Assembly (NCBI RefSeq): GCF_024494595.1
Contig: NZ_JANHDI010000007.1
Location: 186,001-250,000, forward strand
Length of the DNA: 64,000 bases
Reading direction: 5' to 3'
DNA from: Halobellus rarus
Lineage (GTDB): Archaea > Halobacteriota > Halobacteria > Halobacteriales > Haloferacaceae
Shown here: positions 1 to 64,000 of the stretch, piece by piece
Position numbering within the stretch: position 1 is the stretch's first letter
How the letters are laid out: each line of letters opens with the position of its first letter
The notes under the pieces: model-generated
Seen by the model: the letters and a program-made list of their open reading frames with translations, nothing else
Told to the model about the DNA's origin: nothing
The model's database searches: none
Program-made: the position numbers and the translations under genes

Positions 1-492
1 GAGAAAGAGGATCTCCGTCGAGATGCTCGGATCGAGTTTGACCGCGTCGCGGAGGGCCCCTTCGCGGTTCACGACGCTCGTGTCCGCCCGCGATCCGGAC
101 GTCGCCTTGTAGATCGAGAACAGCGCGATTCCCGACCAGCCCAAGCCGATGAGGATGCGGTTCGCGCCGGTCATGTTCGCGACCGCGAGGTTCGCCTTCG
201 ACGGGTCGGTCGCCGCCTGCCACGCGTAGAGCGCGTCGACGGCGTACTCGGGCGCGACCGCGAGCACGGCGAGCACGGCGATGGCGAACGCCCGCGGGAC
301 GTCCTTCTCCGCCGTTTCCGCCCCCCACGCGAGGAGGAACGACGCACCGAGGACGGCGAGTCCGGCGACACTCACGACCGTCAGCGGCGCGAACCCCTCG
401 GACAGCCCCGTCGCCCACGAGACGACCCACGGGAGGGTCACGAGGAGCGCTCCCCCCGCGGCGGTGAGCGGGTGGCGCAAGCGAGAAGTCAT
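1..492 (-). CDS. Cation antiporter of the Ca2+/Na+ exchanger type (partial, C-terminus off window)
   Basis: The first 164 codons read on the minus strand from the ATG at 490-492 and run off the window edge. Hydrophobic segments alternate with an acidic loop. The stretch [12 protein letters not shown] followed by [11 protein letters not shown] resembles the alpha-repeat of the CaCA superfamily (acidic residue in a helix, then a Gly/Asn-rich turn), the ion-binding repeat of Na+/Ca2+ exchangers. It would sit in the cytoplasmic membrane and exchange Ca2+ or another cation for Na+ or H+. Only one alpha-repeat is visible, so substrate and full length are unknown. It is divergently oriented to aroE, with about 160 bp between the start codons. 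Confidence 0.75.
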
Positions 493-620
493 TACCCGAT
501 GTGGCTCGGTGACCCGCCTATCTCTTGCGGTTCACGACGACGCGCGGAACGGCTCTGCGGTCACAGCGACGCGCGAAACGGCCCCACGAGTGACCCCGTG
601 AGACTGGCCGCCGAACCACC

Positions 621-628
621 ATTTAATT
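621..628 (+). promoter_or_regulatory. Likely TATA box of aroE
   Basis: The AT-rich run atttaatt lies about 25-30 nt before the aroE ATG in otherwise very GC-rich DNA. That spacing fits a leaderless haloarchaeal transcript. No ribosome binding site is seen in front of the ATG. Confidence 0.45.
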
Positions 629-651
629 CGGTCGCGGGGAGACGACTGAGT

Positions 652-1458
652 ATGCAGGTCTACGGACTCCTCGGGAACCCGGTCGAACACTCGCTGTCGC
701 CGCCGATGCACGAGGCCGCCTACGGGGCGCTCGGCATCGACGCGCGCTACGTCACCTTCGAGCCCGATCGCGACGCCGCGGCCGACGCGGTCGACGCCGC
801 CGAAACGCTCGGTATCGCGGGACTGAACGTCACGATCCCGTTCAAGCGAGACGTCCTCGACGCGGTCGAACCGGACGACGTCGCCCGGCGGGTCGGTGCC
901 GTGAACACGATCGACTTCTCCGGCGAGGAGCCGAGCGGGCACAACACCGACGTCGCGGGCGTCGAGCGAGCGTTCACCCACCAGGACGTCGCGATCGACG
1001 GCCGCGACGCCGTCCTCGTCGGTGCCGGCGGAGCGGGCCGCGCGGCCGCGTTCGCCCTCGCGGACGCCGGCGCGTCGGTCCACATCGCCAACCGCACGGT
1101 CGACCGTGCGGAGTCGCTCGCCGCCGACGTCCCCGGCGCGACCGCCGGCGGTCTCGACACGCTCGATCGCGTCGCCGAGGCCGATCTGCTCGTCAACGCG
1201 ACGAGCGTCGGGATGGAACCGGACGTCGACGAGACGCCGGTTCCGGCAGAACACCTCCACGGCGACCTGGCCGTCCTCGACGCCGTCTACACGCCGATGG
1301 AGACGCGGCTCCTGCGGGACGCGGCGTCGGCCGGCGCGACGACGGTCGACGGCGCGTGGATGCTGCTGTTTCAGGGCGTCGAGGCGTTCGAGCTGTGGAC
1401 CGGACGCGACGCCCCCGTCGAGGCGATGAACGAGGCGCTGCGAGCGGAACTCGACTGA
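652..1458 (+). CDS. aroE: Shikimate 5-dehydrogenase
   Basis: The enzyme (268 aa) reduces 3-dehydroshikimate to shikimate with NADPH in aromatic amino acid synthesis. The N-terminal shikimate-binding motif [12 protein letters not shown] (residues 9-20) and the NVTIPFK motif with catalytic Lys65 are intact. GHNTD supplies the catalytic Asp, and [11 protein letters not shown] begins the Rossmann dinucleotide domain. Length is normal for the family. The frame stays open upstream of 652, but the ATG at 652 starts exactly at the conserved N-terminus and has a TATA-like box about 27 nt upstream, so the long upstream extension is rejected. It stands alone, divergent to the antiporter. Confidence 0.95.
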
Positions 1459-1498
1459 GATCGGGGGCGGGCGGTCAGCCGTCGTTCTCGGAGATGCA

Positions 1499-1996
1499 TC
1501 AACATTTGTCCGCCGCCGGACCGACGGCCGGCCGGTCGATCTCGACCTCGATCAGGATCGAGCTCTGCCCGTCCTCGGGCCGGTGGACCATCCGGTAGGT
1601 CTCGCCCTCGCAGGCCGGGTTGAGAGCTCCATCGCTGCCGAACCCGTCGATGTGGGCGTAGTCGCCGGCGGTGAGGGGACCCGATGTCGTCCAGACCTCG
1701 TCCCACCGGACCGAGTTCCCGTCGCTGTCGACGACGTAGAAGTCCTCTCCGGGTTCGATCTGTCCGCCGGTGAGCGTGATGTTCACGTACGGACGCGAAT
1801 CGGTGTTGCCGGCTCCGTCGGCGACGTGTTCCGTCTGGTGGCGGTACTGCGGCGACGGCTCGCCGGGCAGTTCGATCCCGAGCAGCAGGCCGCCGAAGAC
1901 GGCGACGAGAGCGACGACGATCGCGAGCATCAGCGCCACGCCGACGACGGGCGAGACGCCGCGCCGAGACGAGCGGAGGTGGAGGCGGGGACCCAT
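1499..1996 (-). CDS. Type IV pilin-like secreted protein
   Basis: This 165-aa protein begins with a short basic leader, then RRGVSPVVGVALMLAIVVAL, the class III (prepilin-type) signal of haloarchaeal pilins. A prepilin peptidase would cut before the hydrophobic helix at about residues 13-35, which then anchors or polymerises the protein. The remainder is a soluble acidic beta-rich domain with NITLTGGQIEPGEDFYV. Two Cys (about 129 and 165) could form a disulfide. It may be a minor pilin or a surface protein using the same export route. No pilus assembly genes are nearby. Confidence 0.82.
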   Translation of the reverse strand: MGPRLHLRSSRRGVSPVVGVALMLAIVVALVAVFGGLLLGIELPGEPSPQYRHQTEHVADGAGNTDSRPYVNITLTGGQIEPGEDFYVVDSDGNSVRWDEVWTTSGPLTAGDYAHIDGFGSDGALNPACEGETYRMVHRPEDGQSSILIEVEIDRPAVGPAADKC

Positions 1997-2103
1997 TGGG
2001 AGCGTTTGTGGGTCCGGGGGGAGTAAGTGTTTCTCCGATTTCGAATGCTGTAGCGCGCTTCCCGACGATGAACGCGTCGGCGACGGAGTGGGTTGGCGAT
2101 GGA

Positions 2104-4050
2104 TCAGTCGTCGGCGTCTGACTCGATCTCCGTCCGCGACGCGCGACGGCTGGCACGCTCGACGAACTCGTCCGGCAGCTCGTCGATCTCGCCGGCCTGG
2201 ACGCCCCAGAGGTGCGCGTAGAGGTCGTCGTTCGCGATCAGTTCCTCGTGGGTGCCGTGTTCGACGATCCTGCCGTCCTCCAGGACGACGATCCCGTCGG
2301 CGTCCTTGATCGTCGAGAGACGATGCGCGATGCTGAACGTCGTGCGGTTCTCGGTCAGGCGGTCCAGCGACCGCTGGATGAGCATTTCCGTCTCGGTGTC
2401 GACGTCGGAGGTGGCCTCGTCGAGGACGAGGATGTCGGGATCGCGGAGGACGGCGCGGGCGATCGAGAGCCGCTGGCGCTGCCCCCCGGAGAGCTTCACG
2501 CCGCGCTCGCCGATCTCGGTGTCGTAGCCGTCCGGGAGGTTCCGGATGAACTCGTGGGCCTCGGCGGCCTTCGCGGCGTCGACGACCTCCTCCTGGGTCG
2601 CGCCGAACGTCCCGTAGCGGATGTTCTCCTCCACCGTCCCGTAGAACATGAACGTGTCCTGGCTGACGTAGCCGATCGACCGCCGGAGGCTCGGCACCGT
2701 CACGTCCCGGATGTCGGTGCCGTCGATCGAGATCGAGCCCTCGTCGACGTCGTACATCCGGAGGAGGAGTTTGAGCACGGTCGACTTCCCGGCTCCCGTC
2801 GGGCCGACGAGCGCGAGCGTCTCGCCGCCCCCGACGGTGAAATCGACGTCCTCGACGATCGTTTCGTCCTCGTCGTAGCCGAAGCTCACGTCGTCGTAGA
2901 CGACGCGTCCGTCCTCGACGACGAGGTCCTCGGCGTCCGGGTCCTCGGTGATCTGGGCCGGTTCGTCCATCAGCCCGAAGATCCGCGCGGCGGAGGCGTA
3001 CGCGCGCTGGTACATATTGATGATCTGCCCGAACTGGGCCATCGGCCAGATGAACCGCTGGGTGAGGAGGATGAACCCGACGAACTCGCCGGGCGTGAGC
3101 CCCCCGGTGAAAAACAGCGGCGCGCTGCCGGTCTGCTGGTAGGTGAGCACCCAGATCCCGCCGAGGAAGAACGTGAGGATGAACCCGATCCCCGAGAGCA
3201 GTCGCAGGCCCGGGAAGAACTTGATCCGCGTCCCGATCGCGTCCCAGTTGGCGTCGAAGTACTCCTGGGAGACGTCGTCGACGCGGTCGGACTCGAAGTC
3301 CTCGGTGTTCGAGGACTTGATCACCTGGATGCCGCCGAGGTTGTTCTCCAGCCGGGAGTTCAACTGGCCGACCGACGAGCGGACGTCGGCGTACTTCGGC
3401 TGGATGGTCTTGACGAAGCGGTAGGTGAAGAAGCCGATGAGCGGAACGACGGTGAGCGTGACGACCGCCAGTTGCCAGTTCCAGAACAGGAGAATCGCCG
3501 AGATGCCGAGTACCATCACGCCGAGACGGAACGCCGAGTTCATCCCGTCGTTGAGGAAGCGCTCCAGTCTGTTGACGTCGTTCGAGAGGATCGACATCAT
3601 CTCGCCGGTCTGCTTATCGGCGAAGAAGTCCATGTTCAGCCGCTGCATCTTGTCGTAGGTGTCCGTCCGGATCGCGTGCTGGATGTGCTGGGCGAAGGAG
3701 TTCCACCCCCAGTTTCGGGTCCAGTGGAACGCCGCGCCGCCGAAGAAGGCGATCACGATCAGCCCGACCGAGAAGTAGAGCTGTTCGGCCTGCCCCGCCG
3801 GCAGCCACGCGTCCGGGACGAGCCACAGCGAGAACGGCCGCTCGTCGAAGAATATCGAGTCGACCGCGACCGTCAGGAGGACCGGCGGGAGGAGGTCGAG
3901 CAGGCGTGCAACGACGCTGGACGTCAGTCCGACGACGAAGGCGAACGCGTTCTCGCGACCGTACTCGTCGAACAGCCGGCGCATCGGGTTCTCCGCGCGC
4001 TCGCGCTGGCGTTCGAACGGGTCGTCCTCCTGGAGGGGACTGTCCATCAC
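2104..4050 (-). CDS. ABC exporter, fused membrane and ATPase domains
   Basis: This 648-aa half-transporter has an N-terminal six-helix type I exporter domain (about residues 35-350) and a C-terminal nucleotide-binding domain. The latter shows Walker A GPTGAGKST, signature LSGGQRQR, Walker B ILVLDEAT and the switch His in AHRLSTI. It would homodimerise and export a lipid, drug or peptide; the sequence does not say which. The start at 4050 is followed by a second Met at 4047. The acidic C-terminal tail is typical of haloarchaea. The next gene upstream on this strand ends at 4111, 60 bp away, so co-transcription is possible. Confidence 0.95.
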   Translation of the reverse strand: MMDSPLQEDDPFERQRERAENPMRRLFDEYGRENAFAFVVGLTSSVVARLLDLLPPVLLTVAVDSIFFDERPFSLWLVPDAWLPAGQAEQLYFSVGLIVIAFFGGAAFHWTRNWGWNSFAQHIQHAIRTDTYDKMQRLNMDFFADKQTGEMMSILSNDVNRLERFLNDGMNSAFRLGVMVLGISAILLFWNWQLAVVTLTVVPLIGFFTYRFVKTIQPKYADVRSSVGQLNSRLENNLGGIQVIKSSNTEDFESDRVDDVSQEYFDANWDAIGTRIKFFPGLRLLSGIGFILTFFLGGIWVLTYQQTGSAPLFFTGGLTPGEFVGFILLTQRFIWPMAQFGQIINMYQRAYASAARIFGLMDEPAQITEDPDAEDLVVEDGRVVYDDVSFGYDEDETIVEDVDFTVGGGETLALVGPTGAGKSTVLKLLLRMYDVDEGSISIDGTDIRDVTVPSLRRSIGYVSQDTFMFYGTVEENIRYGTFGATQEEVVDAAKAAEAHEFIRNLPDGYDTEIGERGVKLSGGQRQRLSIARAVLRDPDILVLDEATSDVDTETEMLIQRSLDRLTENRTTFSIAHRLSTIKDADGIVVLEDGRIVEHGTHEELIANDDLYAHLWGVQAGEIDELPDEFVERASRRASRTEIESDADD

Positions 4051-4110
4051 CGTGTTTCAGGCCTCGTCAGTACTAAAGGGTTCTATCGGCACACCGCATC
4101 CCGCTCGCGA

Positions 4111-4389
4111 TTACAGGGGGCGCTCTTCGATCTCCGGATCGACGCCAGCGGCGTCGAGGTCCTCGCGGATGCGCGTTCGAAGCGGGTCGGGGACGGTGTC
4201 GCGGCCGACGGGTACGGCGGTCTCGCCGTCGCCTTTCACCTTCCAGTAGAGGACGCACTCGGAGGGGCCGTAGAACTCGATGCTGTAGCGGTCGTCCGCG
4301 CCGCGGTAGTGGACACGGGCGGCGTACCCCTCCGCGCGCCAGCCGTCGAGCGTGCCGAGGGCGTCGACTGCGTCGGTCTGGTCGCTCAT
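4111..4389 (-). CDS. Small conserved haloarchaeal protein, function unknown
   Basis: This 92-aa acidic soluble protein has no signal or TM segment. It contains an alternating strand pattern (YAARVHYRGADDRYSIEFYG, then ECVLYWKVKGDGE) and a C-terminal helix. I recognise it only as a type of short conserved haloarchaeal ORF and assign no function. It lies between the DUF192 gene (51 bp upstream) and the ABC exporter (60 bp downstream), all on the minus strand, so the three may form one transcript. Codon use and composition match its neighbours, which favours a real gene over a shadow ORF. Confidence 0.7.
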   Translation of the reverse strand: MSDQTDAVDALGTLDGWRAEGYAARVHYRGADDRYSIEFYGPSECVLYWKVKGDGETAVPVGRDTVPDPLRTRIREDLDAAGVDPEIEERPL

Positions 4390-4440
4390 ACGCCGCGAGA
4401 GGCGGGCGTGGGCCCTCGGGCTTTCGGTTCCGGGACGGCC

Positions 4441-4965
4441 TCACGACCCGCCCGACGGGCCCCACTCGCCCGCGATCTCGACCCGGTCGCCGGCCTCGAT
4501 GCCGTGTTCGACCGTGTAGTTGTACGGCACTTCGAGCACGTACTGGCCGCGGCCGCGGTAGCGCGTCAGATCGCTCCCGGACGTCCCCTCCGGCGGGGGT
4601 TCGGCGTGGTGGACTGCGGTGATCGTTCCCCCGCTGTCGACGAAGACGATGTCGATCGGGAACGCCATCCCGCGCATCACGTAGGCGTACTCGTCCTCCT
4701 CGCCGTGGACGAACAGCATCCCTTCGTTCGCGCCGAGGGAGTCGGTCTCGCTGAGCCCCGTGTAGCGCTTCGAGCGCGTGTCGGCGACGCGGACGGTCAC
4801 CGACGCCAGCGTCTCACCGCTCTCGGCGTCGAGGACGTCGACCGTCGTCCGCTCGTACTCGCCGGTCGGGAGGAGTCCCGGGTTGCTCGCGACGGCGACG
4901 ATGCCGACCGCGAGGAGGAGGCCGATCGCGAGTACGACGGCGGCGAACCGCGATCGATCGGCCAT
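4441..4965 (-). CDS. DUF192 family membrane-anchored protein
   Basis: This 174-aa protein starts with one TM helix or uncleaved signal (about residues 7-27) and continues with a DUF192 domain exposed outside the cell. Typical DUF192 features are the TRSKRYTGLSETDSL segment, GMLFVHGEED, and the strand MRGMAFPIDIVFVDSGGTI. The biochemical role of DUF192 is unknown; the fold is a small beta-rich domain found in archaea and bacteria. The ATG at 4963-4965 is the only sensible start. tRNA-Val lies divergently about 90 bp away. Confidence 0.9.
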   Translation of the reverse strand: MADRSRFAAVVLAIGLLLAVGIVAVASNPGLLPTGEYERTTVDVLDAESGETLASVTVRVADTRSKRYTGLSETDSLGANEGMLFVHGEEDEYAYVMRGMAFPIDIVFVDSGGTITAVHHAEPPPEGTSGSDLTRYRGRGQYVLEVPYNYTVEHGIEAGDRVEIAGEWGPSGGS

Positions 4966-5052
4966 ACGCCGCAGTTCGGGCGCGTGGGGGTAAGGATTCC
5001 GCCGTTCGGGATTGGAAACCGTTTTATTCGCGTGCGGATTCCTTCGACGTGC

Positions 5053-5125
5053 GGGCTCGTGGTCTAGTGGTTATGACGCTTCCCTTACAAGGAAGAGACC
5101 GGTGGTTCGAATCCGCCCGAGCCCA
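5053..5125 (+). tRNA. tRNA-Val (anticodon TAC)
   Basis: The gene folds as a full cloverleaf. Acceptor strands are GGGCTCG and CGAGCCC with discriminator A. The anticodon stem CTTCC/GGAAG holds the loop CTTACAA (anticodon TAC), and the T arm is GGTGG-TTCGAAT-CCGCC. The CCA end is not encoded. The 22-nt 3' end (5104-5125) recurs with one mismatch at 5208-5229, and its last 13 nt recur at 8012-8024. Confidence 0.97.
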
Positions 5126-5166
5126 TGAGAACCGCCGAACGACGTGAGGCGTGTTCGATTCTCCGA
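5113..5166 (+). other. attL-like sequence at the tRNA-Val 3' end
   Basis: Two blocks here recur in the same order and nearly the same spacing at 8012-8067. The first is the last 13 nt of the tRNA (5113-5125). The second is gtgttcgattctccga at 5151-5166, identical at 8052-8067. Direct repeats of a tRNA 3' end bracketing foreign-looking DNA are the usual footprint of integration into a tRNA gene. No integrase remains inside, so this is inference. Confidence 0.45.
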
Positions 5167-5222
5167 GGTCGGATTCGAATCAGGGAGCGAACGGAGTGAG
5201 CGACCGAGGTTCGAATCCGACC
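5167..5222. repeat. Palindromic element built on an inverted and a direct copy of the tRNA-Val T arm
   Basis: The arms GGTCGGATTCGAA (5167-5179) and TTCGAATCCGACC (5210-5222) are perfect reverse complements, 13 bp. The right arm belongs to a second copy of the tRNA-Val 3' end (5208-5229). The interior carries GAGCGAACGGAGTGAGCGA (5185-5203), close to the loop of the hairpins found behind tRNA-Phe and tRNA-Ser. No gene is seen from 5126 to 5469; this element and the attL-like block are all I find there. Confidence 0.6.
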
Positions 5223-5469
5223 GAGCCCACTCGGATTACGCACGGTTTCTAAGGCACCGATTTTCGGGCCTTAGAGACGTTCTTTCCCAATCTTCTCTGA
5301 TTTCGGCAGTATGTGAGCGGGGTTTGATTTTCCCGAACTCACTCGGCTTTCGTATGGCTCCCGCCTCCGTCTGGGATTCTGCGTTATCCGAACCACCCCG
5401 TGAGGGCGGGGCCGAGTTGGTCTCCGGCTACACGTCTGGTGTGATCGCCGCGAGCCCGATACGGAGCAT

Positions 5470-5704
5470 TCAGTACTTGTACAGCGAGACGACGAACGGA
5501 AGGCGGTCGTACATCCAGGCCGCCACCGGGAGTCCGACGATAGTGATCGAAGCGAGCCACGCGATCGACATCCAGACTCCGCTCGCCCACCATCCGATGG
5601 AGGAAGTAAACTGCGCGAACCACGATCGAGAGCGTCGTGTCACGCTGCTCGACGGTGACATCCGCACCGGAGTCGTTCTGATTCTCTGACGGTGAGGTGC
5701 TCAT
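5470..5704 (-). pseudogene. YccF-like small membrane protein, broken by a one-base frameshift
   Basis: Two minus-strand frames join to give a YccF-domain protein. The first runs from the ATG at 5702-5704 through VEQRDTTLSIVVRAVYFL. The second gives IGWWASGVWMSIAWLASITI, then VGLPVAAWMYDRLPFV, matching the YccF pattern (GWW, AW, TIVGLP, W.. R.P). The switch falls at plus-strand 5599-5603, where one extra G (C on the coding strand) destroys a continuous FLIGWW reading. Without that base the product would be about 77 aa with two TM helices. It lies inside the tRNA-bounded island. A sequencing error is the main alternative. Confidence 0.65.
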
Positions 5705-5945
5705 CGATGAGACCACGTTGGGAATGCGGTTAACATCGCGGACCCACCGCTAAATGACACCCTCAAGCAGTGCGCAACGACGGAGCGACGTCGACTGTAT
5801 ATCGATCGTCGCGGAGCCTATGTGGTGGCAGAAATATTATCGGATATAATCATTAATAATAGTTAACTACCCTGTCATCGTACCCCTATCGAGGAAGCGG
5901 TATGATAGCAATCAGCGAAAGACCGAATGAGACAGGTGATGTTTT

Positions 5946-6251
5946 ATGATAATACCTAATCCGCTTCGGGCGGCCAAAAATCTCGGGAGAGGTGTGAATT
6001 CCCTGCTGTTCGGTACTCGGGATCGAGGGAGCGATCAGCGGGATCGAGATCGACGGAACGATCAGCGGTCTCGGGGCCGCCGGGACGATCGAAGCGGCCG
6101 GAACCGTCGGGACGAAACATCACCACGCCGGCGAGATCACCGAACAGACGAACGCCAGCGGGATCGAGATGAGCGCGACCGGACACGGGTGAGGAGCCGC
6201 AGGGGGAGCAGTGCCAATCGAGACGAGGGCCGGCGCAGACGGCGCAGGTAA
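5946..6251 (+). CDS. Arg/Asp-rich mixed-charge protein, function unknown
   Basis: The 101-aa product starts with a moderately hydrophobic segment (about residues 1-23, MIIPNPLRAAKNLGRGVNSL) and is then almost entirely Arg with Asp, Glu, Ser and Gln, ending in six Arg. That is very basic for a haloarchaeal protein. A possible Shine-Dalgarno (aggtgat, 5934-5940) precedes the ATG, and AT-rich DNA with TATA-like runs lies upstream (5830-5875). It may bind nucleic acid or a polyanion. Low complexity means a chance ORF cannot be excluded. Nothing convincing lies between it and the next gene (6252-6441). Confidence 0.5.
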   Translation: MIIPNPLRAAKNLGRGVNSLLFGTRDRGSDQRDRDRRNDQRSRGRRDDRSGRNRRDETSPRRRDHRTDERQRDRDERDRTRVRSRRGSSANRDEGRRRRRR

Positions 6252-6441
6252 CGCCGATCCGCGCCTGCTCACCGCTGTTGGTGAGGTAATTCCCACATAG
6301 TTCAGGGGGACGTGATACGGAAGCAACAGCGGCTCTCTCTTCGAGCGCTTCGGAATCGAGCGATTCGGTTCAACCCCATATTCGCTCTCTCAAAAGCGGA
6401 TCACGTCTCAGTAGACGTGGAACCCACCGCTGCGATTTCTA

Positions 6442-7308
6442 TCAGCGGGTTTCCATCCAGACATACAGGAGAAGTATGGCGATCAGATACAGCGTCATCC
6501 CTCCGACGACGCCCCACGTCAGCACGCTCGACGGGTCGAAGTTAGCCCAGACACGGACGACACCGATCAAGACCAACGTGAAGCCAAGCATTTCACTTTG
6601 GATCAGTATTCGGGCGCCGCTCCATCGGGGATCGAGCACCACAACGCTGTTGACAACACCAAAGAGCCCAAACCAGCCCGCCAAAATTCGTGCCGTGAAA
6701 GGGGAGACCGTCCACGGCCACACACCGATCATGAGTTCCGGGACGGCAAACAGGACGACAGCACCGACTGTGACGATCGCTCCGATGCCGCCACCGAGCA
6801 CCCGCACCGCTCGTGGAAGCCGGGGATCACCTCCTATCAGTTCCCCAGGATCGGTCCGCCGATTGAGTGCCCAAATGGCTGGAATGAGGACAGGGGTGAC
6901 TGCGTAGAGGAAGACCCAGAGGTCGAACGCGAAGTGACTGTGGTTGAAGTTCTCCCAGTGGAGCACAGTGGCGATCGCCATCAACCACGTGAATGTCGTG
7001 ATGCCGAGGAAGACCGGGGCGACAGTGTGCCACTCGTCGGCAGTCGAAACCCGATAGAAGAAATACACACCTGCCCCATAGCCTGCGCCCATGACGATCG
7101 GCGTCATTTCGGGCCTGATGGTCCACGCGAAGTATCTAGCGGTCTGATCGGGCAGTCCGTAGAGGATCACGACTGCCGCGGCTAGAAACGGGATAATGAC
7201 GCGCGCGACCCATCGGGTAATCTGGAGAACCTGTCCGTCTCGGGCAGCGGGACGCGTCCACCTTCGAAGAGCCGTGTCGGACTTGGTCATTGTTATCACT
7301 TGTGTCAT
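6442..7308 (-). CDS. Polytopic membrane protein (about 8 TM), function unknown
   Basis: This 288-aa protein has about eight hydrophobic helices spread over residues 30-285 and a short basic N-terminus (about 25 residues) likely in the cytoplasm. Notable polar spots within or next to helices are HWENFNHSHF (about residues 117-126) and a conserved-looking YFFYRVSTADEWH loop. I do not recognise the family. On the coding strand a TATA-like ATATATTCG lies about 25 nt before the first ATG at 7306-7308, which would give a leaderless message; a second ATG in frame is at 7288-7290. The gene lies inside the candidate tRNA-Val island. Confidence 0.75.
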   Translation of the reverse strand: MTQVITMTKSDTALRRWTRPAARDGQVLQITRWVARVIIPFLAAAVVILYGLPDQTARYFAWTIRPEMTPIVMGAGYGAGVYFFYRVSTADEWHTVAPVFLGITTFTWLMAIATVLHWENFNHSHFAFDLWVFLYAVTPVLIPAIWALNRRTDPGELIGGDPRLPRAVRVLGGGIGAIVTVGAVVLFAVPELMIGVWPWTVSPFTARILAGWFGLFGVVNSVVVLDPRWSGARILIQSEMLGFTLVLIGVVRVWANFDPSSVLTWGVVGGMTLYLIAILLLYVWMETR

Positions 7309-7621
7309 ATATTACTCCACGGATACGAATATATGCGTTTCTCTAGGAAGTAACGAATACAGCCGCCATATCTTGTACGCAGCTCCTAACAGTAGTCGGG
7401 TATCTTTCGGTCTACCTTCCGTCTTCTGAGTCGTCCGATCAGTCTTACCCGACCAACGAGGAGGCGTACCGTTCGACTCCGTTCTCGGAAGCGATTACAG
7501 AAACGCCCCCAATCCGAGAGAGTCCCCGGACGGAGCGGTACGAAAGTTCATCGTAACCGGCCCCGGAAATCCGGATACCACACGCCGCGGCTTATCGGAT
7601 CCCGCACTGTCGGCGACGCAA
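7309..7621. other. Gene-free stretch inside the island
   Basis: The left end (7309-7345) holds AT-rich promoter-like DNA for the minus-strand membrane gene. From 7345 to 7621 I see no credible coding frame, RNA gene or strong repeat. Confidence 0.4.
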
Positions 7622-8009
7622 CCCACTCGTCCCGCCGATCACCAGCGCGACCTCGTCGACCGAGACGAGCCGGCACCCGAGAATCACCTGCTCCCGTCTC
7701 TCGACGACGGCATCACCCTGCTGGACTCGAGGGGGCCGTAGCGTCTCCGTCCTGCAGACACTCGTCTTGGATCACCTGCTGCTGAACGAGGGGCCCGCGT
7801 TCCGGGTCGACGCGAACGGCCACGCGACCACGACGCACCTCGCTCGCCTCGCGCCGAGTCAGCGCCTCCTCGATCGCATCCACGTCGCCCGCGGCTTCAC
7901 GCCGTACCAGCACTACAGCGCCGTCTGCGACCTCTCGGAGGAAGTCAACCGACGGATCCGTGATTCAGTGCCGGGGCGGATAACCCCCGGCACACGCGAC
8001 ACGCGGTAG
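7622..8009 (+). pseudogene. Fragment of a haloarchaeal RecA-fold-like protein, frameshifted
   Basis: Two plus frames together read like a known type of haloarchaeal conserved protein. The first gives LLPSLDDGITLLDSRG and ends in a stop at 7738-7740. The second, one base shifted, continues GGRSVSVLQTLVLDHLLLNE, then HATTTHLARLAPSQRLLDRI and ARGFTPYQHYSAVCDL. The overlap of sense around 7731 points to a small indel. Family members are often thought to carry a Rad55/RecA-like fold, but no Walker A is present here and the N-terminus is missing. It abuts the right-hand att-like repeat, as expected for a decayed mobile-element gene. Confidence 0.5.
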
Positions 8010-8011
8010 TC

Positions 8012-8067
8012 CCGCCCGAGCCCACTGATTTTGTGCGAGCGACAGCGAGTCGTGTTCGATTCTCCGA
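8012..8067 (+). other. attR-like copy of the tRNA-Val 3' end and flank
   Basis: The block ccgcccgagccca (8012-8024) equals the last 13 nt of tRNA-Val, and gtgttcgattctccga (8052-8067) equals 5151-5166. Between them gagcgacagcga (8035-8046) matches the loop type of the palindromic elements. It marks the right edge of a roughly 2.9-kb candidate island. Confidence 0.45.
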
Positions 8068-8096
8068 AAGTGGCCCGAGACGGAGAGCTTAGATAT

Positions 8097-9176
8097 TCAA
8101 ATCGGCATACCGAGCCCACTTCCAACGGTACGAATTCCGACGGCCGCCAGCCCGGCGACCCACGGGAGCGAATACAGCCAGTAGGTCTCGTACGGCCTGA
8201 CGAACAGCAGTGCGCCGAAGAGTCCCGCCGCGCCGCCGACGAGCGAAAGGAGCCGTCCGTGTCTCATCCCACCTCCGTCCGGCAGCGTCGCTCGTTTTGT
8301 GACGATCGCAACGGCTCCGGCGAGAGCGAGCAGAAGTAACGGCCACAGCCGCCCCACGAGATCGAACGTGTACACTCTCCACGCTCGCTGGCCGACCCAG
8401 AGTGACGGTCCGTAGGCGGTGAAGTACTGCTCTGCGACGCCGAGGCTCCAGTAGAGGCTCCCGACGAACGACGGCCATCCCCAGATCACCAACACGGTGC
8501 CGTACGCGGCGGCGACGACACCGACGGCTGGGACGGCGAAGCGAATCATCCACCGTCGGAGCGAAACGTCCTCTGTGCGACCGTGTAGCGCCCACCAGCA
8601 GACGACCGGCACACCGATGACGAGGTACTGCGAGAACAGGATCGCCACCGCAGAGGCCGTTCCGGCGAGTTCCGCCCGTCGAACGGACAGAGCGAACAGG
8701 AACGCACAGACCGCGAAGGAGCGGACGTTGACGGCGTGCCCGTTAACGAGCGGCACGACGAGGACGAATCCGGTCGCCGCCAGAATCCCCGTTCGCCGCA
8801 TACCGTTTCGGACGAACAGGTGATAGAGGAGAACGGCGCTGAGTCCGTTCGCGAGCGCGACACAGAGCAGGAACGTGAACGCGTACGCGTCGGTGGCGGC
8901 GACGAGAATGTTGAAGAACTCGAACAGCGGCGGTTTGTTATCCACTGCGGGGTCGACGTATAATGCGGCTCCGTTACGGACTGCCCGCGCCAGTGGTTGC
9001 CACACGAGCCGCGCGTCGGGGTGGAGCATCGTGTCGCCGGTGAGCAGGCGGAAGTATCGAACGCTGGCCTGCGCGACGGTGAGAACGAGGAGACCAACAC
9101 CGAAGGCGATTTGTCGGTAGGGCGTCAGATAGCCGCGTCTCTGGAGTAACAGAGTGGAGGGCTCGCTGGAGGGCAT
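8097..9176 (-). CDS. GT39/ArnT-like membrane glycosyltransferase
   Basis: This 359-aa protein has about nine to ten TM helices. The first extracellular loop after TM1 carries HPDARLVWQPLARAVRNGAA followed by YVDPAVDNKPPLFEF. The DNKPPLF motif and preceding acidic loop are typical of GT-C fold, lipid-linked sugar transferases of the GT39/PMT-ArnT kind. It would use a dolichyl-phosphate sugar at the outer face of the membrane, for example in glycoprotein decoration; donor and acceptor are unknown. It is short because the family's C-terminal soluble domain is absent. The next gene upstream on this strand, the cupredoxin, ends 58 bp away. Confidence 0.78.
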   Translation of the reverse strand: MPSSEPSTLLLQRRGYLTPYRQIAFGVGLLVLTVAQASVRYFRLLTGDTMLHPDARLVWQPLARAVRNGAALYVDPAVDNKPPLFEFFNILVAATDAYAFTFLLCVALANGLSAVLLYHLFVRNGMRRTGILAATGFVLVVPLVNGHAVNVRSFAVCAFLFALSVRRAELAGTASAVAILFSQYLVIGVPVVCWWALHGRTEDVSLRRWMIRFAVPAVGVVAAAYGTVLVIWGWPSFVGSLYWSLGVAEQYFTAYGPSLWVGQRAWRVYTFDLVGRLWPLLLLALAGAVAIVTKRATLPDGGGMRHGRLLSLVGGAAGLFGALLFVRPYETYWLYSLPWVAGLAAVGIRTVGSGLGMPI

Positions 9177-9234
9177 AACGCGAGGTTTTCAGCAGATCGA
9201 CTTATAACTTGACTCGATTTACAGCGGCGGGCTC

Positions 9235-9714
9235 TCATCGACTGTCGACGACTTCGATCGTTCCCGTTGCACCGATCGTCTCGTGCGGTGCGCAGTGAAA
9301 CCGGTACGTCCCCGGCACGGTGAACTCGTGTTCGTGTTCGTACCCCTCGTTGTACGCCTCCTCGGGTCCGTCGGGCGTTCCCCGCCAGTCTGCGCTGTCC
9401 GGTTGGCGGTCGACGACGATGTTGTGCGAATCCGTTCGCCAGACGAAGACCACGGTCGTTCCGGTGAGAACACGAAGTAGGGAATCCGTCCCCGGGAAGA
9501 ATCCGAACTCGCCATCGGGTCCAACGTCTACGGTTACCCGATCGTCGCTCACGGGCGTTCGTGTCTCGGTTGCGGTGTCTCCGCTGCGGTCCGCCGCTCG
9601 TTCGATCGAGGACCTGAGACAGCCTGCGAGCCACGGTATTCCGACTGTCGCCGCAGAGAGGAGATCACGGCGCGACCGTCGTCCGTCCGATCGGTCGGCG
9701 TCGAACTCAGACAT
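9235..9714 (-). CDS. Halocyanin/plastocyanin-like lipoprotein with altered copper site
   Basis: The 159-aa precursor has a Tat motif (RRSRRDLL, residues 12-19) and a lipobox ending LAGC (Cys32), so it should be exported folded and lipid-anchored. The C-terminal 95 residues form a cupredoxin domain. The first His ligand is in SHNIVVD and the Cys-His pair in FHCAPHETIG. In plastocyanins and halocyanins the axial Met lies eight residues after the Cys; here that position is Ala (GATG). The protein may bind copper with three ligands, bind it weakly, or act structurally. Family membership is clear; electron transfer is inferred. Confidence 0.85.
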   Translation of the reverse strand: MSEFDADRSDGRRSRRDLLSAATVGIPWLAGCLRSSIERAADRSGDTATETRTPVSDDRVTVDVGPDGEFGFFPGTDSLLRVLTGTTVVFVWRTDSHNIVVDRQPDSADWRGTPDGPEEAYNEGYEHEHEFTVPGTYRFHCAPHETIGATGTIEVVDSR

Positions 9715-9940
9715 CCGTCGGGGAAGGATACCTCCGTAGTGTAGATAGCCTTTTTGTCACGTGGGCCGGGTTAATAACACTGTTCTGTCCGACAGTATCG
9801 GTCGACGTAACGTCTCGAAGCCGCCCGCTATGGCTCACACTGTCGGCCGGTATCGACTCGACGACCGACCCATCGGTGTTCTTCGACGGCGCGGCGATCC
9901 GAAACCCTTTTTTATATACTCGGCATCGGTCGAAATGCGC

Positions 9941-10014
9941 GCCGCCTTAGCTCAGACTGGGAGAGCACTCGACTGAAGATCGAGCTGTCCCCGGTTCAAA
10001 TCCGGGAGGCGGCA
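9941..10014 (+). tRNA. tRNA-Phe (anticodon GAA)
   Basis: The cloverleaf is complete. Acceptor strands are GCCGCCT and AGGCGGC with discriminator A. The anticodon stem CTCGA/TCGAG encloses CTGAAGA (anticodon GAA), and the T arm is CCCGG-TTCAAAT-CCGGG. CCA is not encoded. A TATA-like tttttatata sits at 9909-9918, about 25-30 bp upstream. Confidence 0.97.
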
Positions 10015-10052
10015 TCCGGTTTCTACACGATTTCAATTTGAGTAGCTTTTGT

Positions 10053-10160
10053 ACTCGACTGAAGATCGAGCTGTCCCCGTTCCCGCGAGCGAAGCGAGCG
10101 GGAAGCCGAAAGACGAGCGGCAGCGAGTCTTTCGGAAGTTCACAATCCGGGAGGCGGCAT
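10053..10160 (+). pseudogene. Broken partial copy of tRNA-Phe interrupted by two hairpins
   Basis: Positions 10053-10079 repeat 27 nt of tRNA-Phe (9967-9993: anticodon arm to T stem) exactly. Positions 10144-10160 repeat its last 16 nt plus one flanking base (9999-10015) exactly. The 64 nt between them replace the T loop. They hold hairpin 1 (CCCGC 10082-10086, loop gagcgaagcga, GCGGG 10098-10102) and hairpin 2 (CCGAAAGAC 10106-10114, loop gagcggcagcga, GTCTTTCGG 10127-10135). Acceptor 5' strand and D arm are absent, so it cannot make a tRNA. Confidence 0.75.
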
Positions 10161-10189
10161 TTCCCTACGAAGAAGTGAGCAGTGACGAC

Positions 10190-10359
10190 ACTCCCGACTG
10201 GATTCGAACCAGCGAGCAAATCTGTGATCTGCAAGTGAGGTCCACACGCCCAGAGGCGGAATCCCTTTTCGACACGGCCCGCATTCGGGGGCAGTACGCA
10301 CTCGACCGAAGGCCGATCTGCCTCCATTCCCACGAGCGGATTGCGCGTCCGATCCGCTC
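10190..10359. repeat. Further decayed tRNA-like fragments and a hairpin
   Basis: On the minus strand, ctggttcgaatccag (around 10196-10210) looks like a T arm, preceded by a 7-bp hairpin with loop aca (GCAGATC/GATTTGC, one wobble pair). On the plus strand, from about 10302, actcgaccgaaggccgatctg resembles the tRNA-Phe anticodon arm a third time. It is followed by a perfect 8-bp hairpin GAGCGGAT/ATCCGCTC (10334-10341, 10352-10359) that overlaps the stop of the next gene. From 10161 to 10357 there is no other gene. Confidence 0.4.
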
Positions 10360-12319
10360 ACTCGACGTAACACTTCTGTCGTTCCGTCCACAGCACGGCG
10401 TAGAGGACGACGACGACGCTCGGGATCGAAAACCCGAGCAGTTCCACGAGCGTCGCGTTCGGAAACTGCATCGTCGCCAACTGCTGAATCCCGACCAGGA
10501 CCGCCAGGATACTGAAGATCGACACGACGACGTTCTTCCCGAACGTGTACTTCATGTCCCGGCGAACTTCCACCGAGTCGTTCACGCTCATATCCACCTT
10601 GTCCCGCTCGGTGCTCGGGATGAACACCTCGGGGTGCGTGTCGTTTCGATCGACGATTCTGAGGAGGTGGTCGTCCCCGTCGGCCGGGGTCACGATTCGT
10701 TCGTCGCGGTCGAGCGGTGGTAGACACTTCGCCGTCACGGACTCGTCGCGCCACGTGAGTACCACTCTGTCTCCGGGGTCGATTCCGAGCTGTTCGATGA
10801 CAGTCCGATCGAGCCGCACGATGTTCCGTCGCTCGTCCTGCTCGTATCCGGGGAGGACGCGCACGTGCATCGCGTTGTAGTCGACGAAGCGTTCTCCGAG
10901 TTCTTCCGTGAACCGTCGACGCAGCGTCCGTTCGGGATTCGACTCCAGTGCGCTGGTCGGGCGGATTTTGACTGTGCTTCGCGTCGCGTCCACGTCGACC
11001 GGCGAGACGTCCAACAGGGCTGCGATGTCGTTGTGGAGACGGATATCGTCCTTGTCGAACTGTCTCTGTACGTACTTCTTGGCCCGCAATTGGATCCGGC
11101 GGCCGTTCGTCCGGTTTATGGCTTCGATGTATTCCCCGGGTTCGATGTCGATATCGACCTCGTCGCTCTCGAAGAAATCGCGGTGGATGTGGCAGACGTC
11201 GTGATCGATGTAGCCGCGCTTCTGCTGCTGCGTGTGGGAGGTCTCGCGACGGACCGTCATCGTCCGCGACGAGACCGCCGAGGGAGAAATGACCACGCGG
11301 GAGTTCCCCTCCTCGACGCTGCAGCCGATCTCGTTCTGGAGGTTCGTCCGAATACAGATCTTGTGGCGGCCGTCGTCCGTCCGGTGATACTCCGAGGGAT
11401 GGTACGAGGCGAAGGAGGCAGCCAACAACGACCGCGTGTACTTCTCGTCGGTCACGTCGGCCGCACGGATGTCGACGTAGTCGTATTCCTCGATCCCCAG
11501 CCGATCGAGCAGTTCCTCGGGCAGTATCACCCAGTTACTCAGTTTATCCAGGTCGTTGTCCCAGCTCGTATCGTGGAACGCGGAGATCGTATCGCAGACG
11601 GCCTCGACCTCCTCGGTCTCCTCCAGCGGAATTCCGTCGACTTCGTACACCGGGACGAACGCGCCGCTACTGTCGTCCCACTCGGCGGTTGTCCGCAGGA
11701 ACGCTTCGCGGAACTGCCGACTGAGAGCCGCGTCGTACAGCTCACCCAACAGGCCGATTCCGGCCATCAGCCGCGCGTGGTACACGTCGTTCTTCGCCGG
11801 CTTTGGCCCCTCCGGAATCGCGTCGGGCGCGTACACGTACGTCTGGATTTCCTCCGGGACGTCGAATCCCCGCGACGCGAGCTGCGCCTCGGACGGATAC
11901 GGCTCGATCGCCGGCGGATCGTACGTCCGGAGCTCGTATGGCGACTCGGTCCGACCGACGATCTCGAACTCCTCATCAGTTAGTCCGCGAATGATCGTCC
12001 CGTTGATGACGTCGCTCTCATCGCCCGTGTAGCGGACGTCCAGCATCGTGCCACCCCGCGGCGACTCCATCGAGTAGTGCCGCCTGAAGCCTCGGACCCT
12101 GACCGGAACGACGTCGATCCGGTCGGATACCTCCCACCACGCCTCCAGCTCGTCGCGCCTGATCAGCGGCGCGTCGGTCTCGCTGTCGTAAACCGCTTCG
12201 ATAGCGGGTGACGGATTCCGCGTCCGCGAAACGATGCTGAGCGGCGAAATGAGGCTCCCGTACGCGAAGATAGAGTGACCGTCCACGTCCGAATCGACGT
12301 CCGGTGTCTCGTCGGCCAT
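10358..12319 (-). CDS. GGCT-like domain fused to AbrB/beta-barrel-like modules and a two-TM C-terminus
   Basis: This 653-aa protein has three parts. Residues about 15-235 look like a gamma-glutamylcyclotransferase fold: the signature YGSL (20-23), GTMLDVRYTGDES, an acidic TESPYELRTYD stretch that may hold the catalytic Glu, and a closing helix. Residues about 260-590 carry repeated short units such as NWVILPEELLDRLGI, NIVRLDRTVIEQLGIDPGDR and VFIPSTERDKVDMSVNDSVE, with the strand-turn-helix 'LGI.PGD.V' pattern of AbrB or double-psi-barrel domains; I count about six. Residues about 597-645 form two TM helices. I know no described protein with this layout. It may be a membrane-tethered sensor or binding protein; enzyme activity is unproven. 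Confidence 0.82.
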   Translation of the reverse strand: MADETPDVDSDVDGHSIFAYGSLISPLSIVSRTRNPSPAIEAVYDSETDAPLIRRDELEAWWEVSDRIDVVPVRVRGFRRHYSMESPRGGTMLDVRYTGDESDVINGTIIRGLTDEEFEIVGRTESPYELRTYDPPAIEPYPSEAQLASRGFDVPEEIQTYVYAPDAIPEGPKPAKNDVYHARLMAGIGLLGELYDAALSRQFREAFLRTTAEWDDSSGAFVPVYEVDGIPLEETEEVEAVCDTISAFHDTSWDNDLDKLSNWVILPEELLDRLGIEEYDYVDIRAADVTDEKYTRSLLAASFASYHPSEYHRTDDGRHKICIRTNLQNEIGCSVEEGNSRVVISPSAVSSRTMTVRRETSHTQQQKRGYIDHDVCHIHRDFFESDEVDIDIEPGEYIEAINRTNGRRIQLRAKKYVQRQFDKDDIRLHNDIAALLDVSPVDVDATRSTVKIRPTSALESNPERTLRRRFTEELGERFVDYNAMHVRVLPGYEQDERRNIVRLDRTVIEQLGIDPGDRVVLTWRDESVTAKCLPPLDRDERIVTPADGDDHLLRIVDRNDTHPEVFIPSTERDKVDMSVNDSVEVRRDMKYTFGKNVVVSIFSILAVLVGIQQLATMQFPNATLVELLGFSIPSVVVVLYAVLWTERQKCYVE

Positions 12320-12439
12320 CAGCCGTGGTTCGGCGACGGATCAAAAATATCACCCGATCCGTCGTCTCCGGTCGAGAGTCCGTCTCGCGAGCCGGCCACG
12401 GCACGATCCGGCGTCTCGATCGACCGGGGGAGGAACTAC

Positions 12440-13141
12440 TTACAGCTGAAACCGCAGCTCCAGCCGACGAACCAGGTCCCGCACGGCCTCCTGTTTGAAG
12501 TAGCCGATCGCCGAGAGCGCGATCACGGCGGCGACGAGCGCGATCCCTTCGAGGAACCGCCCGCTCGCCAGTTCGCCGCCGGCGTAGACGGTGATCACGT
12601 AGGCGGGGAGGCGGCCGATGCTGATCACCGCGATGAACGTCCGAAGCCGCAGCGGCGTGAGCCCGCTCAGGAAACAGATCGCGTCGTCGGGGAGGCCGGG
12701 GATGATGACGAACGCGAACAGACCCGGCGCGCCGACCCGCTCGACGAACTCGTCGAAGCGGTTGACGACGTCCTCGTGGAGGATGTCCTCGACGAACGAG
12801 CGGCCGTAGCGCTTCGCGAGGCTGAACGCCACTGCGCTGCCGATCAGGACGCCCGTGAGGCTGTAGACCGTGCCCCAGAACGGACCGAACAGGTAGCCCG
12901 CGACGAGCGCGACGACCTGCCCCGGGATCGGAGCCACGACGACCTGGAGGGCCTGGACGAACACGAAGACGAGCGGGGCGAAGATACCGAACTGGGCGAT
13001 CCACGCGCGGAGTTCCGCGGCGTCGAAAATGAACGACGCGTACCGGCGCGTCGCGAGATAGAGCCCGAAGAACGCGACCGAGACGAGGAGTAAAATGAGA
13101 ATTCCGCGCCAGCGGTCCGCCCTCGACGAGAAGAGTCTCAT
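12440..13141 (-). CDS. TVP38/TMEM64 (DedA-like, VTT domain) membrane protein
   Basis: Starting at the ATG at 13139-13141 the protein has 233 aa and about six TM helices. The VTT/SNARE-associated signature is present: PIPGQVVALVAGYLFGPFWG (with the re-entrant Pro-Gly), then FVIIPGLPDDAICFLSG and GRLPAYVITVYAGG. Members act in the cytoplasmic membrane in lipid scrambling or membrane homeostasis; the substrate here is unknown. An upstream start at 13162 adds seven residues and is less likely. It lies 120 bp upstream of the GGCT-like gene's start on the same strand. Confidence 0.9.
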   Translation of the reverse strand: MRLFSSRADRWRGILILLLVSVAFFGLYLATRRYASFIFDAAELRAWIAQFGIFAPLVFVFVQALQVVVAPIPGQVVALVAGYLFGPFWGTVYSLTGVLIGSAVAFSLAKRYGRSFVEDILHEDVVNRFDEFVERVGAPGLFAFVIIPGLPDDAICFLSGLTPLRLRTFIAVISIGRLPAYVITVYAGGELASGRFLEGIALVAAVIALSAIGYFKQEAVRDLVRRLELRFQL

Positions 13142-13419
13142 TCCTCTGCTGGGAGGGTACAAACGGACTTCAATCTTGCCTGTTCGGCGATCTGTGGTGA
13201 CTGCCGGTCGCGCTCCTACGGGAAGCTAGTTCGCGGCGGGACCCAATCTGGGTTCGTCTCGGGCGGAGGCGGTGAAGTCGCCGCGGTCAGCTTCGGCGAC
13301 CGCTGCGATCCTCGCTTACGGGGCCCTCCGGTGTTGTTTCCCCAGTACCCGGACTGTCATACGGACGCGTGGTCCGCCCGGACGACACCCCTGCGGACGC
13401 TTATGGTCTCTCCACGGCA

Positions 13420-14613
13420 TCACAGCCGTTCGCGATACTCCAGTTCTCCGTCGAAGGCGTTCTCGAGGATCCCCTCGAGATCCTCGACGTCGGTCGTCCT
13501 CGGATTGCCCGTCAGGCTGCCGTCTTCGAGCGCCTGTTCGGCCAGCCGCGGGATCGCCTCTCGCTCGGCAGCCGTCTCCTGGAGCGTGTCCGGGATGCGG
13601 ACGGACTCACCCAGCCGGCAGACCGCGCGGACGGCTCTGTAGCCCTCGACTGCGGCGGGCTTCGTGCGGTCGACGTCCTCTCCGAGCGCCTCGGCGATGT
13701 CGACCATCAGTTCGGGGGCCTGCGGGAGGTTGTACTCCATCACGTACGGGAGGATGATCGCGTTCGCGAGCCCGTGCGGGACCCCGAACGCGCCGCCGAC
13801 CTGGTGGGAGATGGCGTGGACCGCGCCGAGACCCGCCCCGTTGAACGCCATCCCGGCCTGCATACTGGCGCGGGCCATCTTCGAGAGGGCCTCGCGGTCG
13901 CCGCCGCGGTACTCCACCGCCTGCGGGAGGTGTTCGCCCACCGTCTCGATCGAATCGAGCGCGAGCGCCGACGTCTGGCTCTGCGCCTTGATCGACACGT
14001 ACGCCTCGACGGCGTGCGTGAGCACGTCCATTCCCGTCGCGGCCTTGATCGGGGCGGGCGCGCTGGCGGTGAGTTCGGGATCGACGAGCGCCAGATCCGC
14101 CAGCAGTTTCACGTCGCCGATCTCCTCTTTTATGTCGGTCTCCGTGTCCTTGACGATGGTCCAGTGGCCGACCTCGCTGCCGGTCCCGGCCGTCGTCGGG
14201 ACGTAGATGCTCGGCGGCGGCTGATTCGGGACGTTGCCGCTCCCCGTGTAATCGAGGATGTGCCCGTCGTTCGTCGCGACGATGCTCGCCGCCTTCGCCG
14301 TGTCGATCGACGACCCCCCGCCGACCCCGACGATGAGGTCCGCGCCGGCGGCGTCGTACGCGTCGGCGGCGTCGTGGACGATCCGGTCCGTCGGGTCCGG
14401 CTGGACGCCGGACCAGACCTCGTAGTCCGCACCCGCTTCCTCGATCGAATCGAGGAGCGAGTCGAGGACGCCCGCCTGCACGACGCCCTCGTCGGTGACG
14501 ACGAAGGCTCGCTCGGCGTCGAATGTCTCTACGTACGTTCCGATCTCCGATGCGGCACCCCAGCCGAAGAGCATCCTGTTGGGGGCGTTCCACAGTTCCA
14601 GTGAGTCTGTCAT
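13420..14613 (-). CDS. Iron-containing alcohol dehydrogenase
   Basis: This 397-aa NAD(P)-dependent dehydrogenase belongs to the type III (Fe-ADH) family. The nucleotide site GVGGGSSIDTAKA and the GTGSEV turn are present. The metal ligands are seen as D and H in DVLTHAVEAY, then H in AISHQVGG and H in GVPHGLANA. It would interconvert an alcohol or hydroxy acid with the matching aldehyde or keto acid in the cytoplasm. Its neighbours on the same strand (M81 hydrolase, ALDH) and the importer nearby suggest catabolism. About 200 bp of promoter-like DNA (14614-14817) separates it from the M81 gene, so it probably has its own promoter. Confidence 0.92.
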   Translation of the reverse strand: MTDSLELWNAPNRMLFGWGAASEIGTYVETFDAERAFVVTDEGVVQAGVLDSLLDSIEEAGADYEVWSGVQPDPTDRIVHDAADAYDAAGADLIVGVGGGSSIDTAKAASIVATNDGHILDYTGSGNVPNQPPPSIYVPTTAGTGSEVGHWTIVKDTETDIKEEIGDVKLLADLALVDPELTASAPAPIKAATGMDVLTHAVEAYVSIKAQSQTSALALDSIETVGEHLPQAVEYRGGDREALSKMARASMQAGMAFNGAGLGAVHAISHQVGGAFGVPHGLANAIILPYVMEYNLPQAPELMVDIAEALGEDVDRTKPAAVEGYRAVRAVCRLGESVRIPDTLQETAAEREAIPRLAEQALEDGSLTGNPRTTDVEDLEGILENAFDGELEYRERL

Positions 14614-14817
14614 AGTCGTGTGTCGTGAATCAGTTCGTGGGCGAGATCGGCGGGGACGGTCGCGTCACTCGGCCCGCTGTGTCCGGATCGTGTCCGCTTC
14701 GGCGCATCACTATTCTGTCTCATATATGTGGTGCGTTAAGTGTGGTCACGGACACGTACGTCGTGAGCGGTGGTTTTCCCGTGGGCTCGATCGGCCCCGG
14801 GCAGCGAATTCAGCGGT

Positions 14818-16290
14818 TCACTCTCCATCGAGCGGGTACTTCGGCCGCTGGACCTGTTCGTAATCGAACGACGAGAGGTCGGGGCTGCACAGTCCGGGCG
14901 CGGATACCTCCCTGATCGTCCCGGCGATCGGTTCGAAAGCCGCTCGGTAGTGAACGGTGCTCTTCAGGACCAGCACGCGCTGTCGTTCGGGGGTAACTCC
15001 CTGGCTCCGGAACACCTCCGGGTCGTACGGCTGCTGACGGTGGGAGCCGACGATCACGTCGATTCCGTCGATTTCGAGCACCGCCGTCCGCTCGAAGGAG
15101 ACCTGCAATCCGGTCGACATCGGCCCCTGATTTCGGTAGGTGCCGTCCGAGAGGGATCGGACGTAGGCATCGACGGAGATCGGATCGCCGTTGTCCTCGA
15201 TGTGCCCGCCCAGTTCGACGGAGAGCGACTCCCCCACGCCGGCCTCGACCGCCGCGTCGACCGCCGCCGGGTCGTAGATGGCGGCGACGGCGACGTCCTC
15301 GACACCCGCCTCCAGCAGCGCCTCCAGGATCACGGTGCCGTCCTCGGCGCTCCCGCCACCGGGGTTGTCCGCGATGTCGGCGAGCAGCAGCGGGCCCTCG
15401 GTCGCGTCCCAACCGCTCGCCTCCTCGACCGCCTCCGCGACGCTCGTGTACGACCGATCGAACTCGTGGCGTCGGTCGTCGGCCTCGGCCGCGATTCCGG
15501 CGCAGTCGTCCCGCGTCTCGTCTGCGAGGGACTCGTCGGTGACGCCGACGACGCTGAACCCGGCCTCGGGGACGTCAGCGTACGCGAACCCGCCGAAGAC
15601 CGAGACGTCCGGTACCTGCGCGGACTCGGCGTCGCCCGCGGCGTCGAGCAGCGACGCCATCGGTTCGTCGGCCGTCTGGAGCACCGGAAGCGGCGGCAAG
15701 AGCGGCGCTCGCTCGACGACGATCGTCGGATCCAGTCCCCCGTTCAGCGTCGCGGCCATCGCCCGCGCGGCCGTCTCGCCGGTCTCCCCGATATCGACGT
15801 GCGGGTAGGTGTCGTACCCGAAGAGGCCGTCGGCGTGGTCGACCATCCGATCGGAGATGTTCGCGTGGAGATCCAGCGTCGCCATCACCGGGACGTCCTC
15901 GCCCGCGGCCTCGCGCACGCGTTCGAGGATGTAGCCATCGCCGTCGCGGTCGCGCTCCGATACCATCGCGCCGTGGAGACCGAGCAGGACGGCGTCCGGG
16001 TCGGACTCTTCGATCCCCGCGAGCAACCGCTCGACGAACGCGTCGAGCGCATCGGCGGTCACGACGCCGCCGGGGGTCGCGTTCGCCGCCACCGTCGGAA
16101 CGACCTCCCATCCTTCTTCGTCCGCGACGCGGAGGAACCCCCCGAGATCCGTGTTCGTCCCGCGGAACTCGGGCACGATTTCGCCACCTCGGAACAGCGA
16201 CGTCGACTCGAACTCCGCGCGACCGGTCGACAGCGACGAGAACGTGTTCGTCTCGTGTTTGATCCGGGCGACGAGGACGGTCTCCGTCAT
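14818..16290 (-). CDS. M81 family metallohydrolase (MlrC-like)
   Basis: This 490-aa enzyme opens with LVARIKHETNTFS, the hallmark of the M81/DUF1485 family. Candidate metal ligands lie in GLHGAMVSE, LDLHANIS and GYDTYPHVD. MlrC, the family founder, cleaves linear microcystin products; most members are uncharacterised amide hydrolases. The start ATG at 16288-16290 overlaps the stop of the aldehyde dehydrogenase gene (ATGA), so the two are translationally coupled. The frame is open much further upstream but that is antisense noise within the ALDH gene. Next to a PuuA-like ligase it could hydrolyse a gamma-glutamyl or similar amide, which is inference. Confidence 0.92.
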   Translation of the reverse strand: MTETVLVARIKHETNTFSSLSTGRAEFESTSLFRGGEIVPEFRGTNTDLGGFLRVADEEGWEVVPTVAANATPGGVVTADALDAFVERLLAGIEESDPDAVLLGLHGAMVSERDRDGDGYILERVREAAGEDVPVMATLDLHANISDRMVDHADGLFGYDTYPHVDIGETGETAARAMAATLNGGLDPTIVVERAPLLPPLPVLQTADEPMASLLDAAGDAESAQVPDVSVFGGFAYADVPEAGFSVVGVTDESLADETRDDCAGIAAEADDRRHEFDRSYTSVAEAVEEASGWDATEGPLLLADIADNPGGGSAEDGTVILEALLEAGVEDVAVAAIYDPAAVDAAVEAGVGESLSVELGGHIEDNGDPISVDAYVRSLSDGTYRNQGPMSTGLQVSFERTAVLEIDGIDVIVGSHRQQPYDPEVFRSQGVTPERQRVLVLKSTVHYRAAFEPIAGTIREVSAPGLCSPDLSSFDYEQVQRPKYPLDGE

Positions 16291-17735
16291 CGGTAGGGGT
16301 CCTCCATCTCGTCGAACTCGACGACGACGCTGTCGACCGTCGTGAACGCCTCGACGCCTTCGAGGCCGCCCTCCCGGCCGATACCGCTCTCCTTGTTGCC
16401 GCCCCACGGGCTCTGCGGCATCGACACCGGGAAGGTGTTGATCGCGACCAGGCCGTGATCGAGGCGGTCGGCCATCCGGGCGGCGTCTATGCTCTCGGTC
16501 CAGATCGCCGCGGCGAGGGCGTACGGCGAGTCGTTGGCGACCGAGAGTGCCTCCTCGGTCGAGCCGACGGGAACGATGGACAGCACCGGCCCGAAGATCT
16601 CCTCGCAGGCGACCGTCATCGACGGGTCGACGTCGTCGAAGACGGTCGGCTCGACGAACGTTCCCCCGGCGAGCGCGTCGTCGTCGGGGACGCCGCCGCC
16701 GGTCAGAAGCGTCGCGCCCTCCTCTTTCGCCGACTCGACGTACGAGAGGATGTCCTCGCGGGCGCCCTCGGAGATCACCGGCCCCATGTCCGTCTCGGGG
16801 TCGATGCCGGGGCCGAGCGTGATGCGCTCGGTCTTCTCGACGATCTTCTCGACGAGCTCGTCGTGGACGGACTCGTGGACGAGACACCGCGAGGTCGCGA
16901 CGCAGTTCTGCCCGGCGTTCGAGAAGATGCCCGCGACGACGCCCCGCGCGGCGTTTTCGAGGTCGGCGTCGGGCAGGACGATCGAGGGCGCTTTCCCGCC
17001 CAGTTCGAGGTCGACGGGCGTGATGTGCTCCGCCGCGGATTTGAGGACGCCCTTGCCGACGCCGGTCGATCCGGTGAACGTGATGGCGTCGACGTGCGCG
17101 TTCGCGGACAGTTCGGCCCCGACCTCGCCGCCAGGGCCCGGAACGACGTTGACGACGCCGTCGGGGAACTCCTCCAGCAGGATCTCGCCGATCCACATCG
17201 TCGACAGCGGGGCCTGCGTCGGCGGCTTCGCGACGACGGTGTTGCCCGTCGCCAGCGCGCTCGCGATCCCGCGCGTCCCCAGGAGGAGGGGGTAGTTCCA
17301 CGGGACGACGTGGGCGGTGACGCCGTAGGGGACGCGACGGGTGTAGTTCAGGCGGTTCGACGCCGTCGGAACGGTGTCGCCGCGGACCTTGTCGGTGACG
17401 CCCGCGTAGAACCGGAACTGAGCGGCGGTCTCGGCGACCTCGCCTTCGGCCGTCGCGAGACACTTGCCCGTCTCTCGGGAGAGGAGTTCAGCGATGTCGT
17501 CGGCTTCGGCCTCGATTCGATCGGCGACGGCGCGGAGCGGCCGCTCGTACTCGACGGGCGAGCGCGCTTCCCACTCTCGTTTCACCGCGTCTGCCGCCTC
17601 GATGGCCGTCCGCGCGTCGCTCGCATCGCCCTCCGCGACGCGCCCCACCGCCTCGCCCGTCGCCGGATCCGCGACTCGGATCGTCTCCGGCGTCGAGCGA
17701 CGGTCTCCGTCGATCAACAGTTCGTAGGATACCAT
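16287..17735 (-). CDS. NAD(P)-dependent aldehyde dehydrogenase
   Basis: This 482-aa class 3/ALDH superfamily enzyme has VVPWNYPL in the cofactor domain, FTGSTGVGK, the general base Glu in LELGGKAPSI, and the nucleophile Cys in NAGQNCVATSR. It oxidises an aldehyde to the acid in the cytoplasm; sequence resembles succinate-semialdehyde and aminoaldehyde dehydrogenases, so a polyamine-derived aldehyde is plausible. The M81 gene follows with a 4-bp overlap. Its start lies 219 bp from the divergent glutamine-synthetase-like gene, and a TATA-like element (TATATAAAAA on the coding strand, about 17786-17796) precedes it. Confidence 0.93.
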   Translation of the reverse strand: MVSYELLIDGDRRSTPETIRVADPATGEAVGRVAEGDASDARTAIEAADAVKREWEARSPVEYERPLRAVADRIEAEADDIAELLSRETGKCLATAEGEVAETAAQFRFYAGVTDKVRGDTVPTASNRLNYTRRVPYGVTAHVVPWNYPLLLGTRGIASALATGNTVVAKPPTQAPLSTMWIGEILLEEFPDGVVNVVPGPGGEVGAELSANAHVDAITFTGSTGVGKGVLKSAAEHITPVDLELGGKAPSIVLPDADLENAARGVVAGIFSNAGQNCVATSRCLVHESVHDELVEKIVEKTERITLGPGIDPETDMGPVISEGAREDILSYVESAKEEGATLLTGGGVPDDDALAGGTFVEPTVFDDVDPSMTVACEEIFGPVLSIVPVGSTEEALSVANDSPYALAAAIWTESIDAARMADRLDHGLVAINTFPVSMPQSPWGGNKESGIGREGGLEGVEAFTTVDSVVVEFDEMEDPYR

Positions 17736-17954
17736 ACCCCCACTGGCCGAGAAGCCCGCCTAAGCGTTGCCCGGTTGATGTGGGAGTTTTTATATACCGA
17801 CGCGCGGCCCGGACCCGATCCCGCGGAACGGACGCCATCGGAGCGGTCGCCCACAACGAGGGTTCTTCTGTCGTGCTACGAGTTCGCATAAAAGCAGCCG
17901 CAAGCCTGCGGGTGAACTCATATACTCCGATAGGGACCTCAGTAGCCTATTCCG
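17736..17954. promoter_or_regulatory. Divergent promoter region between ALDH and GS-like genes
   Basis: The 219 bp hold a TATA run facing the ALDH (tttttatata, 17786-17795) and a TATA-like tatact (17921-17926) about 30 nt before the GS-like ATG. A small hairpin CCGCA-agcc-TGCGG (17898-17911) lies between them. A shared regulator, perhaps the HTH-10 protein encoded at 19283-20002, could act here. Confidence 0.5.
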
Positions 17955-19286
17955 ATGACCACGTTTTCAGAGTACGACAACGTCCGGCTCGTGTGGACGG
18001 ATCTCAACGGCGTCGCCCGCGGGATCACCGTCCCGGGCGAGGAGGCCGAACACGCACTGGAGGAGGGCGTCGGGTTCGCAAACGGCGTCGCGGAACTGAC
18101 GCTCGAACCCGGACTGCTCGATAACCCACACTACGGGGCGGAGGGCGGGGATATGATGGCGGTTCCCGACGTCGACTCCGTGACGCCCGTCGAGTGGGCC
18201 GACGACACGGCCGCCGTCTTCACCAGCCTCAGCAACGTCGATGGGTCGCCGTTCGATCTGTGCTCCCGAGGCGCGCTCGAAAACGTCCTGGACGAACTCG
18301 AAGACGAAGGATACCGGGCGCTCGCGGGCGTCGAAACGGAGTTCTCGCTGCTCAGCCCGGACGGGGACGGCGGCTGGGTCCCGTACAACGACCGCTGTTC
18401 GTACGACCTCGACGCCATCGACATGAGCTCGGAGCTCATCTCGGAGTGGCGCTCGGCGATGGAGACCGCCGGCTACAACGTCCTCGGCGTCCACCAGGAG
18501 TCCCAGCCCGGACAGTACGAGGTCAACATCGAGTACGACGACGCGCTGACGACCGCGGACGGCATCATGTTCTTCCGGCATATGGCCAAATCGGTCACCC
18601 GGAAGCACGGCCACAAGGCGTCGATGATGCCGCGGCCCCACTCCGGCGAGGACGCCAACGGCCTCCATTTCCACCTCTCGCTTTGGGACCTCGACGAATC
18701 CGAGAACCAGTTCGCCAGCGACACCGGCGACATCCGGTTCCCGGCCGGGAAACACCCGGCGGGCGAGTCGGGCCTCTCCGAGGAGGGCCGGTACTTCATC
18801 GGCGGCCTCCTCGAACACATGAAGGCGCTGACGGCGATCTGTGCGCCGACCGTCAATTCCTACAAGCGGTTGTTGCCGGGCATCTGGGCCCCGGTCAACA
18901 TCGCTTGGGGGCCGGACAACCGCTCGACCGTCCTCCGACTGCCGCCGGAACTCGGGCCGGCGACGCGCGTCGAACACCGCGTCCCCGACTCGTCGTGTAA
19001 CCCCTACCTCGGGATGGCGGCGTCGCTCGCGGCGGGGCTCGACGGCATCCGCAACGAGATCGATCCCGGTGAGCCGACCCTCAAGAACGCCTACGAGGAG
19101 GACTACGAGCGCCTGCCGCGGACGCTCTGGTCGGCGCTCGACCACCTCGAAGCCGACGACGTCCTCGTCGAGATGCTCGGGCCGTCGCTGGTCGAGTCGT
19201 TCGTGAAACTCAAGCGCGACGAGTTCAACCGCTCGATGGACCACATCTCGTCGTGGGAGCGCGACGAGTACCTCGACGAGTTCTAG
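17955..19286 (+). CDS. Glutamine-synthetase-family ligase, PuuA/gamma-glutamylamine synthetase-like
   Basis: This 443-aa protein is a type I GS homologue. Active-site elements are GVETEFSLL, GQYEVNIEYDDAL, the ATP/metal His in NGLHFHLSLW, APVNIAWGPDNRS, and the final RVEHRVPDSSCNPYL. It ligates glutamate to an amine with ATP. The short N-terminus and divergence from housekeeping GlnA, together with the linked ALDH and Pot-like importer, favour a gamma-glutamyl-polyamine synthetase, the first step of the Puu route, over ammonia assimilation. Its stop and that of the convergent regulator share the palindrome CTAG at 19283-19286, so the two genes overlap tail to tail. Confidence 0.92.
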   Translation: MTTFSEYDNVRLVWTDLNGVARGITVPGEEAEHALEEGVGFANGVAELTLEPGLLDNPHYGAEGGDMMAVPDVDSVTPVEWADDTAAVFTSLSNVDGSPFDLCSRGALENVLDELEDEGYRALAGVETEFSLLSPDGDGGWVPYNDRCSYDLDAIDMSSELISEWRSAMETAGYNVLGVHQESQPGQYEVNIEYDDALTTADGIMFFRHMAKSVTRKHGHKASMMPRPHSGEDANGLHFHLSLWDLDESENQFASDTGDIRFPAGKHPAGESGLSEEGRYFIGGLLEHMKALTAICAPTVNSYKRLLPGIWAPVNIAWGPDNRSTVLRLPPELGPATRVEHRVPDSSCNPYLGMAASLAAGLDGIRNEIDPGEPTLKNAYEEDYERLPRTLWSALDHLEADDVLVEMLGPSLVESFVKLKRDEFNRSMDHISSWERDEYLDEF

Positions 19287-20002
19287 TTCTTCTGGACACC
19301 CATCCGATCCGGGCGGTCGAGCATCGGCGCGACCGCCTTCAGGATCTTCGCCTCCGACCGGCGGAGGTGTTCGCCGACGGTCGAGGTGTTCGCGGAGTCG
19401 AGTTCGGCCAGTTCCTCGATGTTACACGACCGCGGCGAGTCGTAGTACCCCTCCTCGATCGCCCGAGAGAGCACTTCGAGTTGGCGCGGCGAGAGGTCCT
19501 GGACCGCCTCTTTGACCTCCGTCAGGCCGGTGAGAAGCCCGTCGAGGTCGGGCGAGCGGAGCGAGTCGACGTCGACGGAGCCGATCTGTCGCAGTTCGTC
19601 GTGAGCGGTGCTCACCTGCTCGTGGCTCGACGCGAGGACGCTCCAGTGCTCGCGGCCGCGAGCGACCGTCGCCGGAATCGTCGGGAAGCAGCTGTTCCGC
19701 AGCAGGACGTTCAGCACGGGCTCGGTGTCGGTGTCGTAATCGCCTGAGAGGCTGACGAACGCCTTCTGTCGCCTGTCGTCGTAACTGACGAGTTGGCTCG
19801 TGTTCATCACGGGGTGGTCTTCGAGCCACGCGACCAGTTCGTCGAGTTCTCCCTCCTCGATCCGCGTCAACTCGACCATCGTGATGCTCGTTCCGGTGAG
19901 GCGGTAGGAGTAGATGATCGTCGCTCTCACCCCTGGAAAGGTGTCGTTGAGGTCGGCGGTCCAGCAGCCCCGGTGTTTGATACTGAACGTGTATTCGAGC
20001 AT
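19283..20002 (-). CDS. bat-like HTH-10 transcription regulator
   Basis: From the ATG at 20000-20002 the protein has 239 aa. The N-terminal region (about 1-165) is the variable sensor part of haloarchaeal bat-type regulators and begins MLEYTFSIKHRGCWTADL. The C-terminal HTH-10 domain (about 180-235) is LSPRQLEVLSRAIEEGYYDS, then an Asn/Glu-rich helix and GEHLRRSEAKIL. It probably controls the neighbouring importer and catabolic genes. A longer frame upstream would add 37 residues without family similarity. Its end overlaps the GS-like gene by 4 bp. Confidence 0.85.
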   Translation of the reverse strand: MLEYTFSIKHRGCWTADLNDTFPGVRATIIYSYRLTGTSITMVELTRIEEGELDELVAWLEDHPVMNTSQLVSYDDRRQKAFVSLSGDYDTDTEPVLNVLLRNSCFPTIPATVARGREHWSVLASSHEQVSTAHDELRQIGSVDVDSLRSPDLDGLLTGLTEVKEAVQDLSPRQLEVLSRAIEEGYYDSPRSCNIEELAELDSANTSTVGEHLRRSEAKILKAVAPMLDRPDRMGVQKN

Positions 20003-20129
20003 AGTCGGCGTCGTGCCGTCTGACAGCCTCCCGTTACGCATACGGATATATACGGTATCGGATGCCGGCAAATACGCCGGACCGGTTCCGGATTGTCCGC
20101 TTATCGGGCGCAAAAACCGATGGTGACGC

Positions 20130-20945
20130 TCACTCGCCCTCGTCGACGCTCCGGTATTCGAGCACCGCCGCGCCGATGACGAGCAGAATCGACACGTAGA
20201 AGATGAGCGACGCCACGGCCGGCACGACCGGCGTGAAGCCCTGCGTCATCCGGCCGTGGATCCACGTCGTGATCGTACTCTGTGGGCCCGAGAGGTAGGA
20301 GACGATGTAGTAGTTGTTCCACGAGAGCACGAACGCGAAGATCGCCCCGGAGACGACGCCGTCGGCGATCAGCGGCAGCAGGATCTTCCGATACAGCGTC
20401 ACGGTGTCGGCTCCGAGGTCCTTCGCCGCCTCCTCGATGTTCGGGTCGATCCCCAGCGCGGTGATCGAGACGACGAACATCACGATGGGCGAGATCCAGA
20501 CCAGTTCGCCGATGATCGACGGGACGACCCCGTAGCCGAGGTTGATCTGACTCGCCCACATCGACATCCCCAGTCCGAGGAGGATGAGCGGGAAGAAGAT
20601 CGGCAGCAGCGCGAACAGTTTGAACTGCTCGCGGAACGGGAACTCATACCGCGTGTACGCGATGGCGGCCGCCGTCCCGATGATCGTACTCAGGATCGTG
20701 ACCGGGACGGAGATGTACACCGTGTTGGTGAACGCCCCGCGGACGCTGCCCGAGGTGAGCGCCGCCTCGTACCAGTTGAGCGTGAACTCGTAGTCCACGA
20801 TCGAGAAGAACCGGCCGTCGTAGAACGACGCGATGACGAGGCTCACGAGCGGCGTCATCAGGAAGAGCGCGACGAGTCCGACGTAGACGTACCAGAGGCC
20901 GTCACCGAATCTGTCGCCGAGCCCCGAGGAGTGTTTCGTGCTCAT
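20130..20945 (-). CDS. ABC importer permease, PotC-like
   Basis: This 271-aa inner-membrane permease has six predicted TM helices and the EAA loop EEAAKDLGADTVTLYRKILLP that docks on the ATPase. It pairs with the permease encoded just upstream to form the translocation path of a spermidine/putrescine-type importer. The ATG at 20943-20945 lies right after the upstream stop codon (20948-20950). A TTG two codons earlier would overlap that gene and is less likely. Confidence 0.92.
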   Translation of the reverse strand: MSTKHSSGLGDRFGDGLWYVYVGLVALFLMTPLVSLVIASFYDGRFFSIVDYEFTLNWYEAALTSGSVRGAFTNTVYISVPVTILSTIIGTAAAIAYTRYEFPFREQFKLFALLPIFFPLILLGLGMSMWASQINLGYGVVPSIIGELVWISPIVMFVVSITALGIDPNIEEAAKDLGADTVTLYRKILLPLIADGVVSGAIFAFVLSWNNYYIVSYLSGPQSTITTWIHGRMTQGFTPVVPAVASLIFYVSILLVIGAAVLEYRSVDEGE

Positions 20946-20947
20946 AC

Positions 20948-21880
20948 TCAATCACCTCGCGCAGCGATCTCTCGCAGATCGATCGTTCGAAGGATGACGA
21001 CGCCAGCGACGACGGTGATGAGCAACAGCCCGACCGCCTGCGTCGATCCGAGCGGCCAGTTCTGCGAGTAGCCGAAGGAGTACTGGATGTTGCTCGCCAT
21101 CGTGAAGATCGACCCGCCGCCGAGGATCTCCGCCTCGACGTTGGCGCCCAGGCTCAGGACGAACACGAACAGCGAGCCGATGATGATGCCCGGTTTGCTC
21201 AGCGGCAGCAGGATCTTCCGGAAGAGCGTCAATCGGCTCGCCCCGAGGTCCTTCGCCGCCTCCAGCGTCGTGTCCTCGATACTGAGCATCGAGAGGTAGA
21301 TCGGGAACAACATGAACGGCAGGTAGATGTACGTCGTTCCCAGGATGATCGTCGAACGGCGGTACATCAGCGAGGCGTACTCCTGGACGCCGAACAGGGA
21401 GACGATGCTCTCGAGGACCCCGTTCTGAACGAGGAAGAGCGCCCACCCGAACACCCGGATGTTCACGCTGGTGAAAAGCGGGATGATCAGGATCATCAGG
21501 AAGACCAGCTTGTACCGGGTGATCTTGTGCGCGAGCGCGTACGCCGCCGGGTACGAAACGATCAGCGTGAGCGCCGTCGTCGTGATGCTCACCGCGACGG
21601 TGTTGACGAGGACGTCGCCGTAGACACCCTCGCCCGATGCCATCCCGCCGATCACCTCTTGGTAGGTCGCGATCGACCACTCGAGGGGGTTCAGCGCGAT
21701 GGCGTTCCCCGTCTGGAACGAGAAGACGACGATCGCGAGCATCGGCCCGATGAACATACACAAAAGTAGGAGGGCCATCGGCGCGATCAGAATCCCGGGC
21801 GGCGAGAGGAGCCGGCGTACCGGGTTTTCGTCCCCTTCCAACGCGTCGATCTCGGCTCGGAGTGTCTCTATCGTCGACAT
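20948..21880 (-). CDS. ABC importer permease, PotB-like
   Basis: The 310-aa permease starts at the ATG at 21878-21880, which lies 5 bp after the ATPase stop. After a charged N-terminal segment it has six TM helices and the EAA motif LEAAKDLGASRLTLFRKILL. It forms a heterodimer with the PotC-like permease. Gene order SBP, ATPase, PotB, PotC with gaps of 34 bp or less shows a single operon. A frame extension to 21922 overlaps the ATPase gene and adds no conserved sequence. Confidence 0.92.
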   Translation of the reverse strand: MSTIETLRAEIDALEGDENPVRRLLSPPGILIAPMALLLLCMFIGPMLAIVVFSFQTGNAIALNPLEWSIATYQEVIGGMASGEGVYGDVLVNTVAVSITTTALTLIVSYPAAYALAHKITRYKLVFLMILIIPLFTSVNIRVFGWALFLVQNGVLESIVSLFGVQEYASLMYRRSTIILGTTYIYLPFMLFPIYLSMLSIEDTTLEAAKDLGASRLTLFRKILLPLSKPGIIIGSLFVFVLSLGANVEAEILGGGSIFTMASNIQYSFGYSQNWPLGSTQAVGLLLITVVAGVVILRTIDLREIAARGD

Positions 21881-21885
21881 CGGAA

Positions 21886-22950
21886 TCACTCCGGCACCAG
21901 GATGGACTTCGCGGAGTCCCACTGGAGGAACACCGTGTCACCCTTCTCGATGTTCGTGGCCCTGAACTCGTCGACGGGCATCTCGGCGACGTACTCCCCG
22001 TCGGCCGCCGGCGACCCACACTCGATCAGCACGGTGTTACCGCGCACGAGCACGTTCTCGACGTCGACTTCGAGGCCGAGATCCTCGGTGAGTTCGGTCT
22101 CGACGGCGGTGTCGTCGTACCGCACGACCAGATACTTCGGTTCGCCGTGGTCGTGGTGGTAGGGAACGGTGGTCGTCTGTGCGAACAGCGATGACTGCAC
22201 CTCGTAGCTGCCGCCCTTCTGTTCGACGCCGTCGAGTTCGAAGACGTTCGCGTCGCCCATAAACTCCGCAATGAACTTCGTGTTGGGCTGGCGGTAGATG
22301 TCCTCGGGCGACCCCGTCTGGATGATGTCCCCGTCGTCGAGGACGAACAGCTTGTCACTCATCAGGAGCGCCGACTCCAGCGAGTGAGTGACGTAGATGA
22401 ACGTCATATCCAACTCGTCGTTGAGGTCCGCGAGTTCGCGCTGGAGGCGCTTCCTGAGCACGTAGTCCAGCGACGCGAGCGGTTCGTCCAAGAGGAGGAT
22501 ATCTGGGTTGTAGGCCAGTGAGCGCGCGAGCGCGACCCGCTGTTTCTGCCCACCGGAGAGTTCCGTCGCTTGTTTGTCCGCGTGGACGTCGGGGTCCAGG
22601 CGCACCTGTTCGAGGAGTTCCTCGACCCGGTCTCCGATCTCGATGCCGTTGTTCCGCATCGGGAATTCGATGTTCTCCCGAACGGTCATATGGGGGAACA
22701 GCGCCCACGACTGAAACACCAGACTCGTCGGACGGTTCTGTGGTTCGGTATAGGTAATGTCCTCGCCGTTCAGTTCGACGGTCCCCGAGGTCGGCTCCTG
22801 GTGGCCCGCGAGCATCCTGAGCAGCGTCGTCTTGCCACAGCCGCTCGGCCCCACGATCGTCGCGAACTGCCCGGTCTCGATCTGTAGGTCGACGTCGTTG
22901 ACGGCGACTAAGGAACCGTACTCCGCTCTGAGGTTTGTTGCTTGTAGCAT
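21886..22950 (-). CDS. ABC importer ATPase, PotA-like
   Basis: This 354-aa ATPase has Walker A GPSGCGKTT, signature LSGGQKQR, Walker B ILLLDEPLASLD and switch His in VTHSLESA. Residues about 240-354 form the TOBE-type regulatory extension (MOI domain) usual in PotA and MalK homologues. It energises uptake by the two permeases from the cytoplasmic side. The start at 22950 lies 34 bp after the substrate-binding protein gene. Confidence 0.93.
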   Translation of the reverse strand: MLQATNLRAEYGSLVAVNDVDLQIETGQFATIVGPSGCGKTTLLRMLAGHQEPTSGTVELNGEDITYTEPQNRPTSLVFQSWALFPHMTVRENIEFPMRNNGIEIGDRVEELLEQVRLDPDVHADKQATELSGGQKQRVALARSLAYNPDILLLDEPLASLDYVLRKRLQRELADLNDELDMTFIYVTHSLESALLMSDKLFVLDDGDIIQTGSPEDIYRQPNTKFIAEFMGDANVFELDGVEQKGGSYEVQSSLFAQTTTVPYHHDHGEPKYLVVRYDDTAVETELTEDLGLEVDVENVLVRGNTVLIECGSPAADGEYVAEMPVDEFRATNIEKGDTVFLQWDSAKSILVPE

Positions 22951-22984
22951 AGTGATAAATGAAAGGTAACGTCGCGACGGCGAT

Positions 22985-24211
22985 TTATATCCGCGACTTC
23001 GCTTCCCGCCAGATGGGTTCGAACTTCTCCAGGTCCGGCACTCCGGTGTAGAAGACGGAGTTGTCGACGATGTCCGGGATCTCGTCGATCCGGAGCACCT
23101 CCCGCTGTTCGTCGTTGAGTTCGTCGATCGCCGTCTGGTGCGGGACGGCGTTAGTCCCGCCGGAGGTGGGCCACATCAGGTTCTTGGCGGTCTCGCCCTG
23201 CTGCATGTACGCGAGGTAGTTGTCCGAGACGGTCGGCTGGTCGCCCTTCATCATACAGGTCGTCTCGACCCAGATGACGCCGCCCTCCTCGGGGACGTGC
23301 GCCTCGAACTGGAGGTCGCCGCCGCGGCGGAGCGTCCCGTTGATCCAGCTGCCGGAGATGAAGCCGATGTCGATCTCGCCGGACTTCATCGCCTGGTTCA
23401 TCGACGCGAAGTCCGGAAGCAGCGTCTTCGCGTTGTCGAAGAGGTCGAACGTCGCCTGCCGGACCTGCTCGACCTCCTCGTCGGTGTGTTCCTTGTACGG
23501 ATCGATCCCCTCCCGGAGCATGATGATCTGGATCGCCCAGAACATCAGATCGTACACGCCGACGTCGTAGTCCTCCATCCAGGCGGCGTCGTAGCTGCTG
23601 TAGTCGGCCTGGTTGACGGTGTCTTTGTTCACGACGAACGACGCCCAGCCGAACCGCTGGGGGACGCCGTACATCGTCCCGTCGATGTCGAACGAGTAGT
23701 CGTCCTCGTCGAGGAAGGCGTAGGCGTACCCCTCGTCCTTCGTGAACATATCGATGTACTTGTCGAAGGTGTACGGTTCCCACTCCTCGTAGTTCAGCGG
23801 TCGGATCAGTTCCGCCTCCGCGAGATCAGGCAGCCACGCCATATCGAACGTGGCCTGGTGGAACTGCTCCCACTCGCCGGACTGGAGTCGGTTGAACGCC
23901 TGCGGGTTCGAGGTGAAGAGGTCGAGTTGGGTGTCGCAATCGAACTGGTCACGGAACGGGTCCTGGACGTTCGAGGCGTCGTAGCCGGTCCACGTCAGGT
24001 GATTGATCGTCTCACCCGTCTCGTCCTCGTCGCTCGGTTCGTACAGCGCGTCGTACTCCTCTGCGGGCACGGCCGCGAGTTCTTGGGTCCGCCAGGACGA
24101 CTCGCCGCCCCCGCCGCCACCACCGAGACAGCCGGTGATGGCGGCTAACCCGGCCGTGGCCGTGGCAGCCTGCATATACTCCCGCCGCGTAAACGGATTT
24201 TCTCTTGACAT
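22985..24211 (-). CDS. Tat-exported lipoprotein, PotD/family 1 solute-binding protein
   Basis: The 408-aa precursor has a twin-arginine signal (TRREYMQAA) and a lipobox ending ITGCLGG followed by a Gly-rich linker, so it is exported folded and anchored outside. The mature part is a periplasmic-binding-protein fold with Trp, Asp and Tyr-rich segments (LTWTGYDAS, DMAWLPDLAEAELI), as in polyamine binders where acidic and aromatic residues hold the ligand. Substrate is inferred from the PuuA-like and ALDH genes nearby. The start at 24211 is chosen; an ATG at 24226 is in frame and possible. First gene of the importer operon. Confidence 0.9.
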   Translation of the reverse strand: MSRENPFTRREYMQAATATAGLAAITGCLGGGGGGGESSWRTQELAAVPAEEYDALYEPSDEDETGETINHLTWTGYDASNVQDPFRDQFDCDTQLDLFTSNPQAFNRLQSGEWEQFHQATFDMAWLPDLAEAELIRPLNYEEWEPYTFDKYIDMFTKDEGYAYAFLDEDDYSFDIDGTMYGVPQRFGWASFVVNKDTVNQADYSSYDAAWMEDYDVGVYDLMFWAIQIIMLREGIDPYKEHTDEEVEQVRQATFDLFDNAKTLLPDFASMNQAMKSGEIDIGFISGSWINGTLRRGGDLQFEAHVPEEGGVIWVETTCMMKGDQPTVSDNYLAYMQQGETAKNLMWPTSGGTNAVPHQTAIDELNDEQREVLRIDEIPDIVDNSVFYTGVPDLEKFEPIWREAKSRI

Positions 24212-24518
24212 ATGTTCGTCCCCCATAGGGCGACCGGTGGACTGCGTCGACGTTCCCCCGTATCGCCGGCTCTATGGTACGTCACTGATTCCCAGGGAAT
24301 AGCGTATCATCATTATGCCGTCAAACTGCGGTTGTTTATACGTCCCTCCTGGAGGACGGCAGATCAGGTACGCAGGTAGGAACTCTAATAGGATAAAAAT
24401 AAACAAACATTTCAGATATCTCTGAATTAGTGGTCGAATATGGTCAGAGCACGAATCTATATTGATTTAATAAACAGTTAGTCCCATCGCGGTTGTCGTC
24501 CCGGTTCCACCGGCCGAT
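24212..24518. promoter_or_regulatory. AT-rich control region upstream of the importer operon
   Basis: No gene is seen. Two perfect palindromes stand out: attcccagggaat (24288-24300) and cctcctggagg (24345-24355), spaced 57 bp centre to centre. Beyond them (24380-24480) DNA is strikingly AT-rich with several TATA-like runs. The palindromes are candidate operators for an importer regulator. Confidence 0.45.
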
Positions 24519-25055
24519 CTACTCGATCGCGACAGGGACAACCGTCTCCTGCTGATCGTTGAGGGTGATCGACACATCGTACTCTCCGGCCTCCTGCGGG
24601 TTGCTGACCGTCGGATAATCGAGCACGACGACGTCGCCCTCACGCAACTCGTACGCCGTGTCCATCGTCACCGTGAACGAGTAGTCGTTGTTGTTGGCGC
24701 CGCTGATGGCGTCGGAACCGAACTCCTCGTCGAGCGCTCCGTCCCCGGTCCGGTCGACACCGACGGTGATGGCGTCGTGGCTGGCGCTGTCGACGACGAA
24801 CCGCTCGCGCGGATACGTCGCCGCGACGGCGGAGAGCGTCTGCCCCGCGATCGACTCCGCGACGGGAACGCGAAGCGTCTGCGCACCGGTCGCTTCGGGA
24901 GCGCCGTCCGCCAGTTCGATCCGCTCGCCCTCCGCGGATCCGTCACCCGAACCCGATTCCCCTTCCGATCCGCTGTCTGTCCCGGTAATCGACGCGCATC
25001 CGGCCGTCGCTGCGATACCTATCGACGCGGCTGCGAGGAAGGTTCGTCGTTGCAC
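24519..25055 (-). CDS. Small secreted lipoprotein, function unknown
   Basis: Read from the GTG at 25053-25055, the 178-aa precursor begins with RRTFLAAASIGIAATAGCAS, a Tat-like signal with a lipobox Cys at about residue 20. An acidic Gly/Ser linker follows, then a beta-rich domain (about 60-178) with HDAITVGVDRTGDGALDEEF and a C-terminal YDVSITLNDQQETVVPV. No enzymatic motif is seen; it could be a surface adhesion or binding domain. An open frame extends 45 codons upstream, but the signal peptide defines the start. It faces away from the FNT-UspA gene. Confidence 0.75.
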   Translation of the reverse strand: MQRRTFLAAASIGIAATAGCASITGTDSGSEGESGSGDGSAEGERIELADGAPEATGAQTLRVPVAESIAGQTLSAVAATYPRERFVVDSASHDAITVGVDRTGDGALDEEFGSDAISGANNNDYSFTVTMDTAYELREGDVVVLDYPTVSNPQEAGEYDVSITLNDQQETVVPVAIE

Positions 25056-25226
25056 GGTTCGGGGTCGCGGGTCACGAGGTGAATACTTGGTGGCTCGGCT
25101 TCGTCGGAGTGGCACCTTCGCCCGGCCGCTTTCGAGGACCGTCGGCCTGCGAGCCCCTCCCGATCCTCCGAAGGCGATCCGGACAAACACTACTATAAAG
25201 TCACCCCGGTTCGGTGCCGTTACACG

Positions 25227-27089
25227 ATGGACGACTCGGACCGCGACGACGAGAAGATACCCCCGGACCGGATGGACGTCGACGAGTTCCCGGATCGAAC
25301 GGACCTGGACGAATCGGTCCGGGACGCCGTCGAGCGCTCTCGGATGGGCGCGCCGGCGGTCGGCGAAGCCGTCCGCGACCGGTTCTCGGCGGACGAGGTC
25401 TTCCAGCGAATCGTCGCCGCCGCCGACGAGGAGGTCACCTCCTCCGGCCGCGAACTGTTCTTCAGCGGCATCGCCGCGGGCTTCGCGATCAGCATCACGT
25501 TCCTCCTCTACGCCTCGGTCTCGGCGACGACGGACAACAAGATCGTCGGCGCGCTCCTGTACCCGCTGGGGTTCATCTACATCATCATCGGTGGGTATCA
25601 GCTGTACACCGAGAACACGCTGCCGCCGGTCGCGCTGACCCTAGAGCGGATCGCGAGCCTCCCGGCGCTGTTGCGCCACTGGACGATCGTTCTGTCCGGG
25701 AACTTCCTCGGCGGCGCGATCGGAACGCTCGTGCTCGCGTGGGGCGGCGTGTTCGACCCCGCGGCCGCCGAGGAGGCGCTCTACCTCGCCCGCCACGGCG
25801 CGTTCGAGGTCGGCTGGTGGGCGCTGTTCTCGAAGGCCGTCTTCGCGGGCCTCATCGTCGCCGGCGTGGTCTGGGTCGGGTTCAGCTCTCGCGACACGAT
25901 CTCTCGGATCGTGGTCACCTACCTGGCGTTCCTCTCGATCCCGGTCGGGGGCCTGTTCCACTCGGTCGTCGCGTTCTCCGAGGCCTGGTACCTCGTGTTG
26001 CACGGCGAGCTAGCGTTCGCGGCCGGCCTGATCGATTTCGTCCTCCCGGTCCTCCTCGGAAACACCATCGGTGGGGTCGCGCTCGTCACGCTGGTGAACT
26101 ACTTCCAGACGAGCGAGGACCGCCTCGAGTCCGCCCGGTTCGAGGGGATCGAGCGTCGCCTGACGCCGCGGGAGTGGCTGTTCGGCCGCCTCGCCGGCCG
26201 CTCGTACGTTCCGATGTTGGACCCCTCGGAGCGATCGCTCTCGCGGGACGGCGACTTCCGAATTATGGTCCCGATCGCGAACCCGCGGACGGAGTCGGGG
26301 CTCGTCGACTTGGCCTGCACGCTCGCGAGCGCGAAGGAGGCGGCGACCGTCCACGCGGTGCACGTGATCCAGACTCCGGGCCACCGGCCGGCCGAACCGA
26401 GCTCTCGGCAGCGACAGCGCATCTCCGGCGAATCGGAGCGGCTGATGAAACCGATTCGCGCGACGGCATCGGGCTACGACGTCGGCTTCGAGACGTCGAT
26501 GGTCGTCACAAACCGCTCGTTCGAGGAGGTGTTCAACGCCGCTCGCCGGACGGATCCCGATCTCGTCCTGATGGGTTGGGAGGAGAACCGACTGTGGAGC
26601 GACGCCCGCGCGGAACGACCGCTCGAGGAACTCACGAATCAGTTACCGTGTGACTTCCTGATCGTCAAAGACCGCGGCTTCGACCCCTCCAACATCCTGC
26701 TGCCGACCTACGGCGGCCCGGATTCGGACCTGAGTGCCGAGGTGGTCAGTATGCTTCAGTCGGCCGTCGGGTCGGCGGTGTCGCTGCTCCACGTCGTCGA
26801 CTCCGAGTCGGACGTCGAAGAGGGCGAGCGGTTCCTCGAGACCTGGGCGCTGGATCACGAGCTCACCGGTGCCGAACTGCTCGTCGAAGCGGGCGACGTC
26901 GAGACGGTCATCGAGCGCGAGGCAGCCGGACACAGTCTGTTGATCCTCGGGGCTACCGAGCGCGGACTGCTCTCCCGGCTGCTGACCGATTCACTGCACT
27001 ACGACGTCGTCAACGACGTCGACTGTTCGGTGCTGCTGGCGGAGCGGCCCTCCGACCGCTCGCTGCTCGAACGGCTGTTCGGACGGTGA
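25227..27089 (+). CDS. Formate/nitrite transporter (FNT) fused to two UspA domains
   Basis: This 620-aa protein has an acidic cytoplasmic N-terminus (about 1-75). An FNT channel with six TM helices follows (about 78-300), including FIYIIIGGYQLYTENTL, GNFLGGAIGT and FHSVVAF with the central His. The C-terminal half contains two UspA-like alpha/beta domains (about 340-475 and 485-610), the second with SLLILGATERGLLSRLL. Channels of this family pass small monovalent anions such as formate or nitrite; the UspA part may sense nucleotides and gate it. The gene stands alone, divergent to the lipoprotein gene. Confidence 0.9.
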   Translation: MDDSDRDDEKIPPDRMDVDEFPDRTDLDESVRDAVERSRMGAPAVGEAVRDRFSADEVFQRIVAAADEEVTSSGRELFFSGIAAGFAISITFLLYASVSATTDNKIVGALLYPLGFIYIIIGGYQLYTENTLPPVALTLERIASLPALLRHWTIVLSGNFLGGAIGTLVLAWGGVFDPAAAEEALYLARHGAFEVGWWALFSKAVFAGLIVAGVVWVGFSSRDTISRIVVTYLAFLSIPVGGLFHSVVAFSEAWYLVLHGELAFAAGLIDFVLPVLLGNTIGGVALVTLVNYFQTSEDRLESARFEGIERRLTPREWLFGRLAGRSYVPMLDPSERSLSRDGDFRIMVPIANPRTESGLVDLACTLASAKEAATVHAVHVIQTPGHRPAEPSSRQRQRISGESERLMKPIRATASGYDVGFETSMVVTNRSFEEVFNAARRTDPDLVLMGWEENRLWSDARAERPLEELTNQLPCDFLIVKDRGFDPSNILLPTYGGPDSDLSAEVVSMLQSAVGSAVSLLHVVDSESDVEEGERFLETWALDHELTGAELLVEAGDVETVIEREAAGHSLLILGATERGLLSRLLTDSLHYDVVNDVDCSVLLAERPSDRSLLERLFGR

Positions 27090-27148
27090 CGTCACGGGTC
27101 CGTTCGTCCCGCTGATCACTATCCGTGGTATCACGCATCGCACAACAG

Positions 27149-27155
27149 TTATACA
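27149..27155 (+). promoter_or_regulatory. TATA box of the cold-shock gene
   Basis: ttataca lies 26-32 nt before the ATG at 27181, the spacing expected of a leaderless haloarchaeal transcript. Confidence 0.5.
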
Positions 27156-27180
27156 CCGCGGGGCTCTCGGTATAGTTGCA

Positions 27181-27375
27181 ATGGCAAACGGTAAGGTTGA
27201 CTTCTTCAACGACACGGGCGGTTACGGCTTCATTTCCACTGACGACGCGGACGAGGACGTCTTCTTCCACATGGAAGACATCGGCGGCCCGGACCTCGAA
27301 GAGGGTCAGGAAGTCGAGTTCGACATCGAGCAGGCGGACAAGGGTCCGCGTGCGACGAACCTCGAGCGCCTGTAA
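27181..27375 (+). CDS. cspA: Cold-shock domain protein (CspA-type)
   Basis: This 64-aa single OB-fold protein binds single-stranded RNA or DNA. The RNP1-like motif is GGYGFIST and RNP2-like VFFHMEDI, with aromatic residues in place. It is more acidic than bacterial Csp, as expected in a salt-in cytoplasm. It stands alone with its own TATA box and may aid RNA folding or translation under stress. Confidence 0.95.
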   Translation: MANGKVDFFNDTGGYGFISTDDADEDVFFHMEDIGGPDLEEGQEVEFDIEQADKGPRATNLERL

Positions 27376-27600
27376 ACAGGGAGTCAACACGACTCACGGT
27401 AGCGGTCGGAGGCTGGCGGGCGAGCGGGCAGACGGGTCCGGTTCGGTTGCGGCAGTTCTCTGAACTATTCTCATTTCATCACGCCCCGAGCGGCGGCGGC
27501 GTCCGGCGCCGGCGTTGCAGACGTGTGTCTGCGTCGCCGGTGTGCGTTCGATAGTTGCGTCCGCCGACACGTTCTCATCGACGGAGCACGCAGGGTGAAT

Positions 27601-28446
27601 ATGGACGAGGCCGACGTCGAGATGGAGTACGCCGAGGCGTACGGGGCGCGGGTCCCGAAGGTGGGGCTCGGGACCTGGCAACTCACGGGCGAATCGTGTT
27701 ACGAGACGGTCTCGACGGCGCTGGAACTCGGGTACCGACACGTCGACACCGCGCAGTTGTACGAGAACGAGGCGGAGGTCGGTCGGGCCATCGCCGACGC
27801 CGACGTCGACCGCGAGGACGTGTTCCTGACGACGAAGCTCTCCCCGCGCAACGCCGGCTACGACGACGCCCTCGAATCGACGAAGGAGAGCCTCGATCGA
27901 CTCGACACCGCCTACGTGGATCTCCTGTTGCTCCACTGGCCGAACCCGCTCGTGTCTGTCTCGGAGACGATGGCGGCGATGGATCGGCTCGTGGAGATGG
28001 GACTGGTGTACAACGCCGGCGTCAGCAACTTCCCGGAGGTGTTCTTAGATCGCGCCCGGTCGGCCGCGGAGACGCCACTGGTCACGAACCAGGTGCAGTT
28101 TCACCCCTACAAGCCCCAGCGCGGGATGCTCGGCTACTGTCAGTCCGAAGGGATGCTTCTCACCGCCTACAGCCCGCTGGCCCGCGGGAAGGTCCTCGAC
28201 GACGACGACGTACAGCGGCTCGCCGAGAAGTACGATCGGACGCCCGCCCAGGTCGCGCTCCGGTGGGCGACCCAGCACCGCGGCGTCGTCGTCATCCCCA
28301 AGTCGACCTCCGAGGACCACCTGCGCGAGAACCTCGAACTCTTCGATTTCAAACTCACGCGCGAGGAGGTCGACACGCTCACGAAGCCGTCGCTGCTCAA
28401 GTCCGGTGCGGCGATGCTCGACGGGATGCTGAGCGAACTTCGGTGA
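27601..28446 (+). CDS. Aldo/keto reductase
   Basis: This 281-aa TIM-barrel oxidoreductase has the AKR catalytic tetrad: Asp and Tyr in HVDTAQLYENE, Lys in FLTTKLS, and His in LLLLHWPNP. The C-terminal NADP site IPKSTSEDHLRENL is present. It reduces an aldehyde or ketone; 2,5-diketo-gluconate-reductase-type members are closest in pattern. The ATG at 27601 fits the domain start; upstream frame is non-homologous. The VanZ-like gene overlaps its stop (TGATG). Confidence 0.92.
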   Translation: MDEADVEMEYAEAYGARVPKVGLGTWQLTGESCYETVSTALELGYRHVDTAQLYENEAEVGRAIADADVDREDVFLTTKLSPRNAGYDDALESTKESLDRLDTAYVDLLLLHWPNPLVSVSETMAAMDRLVEMGLVYNAGVSNFPEVFLDRARSAAETPLVTNQVQFHPYKPQRGMLGYCQSEGMLLTAYSPLARGKVLDDDDVQRLAEKYDRTPAQVALRWATQHRGVVVIPKSTSEDHLRENLELFDFKLTREEVDTLTKPSLLKSGAAMLDGMLSELR

Positions 28447-29033
28447 TGGGACGGGAGCGTCGCACGTCCTCCGGTACCCCGTGGTCCCGATATCGGGCAC
28501 GCCGCGTCGCGGTCGGGTGGATCACCCTCGTCGTCCTCGCGTCGGCGGTCGACCCGGCGGCCGTGTTCGATCTCGTCGACCCCTCGCCGAGCGCGTCGGC
28601 GGGTGGCGGGGCGACTGCGCCGTTCAGTATCGGCGTCTTCGCGCTGTCTCACCTCGTCGCCTACGGCGTACTCGCGTGGCTCGTCGTCGACGGCGTCGCT
28701 CTCGGAACCGAGTCCAGTCGGGACGGTGGGGCCGAACCGGGCCGGAACGGTGGGGCCGCACCGGGCCGGAACGGAAGAGACGAAACCGCCGCCACCGACT
28801 CCGAAACCGCTGTCGCGGGCTTCGGGACTGCCGCCGTCCGAGCCGAGACCGTCGCCATCCGCCGATCCACCCTCGCCGCCGTCGGTGTCGCTGCCGCGGT
28901 CGGCCTCGGCGTCGAACTCCTCCAGGCCCCGCTGGCGGCGCGAACCGCCAGCGGCGCCGACGCCGCGCTGAACGCTCTCGGCGCGGCGGCGGGCGTCGGC
29001 GCTCGCGCGCTCTGGCACCGGGCGCGTCGGTGA
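28446..29033 (+). CDS. VanZ-like membrane protein with Gly/Arg-rich insert
   Basis: The 195-aa product starts at the ATG overlapping the aldo/keto reductase stop codon. VanZ hallmarks are the helix with HLVAYGVLAWLVV and the late ELLQAPLAARTASGADAALN followed by LGAAAG. Four TM helices are predicted. Between helices 2 and 3 (about residues 92-135) lies a low-complexity insert with the repeat GGAxPGRN, encoded by a roughly 24-bp tandem duplication (28735-28770). VanZ proteins have no settled function; some give glycopeptide or cell-envelope resistance. Confidence 0.82.
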   Translation: MGRERRTSSGTPWSRYRARRVAVGWITLVVLASAVDPAAVFDLVDPSPSASAGGGATAPFSIGVFALSHLVAYGVLAWLVVDGVALGTESSRDGGAEPGRNGGAAPGRNGRDETAATDSETAVAGFGTAAVRAETVAIRRSTLAAVGVAAAVGLGVELLQAPLAARTASGADAALNALGAAAGVGARALWHRARR

Positions 29034-29119
29034 CGGCGACTCCCGTGCTCCGCGGTCCCGCTCGCCCGGCGGTGACGCGCGACTTTTACCCGACGAGCGC
29101 CAACCGATCGACGAGACCG

Positions 29120-29851
29120 ATGTCCGTGACGACGCTCCACCGTCCGACCCACCGCGACGCGCTGGGCCTGCTCGAATCCGCGTTCGGCGACGGCCGGATG
29201 GTGACCGTCTTCGGTCGGTGCAGCGTCGAGTACGACGGACGGGCGGCTTCGAGCCTCGGGCCGGGCGACAGGCTCGTCGTCTGCAAGCCCGACGGGACGG
29301 TCCTCGTCCACACCGACGAGAACCGCCAGCCGGTGAACTGGCAGCCGCCGGGGTGCGTCCACCGCGCGAGCGTTCGGGACGGTCGGCTCCGGATCCGCAG
29401 CGAACGGTCCTCGCCGGACGAGCGGTTAGACGTCGACTTCGAGCGGATCGAACAGGCGACCGCCTACGAGGTGCGCGACCGGAGCGACCTGCGGCTGACC
29501 GGGAGCGAGGAGGACCTGCGACAGCGGATCCTCGACGACCCCGACCTCGTCGAACCGGGCTTCGTCCCGACGGCGACCGAGCGAGAGACGGCGGCCGGCC
29601 CGGTCGACGTGTTCGGCGAGGACGACGCGGGGCGGCCGGTCGTCGTGGAACTGAAGCGACGACGCGTCGGTCCCTCCGCGGCGAGCCAGCTCCGCCGGTA
29701 CGTCGAGGCCGTCGACGAGGAGTTCCCAGAGGAGGGCGTCCGCGGGCTGCTCGTCGCGCCCTCGGTCACCGACCGGGCGGCGGCGCTGCTCGACGAACTG
29801 GACCTGGAGTTCGTGCCTGTCGACCCGCCCGAGTCGGCCGCCCCTGAGTGA
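29120..29851 (+). CDS. nucS: Mismatch-specific endonuclease NucS (EndoMS)
   Basis: This 243-aa enzyme has an N-terminal DNA-binding beta domain (about 1-115) and a C-terminal RecB-like PD-(D/E)XK nuclease. Catalytic residues are visible as Asp in GPVDVFGED and Glu-Lys in VVVELKRRRVG, with Gln in ASQLRRYV. NucS/EndoMS cuts both strands at mismatches and supports mismatch repair in archaea. Length is normal. The ATG at 29120 starts the conserved region; the frame is open before it but out of homology. Confidence 0.93.
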   Translation: MSVTTLHRPTHRDALGLLESAFGDGRMVTVFGRCSVEYDGRAASSLGPGDRLVVCKPDGTVLVHTDENRQPVNWQPPGCVHRASVRDGRLRIRSERSSPDERLDVDFERIEQATAYEVRDRSDLRLTGSEEDLRQRILDDPDLVEPGFVPTATERETAAGPVDVFGEDDAGRPVVVELKRRRVGPSAASQLRRYVEAVDEEFPEEGVRGLLVAPSVTDRAAALLDELDLEFVPVDPPESAAPE

Positions 29852-29882
29852 GAGCGTCGCCGGCGCGCTCGGCGTCGTCCGT

Positions 29883-30539
29883 TCACTCGATCGCCAGTCG
29901 AACGAAGTTCGCGAGCGTCCGCTCGACGGAGACGCCGTCGAAATCGCGATCCGAACCCCCGGTCGGCCAACCGAAGTCCGCCTCGATCTGCGGCAGGAGC
30001 GCGTCGGTGAACTCCGGGTGGTACTGGACGCTCCACAGCGGCGCGTCGCGGTGCCGACTGCCGAGGTTCTCGTAGTAGTCGGCCGCGGCGATGCGTTCCA
30101 TCCCGTCGCCGAGTTCCGTCACGAAGTCGCCGTGGACCATCGGAACGCGGGACCCGACCGAGTCGAAGAGCGGGTCCTCGGCGAACCGGACAGTCTCGAT
30201 CCCCTTCCGGAGGCCGCGGTGCTCGACGCGCCCGCCCAGCGCGTCGTTGACGATCTGGTGGCCGAAACAGACGCCGAGCGTCGGGACGCCCTCGTCGACG
30301 AGTTCCCGTACCAGCGAGCGTAACTCGTCCATCCACGGGTACGAATCCGTCTCGTAGACGCCCGCGGTGCTCCCCGAGAGGACGACGCCGTCCGCGCCTG
30401 CGAGCGCGTCGGGACGGCCGCCGGCGTCGGCGTACGGATACACGCTCACGCTCGCGCCCGCGGCTTCGAGGTGCCGACGGATCTCGGGAACGAAGTAGCG
30501 TGCCTCGGTGTCCACCTCGTTTTCGAGGACGAGTATCAC
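29883..30539 (-). CDS. Class I glutamine amidotransferase (GMP synthase-like)
   Basis: The 218-aa protein has the nucleophile elbow [10 protein letters not shown] with catalytic Cys, and the His-Glu pair in QYHPEF, so the triad is complete. HGDFVTEL supports similarity to GuaA-type and stand-alone GATase1 proteins. It would release ammonia from glutamine; the partner synthetase is not encoded next to it. The start is the GTG at 30537-30539, since the first strand [10 protein letters not shown] begins there. Convergent with nucS (about 30 bp between ends) and divergent to rpl10e. Confidence 0.88.
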
Positions 30540-30668
30540 GAGTCCACAGACGTCGCGGAGACGGATATATTTTCGACCGTCCGCCCCGCCCGTGCGACCA
30601 CCGCGGTCCTCCGGCGAACAGTTCGAAGCGCTTTTAGGTCGAATAGGCGTTGTTCCGCACAAGTAACT

Positions 30669-31199
30669 ATGTCCGACAAACCCGCTTCCATGTACCGGGA
30701 ACTGTCGAAGCCGTCCTACACGCGGCGCGACTACGTCACGGGAATTCCCGGCTCGAAGATCGCACAGCACAATATGGGCAACCTCCAGACCGGTCCGCAG
30801 GACTACCCGGTCCAGATCAGCCTCCGCCTCGAGGAAGAGTGTCAGGTCCGTCACGGCTCGCTCGAATCCGCGCGCCTGTCGGCGAACCGCGTGATGCTCA
30901 AGCAGGTCGGCCAGGAGAACTACAAGATGGTCCTCCGGAAGTTCCCCCACCAGATCCTCCGGGAGAACAAGCAGGCGACCGGTGCCGGTGCGGACCGCGT
31001 CTCCGACGGAATGCGGCAGGCGTTCGGCAAGCCCGTCGGCACCGCCGCGCGCGTCCAGAACGGCGAACGGGTCTTCACCGTCTACTGTCAGCCCGAGGAC
31101 GCCGACGTCGCGAAGGACGCGCTCCGCCGCGCGTACAACAAGATGTCGCCGCCGTGCCGCATCGACGTCGAGAAGGGCGAGAAGCTGCTGGTCTCCTGA
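30669..31199 (+). CDS. rpl10e: 50S ribosomal protein L10e (uL16)
   Basis: The 176-aa protein matches archaeal L10e throughout: [20 protein letters not shown] at the N-terminus, [14 protein letters not shown], and [20 protein letters not shown]. It sits at the base of the tRNA-binding cleft near the peptidyl transferase centre. A TATA-like cttttag (30631-30637) lies about 32 nt before the ATG. It is not part of a ribosomal operon here. Confidence 0.97.
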
Positions 31200-31451
31200 G
31201 GCCAGTCCGACGGTACGTCGCCTCGCGACCCCCGACCGACACTTTTTCGGATCGATTCGCTTCCGTAGCCGACGCTCCACCTCGTCGTGACGGCAGTCCC
31301 GGAGACGAACGCCGGTCGAGGAGAGACCGGAGACTGAGGAGAACGCGTAGACTCGCCGCTGAGAATCGGACAGTGAGACCGCAGGCGGATGCCGCACCGC
31401 TGACGTTTTCGGAGAACTGACCGTCGGGGCGACCTGGTCGACGTCCGCGGC

Positions 31452-31814
31452 CTAGTCGAGGTCGATCGACGCGGAGTCGTCGACCTTCTGGAGCGTCACC
31501 TGGAGGATGCCGTTGTTGAACGACGCGCTGGCGCTGTGTTCGTCGACGCGGGCGGGGAGCCGGATCCGCTCGTCGTACTCGCGACGGTCGCCGGCGGCCG
31601 AAATCGTGAGGACTTCGCCGTCGCACTTGAGTTCGACGGCGTCCTTCGTGACGCCCGGGAGGTCGGCGACGAGTCGGAGTTCCTCGCCCTCGTCGTAGAC
31701 GTCGACGTGCGTCTCGGAGGCGAACCCGGTGGCGTCGCTGCCGGTCATTTCGTCCATCATCCGTTCGATTCCGTCGAAGAAGTCGTCGAACGGGTCGTCG
31801 CGGTCGTCTCTCAT
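31452..31814 (-). CDS. hsp20: Small heat-shock protein, Hsp20/alpha-crystallin
   Basis: This 120-aa protein has a short acidic N-terminus and an alpha-crystallin domain (about 33-120) with LRLVADLPGVTKDAVELKCD and the ASFNNGILQVTL strand that ends the domain. Such proteins form oligomers that hold unfolded proteins. The usual C-terminal I-X-I/V tail motif appears only as SIDLD. A TATA-like CTTTTCAT (coding strand, about 31836-31843) lies roughly 25 nt upstream of the start. Confidence 0.93.
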   Translation of the reverse strand: MRDDRDDPFDDFFDGIERMMDEMTGSDATGFASETHVDVYDEGEELRLVADLPGVTKDAVELKCDGEVLTISAAGDRREYDERIRLPARVDEHSASASFNNGILQVTLQKVDDSASIDLD

Positions 31815-32217
31815 CGTCGCCCTCTAGGTCGGTTCCGATGAAAAGCCTTCTCCCCCCGGCGGAATCTAGTAGCGTTCACCCGACCGGTCGACTCTCCCGA
31901 CTCGATACTGGAGTCGTTTTTTCCTGGCTCATCCCTCGGTGCGAGCGACTGTTTCGTCGCATAGACCCGGTTCCGACGAGCGGTACTCCGAGACCGATCG
32001 AGCGTGATCGATTCTGTTTGCCTTTCTCCTAGTGCTTGCTGTAACCTGCTCGATCCTGTTTTCTTGTGATCGAAGCCTCCGTTCTCTCTGAGACGGAAAC
32101 CCCGGGCCCGAAGAGACTACAACGGTGAAAGAGGTTCCATACCCGCCGGATTGTTTCTTTTCTCTCCCGAATTGGATGACACCGGGATTCAAGTATGAGG
32201 GCGAAGTGTACTCAGTT
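31815..32217. other. Intergenic region between hsp20 and gap
   Basis: This 403-bp divergent promoter region has no credible ORF. It contains a T run (gtcgttttttcc, about 31912-31923) and pyrimidine-rich DNA before gap. I see no clear operator, though carbon-source control of gap would have to act here. Confidence 0.4.
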
Positions 32218-33270
32218 ATGAGTGAACGATCGAATCTGAGCACCGGTGCAGCCGTCGACGACTCCGAGACCGTTCGGGTCGGCCTGAACGGTTTCGGTCG
32301 AATCGGTCGCAACGTCTTCCGGGCGGTACGGGAGCACCCGAGGGTCGAACTCGTCGGCATCAACGACGTGATGGACTTCGAGGACATGGCGTACCTCGCG
32401 AAGTACGACACCGTGATGGGTCGCGCCGACGACGTCTCCCGCGAGGGCGACAGCCTCGTCGCCGGCGACACGTCGGTCCCGCTGTACAACGTCCAGGACC
32501 CCACGAACCTCCCGTGGGACGACCTCGACGTCGACGTCGCCCTGGAGTGCACCGGCATCTTCCGCACGAAGGAGGACGCCTCCGCACACCTCGAAGCGGG
32601 CGCGGACAAGGTTGTCATCTCCGCGCCCCCGAAGGGCGAAGAGCCCGTCAAACAGATCGTCTACGGCGTCAACCACGACGAGTACGGCGGCGAGGACGTC
32701 GTCTCGAACGCCTCCTGTACGACGAACTCCGTCAGCCCGGTCGCACAGGTCCTCGACGACGAGTTCGGCATCGAGAGCGGCCTCCTGACGACGGTTCACG
32801 CCTACACCGGCAGCCAGAACCTCGTCGACGGGCCGATGGCGAAGACGCGCCGCGGCCGCGCCGCCGCGGAGAACATCGTTCCAACCTCGACGGGGGCCGC
32901 CGCGGCGACGACCGAGATCCTCCCGCAACTCGAGGGCAAACTCGACGGGATGGCGATCCGCGTGCCCGTCCCGAACGGCTCGGTCACGGAACTGGTCGTC
33001 TCGCTCGATGCGACACCCTCGACCGAGGAGATCAACGACGCCTTCCGCGACGCCGCCGATTCCGGCCCGCTGGCGGGCGTCCTCGGCTACACCGACGACG
33101 AGGTCGTCTCCACGGACATCCTGGGACTGCCGTTCTCCTCGACGGTCGATCTGCAGTCGACGAACCAGGTCAACGAGGGCGGCCTCTACAAGATCCTGAC
33201 GTGGTACGACAACGAGTACGGCTTCTCGAACCGGATGCTCGACGTCGCCCACTACGTCATCCACGGCTGA
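32218..33270 (+). CDS. gap: Glyceraldehyde-3-phosphate dehydrogenase, bacterial type I
   Basis: This 350-aa enzyme has the NAD site NGFGRIGRNVFRAV, the catalytic Cys in SNASCTTNSVSPV, HAYTGSQNLVDGP and the C-terminal WYDNEYGFSNRML. It phosphorylates GAP oxidatively to 1,3-bisphosphoglycerate. It is the bacterial class, acquired by haloarchaea by transfer; in Haloferax volcanii this class serves glycolysis while the archaeal class serves gluconeogenesis. The pgk gene follows on the same strand and the archaeal-type gene lies 2.8 kb on. A second in-frame ATG upstream (32125) lacks homology. Confidence 0.95.
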   Translation: MSERSNLSTGAAVDDSETVRVGLNGFGRIGRNVFRAVREHPRVELVGINDVMDFEDMAYLAKYDTVMGRADDVSREGDSLVAGDTSVPLYNVQDPTNLPWDDLDVDVALECTGIFRTKEDASAHLEAGADKVVISAPPKGEEPVKQIVYGVNHDEYGGEDVVSNASCTTNSVSPVAQVLDDEFGIESGLLTTVHAYTGSQNLVDGPMAKTRRGRAAAENIVPTSTGAAAATTEILPQLEGKLDGMAIRVPVPNGSVTELVVSLDATPSTEEINDAFRDAADSGPLAGVLGYTDDEVVSTDILGLPFSSTVDLQSTNQVNEGGLYKILTWYDNEYGFSNRMLDVAHYVIHG

Positions 33271-33338
33271 AGCGGCGGACGTCGATTTCCGCTCGGTCAC
33301 CGCGCCGGTCGATCCCCGCGCGATCGAACGGAACCGGA

Positions 33339-33385
33339 CTTCGCCCACGACTACGAAATCAGGCTTCGCCCACGACTAAGTAATC
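33339..33385 (+). repeat. Two imperfect 22-bp direct repeats in front of pgk
   Basis: cttcgcccacgactacgaaatc (33339-33360, 22 bp) recurs at 33364-33385 with two changes (ctaagtaatc at its end), a 25-bp period. The pair ends 28 bp before the pgk ATG, so the second copy overlaps the expected TATA region. Tandem operators for a carbon regulator are one reading. The block also loosely resembles the 3' end of gap. Confidence 0.5.
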
Positions 33386-33413
33386 TCCTCCCGACACTCC
33401 CAGACAGAGACCG

Positions 33414-34652
33414 ATGTCCACACCGACTCCCACTTCCGACTCCGCGTTCGACACGCTCGACGACCTCGCCCCTGAACAGCGCGTGCTGGTCCGCCTCGAT
33501 CTGAACTCCCCGATCGAGGACGGCGAGCCGCAGGACAACCGCCGCTTCGAGCGCCACGCGAAGACGGTGCGCGAACTCGCCGAGGCGGGACACCGCGTCG
33601 TTCTCCTGGCACACCAGGGACGACCCGGCCGCGACGACTTCGTCTCGCTGTCGGGCCACGCCGAGATCCTCGCCGAACACGTCGGCCGCGACGTTCGGTT
33701 CGTCGCGGACACGTACGGGACGGAGGCACTCGACGCCATCGACGCGCTCGGCGCGGGGGAGATCCTCCTCCTGGAGAACACCCGGATGTGCGACGAGGAA
33801 CTGCCCGAGGAGGACCCCGAAACCAAGGCCGAGACGGAGTTCGTGCAGACGCTCGCGCCGCGCTTCGACGCCTACGTCGACGACGCCTACTCCGCGGCGC
33901 ACCGCTCGCACGCCTCGCTCGTCGGCTTCCCGCTCGTGCTCCCCGCCTACGCCGGCCGCGTGATGGAGACCGAGTACGAGGCCAACACCGCCATCGCGGC
34001 CAAGGAGTTCGACGGGCGGGTGACGATGGTCGTCGGCGGCACGAAGGCGACCGACGTCATCGACGTGATGAACAACCTCGGAGACACGGTCGACGACTTC
34101 CTGCTCGGCGGCATCGCGGGCGAACTGTTCCTCCGCGCCGCCGGCCACCCGGTCGGCTTCGACCTCGATCCGGACGCGGACCTCTACGACTCCCAGTGGG
34201 AGACGAACCACGAGACCGTCGAGGAGATGCTCGCCGAGCGCGGCGAGCAGATCACGCTCGCGACGGACCTCGCGTACGAGGACGAGGCCGGCGAGCGCGC
34301 CGAGATCGACGTCGACGAGATCGAGGAGAAGGACGTCTCCTTCCTCGATATCGGCACCGACACGGCCGAGGGGTACGCCGACGTCGTCCGCGACTCCGAG
34401 GCGGTCTTCGTGAAGGGCGCGCTCGGCGTCTTCGAGGACGAGCGCTTCTCGGTCGGCACCGTGACGGTGCTGGAAGCCATCGCCGAGACCGACTGCTTCT
34501 CGGTCGTCGGCGGCGGCGACACCTCCCGCGCCATCGAGATGTACGGGATGGACGAGGCCGACTTCGGGCACGTCTCGATCGCCGGCGGCGCGTACATCCG
34601 CGCGCTGACCGGGCAGCCGCTGGCGGGCGTCGAGGCGCTGAAGCGGGAGTAA
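33414..34652 (+). CDS. pgk: Phosphoglycerate kinase
   Basis: The 412-aa enzyme moves phosphate between 1,3-bisphosphoglycerate and ADP. Substrate-binding motifs RLDLNSPIEDG and LLAHQGRPG lie in the N-domain, and the nucleotide-domain loops are VVGGTKATDVID and VVGGGDTSRAIE. Length and domains match haloarchaeal PGK. It lies 143 bp after gap. Its last 15 coding bases before the stop recur 114 bp further on. Confidence 0.96.
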   Translation: MSTPTPTSDSAFDTLDDLAPEQRVLVRLDLNSPIEDGEPQDNRRFERHAKTVRELAEAGHRVVLLAHQGRPGRDDFVSLSGHAEILAEHVGRDVRFVADTYGTEALDAIDALGAGEILLLENTRMCDEELPEEDPETKAETEFVQTLAPRFDAYVDDAYSAAHRSHASLVGFPLVLPAYAGRVMETEYEANTAIAAKEFDGRVTMVVGGTKATDVIDVMNNLGDTVDDFLLGGIAGELFLRAAGHPVGFDLDPDADLYDSQWETNHETVEEMLAERGEQITLATDLAYEDEAGERAEIDVDEIEEKDVSFLDIGTDTAEGYADVVRDSEAVFVKGALGVFEDERFSVGTVTVLEAIAETDCFSVVGGGDTSRAIEMYGMDEADFGHVSIAGGAYIRALTGQPLAGVEALKRE

Positions 34653-34763
34653 ATCCGGCTCGGGCGTCCGAAACCGACCTGACTGACCACTCGAAAAAGG
34701 GCTGACCGACCGTCCGAAACCGTCGACCACCCCGTTTCCATCGCCGAAGCGCTGAAGCGGGAG
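34635..34763 (+). repeat. Echo of the pgk 3' end
   Basis: gcgctgaagcgggag occurs at 34635-34649 (end of pgk) and again at 34749-34763, just before the next gene. Between them cgtccgaaaccg also occurs twice (about 34666-34677 and 34711-34722). This resembles the gene-end duplications behind the tRNAs and mscS. Confidence 0.45.
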
Positions 34764-34781
34764 CACGTGGAATCGGTGACA

Positions 34782-35288
34782 ATGCTCGTCGGACTCTGTT
34801 CGGACACCCACGACAACCTCGGTCTGGCGCGGAGCGCGGTGGACACCTTCGAGACGGAGGGCGTCGACACCGTCGTCCACTGCGGCGACGTCGTCGCGCC
34901 GTTCACCGCGGCGGTCTTCGACGCCGACTTCGACTTCCACGCCGTCCGCGGCAACAACGACGGCGAGTGGGCGCTCGCGGAAACCATCGACGAGTTCGGG
35001 ACCTACCACGGCGAGACTGCTCACTTGACGTTCGAGGGAGCCGACGGCGACGTCGACGTCGCCGTCTACCACGGATCGAGCGAACGACTCGTCGACGGGC
35101 TCGTCGACTCCGGGACGTACGACTACGTCGTCCGCGGCCACACCCACCAGCGGAGGCACGAGGTCCGGGACGGGACGGTCCACGTCAACCCCGGCGGACT
35201 GCCGTTTCCCGGCGCGGACGAGGCCTACCACGTCGCGATCCTCGACACCGACGCCGGCGACCTGACGTTCTTCGGGCTCACGGCGTAG
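34782..35288 (+). CDS. YfcE/MJ0936-type metallophosphodiesterase
   Basis: This 168-aa calcineurin-like enzyme has the metal-site motifs in order: CSDTHDN, CGDVV, RGNNDGEW, YHGSSE and GHTHQRRH. Family members hydrolyse phosphodiesters with Mn or Ni; the natural substrate is unknown. The ATG at 34782 is chosen because LVGLCSDTH is the first strand; a GTG at 34767 adds five residues. It sits between pgk and the convergent DUF2391 gene. Confidence 0.92.
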   Translation: MLVGLCSDTHDNLGLARSAVDTFETEGVDTVVHCGDVVAPFTAAVFDADFDFHAVRGNNDGEWALAETIDEFGTYHGETAHLTFEGADGDVDVAVYHGSSERLVDGLVDSGTYDYVVRGHTHQRRHEVRDGTVHVNPGGLPFPGADEAYHVAILDTDAGDLTFFGLTA

Positions 35289-35344
35289 CGTTCGACTTCT
35301 CTGCGGGCTCACCCATTCGACCCGTGGCGACGCCCGGCCCGGAC

Positions 35345-36016
35345 TCAGGTCCCCGGCAGGATGTCACCGAGCGCCGCCCCGACGCTCATCGGGACGAACG
35401 CGACGGCGACCGTCGCGAACGCCAGCGTCGGCTCCGTCCAGTCGATGCGCCCCCACGCGGTCATGGCGACGACGGCGGTGAGAAGCGAGACGCCGAGAAC
35501 GCCGACCAGCCGCCGGGGAATCACGCCGAAGAACGGGTCCTGAACGCGCACGTCCTGTATCTCCGCGACGTAGAGGATCGAGACGACGAGCGCGATCCCG
35601 CCGAGGAGCGTTCCGGCGAGAACGAGCGGCCGGGGCGCGAGGAACGCGCCAACCTCGTTCGTTCCCCCCTCGACGAACATCGGAACCCCGAACAGAAACG
35701 ATCCCAGGAACGCCTCCGCGAGGTCGCTCCGGTCGAAGCCGCGGATGACACGACCGAAGACGGGAGCCTCCGCTACGGCGGTGACGGCGGCTCGCCGGGC
35801 CCTCCGGACGCGCGCTCGCTCCTCCGGGGAGTCGACCGTCTCCGCGAGCGCGTCGAACTCCTCGAGGAGGCGCTGTAGCTCCTCGTCCGACGGGTCGATC
35901 TCGTACTCGCCGTCCGCGGGGTCGTCCTCGAATCCGCGCGTCGCCCGACTGTCGCGGTCCGATCGGGCCGACCCGGGATCGGCGGACTGGCCGTCGTCGG
36001 TCACGAGTCCGCCCAC
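35345..36016 (-). CDS. DUF2391 family membrane protein
   Basis: This 223-aa protein has a long acidic cytoplasmic N-terminus (about 1-95, with a predicted helix rich in Glu and Arg) and four to five TM helices (about 98-220). The motif AFLGSFLFGVPMFVEGGTNE marks the DUF2391 family, whose function is unknown. The start is GTG; codon 5 is another GTG. It lies between the phosphodiesterase and the archaeal GAPDH gene, ending 56 bp from the former. Confidence 0.82.
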   Translation of the reverse strand: MGGLVTDDGQSADPGSARSDRDSRATRGFEDDPADGEYEIDPSDEELQRLLEEFDALAETVDSPEERARVRRARRAAVTAVAEAPVFGRVIRGFDRSDLAEAFLGSFLFGVPMFVEGGTNEVGAFLAPRPLVLAGTLLGGIALVVSILYVAEIQDVRVQDPFFGVIPRRLVGVLGVSLLTAVVAMTAWGRIDWTEPTLAFATVAVAFVPMSVGAALGDILPGT

Positions 36017-36109
36017 GAGGTAGGAAGTAATAAATCCGGGTCAGTACCCGGGGAATCAGAGAGCCGTCCTCGGTCGCTCGATCGGGACCGTGTTGGTGAG
36101 CCGGATCGG

Positions 36110-37183
36110 TCAGTCGTCCGCGGCCTCGGCACCGACCCGATCGGAGTCGTTGAAGCCGGTGGGGTCGCCCGCGAGACCGATGCCGAGCGTCTCGTTCGTG
36201 CGCTCGATGCTCTCTTCGGCGTCGGCGCTGTCTGTCACGGCACGGACGGCGTCGACGTTCTCGGGGACGACGTCGGACTCCTGGTGGACCGCCTGGAAGA
36301 GATACAGATCCCGGCCCTCCACGGCGATCGACTCGCCCCACACGCAGTTCTCCCAGAGGTCGCCGCGCGGGCGACCCGCGTCGAGCGCGAAGTCCTTCAA
36401 TCGCCCCGCTCCGTCGAGGCCGATCCCCTCCGGGATGACGTACACGCGGGACTGGCTTTCGAGCAACTGGCGGACGTGTGCGGCCGTCACGTCGGACCCG
36501 AGGGTGACGTTGAGCGCGTGGACGTGCATCAGCGTCGCCGGCACCTTCAGCCCCATCGTCTCGATCGATAGGTCGGGGAAGATGGTTTGCACGTCGGGGC
36601 CGTGGTGCGACGGGATCCCGATCGGGTCCGGCAGGATGTCGTTGATCGGGCCGCGGGAGTGTTGGCTCGGGTCGCCGCCGCGGCGGACGAGCGTCGCGCG
36701 GACCTTCTCCACGCCGTACTCCTCTTCGAGCGGCGCGACGAGACGCGAGAGTCCCGTCGTGTTACAGGAGACGACGCGGACGGTGTCGGCACCGCGGGCG
36801 TCGTCGTAGTTCGCCCGCGCGTTGAAACTCACTTGGGCGACGCTGGCGTCCTCGCCGCCCTGGAAGATCGCGGGGGTGTCGTAAGAGGCGTACATCGATC
36901 GGTTCTCCGCGCCGATCCCCGACGGCGTGCAGTCGACGATCACGTCGGCGTCGGCGACCAGTTCGTCGACGACGCCCGCGATCTCGATTCCGGCGTCGCC
37001 GAACAGCGGCGCTCGTTCTGGGATCGCCGCGTACATCGAATAGCCGCGCTCGACGGCGGTGTGGGCCTCGAAGTTGGGCTGCGTCTTGGCGACGCCGGCG
37101 ACTTCCATGTCCGGCTGGGCCGCGACGGCATCGGCGACACGCTTCCCGATCGTTCCGTAGCCGTTGACACCCACTCGTATCAT
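36110..37183 (-). CDS. gap: Glyceraldehyde-3-phosphate dehydrogenase, archaeal type II
   Basis: This 357-aa protein is the archaeal GAPDH class, unrelated in detail to the type I enzyme at 32218. It has [15 protein letters not shown] for cofactor binding, the catalytic Cys in [11 protein letters not shown], and [11 protein letters not shown]. In Haloferax volcanii the homologue works in gluconeogenesis. The ATG at 37181-37183 precedes IRVGVNGYG directly; an upstream start at 37207 is possible. It is transcribed opposite to the type I gap and pgk, which allows separate control. Confidence 0.95.
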
Positions 37184-37420
37184 TACGCGAATATCCGGCG
37201 AGCACACGCATAGTTATTTCGGAGCATATCGAAGAGAAATTAACTCCCCGTCGAGTAACGCGGACGATTTCCCCGGATCCGAGTTCCGGACGCGAGCGTG
37301 CTCGCTCTCGCCTCTCGACGGGTCCGCTTGCCCGTTCTCACCGGCTCCGGGTGGTGCGACCCCCCGTCCGGCACGGGGACGATCCGAACGTCTAACTCCG
37401 CGGGGGACCCAGACGGTGGT

Positions 37421-38371
37421 ATGTCGAACGACGGACTCGCGACCGCCGCGACGACAGCGGTCGAGCAGTGTCTGGCTCTCGGTGCCGCCGAATCGTGCGT
37501 GATAGTCACCGACGACGAGCGACGGCCGATCGGCGAAGCCCTCTACGAGGTCGCCTCCGCAGTCGCCGAGGAGACGACGATCCTGCAGTACCCGCCGGGC
37601 GACCAGCACGGCGAGGAACCGCCCGGACCGGTGGCCGCCGCGATGGCCGAGGCGGACGTGTTCCTCGCGCCGACGACGAAGAGCATCAGTCACACCCGCG
37701 CACGCGGGAACGCCTGCGACGCGGGCGCTCGGGGCGCGACGCTTCCCGGGATCACCGAGGACGTGTTCCTGACGGGGCTCGACGCCGACTACGACGCCAT
37801 CGCGGGGCACTGCCGAGACGTGCTCGCGCAGGTGGCGGACGCCGACGAGGTCCGCGTGACCGCACCCGCGGGGACGGACATCACGTTCGAGCCCGGCGAT
37901 CGGGAGTGGAACACCGACACCGGTATCGTCCACGACGCCGGGGACTTCTCGAACCTGCCCGCGGGCGAGGTGTTCGTCTCGCCGACGGACGCGAACGGCA
38001 CCTACGTCGTCGACGGCACGATGCGGCCGCACGGCCTGCTCGACGAGGGGCAGGAACTCCGATTCGAGGTCGAGGACGGCTACGTGACGGAGATCTCCGA
38101 CGACGAGATCCGAAGCCAGGTCGAGACGGCGGCCGGGGAAGTCGGCCGCGACGCCTACAACCTCGCGGAGTTGGGGATCGGGACCAACGTCGGCGTGACC
38201 GACCTCGTCGGTTCCGTCCTCCTCGACGAGAAGGCGGCCGGGACGGTCCACGTCGCCATCGGCGACGACGCCGGTATCGGCGGCGACACCGACGCGCCGC
38301 TGCACCTCGACGGGATCATTCGGGAGCCGACCGTGTGGGCGGACGGCGCGGAAGTGAAACTTCCGCGATGA
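37421..38371 (+). CDS. M29-type aminopeptidase
   Basis: The 316-aa metallopeptidase resembles aminopeptidase T. The C-terminal active-site region is intact: ELGIGTNVGVTDLVGS, then LLDEKAAGTVHVAIGDD and GGDTDAPLHLDGIIREP, which provide Glu, His and Asp ligands for two metals. It trims N-terminal residues of peptides in the cytoplasm. The ATG at 37421 precedes the homology; the open frame to 37298 is noise. Its last codons form a perfect hairpin. Confidence 0.88.
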   Translation: MSNDGLATAATTAVEQCLALGAAESCVIVTDDERRPIGEALYEVASAVAEETTILQYPPGDQHGEEPPGPVAAAMAEADVFLAPTTKSISHTRARGNACDAGARGATLPGITEDVFLTGLDADYDAIAGHCRDVLAQVADADEVRVTAPAGTDITFEPGDREWNTDTGIVHDAGDFSNLPAGEVFVSPTDANGTYVVDGTMRPHGLLDEGQELRFEVEDGYVTEISDDEIRSQVETAAGEVGRDAYNLAELGIGTNVGVTDLVGSVLLDEKAAGTVHVAIGDDAGIGGDTDAPLHLDGIIREPTVWADGAEVKLPR

Positions 38372-38466
38372 GCGAACGGCGGAGCCGTGAGCGGGGGAGG
38401 TCGTAGACCTCCCGAACGCCGAGCGGTGAAACCGCGAGGACGGCGAGGGAGTGGCGCTTCCGCGAT
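38348..38466. repeat. Array of short perfect hairpins at the aminopeptidase 3' end
   Basis: Three hairpins follow each other: GCGGAAGT-gaa-ACTTCCGC (38348-38366, overlapping the last codons), GGGAGGTC-gta-GACCTCCC (38395-38413) and GCGGT-gaa-ACCGC (38423-38435). Between the first two lies gagcgaacggcggagccgtg, similar to the loops of the tRNA-linked elements. cttccgcgat occurs at both ends of the array (38360-38369 and 38457-38466), like a target duplication. Confidence 0.55.
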
Positions 38467-38499
38467 AGAGGAGCGATGGGGCCGTGGGTCGGGAGCGGC

Positions 38500-39732
38500 C
38501 TACTCGATCCAGTAGGCGTGGACGTCGCTCCCGCCGAGGAGTAACACGTCGTCGGAGACGGCGATGTCGTCACCGCCCAGGGGCTTCGTCGACCGGTGCA
38601 CTCGCGTCCCGTCGGTCCGGTCGTACGCAGTGAGTCCCGTTTCCCCGTCGCCGACCCACACGTGAGCCGCGGACGTATCGATCGCTCCGACGCTCCCGTC
38701 GATACCTACGTCCCACAGGCGCTCCCCGGTCGAGCGGTCGAAGGCGTACACGGATCCAGCCTCCGTCCCGGCGGTGACGAGCGAGTTGTCGACGACGGGG
38801 CCGACCGTCACGTTGCCATCGAACGTCTCCGACCACTCGCGGCCCTGTGCTCCGAGCGGGTACGCCCGGAGCACGGTCTCGTTCTCCGAGGTCCCGCGAT
38901 CGGCCGCGAAGAGCGTGTCTCCGTGTATCTGTCCCCAGGTTCTTCCCCAGCCTCTCGCGACGGACCACGACTCGTGGACCTCGGTCAGCGATCCGGTTTC
39001 GGGATCGAGCACCTGTACCCCGTCGGATTGCATCCCCACGTACACCTCGCCCGCGTACGAACCGACGAAGTTGACGAACGTGGTCGGCAGCGTCGACTTG
39101 TCGGTCCGCCACCGCACCTCGCCGCTCTCGGCGTCGAGTCCGACGACGAGCGGTTCCTGTTCGCGCTGCGCGCCGAAACTGCCCGCAGTGACGACGACGG
39201 TGTCGGCGACTCTCGTCGCACCGGTCGAGAAGTTGTGTTTGCCGTCGTCGGGCGCGGCGAAGCTCCACACTTCCTCACCCGTGCTCGTATCGAACGTGTG
39301 AAAGTGACTGCCGAGCGTCTCGTCGACCTCCGAATCGGGTCTGTAGCCGAAGGTGACGTGATCGTCGCCGATCGCGAACGCGTCGGCACCGAAGTTGTCC
39401 TCGAATCCCTCGTAGGTCACTTCGGCCTCCCAGTTGATGCCGCCTCCGTGACTCGCCGACGCCGCCCCGTTGTAATCGTTGAAGTAGACCCGCCCGTTTT
39501 CGACCCAGGCGAAATCGATCCCCGGGTCCGCACTCCAGTTCTCCGTCAGCGTCACCTCGTCGGCCGCCCCACCGGCCGATCCCCCTCCGCTCGTGCCCGT
39601 CGACCGCCCGGCCGTGGATCCACCGTTTCCGGCCGTCGACGTCGCCCCGTCACCGGACCCAGTGAGTCGCAGACAGCCGCTCGATCCACCGATCCCCACC
39701 CCGAGCGTCGCCAGCACCTGACGGCGATTCAT
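38500..39732 (-). CDS. Tat lipoprotein with PQQ-like beta-propeller
   Basis: This 410-aa precursor has a short signal with lipobox GGSSGCLRL (Cys20), a Gly/Ser/Thr-rich linker (about 25-58) and a seven- or eight-bladed WD40/PQQ-like propeller. Blade repeats are seen as FDTSTGEEVWSF, LDAESGEVRWRT and FDRSTGERLWDVG. It is probably surface-exposed, binding a ligand or partner; PQQ binding is not shown. It is a paralogue of the divergent gene at 39883, with the same lipobox-linker-propeller design. Confidence 0.87.
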   Translation of the reverse strand: MNRRQVLATLGVGIGGSSGCLRLTGSGDGATSTAGNGGSTAGRSTGTSGGGSAGGAADEVTLTENWSADPGIDFAWVENGRVYFNDYNGAASASHGGGINWEAEVTYEGFEDNFGADAFAIGDDHVTFGYRPDSEVDETLGSHFHTFDTSTGEEVWSFAAPDDGKHNFSTGATRVADTVVVTAGSFGAQREQEPLVVGLDAESGEVRWRTDKSTLPTTFVNFVGSYAGEVYVGMQSDGVQVLDPETGSLTEVHESWSVARGWGRTWGQIHGDTLFAADRGTSENETVLRAYPLGAQGREWSETFDGNVTVGPVVDNSLVTAGTEAGSVYAFDRSTGERLWDVGIDGSVGAIDTSAAHVWVGDGETGLTAYDRTDGTRVHRSTKPLGGDDIAVSDDVLLLGGSDVHAYWIE

Positions 39733-39882
39733 ACGCTATCGCGTCAGGCGACTGTAATAAAGCCACCTCTCCGATCCGAAGCAGTCGCTCGATCTCCGAC
39801 GAGCCGCACCGCGCTGTGGCCCACGGTGGTGCTATGCACGGGTGGCCGGTCTTTAAGTCAAGACGTACCAAGACAAGGACAG

Positions 39883-41100
39883 ATGGCGAGAGAACGAACG
39901 TGGTCCCGCCGCAGCCTACTGGTCGGTTGCGCGGGCATCGGGAGCGCTGCGACTTCGGGGTGTCTCCGACTGACCGACGGGGCGGCGCAGACGGAGACGA
40001 ACGAACAGGGGCCGTCGGGGACGGCCGATTCGGCGGAGTCGACGTCGACCGACGACGCTGGAGAGCCCACGACGTCGGGACCTGCCTCCGAAATCGAACT
40101 CGTTCCGGCCTGGTCGGGATCCGCCAGTGCGGTGACGACCGCCGACGGCGACTTTTTCTTCCGGGCGCGGTTCGACAGCATCCGGCGAACGCGCCCGGAC
40201 GGGACGACCGCCTTCGAGGCGGGAATCGCGGACGGATACTTCGCCTCGATCAGTCCAACGTATCGGAACGCGCTGCACGCCGACGACACGGGCGTGTACG
40301 TCGGTGCGGACGCCACAGACGAGGTCGACACCGGCGCGAGGGTGTACGCCCTCGATCCCGAAAGCGGCGAGGAACGCTGGATGTTCGAGGAACCCGGCGA
40401 CGGCCTCCACGACGGCGTCCGAGCGGTGACGGCGATCGACGGGACCGTTATCTACGCGAGCCAGAGCAGCGGCAGCGGCGACGAACAGGAGCCGATCGTC
40501 CGCGGGGTCGACGCCGAGAGCGGTGACGAACGGTGGCGGATACAGCTTTCGGAGGGGTTCATCAACGGGATCGTCGCCCGCGGGGACCGACTGTTCGTCC
40601 AACAGACGTTCGGGCTGTCGATATACCGGCGCTCGACGCAGGAACTGCTCGACGAACGGGGAGTGTCGGTCGGCTTCAGCGGAATCGTCGCCGACGGCGA
40701 GACGCTCTTCGTCCCCGGCGAGACGGTCCGCGCGCTGACCCTCCCCGCCGGCGACGAGCGGTGGGCGGTCGACACGGGACGGTCGGTGAACACGGGCGCA
40801 GGCGTCGGCGAGGACGGCGTCTACGTCGGCACCGAGAGCGGCTACGTCCTCGGTTACGACCGGGAGACGGGCGACGAACTGTGGGAGAGCCGGGTCGCCG
40901 GCGTCGTCGAACACCCGCCGATCGTCGACGGGGGCGTCGTCTGGGTCGCGAGCGAGCGGGGCGACCTCTCGGCGTTCGACGCGGGGACCGGCGAACTGCT
41001 CTACGAGGAGGAGATCGCCTCTGGGTTCGAGTTCACGGTCCTGGACGGCATCCTCAACGACGACGAGCGCGACACCGCCTACGAGATCCGTAGGAACTGA
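39883..41100 (+). CDS. Tat lipoprotein with PQQ-like beta-propeller (paralogue)
   Basis: The 405-aa precursor has a twin-Arg signal (SRRSLLVGCAG) and lipobox TSGCLRL, then a Thr/Ser/Glu linker and a beta-propeller with blades such as LDPESGEERWMF, VDAESGDERWRI and YDRETGDELWES. It faces the paralogue at 38500-39732 across 150 bp, where ctttaag (39851-39857) is a TATA-like box for this gene. BamB-like scaffold or sensor roles are possible; none can be chosen from the sequence. Confidence 0.87.
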   Translation: MARERTWSRRSLLVGCAGIGSAATSGCLRLTDGAAQTETNEQGPSGTADSAESTSTDDAGEPTTSGPASEIELVPAWSGSASAVTTADGDFFFRARFDSIRRTRPDGTTAFEAGIADGYFASISPTYRNALHADDTGVYVGADATDEVDTGARVYALDPESGEERWMFEEPGDGLHDGVRAVTAIDGTVIYASQSSGSGDEQEPIVRGVDAESGDERWRIQLSEGFINGIVARGDRLFVQQTFGLSIYRRSTQELLDERGVSVGFSGIVADGETLFVPGETVRALTLPAGDERWAVDTGRSVNTGAGVGEDGVYVGTESGYVLGYDRETGDELWESRVAGVVEHPPIVDGGVVWVASERGDLSAFDAGTGELLYEEEIASGFEFTVLDGILNDDERDTAYEIRRN

Positions 41101-41265
41101 GCGAGCGGGTCGGCTCCGTGCCGTCTGCGGTGCTGGCGTCGTCCCCGCGATGCCCGAACCCGTCTCCGCCGTGCTGCCGCCGTAACGGCGACGCCGCGCG
41201 CCAGCGTCTGCCACGCGGACGGGCGGAAGGGCGGACTTTTAGGGCCAGACGGGTTACGAGGCCGT

Positions 41266-41925
41266 ATGAGCACGCCACAGGACCGCATCGCGGTCGAATG
41301 TCCCTCCTGTTCGCCCGCCGAATCGACGGTCCACGAGGTACTGAAGGAGGGCGGCGGCCGCCACACCGTCCGGTGTACGGAGTGCGGCCACGTCCACAAG
41401 GTCCAGGTCGAAGCGGAGACGGAAATCGAACGCGACGTCGTCGTCTCGCAGGACGGTGAGTCGTTCTCGACGACCGTCGACGCGCCGCCCGAGGAGACGG
41501 TCGCCGTCGGCGACGAGTTCATCGTCGACAGCGAGGAGGCGATCATGCTCGTCCGGATCACGGGTATCGAGACCGGCCCCGAGCAGCGGACCGAGGAGGC
41601 GACGATCGAGGACGTCGACACGGTCTGGACCCGCGCCGTCGACAACGTGACGGTGAAGGTGACCGTCAACCCGAAGGAGGGTACGGGCGATCGCGAGCAC
41701 ACGCGGAGTTTCGACCTGCAACTTCCGGGCGACCACGAGTTCGTCGTCGGCGAGACCGAGACCTTCGGAGACGAGGAGTTCGAAGTCAAGGCGATCCAGG
41801 TGCGCGACGACGCCCCGGAGTACCGCCACGGGAAGTTCGACCACGACGGCGATATGGTGTACGCGAAAGACGTCAAGCGCCTCTACGGGACCGATCAGAC
41901 CACCTCGGCCTGGTCGGCCTGGTAA
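41266..41925 (+). CDS. HVO_0476 family zinc-finger protein
   Basis: This 219-aa haloarchaeal protein has an N-terminal zinc ribbon (CPSC at about 12-15 and CTECGH at about 37-42) followed by an acidic beta-rich domain with FDLQLPGDHEFVVGETETF. The family is named after a Haloferax volcanii protein encoded close to gap, pgk and pcm genes there, so the gene order here appears conserved. The role is unknown; nucleic-acid or protein binding is typical of such ribbons. Confidence 0.9.
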   Translation: MSTPQDRIAVECPSCSPAESTVHEVLKEGGGRHTVRCTECGHVHKVQVEAETEIERDVVVSQDGESFSTTVDAPPEETVAVGDEFIVDSEEAIMLVRITGIETGPEQRTEEATIEDVDTVWTRAVDNVTVKVTVNPKEGTGDREHTRSFDLQLPGDHEFVVGETETFGDEEFEVKAIQVRDDAPEYRHGKFDHDGDMVYAKDVKRLYGTDQTTSAWSAW

Positions 41926-42019
41926 CCGTATCTTCCGCCCCGGGTACCGTCTGCTACCGCGTCTCCTTCCTGTTCCCAGCGATACACTTACGTCGGAACC
42001 GAGAGAACTCGACGCCGAC

Positions 42020-42229
42020 GTGACACGAAGTGCCGCCTGCGCCCTCCTCGTAGCCGCCGGCGCGCTCGCAGCGCCGGTCGCCGTCTCCGGGCTCGTCTTC
42101 CCGTCGTGGACGTTCGACGTCGTCGGGTTCGTCGGTTTCCTCGTCGCCGTCGCACTCGTCGTCGCTGCGGGAGTGGTCCTCACCGTCGTTGACCTCACGA
42201 GTGCCGTCGAGCGGGCGCTCGGCCCCTGA
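42020..42229 (+). CDS. Small two-TM membrane protein
   Basis: The 69-aa product reads from a GTG. Two hydrophobic helices (about 5-27 and 33-58) are joined by a short SWTFDVV turn, and the C-terminus ends VDLTSAVERALGP. Conserved position next to pcm and codon use support a real gene. No function known. Confidence 0.65.
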   Translation: MTRSAACALLVAAGALAAPVAVSGLVFPSWTFDVVGFVGFLVAVALVVAAGVVLTVVDLTSAVERALGP

Positions 42230-42301
42230 TACGAGAATAGGGCGCATAGCATCCCCCGCAGCGGGGAAAGATTCGACTCGCTGGAGCGTGTACCCAACCG
42301 T

Positions 42302-42940
42302 GTGACCGAGGACCACACGGAGGGGCGGCGAGCGCTCGTCGAGCGACTGCGCCGCCGTGGCTACGTCGAGAGCGACCGCGTCGCCGACGCGCTCCGCGCA
42401 GTGCCGCGTCACGAGTTCGTTCCCGAGGGGAGCCGCGACCGCGCCTACGACGACTGCCCGCTCTCGATCGGGAACGACCAGACCGTGAGCGCCCCGCATA
42501 TGGTCGCGCTGATGTGCGAACTGCTCGACCCAGAGCCTGACGACGTGGTCCTGGAGGTCGGGACCGGGTGTGGCTACCACGCGGCGGTGACGGCCGAACT
42601 CCTCCCCGACGGGCATCTGTACTCCGTCGAGTACGATGCCGACCTCGCGTCGGACGCCCGCGATCACCTCGCGCGGCTCGGGTACGACGACCGGATCTCG
42701 ATCCGGGTCGGCGACGGGCGGGAGGGCTGGCCGGAGCGCGCCCCGTTCGACGGCGAGTACGTCACGTGCGCGGTCCCGTCGGTGCCCGACGACCTCCGAG
42801 ATCAGCTCCGACCCGGCGGGCGAATCGTCGTGCCAGTCGGTGGCGTCCGTCAGGAGCTCGTGGTGTTCGAGAAGCGCGACGACGGCACCTTCGAGCGGAG
42901 CGACCACGGCGGCGTCCGGTTCGTTCGGATCCGGGGGTGA
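42302..42940 (+). CDS. pcm: Protein-L-isoaspartate O-methyltransferase
   Basis: The 212-aa enzyme repairs isoaspartyl residues with S-adenosylmethionine. The substrate-site motif SIGNDQTVSAPHMVA and SAM motif I VLEVGTGCGYHAAV are canonical, and RPGGRIVVPVG closes the fold. It starts at a GTG (42302). A second, divergent homologue follows 90 bp downstream, so the two probably form one operon. Confidence 0.94.
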   Translation: MTEDHTEGRRALVERLRRRGYVESDRVADALRAVPRHEFVPEGSRDRAYDDCPLSIGNDQTVSAPHMVALMCELLDPEPDDVVLEVGTGCGYHAAVTAELLPDGHLYSVEYDADLASDARDHLARLGYDDRISIRVGDGREGWPERAPFDGEYVTCAVPSVPDDLRDQLRPGGRIVVPVGGVRQELVVFEKRDDGTFERSDHGGVRFVRIRG

Positions 42941-43030
42941 GAAGCGACTGGAACGACTCTCGGATGGGGTATCGTCCCACTCGACGCCCGGAGCGTGCAG
43001 TTGATTAGGACGCGCGCCCGAGCGCAACGT

Positions 43031-43858
43031 ATGGAACCCGGGGATCTGCGCGGAGATATGGTCGACGGCCTGGAGGAGCGGCTGTCGATCGACGACGCCG
43101 TCGCGCTCGCGATGCGGACGGTCCCCCGTCGGACCTTCGTCGACGACGCGCCGTACGACGGCCGGGGCGAGGCTGACGGAACCACGGTCCTCGCCCCCGA
43201 GATGGTCGCCCGCCTCCTGACGGCGCTCGACGTCGACGCGCGAAACGTCGAGACGTCGGTCGGAGCGGACGGTGCGGGGGAAACGGACCGCGCGGCGAGA
43301 GCGGACGGCGCGGCTGTCGACGCCGACTCGACCGGCGACGTCCTGGTCGTCGGCGCGGGCGTCGGCTACACGGCGGCCGTCCTGGCGGAACTCGTCGGAG
43401 AGACGCGCGTTCACGCGGTCGATATCGACCGGCGGCTCGTCTACGCCGCGCGGTCGAACCTCGAATCAGCCGGCTACGGCGGCGTTCTCGTCGACGCCCG
43501 CGACGGGGCGCGCGGCCTCCCCGAGTACGCGCCCTTCGATCGGATCTTGGTCGAGGCGGCCGCGATCGATCCCCCGAAGCGACTGGTCGAGCAACTCGCT
43601 CCCGGCGGCAAACTCGTCCTCCCGCTCGGCGGCCCCGAGCAGTCGCTCGCCGTCGTCGACGACGCCGGCGAGGTCGTCGACCGGTGCGGTCCGGTGGCGT
43701 TCAAGCCGCTGCTCGTCGACGGCGAACAGGGCAGCGCGCCAGCGCGGAACCGGACGGAGCGCGAGGAGGCCCAGCGGGCGAGCGAGCCCGGGTACTTCGC
43801 GAAGACCGGGTGGGAACAGGAGTGGATCGACTGGGACGAGCAGATGGGCCGTCGGTAA
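43031..43858 (+). CDS. Divergent PCM-like methyltransferase paralogue
   Basis: This 275-aa protein keeps the SAM-binding fold (VLVVGAGVGYTAAV, then HAVDIDRRL, and APGGKLVLPLGG) but the substrate motif is changed to GTTVLAPEMVARL in place of QTVSAPHMV. An acidic low-complexity insert lies before motif I (about residues 65-95), and the C-terminus has an extension ending EQEWIDWDEQMGRR. It may be a methyltransferase with another target or a partner of the pcm product. The ATG at 43031 is chosen over an upstream frame. Confidence 0.85.
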   Translation: MEPGDLRGDMVDGLEERLSIDDAVALAMRTVPRRTFVDDAPYDGRGEADGTTVLAPEMVARLLTALDVDARNVETSVGADGAGETDRAARADGAAVDADSTGDVLVVGAGVGYTAAVLAELVGETRVHAVDIDRRLVYAARSNLESAGYGGVLVDARDGARGLPEYAPFDRILVEAAAIDPPKRLVEQLAPGGKLVLPLGGPEQSLAVVDDAGEVVDRCGPVAFKPLLVDGEQGSAPARNRTEREEAQRASEPGYFAKTGWEQEWIDWDEQMGRR

Positions 43859-44246
43859 GTCGTCTTTCCACCGCCCGAGGGTGCCAACGGAGGCTTGCCA
43901 AACCCGGAGCGGGAATCGAGAGACCCGCCTCCGGCGACCGAGTGGGTCGAAGAGCCCGGCTGGTCGCCGGGTGACTCCATTCGGTCGTCCCCCGAGCCGT
44001 TGCTCGCTCCCGCTCGCAAAGACGCCGGTTCACTCGCCGGAGTCGAGGCCAAGAGCCGATCGCTCGAAGGCTCTGGGTCCAGCTTTTGTCAGCGCGAGAC
44101 GGCGTTGCCCTCCCGCTGGTCGTACGGCGCGCGCTGGGGTGCGCCGCAGACGAGCACAGCGAAGCCGGTTCGCGGCGTCACACGTGGGTATGCCTCCACC
44201 GAGTAACGCGCGGCGGGGTCGGGAAACACGCAATCCCCTCGATCCG
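43859..44246. other. Gene-free region rich in hairpins
   Basis: No credible gene is seen. Hairpins include cccggc-tggtc-gccggg (about 43957-43973), agagcc with ggctct (about 44053-44075) and a longer GCCGC/GCGGC structure around 44150-44180 whose loop holds gagcacagcga. gcgagcgggagcgagc is found on the minus strand near 44000-44015. Loops again resemble GAGCG..AGCGA. Confidence 0.4.
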
Positions 44247-44271
44247 GTATAAGTGGGTTATACGCTTAAGC
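44247..44271. promoter_or_regulatory. Operator-like inverted repeats before the DmdA-like operon
   Basis: GTATAA-gtggg-TTATAC (44247-44263) is a perfect inverted repeat containing a TATA-like core, followed at once by the palindrome GCTTAAGC (44264-44271). They lie about 40-60 bp before the small ORF at 44310. A repressor or activator binding here would cover the promoter; the HTH-10 protein encoded downstream is a candidate. Confidence 0.5.
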
Positions 44272-44309
44272 TACAGAACAATACGGTTACGGGTCTTCTA
44301 TTCACCTGT

Positions 44310-44459
44310 ATGCCACAGAGGATCCACATCGACGACCGAGACAGCGCGACCGAACCGGAGTTCTACCTCCCCGCCGGTGCCAGCCCGTCGTTCATAGCCA
44401 ACCGGCTCGAGCGTATCTGGGCGACGCTGTTCAACCACGGCGTTGGACCACGGAAATAG
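44310..44459 (+). CDS. Small ORF, 49 aa, function unknown
   Basis: The peptide begins MPQRIHIDDRDSATEPEFYL and continues PAGASPSFIANRLERIWATL, ending near a Lys. It has no TM segment; the C-terminal half could be an amphipathic helix. The stop is 7 bp before the DmdA-like ATG and the operator-like site precedes it, so it is probably the first gene of that operon. It may equally be a leader peptide. Confidence 0.55.
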   Translation: MPQRIHIDDRDSATEPEFYLPAGASPSFIANRLERIWATLFNHGVGPRK

Positions 44460-44466
44460 ATCTCCT

Positions 44467-45834
44467 ATGGCGGGAGATCAACACCAGCCGAACTACCCCA
44501 GTGTCGACCAATCGGACCGTACCGTACCCAGAAACCTCCGTCAAACAGGCGACGCGGACGTCGACCTCGTGATCTCGAACCGGGTCCGCAAGTCCCCGTT
44601 CTGGCACCTCTCCGTCGAGGAAGGCTGTCACGAGGCGACGGTGTACAACCACATGTATCACCCGCGGGCGTTCATCGACCCCGAAGACGGAGGGTCGAAA
44701 GCCGAGTACGACCTGCTGGTCAACGACGTCGCGCTGTGGGACGTCGCGGTCGAGCGCCAGATCCGCGTCGAGGGGCCCGACGCCGAGGCGTTCGTCGACT
44801 ACGTCATCACGCGGGACGCGACCGACATCGAGCCGATGCGTGGCAAGTACGCCATCTGCTGTAACTACGACGGCGGCATTCTCAACGACTTCGTCCTGTT
44901 GCGACCCGACGAGGACGAGTTCTGGTTCTCTATCGCCGACGCCGACCTGCTGCAGTGGTTGCAAGGGGTCACGGTCGGCAACGACTTCGAGGTCGACATC
45001 GACGAGATCGACGTCTCGCCGATGCAGGTTCAGGGCCCGAAATCGCCCGACGTGATCGAGTCGCTCATCGATGACGCGGTCGAAGACGTCCCGTACTACG
45101 GACTGTTGGAAGCGACGATCAACGACGTCCCGGTGTTGGTGAGCCAAACGGGCTTCTCCGGAGAGGCGGGATTCGAGATATACGTCCGTGAGGCGACCAC
45201 GAACGCCGAAGCGGTGTGGAACCCGGTACTCGAAACGGTCAAAGACCACGGCGGTGCCGCGGCGCCAGTAAACGGTCGGCGACGGATCGCCGCCGGAATC
45301 CTGTCGTTGGGGCAGGACATGGACCACGAGACGTCGCCGTTCCAGGTCAATCTCGGTTACCAGGTCCCCGACGACAAGGACGCGGACTACGTCGGCAAAG
45401 CCGAACTGGAACGCCAGAAGGAAGCGATCGAAAACGGCGAGTTCCCGTTCACGCACAAGCTGGTCGGTCTGAAGATGGCTGGCGAACCGGTTATGGAATG
45501 GGCTTCGGACTACTGGCTCATCTCGGACCCGGAGACGGGCGAGGAATGCGGCTACCTGACGTCGGCGGGGTGGAACCCGGATCTCGAGGCCAACCTCGGC
45601 CTCGGATTCGTGCCAGCGGAGAAACTGCAGGCCGCGACCGACGTTCCGCTCGACGACTCGATATACGATGCGGACATCGATCTGGAGTTCGAGGTACACC
45701 TCCCGGACGAGTACGCCGAGGTGCCCGGCGAACCCGTCTATGCGACGCTGGCGAAGGTCCCGTTCAAAGAGTCAGTCAACCCCAGCGCTCGCGAACAGGC
45801 CAAGATTCACGCCAGAGACGATATGGGCGACTGA
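44467..45834 (+). CDS. DmdA/GcvT-like folate-dependent aminomethyl/methyltransferase
   Basis: This 455-aa protein belongs to the GcvT superfamily. VSNHM-like VYNHMYHPRAF, NDVALWDVAVERQIRVEG, YDGGILNDFVLLR and SPMQVQGPKSPDVIE match the clade containing DMSP demethylase DmdA more closely than glycine-cleavage T protein. Such enzymes pass a methyl or aminomethyl group to tetrahydrofolate. The substrate could be DMSP, a betaine or a methylated amine; the sequence does not decide. No glycine-cleavage H or P genes are near. An HTH-10 regulator gene follows 114 bp downstream. Confidence 0.85.
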   Translation: MAGDQHQPNYPSVDQSDRTVPRNLRQTGDADVDLVISNRVRKSPFWHLSVEEGCHEATVYNHMYHPRAFIDPEDGGSKAEYDLLVNDVALWDVAVERQIRVEGPDAEAFVDYVITRDATDIEPMRGKYAICCNYDGGILNDFVLLRPDEDEFWFSIADADLLQWLQGVTVGNDFEVDIDEIDVSPMQVQGPKSPDVIESLIDDAVEDVPYYGLLEATINDVPVLVSQTGFSGEAGFEIYVREATTNAEAVWNPVLETVKDHGGAAAPVNGRRRIAAGILSLGQDMDHETSPFQVNLGYQVPDDKDADYVGKAELERQKEAIENGEFPFTHKLVGLKMAGEPVMEWASDYWLISDPETGEECGYLTSAGWNPDLEANLGLGFVPAEKLQAATDVPLDDSIYDADIDLEFEVHLPDEYAEVPGEPVYATLAKVPFKESVNPSAREQAKIHARDDMGD

Positions 45835-45948
45835 GAGTCGTTTCTCCGGCGACGAATCTGACGAACTCGGCGGATTACAGCGGTAGCGAGGGGAGATCCT
45901 ACTCCTTTAGAGACGGTTTTGTACACTACAACTACTACCTACAGAACG

Positions 45949-46614
45949 ATGACCGATATCAAAGCGGTCGTTCGAGCCAAACATCCAGACATCGTTCTTA
46001 CAGGGACGGTTACTCACGACCGAAGTTCGAGAGTCACGTCGGTGTCGGAGGCGGGAACTGACCCGACGTCGGGAAAGTTCTTCTATCGTATCGAATCGGC
46101 TGATTTCGACCAGTTCGAAGACGGACTACGGGACGATAGTACCGTTGGTGACTTCGAACGAGTCATCGAGACCAGAGACAAGGAGGCGATCTACAGTTTC
46201 GAGTATACGGACGAAGCGAAACTCCTCTCGCCAGTGATCTCGGCTGCGAATGGTGTCATCCTCGATATGAAAAACGACGGGAGCGCGTGGATCCTGACAA
46301 TATGGGCGCCCGAGCGAACGGATCTGGTCCACCTTTGGGAGTATGCACAACAGAATGACATCGACATCGAGTTACTGCGCGTTAACGAATACGATAGTTT
46401 AGGTAATACGGACGCTGGGTTGACCGATAGCCAACGAGAAGCACTCCTCGTCGCGTTCGAAACGGGGTATTTCGAGGAACCACGGAACGCCACTCTCAGC
46501 GAAGTCGCCGCTGATCTGGATATCTCTCAGCCTGCAGCCAGCGGTCTCCTTCGACGTGGGATCAAGCGACTCATCATCTCGTCCCTGGTGGATGACAGCG
46601 AACAGCCGGATTGA
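45949..46614 (+). CDS. bat-like HTH-10 transcription regulator
   Basis: This 221-aa protein has the N-terminal haloarchaeal bat-type ligand-sensing region (about 1-155, beginning MTDIKAVVRAKHPDIVLTGT) and the C-terminal HTH-10 domain LTDSQREALLVAFETGYFEE, then SEVAADLDISQPAASGLLRR. It probably regulates the DmdA-like gene before it or the MetX-like gene after it. The ATG at 45949 fits the family start; a frame from 45919 adds ten Thr/Tyr-rich residues. Base composition of this gene is lower in G+C than the window average, hinting at transfer. Confidence 0.87.
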   Translation: MTDIKAVVRAKHPDIVLTGTVTHDRSSRVTSVSEAGTDPTSGKFFYRIESADFDQFEDGLRDDSTVGDFERVIETRDKEAIYSFEYTDEAKLLSPVISAANGVILDMKNDGSAWILTIWAPERTDLVHLWEYAQQNDIDIELLRVNEYDSLGNTDAGLTDSQREALLVAFETGYFEEPRNATLSEVAADLDISQPAASGLLRRGIKRLIISSLVDDSEQPD

Positions 46615-47120
46615 CCACCGGCTACTCGGTGCAGTGCCGACGACGACGCTCTGAGGACACGGCTCTCGTCTCCGTCAGCGTGACAGGTTGCGTACCGTGA
46701 CCGAGACGCGCCCCGCCTCTCGTCTATTTTACACCCGATTTCGTTACCCCGAGAGTGATTCTGAAGAAAGTGAGTGAAGAGATATGAGGAATTCGCCCGT
46801 CTGCGGAGAAAAAAATCCAACTCGGGAGGGAATGTACACGGTGGAACCGGCTCGCTCAGTACAGACGAATGCCATATCTCATCGAGCCGTCACCTACTCA
46901 GGATCTGTCAGAAACAAGCTGCTGAATATCGAGGATGTATCCAGGACAGTATCTGTCACCCGATTGAATTTTCCGGCGGATTCCCAGCAACGAGCCTGTG
47001 ATGGAAAGCCTCCTGGGAATCGTGAAACCGTCCTAGTGTGGGGTCGCCTGGTTTTTCGTCTTACCGCAGCGTGAGAACTAACATTACTATTTTATCATCT
47101 TCCCTCAATTATTATGAAGT
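46615..47120. other. Intergenic region, no gene recognised
   Basis: The 506 bp are less GC-rich than the surroundings. Short open frames around 46774-47074 have no recognisable homology, composition bias or upstream signals. The right end (47080-47120) is AT-rich with a tattttat run and probably holds the promoter of the MetX-like gene. Confidence 0.4.
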
Positions 47121-48197
47121 ATGTCCCTAGAAGACCGATACCTCGAGAACGAGTATTACACCCAAGACGAACACGGCGACTACGAGCTATACGATCTCGG
47201 TGATTTCGAACTCGCACGCGGGCAAACACTCCGAGACGCGAAACTCGCCTATCAGACGTTCGGTGACCTAAACGACGAGAAAGATAACGTCATCCTCTTC
47301 CCGCACATGTATTCCGGGACCCACCGGGATATGGAGCGGTTTATCGGTGAGGACATGGCGATCGACCCGACCGAGTATTTCGTCATTCTGCCGAATCAGC
47401 TCGGCAACGGCCTCTCTTCTTCACCGCACAACACACCCCCGCAGGACGGTGGGATGGGCTATTTCCCCGAGGTGATGATCGAGGACGACATCCGCGCCCA
47501 GCACGAACTTGTCACGGAGGAGTTCGGAATCGACGAACTCCAGCTCGTCCTCGGGTGGTCGATGGGGGCACAGCAGACCTACGAATGGATTGTCCGATAT
47601 CCGGATATGGTCAAGCGGGCTGCCCCGATTGCCGGGACGGCTAAGGTGACGCCACACGACCAGCTGTTTATCGAGGCGCACAAAGAGATGATCCAGTCAG
47701 ATCCCGCCTGGAACGACGGGTTCTACACGGACCCTCACGCCGTCCTCACGGGACTGCGCCGGCACGCTCTCATCTGGTCAGTTATGGGGCTGAGTACCCA
47801 GTTCTATCACCAGTCCGAGCAGGCTTGGGATCAGGCAGGTTTTCAGTCGGTGGATGACTTTATGGCGAACTTCTGGGAGGACTGGTTCCTGCCGATGGAT
47901 CCGAACAACCTGCTCACGATGGCGACGAAGTGGCAGCACGGCGACGTGAGTCGCAATACTGATGGTGATCTCGAAGCGGCGCTCGGGCGGGTGAAAGCGA
48001 AAGTGTACGTCATACCCTTCGAGGAGGATATGTTCTTCCCCGTCCGTGACTGCGAGTACGAGCAGGCGATGATCCCAGACAGCGAGTTGCGGCCGATCCC
48101 GAGTTTGTGGGGGCACTTCACCATGTTCGGGGTGTTTGACGAGGACCTCGAAGTGATCGACGAGCACATCGGTGAACTCCTGAACGAATCGGTCTAA
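47121..48197 (+). CDS. MetX-like alpha/beta hydrolase
   Basis: The 358-aa protein belongs to the homoserine O-acetyltransferase (MetX)-type branch of the alpha/beta hydrolases. The nucleophile elbow is GWSMGAQQ, the acid EEDMFFPV and the His LWGHFTM. Strand DNVILFPHMYSGTH is the usual oxyanion region. It may acylate homoserine or hydrolyse an ester; the residues distinguishing these cannot be judged here. G+C is lower than average, as in the preceding regulator, and it may have come in with it. Confidence 0.85.
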   Translation: MSLEDRYLENEYYTQDEHGDYELYDLGDFELARGQTLRDAKLAYQTFGDLNDEKDNVILFPHMYSGTHRDMERFIGEDMAIDPTEYFVILPNQLGNGLSSSPHNTPPQDGGMGYFPEVMIEDDIRAQHELVTEEFGIDELQLVLGWSMGAQQTYEWIVRYPDMVKRAAPIAGTAKVTPHDQLFIEAHKEMIQSDPAWNDGFYTDPHAVLTGLRRHALIWSVMGLSTQFYHQSEQAWDQAGFQSVDDFMANFWEDWFLPMDPNNLLTMATKWQHGDVSRNTDGDLEAALGRVKAKVYVIPFEEDMFFPVRDCEYEQAMIPDSELRPIPSLWGHFTMFGVFDEDLEVIDEHIGELLNESV

Positions 48198-48567
48198 CGG
48201 CGCGCTCCGACAGCAGATAACTACAGTTTTCATAACCGGACACCAGCACTCTCAGGGGCCTCACCACCGCAGATTCCGGTTGTAGGCGATGCCGGTCTGA
48301 CCCTGCACCCGCTGTACGCGGTGTGACGGTCCGATCAGTTACTGAGTGTTTCAACGAGGGCGTCCTCTCAGTTCTCGCCGAGAGAAGCCTACTGACTATG
48401 CGCTGTGTATCTTGCACGGCTATCAGAACTCCTCTCTGAGCTTGTAGAAATCCTAACGGTCAATACGCGCGCAGGTTCTCACGGCCGATTCGGTCGCGAG
48501 GCCGTGAAAATAAACACCGTGACGAGAGTTCTGGACTACTCTCGCTGCCCCGAAACACTCCGAACGC
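48198..48567. other. Intergenic region, possible mobile-element debris
   Basis: No gene is seen in 370 bp. The segment 48385-48470 is moderately AT-rich and has the look of haloarchaeal transposon flanks, but I can find no terminal inverted repeats or transposase frame, so this stays a suspicion. Confidence 0.3.
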
Positions 48568-49722
48568 CTACGTTTTCAGCCCGCTTCCGGTGAGCGGAAC
48601 GACGACGTCGTCGTCGCGACCGACGACGCCGCGCTCGCGGTACACGTCGAGCGCCGCGGGCGCGACCGCGCAGGTCGGCTCGACGTAGAATCCCTCGCGG
48701 TGCAGCGCGTCGAGTTCGCGGTCGACCTGGTCGGCAGAGAGGGCGATCGCGTCGCCGTCGGTGGCGTCGATCGCGGCCAGGATCTGCGCCTTCCGGACCG
48801 GTTCGCGGATCTGGATCCCGTCGGCGACGTCGTTGGATCCGGCGGCCGTCGCTTCGCCGTGCAGTTCCGCCGCGATCGGCGCGTAGCCGGCGGCCTGCGC
48901 GCCGAGGAGCCGCGGCATCGACTCGATCCAACCGGCGTCGTAGAGGTCATGGAATCCCCGGTACGCGCCGAGAAAGAGCGTGCCGTGACCGAGCGGCGTC
49001 ACGACCGCGTCCGGCGCGGTCCAGTCGCGCTGGGCGCAGACCTCGTAGGCGAACGTCGCCGTCCCCGAGAAGAAGGCCGGGTTCCAGGCGTGGGAGGCGT
49101 ACCACGCCGCTCCCGATTCGACGGGACCCTCGCGAACTTCCGCGCGAGGGCTTGTCGAGCGTTGCTCGACGGCGGCGACGCAGGCGGCCGTGACGTCCTC
49201 GCGGCTCCCTTCGATCGGTACGACCGTCGCGCCCGTCCGCTCGATCGCGCGGCGCTTCCCGGGCTTGACCGAGGTGGGGACGTATATCTCCGCGTCGATG
49301 CCGGCGCGGGCCGCGTAGGTCGCGATGGCCGCGCCCGCGTTGCCCGAGGAGTCCTCGACGACGCGGTCGACGCCGAGTTCGGCGGCGACAGAGAGCGTCA
49401 CCGCCGCGCCGCGGTCCTTGAACGATCCCGTCGGGAACACGTACTCCAGTTTGAACGACGCGTCCCGGTCGGGCGCGTCGACGAGCGGCGTCAGCCCCTC
49501 GCCGAGGGTGACGTGCGGGGCGACCGGGAGGAAGTCGCGGAAGGACCACAGCCCGGCGCGGGTGTCGGCCCAGGAGGCCGGTAGTGCCGCCGGGAACCCG
49601 TCCTTCTCGACCGGCGACGACGCGAAATCCAGCGGCGCGCCGCAGTCGCACCGCCAGGTCCACTCGTCGTACGTCTTCTCGCAGGCCGAACAGGCGAGTT
49701 CCAGCGCGGGTGTGAGTGGCAT
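48568..49722 (-). CDS. Threonine synthase-like PLP enzyme with inserted hairpin segment
   Basis: This 384-aa fold-type II PLP enzyme begins with a zinc-ribbon (Cys11, 14, 25, 27). FPTGSFKDRG carries the PLP Lys and DSSGNAGAAIA the phosphate loop. Threonine synthase makes threonine from O-phosphohomoserine; related pyridoxal enzymes cannot be fully excluded. At about residues 184-200 an in-frame stretch VEQRSTSPRAEVREGPVES is encoded by two perfect hairpins (see 49127-49170), just before WYASHAWNPAFF. It looks like an insertion in a surface loop. Confidence 0.88.
   Translation of the reverse strand: MPLTPALELACSACEKTYDEWTWRCDCGAPLDFASSPVEKDGFPAALPASWADTRAGLWSFRDFLPVAPHVTLGEGLTPLVDAPDRDASFKLEYVFPTGSFKDRGAAVTLSVAAELGVDRVVEDSSGNAGAAIATYAARAGIDAEIYVPTSVKPGKRRAIERTGATVVPIEGSREDVTAACVAAVEQRSTSPRAEVREGPVESGAAWYASHAWNPAFFSGTATFAYEVCAQRDWTAPDAVVTPLGHGTLFLGAYRGFHDLYDAGWIESMPRLLGAQAAGYAPIAAELHGEATAAGSNDVADGIQIREPVRKAQILAAIDATDGDAIALSADQVDRELDALHREGFYVEPTCAVAPAALDVYRERGVVGRDDDVVVPLTGSGLKT
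49127..49170. repeat. Two hairpins inserted in the threonine synthase-like gene
   Basis: CCCTCGCG-aacttccg-CGCGAGGG (49127-49150, 8-bp stem) is followed by GTCGAGC-gtt-GCTCGAC (49154-49170, 7-bp stem). They keep the reading frame. The neighbouring coding DNA shows no such structures, so this is a candidate in-gene copy of the palindromic element family. Confidence 0.5.
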
Positions 49723-49743
49723 CGTTCGTGTTCCGGTGATCGA

Positions 49744-50700
49744 TCAGTACGTGTCGACGTTGGTGCCGACCGAGCAGACGTACTCGCCGGTCGCGACCTG
49801 CGGGAGGCGACGCGTCCGCCAGAAGACGCCGTCGCTGTTGGCGGTCACGCGGGCCTTCAGTTCGCCGAAGACGTCGGTCACCTCGAAGAGGGGGTCGCCG
49901 GCGGAGACCCGATCACCCAGGTCGACTTCGAACCGCACGAGTCCGCCGCTCGGGGAGCCGTACTGATCGAATCCCTTCGCGCGCGTCTGCCGCGACGTGG
50001 TGGCGTCGCCGTCGAGGAAACCGTACTCGCGGAGGACGTTGAACACGCCCTCGACGCCCGCCCGGATGCTCTTCTCGTCCCAGCCGACGCAGCCGCCGAG
50101 CTCGGGGTCGATCGTCGGGATCCCCTCGTCCGGCCCGGCGCGGGCCAACTGTCCTTCGGGGCCCTTCTGATCCAGGACGTAGCCGCAGCCGAACGTCTTC
50201 GCGAGTTCGAGACACTCCCCGTGCATTCGGTGTCGGCGGCCGCAGCGGACCCGTACCTCGTCGATCATCCGCGACGTCGAGCCCTGGTGGAGGTCCAGGA
50301 TCAGGTCCGCTCGCGTCGCCGCATCGAACGTCGACGCGGCGATGCGCTCCGAGGAGGTCCCTTTTTCGTCGCCGGGGTACGCGCGGTTCATCTTCGTGTC
50401 GTCGATCGGGTTCCGGTGCTCTGCGACCTGAAACGCGTGGTAGTTGACCACGCCGACGACGAGGACCGTGCCCGAGAGCTTCGCGGGATCGAGCTGGGGA
50501 ACGACGCGGCTGACGACGCCGACGCCGTTCAGTTCGTCGCCGTCCGAGGCCGCCTGCAGGTAGAGCGTCTTCCCGTCGGCGGCGCCGTTCACGACCGCAC
50601 AGGGGAGTCCCACCTCCGTCCCGTCGCGGGATTCGCCCACCGCCAGACGGCCCGTGTCGATCTCGCCGGGGGCCGCACTCGCCGTGCCGAGTGTCGTCAT
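49744..50700 (-). CDS. AstE/AspA-type deacylase (M14 carboxypeptidase fold)
   Basis: This 318-aa protein has the zinc-site pattern LHQGSTSR with LILDLH, and NPIDDTKMNRAYPGD as in succinylglutamate desuccinylase/aspartoacylase proteins. The C-terminal domain (about 230-318) is a beta barrel that often follows the catalytic domain. It probably removes an N-acyl group from an amino acid. The ATG at 50698-50700 precedes homology. It ends 21 bp before the threonine synthase-like gene starts on the same strand. Confidence 0.88.
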   Translation of the reverse strand: MTTLGTASAAPGEIDTGRLAVGESRDGTEVGLPCAVVNGAADGKTLYLQAASDGDELNGVGVVSRVVPQLDPAKLSGTVLVVGVVNYHAFQVAEHRNPIDDTKMNRAYPGDEKGTSSERIAASTFDAATRADLILDLHQGSTSRMIDEVRVRCGRRHRMHGECLELAKTFGCGYVLDQKGPEGQLARAGPDEGIPTIDPELGGCVGWDEKSIRAGVEGVFNVLREYGFLDGDATTSRQTRAKGFDQYGSPSGGLVRFEVDLGDRVSAGDPLFEVTDVFGELKARVTANSDGVFWRTRRLPQVATGEYVCSVGTNVDTY

Positions 50701-50839
50701 TGTCCGACACTCGGAGGGGTCGACCTTTAGGGGTTCGGTCTCCGCCGCTCGCCGTCGTCTATCCACCGTTCTCCGGTCCCCAGGTGAACGATCGCTCGCG
50801 ACCGACGACGCTTTGCCGACTCCACCGAAACGAGCGTGT

Positions 50840-51130
50840 ATGAGCGAAGAGGTCCCCGATCGGCCGCCGCAATCTGGGCTGGTGGGCGCGCTGTCGGTCC
50901 CGCGGAACGCGGCCATCGGCGTCGCCGTGGGAATCGCCCTGGCGATTCTCGCCTACCTGGCCCGCGTGTTCGAACTGTTCGGGCCGTTCGCGGGGACGCG
51001 CGAGTACCCCGTGTTGGGTCCCGAGGGGTGGTTTCTGGTCCTCGCGTTCGTCCTCGCGACGTCGACGGCCCTGCTCGTCGCGTCGATACTGACCGTCGTC
51101 GAGGCTGTTCGGCTGACTCGGGAGCTGTAG
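50840..51130 (+). CDS. Small two-TM membrane protein
   Basis: The 96-aa product has a cytoplasmic N-terminus of about 22 residues and two TM helices (about 24-48 and 66-90) joined by a loop with REYPVLGPEGW. No family function is known. It ends 34 bp before the convergent PhoU-TrkA gene; the partner may be ion transport but that is a guess. Confidence 0.72.
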   Translation: MSEEVPDRPPQSGLVGALSVPRNAAIGVAVGIALAILAYLARVFELFGPFAGTREYPVLGPEGWFLVLAFVLATSTALLVASILTVVEAVRLTREL

Positions 51131-51164
51131 GACCTGACACGTGGTGTTGCAACCGCCCCGATCG

Positions 51165-52391
51165 CTACCCGTCGAACTCCTGAACGTCGCCGACGAGTTC
51201 GCTCAGCCGTTCTGCGCCCGCCCGCGTCCCCTTCGCGATGATGACGTCGCCGCCGCGGAGTTCGGTCTCCGGCCCGGGCTGGACGACCCAGTCTTCGCCG
51301 TTTTCGCCCCGGCGGACGGCGATGACCCGCATTCCCGTCTCGGTCTTGACCATCCGCTCGCCGAGCGTGGTGCCCGCGAGCTGGGCGTCGGGGGCGACCG
51401 AGAGCCGAACGATCACTTCGTCGGACTCCTCGACTGCGGCCGCGACGACCGGGTGGGCGTCGATGCCGCGGAGGACGCCCTCGCTGATCTCTAGGGCGGC
51501 GTCCGAGATCTCCTCGGTCGCCGACGCCAGTTGGACGAGACCGCGCAGCTGAACCGGGTCCTCGACGCGGCCCGCCGCGCGCAGCGTCCACGCCTCGAAG
51601 CGAGACTGCAGGGCGTCGACCTCCGCCTCCAGTTCCTTGACCTCCTCGGCGACGCCCTCGCTGTCGAACAGCACCGCGCCGTAGGCCAGGTCGACGGCCA
51701 GTTCGCTCATATCCTTCATCAGGGTGATCGAGTCGATGGCCCGTTCGAGGTCCTCGATCGGCGGATCGACCGCCTCCGCCGGCTCGTACGGGTCCCCGAC
51801 CGCCGCCTCGTAGACGGCTGCTATCCCGTCTCGCGGCCCGCGGAGCAGCAGCGAGTCGTTCGGCTGAAGCCGGCTGTCGGGACCGGGATTCATGAGCCAC
51901 CGGCGCTTGCCGGTGACCGACTCCCGGCGGATCGCGATGATGCGGACGCCCATCTCCGTCTCCATATTGATGTCGAGGAGCGTCCGCCCGGCGTACGGGG
52001 AGTCCTCGTCGACGCTCGCGCGGACCAGCACCTCGACGGCCTCGGGGAGCGCGGTACGGAGCGCGTCGGGCATTCCGATGTCTTCGAGGACGATCTTCGC
52101 GATGTCGCCGGCGGCGTTCGATATCTTCTCGGCGGCACCCATCACGCCGAGGACGGGCGCGAGCTGTTCGGCGTCCTCGGGGCTGCGGGCCGCCATCAGC
52201 AGACTCATCCTGCCTTGAAGCTGGAGAATGTCCATCCGGCCTTCGAGTTCGAGTACTTCCCGGGCGATGTCGTCGCTCCCGTTGAGGACGGCGGAGTACG
52301 AGAGATCGATGAGGAGCTCTGCGGTGTCTTTCATCTCCGCGAGCACCTCCTTGACGCTGACCGGCTCGTACTCGACGTCCTGCGGATCCAT
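51165..52391 (-). CDS. Tandem PhoU-TrkA_C potassium-channel regulator-like protein
   Basis: The 408-aa protein is two copies of a PhoU-like helical domain followed by a TrkA_C/RCK_C domain. Repeats 1 and 2 start DLSYSAVLNGSDDIAREVLE and DLAYGAVLFDSEGVAEEVKE; the RCK_C parts contain GVRIIAIRRE and GMRVIAVRRG. No TM helices are present, so it acts in the cytoplasm, likely binding nucleotides and controlling a K+ channel or transporter. The ATG at 52389-52391 is used; the longer frame to 52487 is noise. Confidence 0.9.
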   Translation of the reverse strand: MDPQDVEYEPVSVKEVLAEMKDTAELLIDLSYSAVLNGSDDIAREVLELEGRMDILQLQGRMSLLMAARSPEDAEQLAPVLGVMGAAEKISNAAGDIAKIVLEDIGMPDALRTALPEAVEVLVRASVDEDSPYAGRTLLDINMETEMGVRIIAIRRESVTGKRRWLMNPGPDSRLQPNDSLLLRGPRDGIAAVYEAAVGDPYEPAEAVDPPIEDLERAIDSITLMKDMSELAVDLAYGAVLFDSEGVAEEVKELEAEVDALQSRFEAWTLRAAGRVEDPVQLRGLVQLASATEEISDAALEISEGVLRGIDAHPVVAAAVEESDEVIVRLSVAPDAQLAGTTLGERMVKTETGMRVIAVRRGENGEDWVVQPGPETELRGGDVIIAKGTRAGAERLSELVGDVQEFDG

Positions 52392-52508
52392 ACTCGCCGT
52401 TCGGGGTGGGGCGCAAAAACGCTTGGTGGTCGCAGGTTCGGGAGGGGGGCGACCTCGGACACCCGGAAACGATAACGCTTTTTTCACGTGGACGGGAATC
52501 TGATAGGT

Positions 52509-53648
52509 ATGTCAGACGACCTGAAGCGCGGGCTGGAAGGCGTCCTCGTCGCCGAGTCGGAACTGAGCTACATCGACGGCGACGCCGGAAAACTGGTCTA
52601 CCGCGGGTATCCGATCGAGGACCTGGCCCGCGAGGCGTCTTACGAGGAAGTCGTCTACCTCCTCTGGCACGACGAACTCCCCGACGCGGCGGAACTCGCC
52701 GATTTCGAGTCGTGGATGGCCGAACGCCGGACGCTCGACGACGAGGTGCTCTCCGTGGTCCGGAAGCTCGCCGAGGCCGACGAGGTGCCGATGGCGGCCC
52801 TTCGGACGATCGTCTCCACGCTGTCGGCGTACGACGAGGACGCCGACCACGAGGACGTGACCGACCTCGATGCGAACCTCCGGAAGGCGTGCCGGATCAC
52901 GGCGAAGCTTCCGACCGCGCTCGCCGCGTTCCAGCGCATCCGCCAGGGCGACGACCCCGTCGAACCCCGCGCGGACCTCGATCACGCCGAGAACTTCCTG
53001 TATATGCTCAACGACGAGGTGCCCGACGACGTCCTCGCCGAGACGTTCGATATGGCGCTCGTCCTCCACGCCGACCACGGGCTGAACGCGTCGACGTTCT
53101 CGGCGATGGTCACCGCCTCGACGCTCTCTGATCTCCACAGCGCCGTCACCGCCGCCGTCGGGACGCTCGCCGGCTCCCTCCACGGCGGCGCGAACGCCAA
53201 CGTGATGCGGATGCTCGAGGAAGTCGACGAGAGCGACGTCGGACCCACCGAGTGGGTCGAGAACGCCCTCGCAGAGGGCCGCCGCGTCCCCGGGTTCGGA
53301 CACCGCGTCTACAACGTCAAGGACCCGCGCGCGAAAATCCTCGGCGAGAAGTCGAAGTCGCTGGCGGAGGCCGCGGGCGACACCAAGTGGTACGACTACT
53401 CAGTCGCGATCGAGGAGTACATCACCGAAGAGAAGGGTCTCGCCCCCAACGTCGACTTCTACTCGGCGTCGACGTACTACCAGATGGGCATTCCGGTCGA
53501 CATTTACACACCCATCTTCGCGATGTCCCGCGTCGCGGGTTGGATCGCCCACGTCCTCGAACAGTACGACGACAACCGCCTGATCCGCCCCCGTGCGCGC
53601 TACGTCGGTCCGAAAGACCTGACGTTCCCCGATCTGGACGAGCGATAG
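52509..53648 (+). CDS. gltA: Citrate synthase
   Basis: The 379-aa enzyme condenses acetyl-CoA and oxaloacetate. Active-site His are in GSLHGGAN and PGFGHRVYNVKDPRAK, and the catalytic Asp in PNVDFYSASTYY. Short archaeal type without NADH-regulatory extension. It starts at the ATG at 52509; a preceding TTTT stretch (52480s) may be its TATA region. No other TCA gene is adjacent. Confidence 0.95.
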   Translation: MSDDLKRGLEGVLVAESELSYIDGDAGKLVYRGYPIEDLAREASYEEVVYLLWHDELPDAAELADFESWMAERRTLDDEVLSVVRKLAEADEVPMAALRTIVSTLSAYDEDADHEDVTDLDANLRKACRITAKLPTALAAFQRIRQGDDPVEPRADLDHAENFLYMLNDEVPDDVLAETFDMALVLHADHGLNASTFSAMVTASTLSDLHSAVTAAVGTLAGSLHGGANANVMRMLEEVDESDVGPTEWVENALAEGRRVPGFGHRVYNVKDPRAKILGEKSKSLAEAAGDTKWYDYSVAIEEYITEEKGLAPNVDFYSASTYYQMGIPVDIYTPIFAMSRVAGWIAHVLEQYDDNRLIRPRARYVGPKDLTFPDLDER

Positions 53649-54220
53649 TCGGCCGTCCGTTCCGCTCGGACGCCGCTGGTCTCTCGACGTCGTTCTTCGT
53701 CGGAGCCGCTGCTCACGCTCGCGGAGCAGCCTCGTCGCCGTCCCGGCCCAGTCGGCGCATCGGAACGCAACGAGCATCGTCGCTCCCATCCAGACGTGCG
53801 ACAGGAGGACGCCCGCGTAGACGCCGGCGGTTCACTCTCTGGCGCGTTGCTGCCCGGCGTCTGGTAGATCGCGACGTATCCCGACTACCCCGGGTCTTGT
53901 CAATTTCTCACATAACTGAGAAGGGTGACCGCGGCAGACGAGCGGCCGACAACCGTCAGACAGCGGCGGGGAGGACGGTGCTGTCCCCTGATTTCACTTT
54001 CACTCCGCGTGGGGGATATTTATGTATCTCCCGGTTGCATACCCTAGTGCACGTCACACGCGTGCATTCCCCCCTTTCCCCCCCTTGACACCTGTGAGCG
54101 GCGCCGGTCCGGATCGCTGCCGCGAACGGCCGCCGCTCGGGTGTCGCGCGGAGACCAAACGGAACCGTCCGGATACCAAGAAGAACATTTAGGCCCGGCC
54201 ACGCGGTACGGGGGACCGAG
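53649..54220. other. Long intergenic region with debris and a GC-skewed tail
   Basis: A minus-strand fragment at about 53670-53835 reads GVYAGVLLSHVWMGATMLVA, like the last helix of a MATE-type exporter, but lacks the rest, so it is likely a gene remnant. A hairpin GCTGCTC-acgctcgcg-GAGCAGC (53708-53730) lies in it. Further on are a tttcacttt run with a gggggatatttatg TATA-like element (53990-54030), a hairpin gcacg/cgtgc (54050-54066) and C-rich DNA. Confidence 0.4.
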
Positions 54221-55432
54221 ATGCTCTCTCTCGCCGACGTCGAGGCCGCCCGCGAGCGGATCGACGGCGTCGTCCGGTGGACGCCGCTCGAGTACTCCTA
54301 CACGTTTTCGGAGATGACCGGCGCGGACGTTCACCTGAAACTCGAGACGTTTCAACGGACCGGCGCGTTCAAACTCCGCGGAGCGACCAACCGGATCGCG
54401 ACGCTCTCGGATCGCGAGCGAGAGGCTGGCGTCGTCACCGCGAGTGCGGGTAACCACGCCCAGGGCGTCGCGCTCGCGGCGACCCGATCGGGGGTCGACT
54501 CGAAGATCGTGATGCCGGAACACGCCCCCATCTCGAAGGTAGAGGCGACCGAGCGGTACGGCGGAGAGACCGTCCTCTACGGCGCGGACTACGACGAGGC
54601 GCAGGCGAAGGCCCACGAGATCGAACGCGAGGAGGGTCGGACGTACGTCCACGCGTTCGACGACGACGAGGTGATGGCGGGTCAGGGAACGATCGGCCTG
54701 GAGATCGTCGACGACTGCCCGGCGGTCGACACCGTCGTCGTCCCCGTAGGTGGGGGCGGACTCATCTCCGGGATCGCGACCGCCGTGAAGGGGCGCAAGT
54801 CGGACGTGCGCGTGATCGGAGTCCAGGCCGAGGGGGCGGCGTCACTGCCGGAGTCGATGCGCACCGGCCGGATCGCCGAACTCGACGCCGTGAACACGAT
54901 CGCCGACGGCATCGCCACCCGGAAGGTCGGCGAACGACCGTTCGAGGTGATCCAAGAACGCGTCGACGAGGTGGTGACCGTCTCCGACGAGGAGATCGCG
55001 GTCGCACTGACGTACCTGCTCGAACGGTCGAAGACGCTCGTCGAGGGAGCCGGCGCGGTCCCGCTCGCGGCGCTGCTCTTCGAGCGCTTCGACTACGAGG
55101 CGGACGAGACGATCGTCCCGGCGCTGTGTGGCGGGAACATCGACACGAACCAGTTGACGACCGTCCTGGTCCGCGGCCTCGTCGAGACCGGCCGCTATCT
55201 GAAGATCCGGACGGTCCTCCGGGACCGCCCCGGCGCGCTGCAGGACCTCGTCGAGATCATCGCCGACCGGCGGGCGAACATCTACGCGATCCAGCACGAT
55301 CGGACCTCGCGGGACGTCGCGATGAACGAGGCCGACGTCGAGATCGATATCGAGACGCGTGGGCACGACCACATCGACGAGGTACTGGAGGCGCTCAGAG
55401 ACGCGGGCTACGAGGTCGAGGTGCTGGCGTGA
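54221..55432 (+). CDS. ilvA: Threonine ammonia-lyase (threonine dehydratase)
   Basis: The 403-aa PLP enzyme deaminates threonine to 2-oxobutanoate. FQRTGAFKLRGA carries the PLP Lys, SAGNHAQGVA the substrate loop and GGGGLISG the phosphate cup. A C-terminal ACT domain (about 325-403) is the usual site of allosteric control by branched-chain amino acids. The last codons overlap the next gene's GTG. It follows threonine synthase-like gene by 4.5 kb, but there is no operon. Confidence 0.94.
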   Translation: MLSLADVEAARERIDGVVRWTPLEYSYTFSEMTGADVHLKLETFQRTGAFKLRGATNRIATLSDREREAGVVTASAGNHAQGVALAATRSGVDSKIVMPEHAPISKVEATERYGGETVLYGADYDEAQAKAHEIEREEGRTYVHAFDDDEVMAGQGTIGLEIVDDCPAVDTVVVPVGGGGLISGIATAVKGRKSDVRVIGVQAEGAASLPESMRTGRIAELDAVNTIADGIATRKVGERPFEVIQERVDEVVTVSDEEIAVALTYLLERSKTLVEGAGAVPLAALLFERFDYEADETIVPALCGGNIDTNQLTTVLVRGLVETGRYLKIRTVLRDRPGALQDLVEIIADRRANIYAIQHDRTSRDVAMNEADVEIDIETRGHDHIDEVLEALRDAGYEVEVLA

Positions 55433-55632
55433 ACCGAACCAGGTCGTCGCTGCTGTGGGGGCTGGTCGGCGCGCTGACCTTTCTCGTGCTCGTCCAGGGT
55501 TACCGACTACTCGTCGGTCAACTGGGTGTGAACCTCTTGAACGCCGCCGGCATCGCACTCGCTCTCGGGTCGGTCGTGTCCCTCGTTTCGTACGTCGCCG
55601 AGCCGCGACTCGCGGCGAAGGGAAGGACTTAA
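55429..55632 (+). CDS. Small two-TM membrane protein
   Basis: The 67-aa product starts at a GTG that overlaps the ilvA stop (GTGA), so translation is coupled. It has two helices (about 8-27 and 36-58) with basic ends. Function unknown; a family of small proteins of this kind follows metabolic genes in haloarchaea. Confidence 0.7.
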   Translation: MNRTRSSLLWGLVGALTFLVLVQGYRLLVGQLGVNLLNAAGIALALGSVVSLVSYVAEPRLAAKGRT

Positions 55633-55659
55633 ACGATTCAGTAGGCTACCTCAGATCGA

Positions 55660-55740
55660 GCCAGGATGGCCGAGTGGTAAGGCGCACGCCTGGAAAGCGT
55701 GTTCCCTCTGGGATCCAGGGTTCAAATCCCTGTCCTGGCG
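55660..55740 (+). tRNA. tRNA-Ser (anticodon GGA)
   Basis: The gene has the acceptor GCCAGGA/TCCTGGC, discriminator G, anticodon loop CTGGAAA (anticodon GGA) and a variable arm, as in serine tRNAs. The T arm is CAGGG-TTCAAAT-CCCTG. No CCA is encoded. Its 3' end is copied downstream at 55861-55898. Confidence 0.95.
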
Positions 55741-55818
55741 CTTTCTCGAATCGACTCTCCCGCGAGACGCATCGTCGTCGAGCGGACGCGAGTCGGTTAC
55801 GTGCTGCCGTCACCGAGA

Positions 55819-55898
55819 GGATTTGAACCACGCGAGACGAGCGAAGCGAGTCTCGCCATCGGGTCCGAATCCCTGTCCCGGCGCTCTCTCGAATCGAC
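55819..55898. repeat. Palindromic element with inverted and direct copies of the tRNA-Ser T arm
   Basis: An inverted T-arm core ggatttgaacc (55819-55829) is followed by hairpin GCGAGAC-gagcgaagcga-GTCTCGC (55832-55856), then a direct copy of the tRNA-Ser 3' end and flank (55861-55898). The copy matches 55718-55755 at 34 of 38 positions; all four changes are transitions. Layout (inverted T arm, GAGCG loop, direct T arm) equals that behind tRNA-Val. Confidence 0.62.
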
Positions 55899-55912
55899 AG
55901 TCGAAAGACGCT

Positions 55913-56368
55913 TCAGATCAGTTCGTGGGCGCTGAGGTACTCTCGGACGTACTCGTGACACTGGGGGTCCGGTTCGGCGAGGAACCGGTACTCGGAGTGC
56001 TGATCGTCGAGGGAGATCTCGTGGTCCTCGCACCGAGGCGAAGCCAGGTAGACGACGTTGACGGTGTGGCGGCTGACTCCCTCAGCGGTATCCTCGGCGT
56101 CCCAGAAGTGCGCGTGCACCCCGAGCCGTTCTCTCAGTGTCACCTCGATACCGAGTTCCTCGTCGGCGACGCGGCGTGCGGCGTCGTCGAGTTCTTCGCC
56201 CTTGTACAGCCTGCTCCCGGGCCAGAACCAGACCCGCGGCTCGTTCTCACGCTTCGCGAGCAGGACCCCCGCGTCCGTCTCCAGGACGACCTCGACGCAC
56301 ACCTGCGGCATCGAATCGAGGAACGCGCTGTACTCTTCGTCCGGGACGCGGTCATCTCGAATTTCCAT
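55913..56368 (-). CDS. Nudix hydrolase with GDPMH-like altered Nudix box
   Basis: This 151-aa protein has the Nudix fold. The Nudix box reads GEELDDAARRVADEELGIEV, where the REUXEE Glu is Val, as in GDP-mannose mannosyl hydrolases, which cut GDP-sugars at the sugar carbon. The remaining EE pair can bind Mg. GVLLAKRENEPRVWFWPGSR precedes it. Start at 56366-56368. Substrate specificity is inferred from the box only. Confidence 0.88.
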   Translation of the reverse strand: MEIRDDRVPDEEYSAFLDSMPQVCVEVVLETDAGVLLAKRENEPRVWFWPGSRLYKGEELDDAARRVADEELGIEVTLRERLGVHAHFWDAEDTAEGVSRHTVNVVYLASPRCEDHEISLDDQHSEYRFLAEPDPQCHEYVREYLSAHELI

Positions 56369-56475
56369 ACGGTAGATGGGTTCTATGCGGAAATAAAATC
56401 AGTACACCGTCGACAGCGACTGACGGTCGGTCAGCACAAAGTTAATGGATATGGGAGTCGTCATCACGGTTGACA

Positions 56476-56649
56476 ATGCCTGACACGAAAAACGGCCGAG
56501 AGCGGAAGGGGCGGAACAAGCGCAACCAGCTCCAGGAGGAGCTCTACGAGGAAGAGATCGAGGCGCTCGACGCCGACGAGGAACTTCCGCCCTTCGAGCC
56601 GTCCTCCGATCGGCCGTTCGTCGCCGACGAGCTTCCAGACGAAACGTAG
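56476..56649 (+). CDS. Small conserved haloarchaeal protein, 57 aa
   Basis: The peptide has a basic N-terminal third (about residues 5-18, NGRERKGRNKRNQ) and a long acidic remainder. The ATG at 56476 opens the frame and TAG closes it at 56649. The charge polarity and codon use suggest a real gene, perhaps a nucleic-acid or ribosome-binding peptide. It is divergently placed to the Nudix gene. No function known. Confidence 0.6.
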   Translation: MPDTKNGRERKGRNKRNQLQEELYEEEIEALDADEELPPFEPSSDRPFVADELPDET

Positions 56650-56882
56650 CGGCGCTGACACCGGTTCGTTTTTCCACCGCCGCTCGGCGAAGTTGTCGCG
56701 TCCGACCGCTCCCGCTGCCGACTCCCGAGCGGCAGATCGACGACGGCTTGGGACGTTCGAGTCGACTAGCACCTGCTTGGGCGGCGCGGAGGGACTCGGG
56801 TGAGTCGCCTCCGGCCACCAGACGTCCGGTAAACCGCCTCACGCTACCAACGTTTACTATCACCGGGCGAGACTGTGTGACT

Positions 56883-57689
56883 ATGGCTGCCCTGAAGTCC
56901 CTCCGCCCAGCCGTCGGCGCACTGATACGCAACCCGATTCTCGCCGTGCTCGTCGGGCTGTTTGGTCTGATCCAACTGCCACAACTGGCCTTACAGGCCT
57001 CACAACCGCTCTTGGCCGTGCTCGTCTCCCTCGTGTTGACCGGCGTGATGATCCTCGTTATGCCGTTCTTCCAGGGCGGTCTCATCGGAATGGCCGACGA
57101 AGCGCTCGATGGGACCACGAGTTTCGATACGCTGATCAGCGAGGGGAGAGCCCACTACGTCGGCCTCCTCGTGGCGTACCTCGCCGTTCTCGCGGTGAAC
57201 TTCACGTTCGGGATCGTCGCGTTCTTCGCGGCGATTTTCGGCGGCGCTGGCCTCTTTGCACTCGGCGCGGAATCCAACCTGGTGGCGCTCGGCGCGCTCG
57301 TGGCTATCGGCCTCCTGTTCGTCCTCGTCTATCTCGTGGTCACCTTCTTCATCCAGTTTTACGCCCACGCGATCGTCCTGAACGACGCCGGCGTCGTTGC
57401 AGCCTTCAAGCGAAGTGTCGGGCTCGTTCGGCGGAACCTCCCGAGCGCTGTCGGGTACACGGCGATCCTCCTCGTCGGCAGCGTCCTGTTCGGTGGTGTC
57501 GGGGGCGTGGCCTCGATGGTCCTGTCACCGCAACCGACGGCATTCCCGCTCCCGGAGCTCTCGACACCGCTCCTGCTCGGAGCCGCCGTCGTCTACGTGG
57601 TTGCCATCGGTATCTTCGGCGCGTTCTACGCGACCTATTCTGTCGCGTTCTACCGCGCCATCGAGGATACGACGCCGACCGCACCGTGA
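56883..57689 (+). CDS. Haloarchaeal integral membrane protein, function unknown
   Basis: The 268-aa protein has six TM helices. It starts with a basic patch, then RNPILAVLVGLFGLIQLPQL. A polar loop FQGGLIGMADEALDGTTSFD and the late HAIVLNDAGVVAAFKRSVGL are typical of conserved haloarchaeal membrane proteins whose members often carry the 'SFDTLI..GR..Y..LL' segment. No transport or enzyme motif is seen. ATG at 56883. Confidence 0.82.
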   Translation: MAALKSLRPAVGALIRNPILAVLVGLFGLIQLPQLALQASQPLLAVLVSLVLTGVMILVMPFFQGGLIGMADEALDGTTSFDTLISEGRAHYVGLLVAYLAVLAVNFTFGIVAFFAAIFGGAGLFALGAESNLVALGALVAIGLLFVLVYLVVTFFIQFYAHAIVLNDAGVVAAFKRSVGLVRRNLPSAVGYTAILLVGSVLFGGVGGVASMVLSPQPTAFPLPELSTPLLLGAAVVYVVAIGIFGAFYATYSVAFYRAIEDTTPTAP

Positions 57690-57952
57690 CCGAGAGTCGC
57701 TCGTCACGAGTGAAACGCGACACGTCTCACAGATCTGCAAAGCGGAGTCCCCGCCCGTCGCGGGTTACCGACGAGTCTCGATCCGCTCAGCGCCGGAAAT
57801 TGATATAAAAATACCGGCCCCAACCGATTTCATCCCCGAGGCGGGTGATAACTATTAACACACGATGCTGGCACACAGCGGCCGTGTTTCGCCGTTTTCA
57901 CGGCGCACAATGTTCCTCTCCGGCGTCCTGTTGACTCCACGTTTCCGAAGTA

Positions 57953-57960
57953 TTTATATA
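57953..57960 (+). promoter_or_regulatory. Strong TATA box of the thermosome gene
   Basis: tttatata, preceded by a purine-rich BRE-like cgaag, lies 27-34 nt before the ATG at 57987. This spacing gives a leaderless or nearly leaderless mRNA and fits a highly expressed heat-responsive gene. The preceding 57690-57950 carries no gene; a second AT-rich spot (gatataaaaata, about 57801-57812) is of unknown use. Confidence 0.65.
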
Positions 57961-57986
57961 GAATCACAAACAATCAGTCAGTGTCT

Positions 57987-59666
57987 ATGAGTCAGCGAAT
58001 GCAGCAGGGTCAGCCGATGATCATTATGGGCGAGGACGCCCAGCGCGTCAAGGACAAGGACGCTCAGGAATACAACATTCAGGCCGCACGAGCGGTCTCC
58101 GAGGCCGTACGCTCGACACTCGGCCCCAAGGGGATGGACAAGATGCTCGTCGACTCGATGGGAGACGTGACCATCACGAACGACGGCGTCACCATCCTCC
58201 AGGAGATGGATATCGACAACCCGACGGCGGAGATGATCGTCGAAGTCGCCGAGACCCAGGAGGACGAGGCCGGCGACGGAACGACGACGGCGGTCGCCAT
58301 CGCGGGTGAACTCCTGAAGAACGCCCAGGACCTCCTCGAACAGGACATCCACCCGACGGCGATCATCAAGGGCTTCCACCTCGCGAGTCAGGAAGCGCGC
58401 GCTCAGGTCGACGACATCGCGGAGTCGGTCGAACCCGACGACACCGAACTCCTCCAGAAGGTCGCCGAGACGTCGATGACCGGCAAGAGCTCCGAGCTCA
58501 ACAAGGACCTCCTCGCGGAGCTCATCGTCGACACGGTGAAAGCCGTGACGGTCGAGGCGGACGACGGCTCATACGTCGTCGATCTCGCGAACGTCAACGT
58601 CGAGACGCAGACCGGTCGCGCGACCAGCGAATCCGAACTCCTCAAAGGGGCCGTCATCGACAAGGACCCCGTCCAGGACGATATGCCCACGGCGTTCGAC
58701 GAGGCAGACATCCTGCTGCTCGACGAGCCGATCGAGATCGAGGAGACCGACGTCGACACGCAGGTCAACATCGAGTCCCCCGACCAGCTCCAGCAGTTCC
58801 TCGACCAGGAGGAGAAACAGCTCCGACAGAAGGTCGACCAGATCGTCGACTCGGGCGCTGACGTCGTCTTCTGCCAGAAGGGCATCGACGACATGGCCCA
58901 GCACTACCTCGCGAAGGAGGGCATCCTCGCGGTCCGCCGGACCAAGAAGTCCGACATCGCCTTCCTCCGCGACGTCGTCGGCGGCAACGTCGTCTCCGAT
59001 CTCGACAGCCTCACCCAGGCCGACCTGGGCTACGGCTCGGTCCGCCGCGACGGCGACGACGAACTGTTCTACGTCGAGGGGCTCGGCGACGAGTCGCACG
59101 GCGTCACGCTGCTGCTGCGGGGCTCGACCGACCACGTCGTCGACGAGATCGAGCGCGGCGTCGAGGACGCTCTCGACGTCGTCTCGACGACCGTCTCCGA
59201 CGGCCGCGTCCTCGCCGGCGGCGGTGCCATCGAGGTCGAACTCGCCCGTCGGCTCCGCGGCTACGCCGGCTCCGTCGGCGGCCGCGAGCAGCTCGCCGTC
59301 GAGGCCTTCGCCGACGCGGTCGAACTCGTCCCCCGCGTGCTCGCTGGGAACGCCGGACTCGACTCCATCGACATGCTCGTCAAGATCCGTGAGGCCCACG
59401 AGAACGGCGACACCCGCGCCGGCCTGAACGTCTTCAGCGGCGAGGTCGAGGACACCTTCGAATCCGGCGTCGTCGAGCCCGCACACGCCAAGGAGCAGGC
59501 GCTGTCCTCGGCGACCGAGGCCGCGAACCTCGTCCTCAAGATCGACGACATCATCGCCGCCGACGAACTGAGCACCGGGGGCGACGACGACGAGGGCGGC
59601 GCGCCCGGCGGTGCTGGCGGTATGGGCGGTATGGGCGGTATGGGCGGTATGGGCGGCGCGATGTGA
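57987..59666 (+). CDS. ths: Thermosome subunit (group II chaperonin)
   Basis: The 559-aa protein forms the archaeal double-ring ATP-driven folding chamber. Equatorial ATP-site motifs are [17 protein letters not shown] and GDGTTTAV; the C-terminal catalytic region contains [12 protein letters not shown]. The acidic tail ends in repeated GGM units, as usual for haloarchaeal thermosomes. A GTG two codons before the ATG (57981) is a possible alternative start. It stands alone, with a strong TATA box. Confidence 0.96.
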
Positions 59667-60100
59667 AAGCGGTCGGAGACTGCTTTCCATAGGTCGTCAG
59701 GCTCCCCCTGACGCAGCTGCTGTCCGTCCGGTTTCGAAGGAACCGCCCACTGACGAGCCCAGACGGGCTCAGACGGGCTCAGACGACGTTCGGACGACGT
59801 TCAGACGAGCGGCGTCGCGCCCGCAACCCGCGAGACAGTTCCTCCGCGCCGGCGCTACCCGCTCTCACGCTCCGGTACAGCCCCGTCGGTCGATCGACTG
59901 CAATTCCCGTTTTTTGACGTGATTCGTCCGATAGCGCTCCGTTTCCCGCCGTGTGACAGTCCAGTACGGCCGACCACGGAAGGCCCACAATGATCCGACT
60001 CGACGCGCCTAGATTAGATTAATCTCCCTATTTTCTATAGTAATTGGAATTGAGTACAGAAATGAGATGAATTAAGTACAGAACTGACGAACGCAGAAGT
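59667..60100. other. Intergenic region with tandem repeats
   Basis: 434 bp without a gene. A short tandem array is seen at 59759-59807: agacgggctc twice, then acgacgttcggacgacgttcag, two copies of gacgacgttc(g/a). The right 100 bp (60010-60100) are AT-rich control DNA. Confidence 0.5.
60016..60083. promoter_or_regulatory. Candidate operators before the OCD/alanine dehydrogenase gene
   Basis: A perfect palindrome AGATTAATCT (60016-60025) precedes two direct repeats agtacagaa (60053-60061 and 60075-60083), 22 bp apart or about two helical turns. They lie within 50 bp upstream of the ATG at 60101, so binding there would affect transcription; an Lrp-type regulator is conceivable. Confidence 0.45.
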
Positions 60101-61090
60101 ATGGAAACGCTGCTGCTGAACGGGACGGACGTCCGCGAGAACGCGTCGATGTCGGAACTCGTGCCCGCGATCGAGGACGCCTTCGTCGCCTTCGAGCACG
60201 GTGACGTGGAGATGCCGGCGAAGTCGTACGTGGATCTCCCGCAGTACAACGGCGACTTCCGGTCGATGCCCGCGTACCTGGACGCGGGGGAGTGGGACGC
60301 CGCGGGCGTCAAGTGGGTGAACGTCCACCCCGACAACCCAGAGAAGTTCGACCTTCCGACGGTGCTAGGGACGATGATCTACTCCGATCCAGAGACGGCG
60401 GTCCCCCTCTCGATTATGGACGGCAGGGAACTGACGATGCTCCGGACGGGCGCGGCGGCGGCCGTCGCCACCGACCACCTCGCGGTCCCCGACGCCTCCT
60501 CGCTCGGCATCGTCGGCGCCGGGGTCCAGTCGTACACGCAACTCCGCGCGATTTCACAGGTCAGAGACATCGAGACGGTGGTGATCTCCGATCTCGACGA
60601 GGAACGCGTCGCCGAGTTCGTCGCGACCTTCGAGGACGAGTACGACGTCCGCGGCGGGACGATCGCGGAGGCGGCCGCCTGCGACGTGCTCTCGACGGTC
60701 ACGCCCGTCGAATCGCCGATCGTCGCCCGCGAAGACGTCGGCGACCACACGCACGTCAACGCGATGGGTGCCGACGCCGCCGGAAAGCACGAACTGGCCG
60801 ACGAGGTCCTCCTGGACGCGAAACTCGTTATCGACGACTACGAACAGACGACCCACTCCGGCGAGATCAACGTCCCCTGGAGCGAGGGTGTCCTCGACGA
60901 CGACGACATCTACGGCTCGGTCGGCGAGATCGTCACCGGAAAGAAACTTGGTCGGATCGAAGAGGACGGAATCTCCGTCTTCGACTCGACGGGACTGGCG
61001 ATTCAGGACGTCGCGGCCGCACACGTGGTCTACGAGCACGCGACGGAGCACGGCAACGGATACGGTTTCGATCTGCTCGGCCTCCAGTAA
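60101..61090 (+). CDS. Ornithine cyclodeaminase/alanine dehydrogenase family protein
   Basis: This 329-aa NAD(P)-dependent enzyme (mu-crystallin family) has the substrate loop RTGAAAAVATDHLAVPD, the Rossmann motif GIVGAGVQSYTQLRAI and the late THVNAMGADAAGKHEL. Archaeal members with this pattern act as alanine dehydrogenase; ornithine cyclodeaminase and other imine reductases share it. The reaction here is not decided by sequence alone. It is preceded by candidate operators. Confidence 0.9.
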   Translation: METLLLNGTDVRENASMSELVPAIEDAFVAFEHGDVEMPAKSYVDLPQYNGDFRSMPAYLDAGEWDAAGVKWVNVHPDNPEKFDLPTVLGTMIYSDPETAVPLSIMDGRELTMLRTGAAAAVATDHLAVPDASSLGIVGAGVQSYTQLRAISQVRDIETVVISDLDEERVAEFVATFEDEYDVRGGTIAEAAACDVLSTVTPVESPIVAREDVGDHTHVNAMGADAAGKHELADEVLLDAKLVIDDYEQTTHSGEINVPWSEGVLDDDDIYGSVGEIVTGKKLGRIEEDGISVFDSTGLAIQDVAAAHVVYEHATEHGNGYGFDLLGLQ

Positions 61091-61200
61091 GCGGGCCCGG
61101 TCTGGCGTCGCGGTCGCCCGTCGTCGGCTTCTCCGCTCGGTCGCGTTGCTCGCCGTCCGCGCTCCGGTAGCTTTTACAGAACTGCCGACGCTGACCCGAT

Positions 61201-61704
61201 ATGGTCTGGGTACGCGCCGAGTACGCGGGCGCGCTCGCGGTGGTCTCGACGTGGATCGCCGCGCTCGTCCCCTGGAACGTCACCTACTCGACGGGCGTCT
61301 CCGGCGGATCGGTGCTGTTCGTTCGGTTCCCGTTCTTTCAGGTGCGGTACGCCTTCGGGGTGCCGGCCGCCCGCCGCGTCAGCCTCTCCGATCCGCTCTC
61401 GGCGACCGCGTTCCAGGCGGGGCAGACGATTCAGGCGGCGTATCAGGTCTGGACGGTCGGCGCGGCCGTGCTCGCGCTCGCGGTCGTCTTCGCGATACTC
61501 TACTACCGCTACGAGGACGCCGCCGAGGCCGGACCCGTCGATCCCGTGCGACTCCTCGGGGGCTTGCTGACGCTCGCCGGCGTCGTGCTCGCGGGCGCGA
61601 CGTACCTGCTCGTCACGCGCGGCTTCCCGGGCGTTCCGATTCCCGTCGGCGTCGTTCTCCTCCTCGTTTTCGGCGGGGTGTTGCTGACCGTCGAACGAGA
61701 GTGA
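61201..61704 (+). CDS. Haloarchaeal membrane protein (about 4 TM), function unknown
   Basis: The 167-aa protein has about four TM helices, with a large extracellular loop between the first two (YSTGVSGGSVLFVRFPFFQV, then RYAFGVPAARRVSLSDP). It is conserved-looking but I do not recognise a functional family. ATG at 61201. The tandem repeat region follows, then mscS. Confidence 0.75.
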   Translation: MVWVRAEYAGALAVVSTWIAALVPWNVTYSTGVSGGSVLFVRFPFFQVRYAFGVPAARRVSLSDPLSATAFQAGQTIQAAYQVWTVGAAVLALAVVFAILYYRYEDAAEAGPVDPVRLLGGLLTLAGVVLAGATYLLVTRGFPGVPIPVGVVLLLVFGGVLLTVERE

Positions 61705-61748
61705 CCGTCGGTCGCTGCTGGCCGTGGCCGCGGCTCGGTTTCGTCCCC

Positions 61749-61909
61749 GCTCACCTGTCCGTTTTTGCTCCCGCTCGCTCGCCCGTTTTCGTCCCCGCTC
61801 GCCCGCCCGTTTTCGTCCCCGCTCGCCCGCCCGTTTTCGTCCCCGCTCGCCCGCCCGTTTTCGTCCCCGCTCGCCCGCCCGTTTTCGTCCCCGCTCGCCC
61901 GCCCGTTTT
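61749..61909. repeat. 24-bp tandem repeat, seven units
   Basis: The unit gctcgcccgcccgttttcgtcccc (24 bp) is repeated from 61797 on in four perfect copies plus a partial one, and preceded by two degenerate copies (61749-61796). It lies between two genes and ends 26 bp before the mscS GTG. All three plus frames stay open through it, one in frame with mscS as repeated PLARPFSS. Confidence 0.9.
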
Positions 61910-61935
61910 TTCATCCGCGACGCCCAGACCCGAAC

Positions 61936-62892
61936 GTGGTTCGCCGATCAGTCGGATATCTCGCGCTCGTGGCCGCGGTCGCACTGCTCGTCGTCGCCGG
62001 CGTCGTCCGCTCTGCGGCCGTCTTCGCGGACCTCGCCGTCGGCAGCTGGCAGCTTCGCCCCGTGCTCACCCAGGGCCTCCTGACGACGGCCGTTCTGGCC
62101 GCCGTCGCCGGGGCGTACCTCGTCGTCGAGTCGGTGCTCGCCGCGCGCGTCTCGAACAAGCGCCGAACGCAGGACGTTCGGAACGTGCTCAGGCTCGGCT
62201 TCGGAATCATCGCGGTCGCGGGCGTCGCGGGCGTCCTCACGGCACAGTGGGTCGGCCTCCTGTTCTCGCTGGGCATCGTCGGGTTCGCGATCACGTTCGC
62301 GCTGCAACAGCCCTTGCTCTCGCTCGTCGGCTGGCTGTACATCGTCTCGAAGCGCCCCTACGGCGTCGGTGACCGCGTCGAGATCGGCGACAGCCGCGGC
62401 GACGTCATCGAGGTGGGCTTTCTCACCACGACGCTGTGGGAGGTCGGCGGCCGGCTCGTCACCTCCGGACAGCCCTCGGGCCGAGTCGTGACCGTCCCGA
62501 ACGCCGAGGTCCTGTCGACACAGGTCGTCAACGACACGACGCTCTTCGAGTACGTCTGGAGCGAGGTGTCGATCCAGGTCGCCTACGAGACCGACCTCGA
62601 ATTCGCCCGTGAGACGATGATCGAGGAGGCGACCGCCCACCTCGGCGACGAGATGCGCCGCGGGGTGCAGACCTACCGCAGTCACCTGGACCGGACGGCG
62701 GTCGACCTCGACGTCCGCGAGGGGCCGACCGTGAACGTCGTTCAGCGGGAGTCGTGGGTGGAACTCCGACTCCGGTTCCTCTCGCCGTCGCGTCGGGTGA
62801 CGCGCAACCGGAACGCGCTGTACGAGCGGATCCTCGCGCGGTTCAACGAGGAACCCGACCGCGTGAAGTTCCCGGTGAGCCGGCACCGCTGA
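61936..62892 (+). CDS. mscS: MscS family mechanosensitive channel
   Basis: From the GTG at 61936 the protein has 318 aa. Three or four TM helices end with the pore-lining Gly/Ala helix (IVGFAITFALQQPLLSLVGW). The beta domain YGVGDRVEIGDSRGDVIEVG and the VPNAEVLSTQVVND motif are typical MscS. It opens on membrane tension to release solutes on hypo-osmotic shock. The frame is open through the 24-bp repeats upstream, so a longer product with PLARPFSS repeats cannot be excluded, but it lacks a good signal. Confidence 0.9.
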   Translation: MVRRSVGYLALVAAVALLVVAGVVRSAAVFADLAVGSWQLRPVLTQGLLTTAVLAAVAGAYLVVESVLAARVSNKRRTQDVRNVLRLGFGIIAVAGVAGVLTAQWVGLLFSLGIVGFAITFALQQPLLSLVGWLYIVSKRPYGVGDRVEIGDSRGDVIEVGFLTTTLWEVGGRLVTSGQPSGRVVTVPNAEVLSTQVVNDTTLFEYVWSEVSIQVAYETDLEFARETMIEEATAHLGDEMRRGVQTYRSHLDRTAVDLDVREGPTVNVVQRESWVELRLRFLSPSRRVTRNRNALYERILARFNEEPDRVKFPVSRHR

Positions 62893-62950
62893 TCGCGCCT
62901 CTCGTCCGGCACCGCTGCTCGAGTCTCCGACGAATCGGGACCGCTGATCG
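62881..62950 (+). repeat. Two further copies of the mscS 3' end
   Basis: cggcaccgctgatcg at the end of mscS (62881-62895, containing the TGA) recurs at 62907-62921 (one change) and 62936-62950 (one change), spacing 26 and 29 bp. These are echoes of the gene's 3' end, like those behind tRNAs and pgk. Confidence 0.55.
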
Positions 62951-62986
62951 AAACCGGCATACGCGCCGCGTCCCTCCCGACTGTCG

Positions 62987-63958
62987 ATGACGTCCGAACC
63001 CGGCGTGCGTGGTGACGGCGACGCCGACGCACCCGCCGAACTCGAAACCGGCGCGATTCCGCTCTCGGAAGTCGCCGGCCCGTTCGACCTGCAGGCGACG
63101 CTGGAGAGCGGCCAGTCGTACCTGTGGGACCGCCCGGACGGGGGGATGTACGAGTCGATGGACGTCCGCGGCGGCGACGCGTGGTACCGGACGGTCGTGC
63201 CGCCGATCGACGGCGTCTCCGAGGAATCGATCGTCGTGCGAGTCCGCCAGCGCGACGACGAACTGGAGTGGGTGGCGACCGCCGACCCCGTCCCCCTGCT
63301 GCGACACCTGCTCCGCCTCGACGACGACCTCGACGCGATCTACGCCGCAGCGCCCGACGAGGACCTCTTCGAGCGCGCGTTCGACGCCTACCGGGGAATG
63401 CGCCTCGTCCGCGATCCGCCGTTTCCCTGTCTGGTCTCGTTCATCTGTTCCGCGCAGATGCGCGTCTCCCGAATCCACGGGATGCAGATGTCGCTCGCCG
63501 ACGCCTTCGGTGACCGTCACGGCTTCGGCGGCGAGACCATCGCCGCGTTCCCGACGCCCGAGCAACTGGCCGCCCGCGAGGAGGCGGAACTGCGCGACCT
63601 CAAGCTCGGCTACCGCGCGCCGTACGTCCGAAAGACGGCCGCGATGGTCGCCGAGGGCGAGGCACACCCGCGCGAGGCGGCCGGTCTCGAGTACGAGGAG
63701 GCACGCGAGTACCTGACGCAGTTCGTCGGCGTCGGCGACAAGGTCGCCGACTGCGTCCTGCTGTTCTCGCTCGGCTACCTCGAGGCCGTCCCGCTCGACA
63801 CGTGGATCCGGAGCGCGATCGCCGATCACTTCCCGGACTGCGACCGCGGGAACTACGCGGCGACCTCCCGCGCGCTCCGCGAACGCCTGGGCGGCGAGTA
63901 CGCGGGCTACGTGCAGACGTATCTATTCTACTACCTGCGGGCCCGCGGCGACGAGTGA
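62987..63958 (+). CDS. 8-oxoguanine DNA glycosylase (OGG1-type)
   Basis: The 323-aa HhH-GPD protein has an N-terminal OGG_N-like beta domain (about 25-130, with FDLQATLESGQSYLW) and the catalytic hairpin GVGDKVADCVLLFSLGYLE with Lys, followed by PLDTW with the Asp. The pattern equals human OGG1 (GVGTKVADC, PVDVH). It removes oxidised guanine and nicks the DNA. Acidic N-terminal 20 residues may be an extension; ATG at 62987. Confidence 0.92.
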   Translation: MTSEPGVRGDGDADAPAELETGAIPLSEVAGPFDLQATLESGQSYLWDRPDGGMYESMDVRGGDAWYRTVVPPIDGVSEESIVVRVRQRDDELEWVATADPVPLLRHLLRLDDDLDAIYAAAPDEDLFERAFDAYRGMRLVRDPPFPCLVSFICSAQMRVSRIHGMQMSLADAFGDRHGFGGETIAAFPTPEQLAAREEAELRDLKLGYRAPYVRKTAAMVAEGEAHPREAAGLEYEEAREYLTQFVGVGDKVADCVLLFSLGYLEAVPLDTWIRSAIADHFPDCDRGNYAATSRALRERLGGEYAGYVQTYLFYYLRARGDE

Positions 63959-64000
63959 TCGCCCTCGGTCGAACGGCTCTCGGTCCGTAGTTTCGTCCTC

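Follow-up and report, generated by a model that had tools for sequence, protein, structure and literature searches.

A predicted ChaC-like domain fused to a membrane-anchored barrel array in Halobellus rarus, and its split relatives among archaea

We analyzed a 64,000-nucleotide stretch of Halobellus rarus DNA (hereafter, the window), which lies on contig C21 of a draft assembly 3.66 Mb in size, and confirmed that this haloarchaeal genome carries a genuine gene with the fused layout at positions 10358–12319. Sequence comparison points to this gene as the natural fused form of a conserved archaeal module, in which a membrane-anchored barrel protein would be combined with a small enzyme. From the N-terminus, the protein consists of a GGCT-like domain (residues 15–215), six half-units interpreted as three barrels (residues 262–588) and two transmembrane (TM) helices (Table 1). 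A sequence-only reading had already placed a fusion at these positions; our ORF check of the window found an ATG-initiated frame of 653 codons spanning them exactly, and added the minus strand, which that reading had not given. In the literature library searched, no paper was found that describes the GGCT–barrel–TM layout. When the fusion protein was used as a single query against genome contigs, no relatives were found; a second scan of the contigs yielded a single locus, in the same-genus genome of Halobellus captivus.

Table 1. Positions of the fusion gene, its predicted parts and the adjacent tRNA sequences in the window
Feature	Residues	Position	Strand	Basis
Fusion gene	653 aa	10358..12319	-	Single ORF, ATG start; coding frame by codon score
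GGCT/ChaC-like domain (YGSL 20-23; probable catalytic E125, Y128)	15-215	11675..12277	-	Separate-gene homologues; hhalign to ChaC 92.7%; PDB 2jqv E 0.0016
Fusion junction (site of gene 1 stop/gene 2 start in split relatives)		11597..11660	-	Alignment of ends and sequence
Barrel 1 (half-units 262-285 and 320-345)	238-372	11204..11608	-	hhalign to barrel 2 37.7%; weakest of three
Barrel 2 (half-units 375-402 and 425-453)	372-478	10886..11206	-	hhalign to barrel 3 86.7%; aspartate decarboxylase-type DPBB in PDB
Barrel 3 (half-units 499-523 and 564-588)	478-594	10538..10888	-	CDC48_N E 4.9e-8; DPBB structures in PDB
TM helix 1	597-615	10475..10531	-	Hydropathy, kept in 15/15 rows
TM helix 2	625-643	10391..10447	-	Hydropathy, kept in 15/15 rows
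Intact tRNA-Phe(GAA), downstream of fusion gene		9941..10014	+	
Broken tRNA-Phe 3' half copy		10053..10160	+	27 nt + 17 nt exact

The tRNA-derived debris noted earlier beside the gene was borne out: an intact tRNA-Phe is followed by exact copies of parts of its 3' half (10053–10079 and 10144–10160). This broken copy is consistent with a past integration at the site, and acquisition of the fusion gene via the tRNA site is possible. A palindromic insert splits the broken 3' half (region 10053–10260), and a tRNA-Cys-like piece on the minus strand near 10190–10250 was read by eye; ARAGORN makes no call there, and the piece has only one other match in its own genome (85% over 34 nt). Just upstream of the fusion gene, at 13420–24175, lies a set of genes reminiscent of gamma-glutamyl-polyamine or amine catabolism, which encode an Fe-alcohol dehydrogenase, an MlrC-like peptidase, an aldehyde dehydrogenase, a glutamine-synthetase-III/gamma-glutamylputrescine-synthetase-like protein and a PotABCD-type transporter. 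This cluster might supply gamma-glutamyl substrates.

Domain composition of the fusion protein

The N-terminal region was accepted as a ChaC-like GGCT domain on the basis of profile comparison. We compared the GGCT-like family profile with a ChaC profile based on the E. coli K-12 protein and five of its relatives from alphaproteobacteria, and obtained an hhalign probability of 92.7% (E = 4e-7) with the catalytic Glu in register, compared with a maximum of 1.4% for the controls (40 column-shuffled ChaC profiles, a reversed profile and 52 unrelated families). The profile of adjacent-gene members alone gave 87.6%. In the family alignment, G-S-L of the YGSL motif (Y20-G21-S22-L23) is invariant, as is E125, which aligns with the glutamate of the ChaC RE motif, and the Tyr three residues on is shared; the invariant G-S-L, Glu and Tyr are common to separate-gene homologues and distant relatives. 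The best PDB match of the family profile was the AIG2-like structure 2jqv, and the NCBIfam ChaC model matched 2/12 family members (best E = 0.001). The GGCT-like assignment made from the sequence alone can be narrowed to ChaC-like. Profile comparison was positive for ChaC at the family level, but a Pfam search of the window's N-domain alone gave no GGCT match. Two AlphaFold models, one from the single sequence and one from a two-row alignment, reached pLDDT values of only 40 and 37, respectively, too low to read a fold from. Haemagglutinin matches of the GGCT profile were weak and judged to be due to chance, and an M17_N match was confined to a single member with a score below the cut-off.

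The domain resembles glutathione-specific ChaC (PF04752, E. coli ChaC) in its YGSL motif, its G-W/Y-x-R segment, its RE-like Glu in register and the full length of the profile alignment. However, sequence identity is only ~16%, the window copy has TE where ChaC has RE, an insertion occurs at about residues 46–70, the domain is tied to a membrane barrel protein, and its host makes gamma-glutamylcysteine rather than glutathione. The superfamily motif is also shared with GGACT/AIG2-like proteins (PF06094, PF13772; the group of 2jqv), but the profile probability against haloarchaeal PF06094 proteins, themselves encoded by separate genes, was only 35%. The GGCT-like family of the fusion protein includes a hypothetical protein of a Paraburkholderia megaplasmid with an apparent N-terminal signal sequence (L104, 4824–5732), and at another locus (L076, 3186–6013) a GGCT-like gene that lacks a barrel partner shares 4 nt with the end of a Hef-type helicase gene.

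The central region contains six half-units of the 'L.I..GD.V' type, and a reading of residues 262–588 as three double-psi/CDC48-N-type barrels, each built from paired half-units, is supported by profile and structure matches. At the sequence level the repetition of half-units exceeds chance, because CDC48_N (PF02359) matched 15/15 members of the barrel family (best E = 5.6e-19). The window copy itself scored 33.5 bits (E = 4.9e-8), just under the Pfam cut-off of 35.1, and a distant member exceeded the cut-off with 47.3 bits. The sequence-only reading had described about six AbrB/beta-barrel units; the six half-units stand, with barrels 2 and 3 matching each other at 86.7%, but AbrB fits less well than Cdc48-N, which that reading had also named: the window copy falls below the curated cut-offs for MazE (23.7 versus 24.7 bits) and AbrB (19.9 versus 28.3 bits), whereas complete pairs and the best PDB matches (DPBB proteins and aspartate decarboxylase) favor DPBB/CDC48-N. 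AbrB/MazE swapped-hairpin DNA-binding domains share the LGI..GD.V half-unit motif; unlike them, the fusion protein carries six units per chain, is predicted to be membrane anchored and lacks a toxin partner. It resembles the DPBB of the CDC48/VAT N-domain in its repeated half-units and in the CDC48_N match of every family member, but differs from CDC48/VAT in having three tandem barrels and a C-terminal membrane hairpin, and a domain search found no AAA ATPase domain in the fusion protein. Conserved barrel residues are E399, G406, R408, R453, D495, E496 and R502.

The two TM helices proposed earlier hold, as both hydrophobic segments recur in every homologue. The pair is flanked by basic residues and the short loop between the helices is uncharged, which suggests that both ends of the protein and the barrels lie in the cytoplasm.

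The two parts as neighboring genes

Of 391 haloarchaeal genomes surveyed, 14 contain the barrel-TM family and 15 contain the GGCT-like family. Both occur together in eight genomes (hypergeometric P = 1.4e-9 for at least eight by chance), each of which has the two parts side by side or fused. Six pairs are co-oriented with overlaps of 19–22 nt and a conserved GGGTGAT-like ribosome-binding site before the GTG or TTG start of the second gene; one of these six is the window genome's own paralog pair on contig C2. Two pairs are convergent (G080 and G276). A distant pair in haloarchaeon G171 overlaps by 8 nt, and in G499, which belongs to the same phylum outside haloarchaea, the same pair lies one base apart. 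Some family copies are plasmid-borne. The comparison shows that the enzyme-like part and the barrel-TM part are co-inherited, in most cases as neighboring genes that overlap. The layout is not the one-off that 'unusual' had implied: the genome survey revealed a conserved linked pair, of which the window holds the sole fused copy found. Pairwise distances of the two parts were strongly correlated (Mantel r = 0.967, 11 pairs, 0/5000 permutations as high), which we take as evidence of co-inheritance rather than contact because related sequences share history.

Other neighbors were also observed. In G519, a non-haloarchaeal member of the same phylum, the barrel-TM gene is directly preceded by a gene for a different protein, which has 273 aa and a YGSN motif, was recognised by eye and apparently represents another GGCT subfamily (L115, 1618–3351). 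Six barrel loci lack a GGCT partner, and at five of them the neighbor is a GNAT acetyltransferase gene; three of these are convergent, in three genera (G101, G252 and G253), and two are divergent, in syntenic regions of sister Halobellus species. Genomes encode 14–22 GNATs, and we estimate the chance of such a neighbor at ~1% per locus. GNAT would seem to stand in for GGCT with other barrel proteins. At the convergent loci (L038, 9677–11307; L039, 7830–10456; L036, 8726–10079), two adjoin lysine-biosynthesis genes (lysA/dapE and dapF). In genome G056 (L124, 4589–6511), a distant barrel-TM gene is followed by a DppA-like D-aminopeptidase gene, as judged by eye.

Alternative readings

We considered the possibility, raised for a sensor by the earlier reading, that the protein is a sensor or regulator. 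Its GGCT-like domain would then serve, solely or additionally, to bind a gamma-glutamyl compound, and signal relay would fall to the barrel-membrane part. The patchy distribution, the conserved pairing with a barrel array and the conserved barrel residues would fit such a role. However, even the most distant partner genes retain YGSL and the probable catalytic Glu, which favors catalysis, and no output domain such as a kinase or HTH was seen; we regard this reading as unlikely. Slightly less likely again is a role in detoxification or small-molecule modification, whereby a ChaC-like or GNAT partner would act at the membrane to inactivate an amine or a gamma-glutamylated compound. The interchange of GGCT-like and GNAT partners agrees with it, as do the gamma-glutamylputrescine-synthetase-like, aldehyde dehydrogenase and polyamine-type ABC transporter genes adjoining the window gene, but this polyamine-like cluster is not conserved at the other GGCT–barrel pair loci.

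The junction bears on whether two overlapping genes were joined by a frameshift introduced during sequencing or assembly. In relatives, the second gene starts inside the end of the first in another frame, so that one indel could fuse both; moreover, the window copy is the only fused one among the relatives found, and the assembly is a draft. However, the relatives' stop codon and the GTG/TTG start/stop overlap motif are both absent from the junction, and the sequence there has diverged together with the remainder of the gene. This argues against a simple sequencing error, and we consider an artifact improbable.

A defense or toxin–antitoxin system with AbrB/MazE-like units binding DNA is the least probable reading, and the DNA-binding scaffold suggested earlier likewise lacks support: the weak MazE/AbrB matches, patchy occurrence, plasmid copies and tRNA scar are offset by PADLOC and PHROG searches without a meaningful match, by full half-unit pairs that score as DPBB/CDC48-N in a membrane-anchored protein, and by the lack of toxin genes beside barrel genes, whose partners are GGCT-like or GNAT. 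Neither a phage search nor four viral scans turned up any relatives, and together with the defense-family searches they leave DNA binding and phage defense unsupported.

Proposed function

The best overall explanation, to which we assign an even balance of probability, is a fused two-gene module in which ChaC-like gamma-glutamyl cleavage takes place at the membrane and the barrels place or regulate the enzyme. In such a module, the TM hairpin would anchor the barrels and the enzyme on the cytoplasmic side of the membrane, and the GGCT-like and barrel-TM parts would form one complex. ChaC/GGCT enzymes convert gamma-glutamyl compounds to 5-oxoproline and an amine, and the enzyme domain would cut gamma-glutamyl amino compounds in this way. 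By binding a ligand or a partner protein, the barrels may position or regulate the enzyme; this is the weakest step of the scheme.

In haloarchaea, gamma-glutamylcysteine takes the place of glutathione as the main low-molecular thiol, and the enzymes for its synthesis and reduction are known. It would be the likeliest abundant substrate, and the most likely work of the protein, judged from its sequence, is gamma-glutamyl cleavage, perhaps of gamma-glutamylcysteine, at the inner membrane face. The ligase gene gshA was present in 21/21 genomes checked, a result of little discriminating power for a gene that is near-universal; its distance from the barrel gene is 3–8 kb in G003 and G006. The concentration of gamma-glutamylcysteine in haloarchaea is ~4 mM, and a review of archaeal thiols names no cyclotransferase that breaks it down (PMC7278568). 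Because the enzyme occurs in <4% of haloarchaea although most make gamma-glutamylcysteine, it is not the general turnover enzyme; the rarity of the module also speaks against a housekeeping role, and we favor a niche membrane-associated complex that would cleave gamma-glutamyl compounds. A broader and more doubtful proposal is a membrane system spread across archaea, whose multi-barrel anchor would recruit interchangeable ChaC-like, YGSN-type GGCT or GNAT enzymes and control the gamma-glutamylcysteine or amine pool in response to a barrel-bound ligand.

These results offer a candidate for gamma-glutamylcysteine breakdown in haloarchaea, a conserved GGCT-like enzyme linked to a barrel protein of the membrane, and suggest that CDC48-N-type barrels may here form a multi-barrel membrane module that lacks an ATPase.
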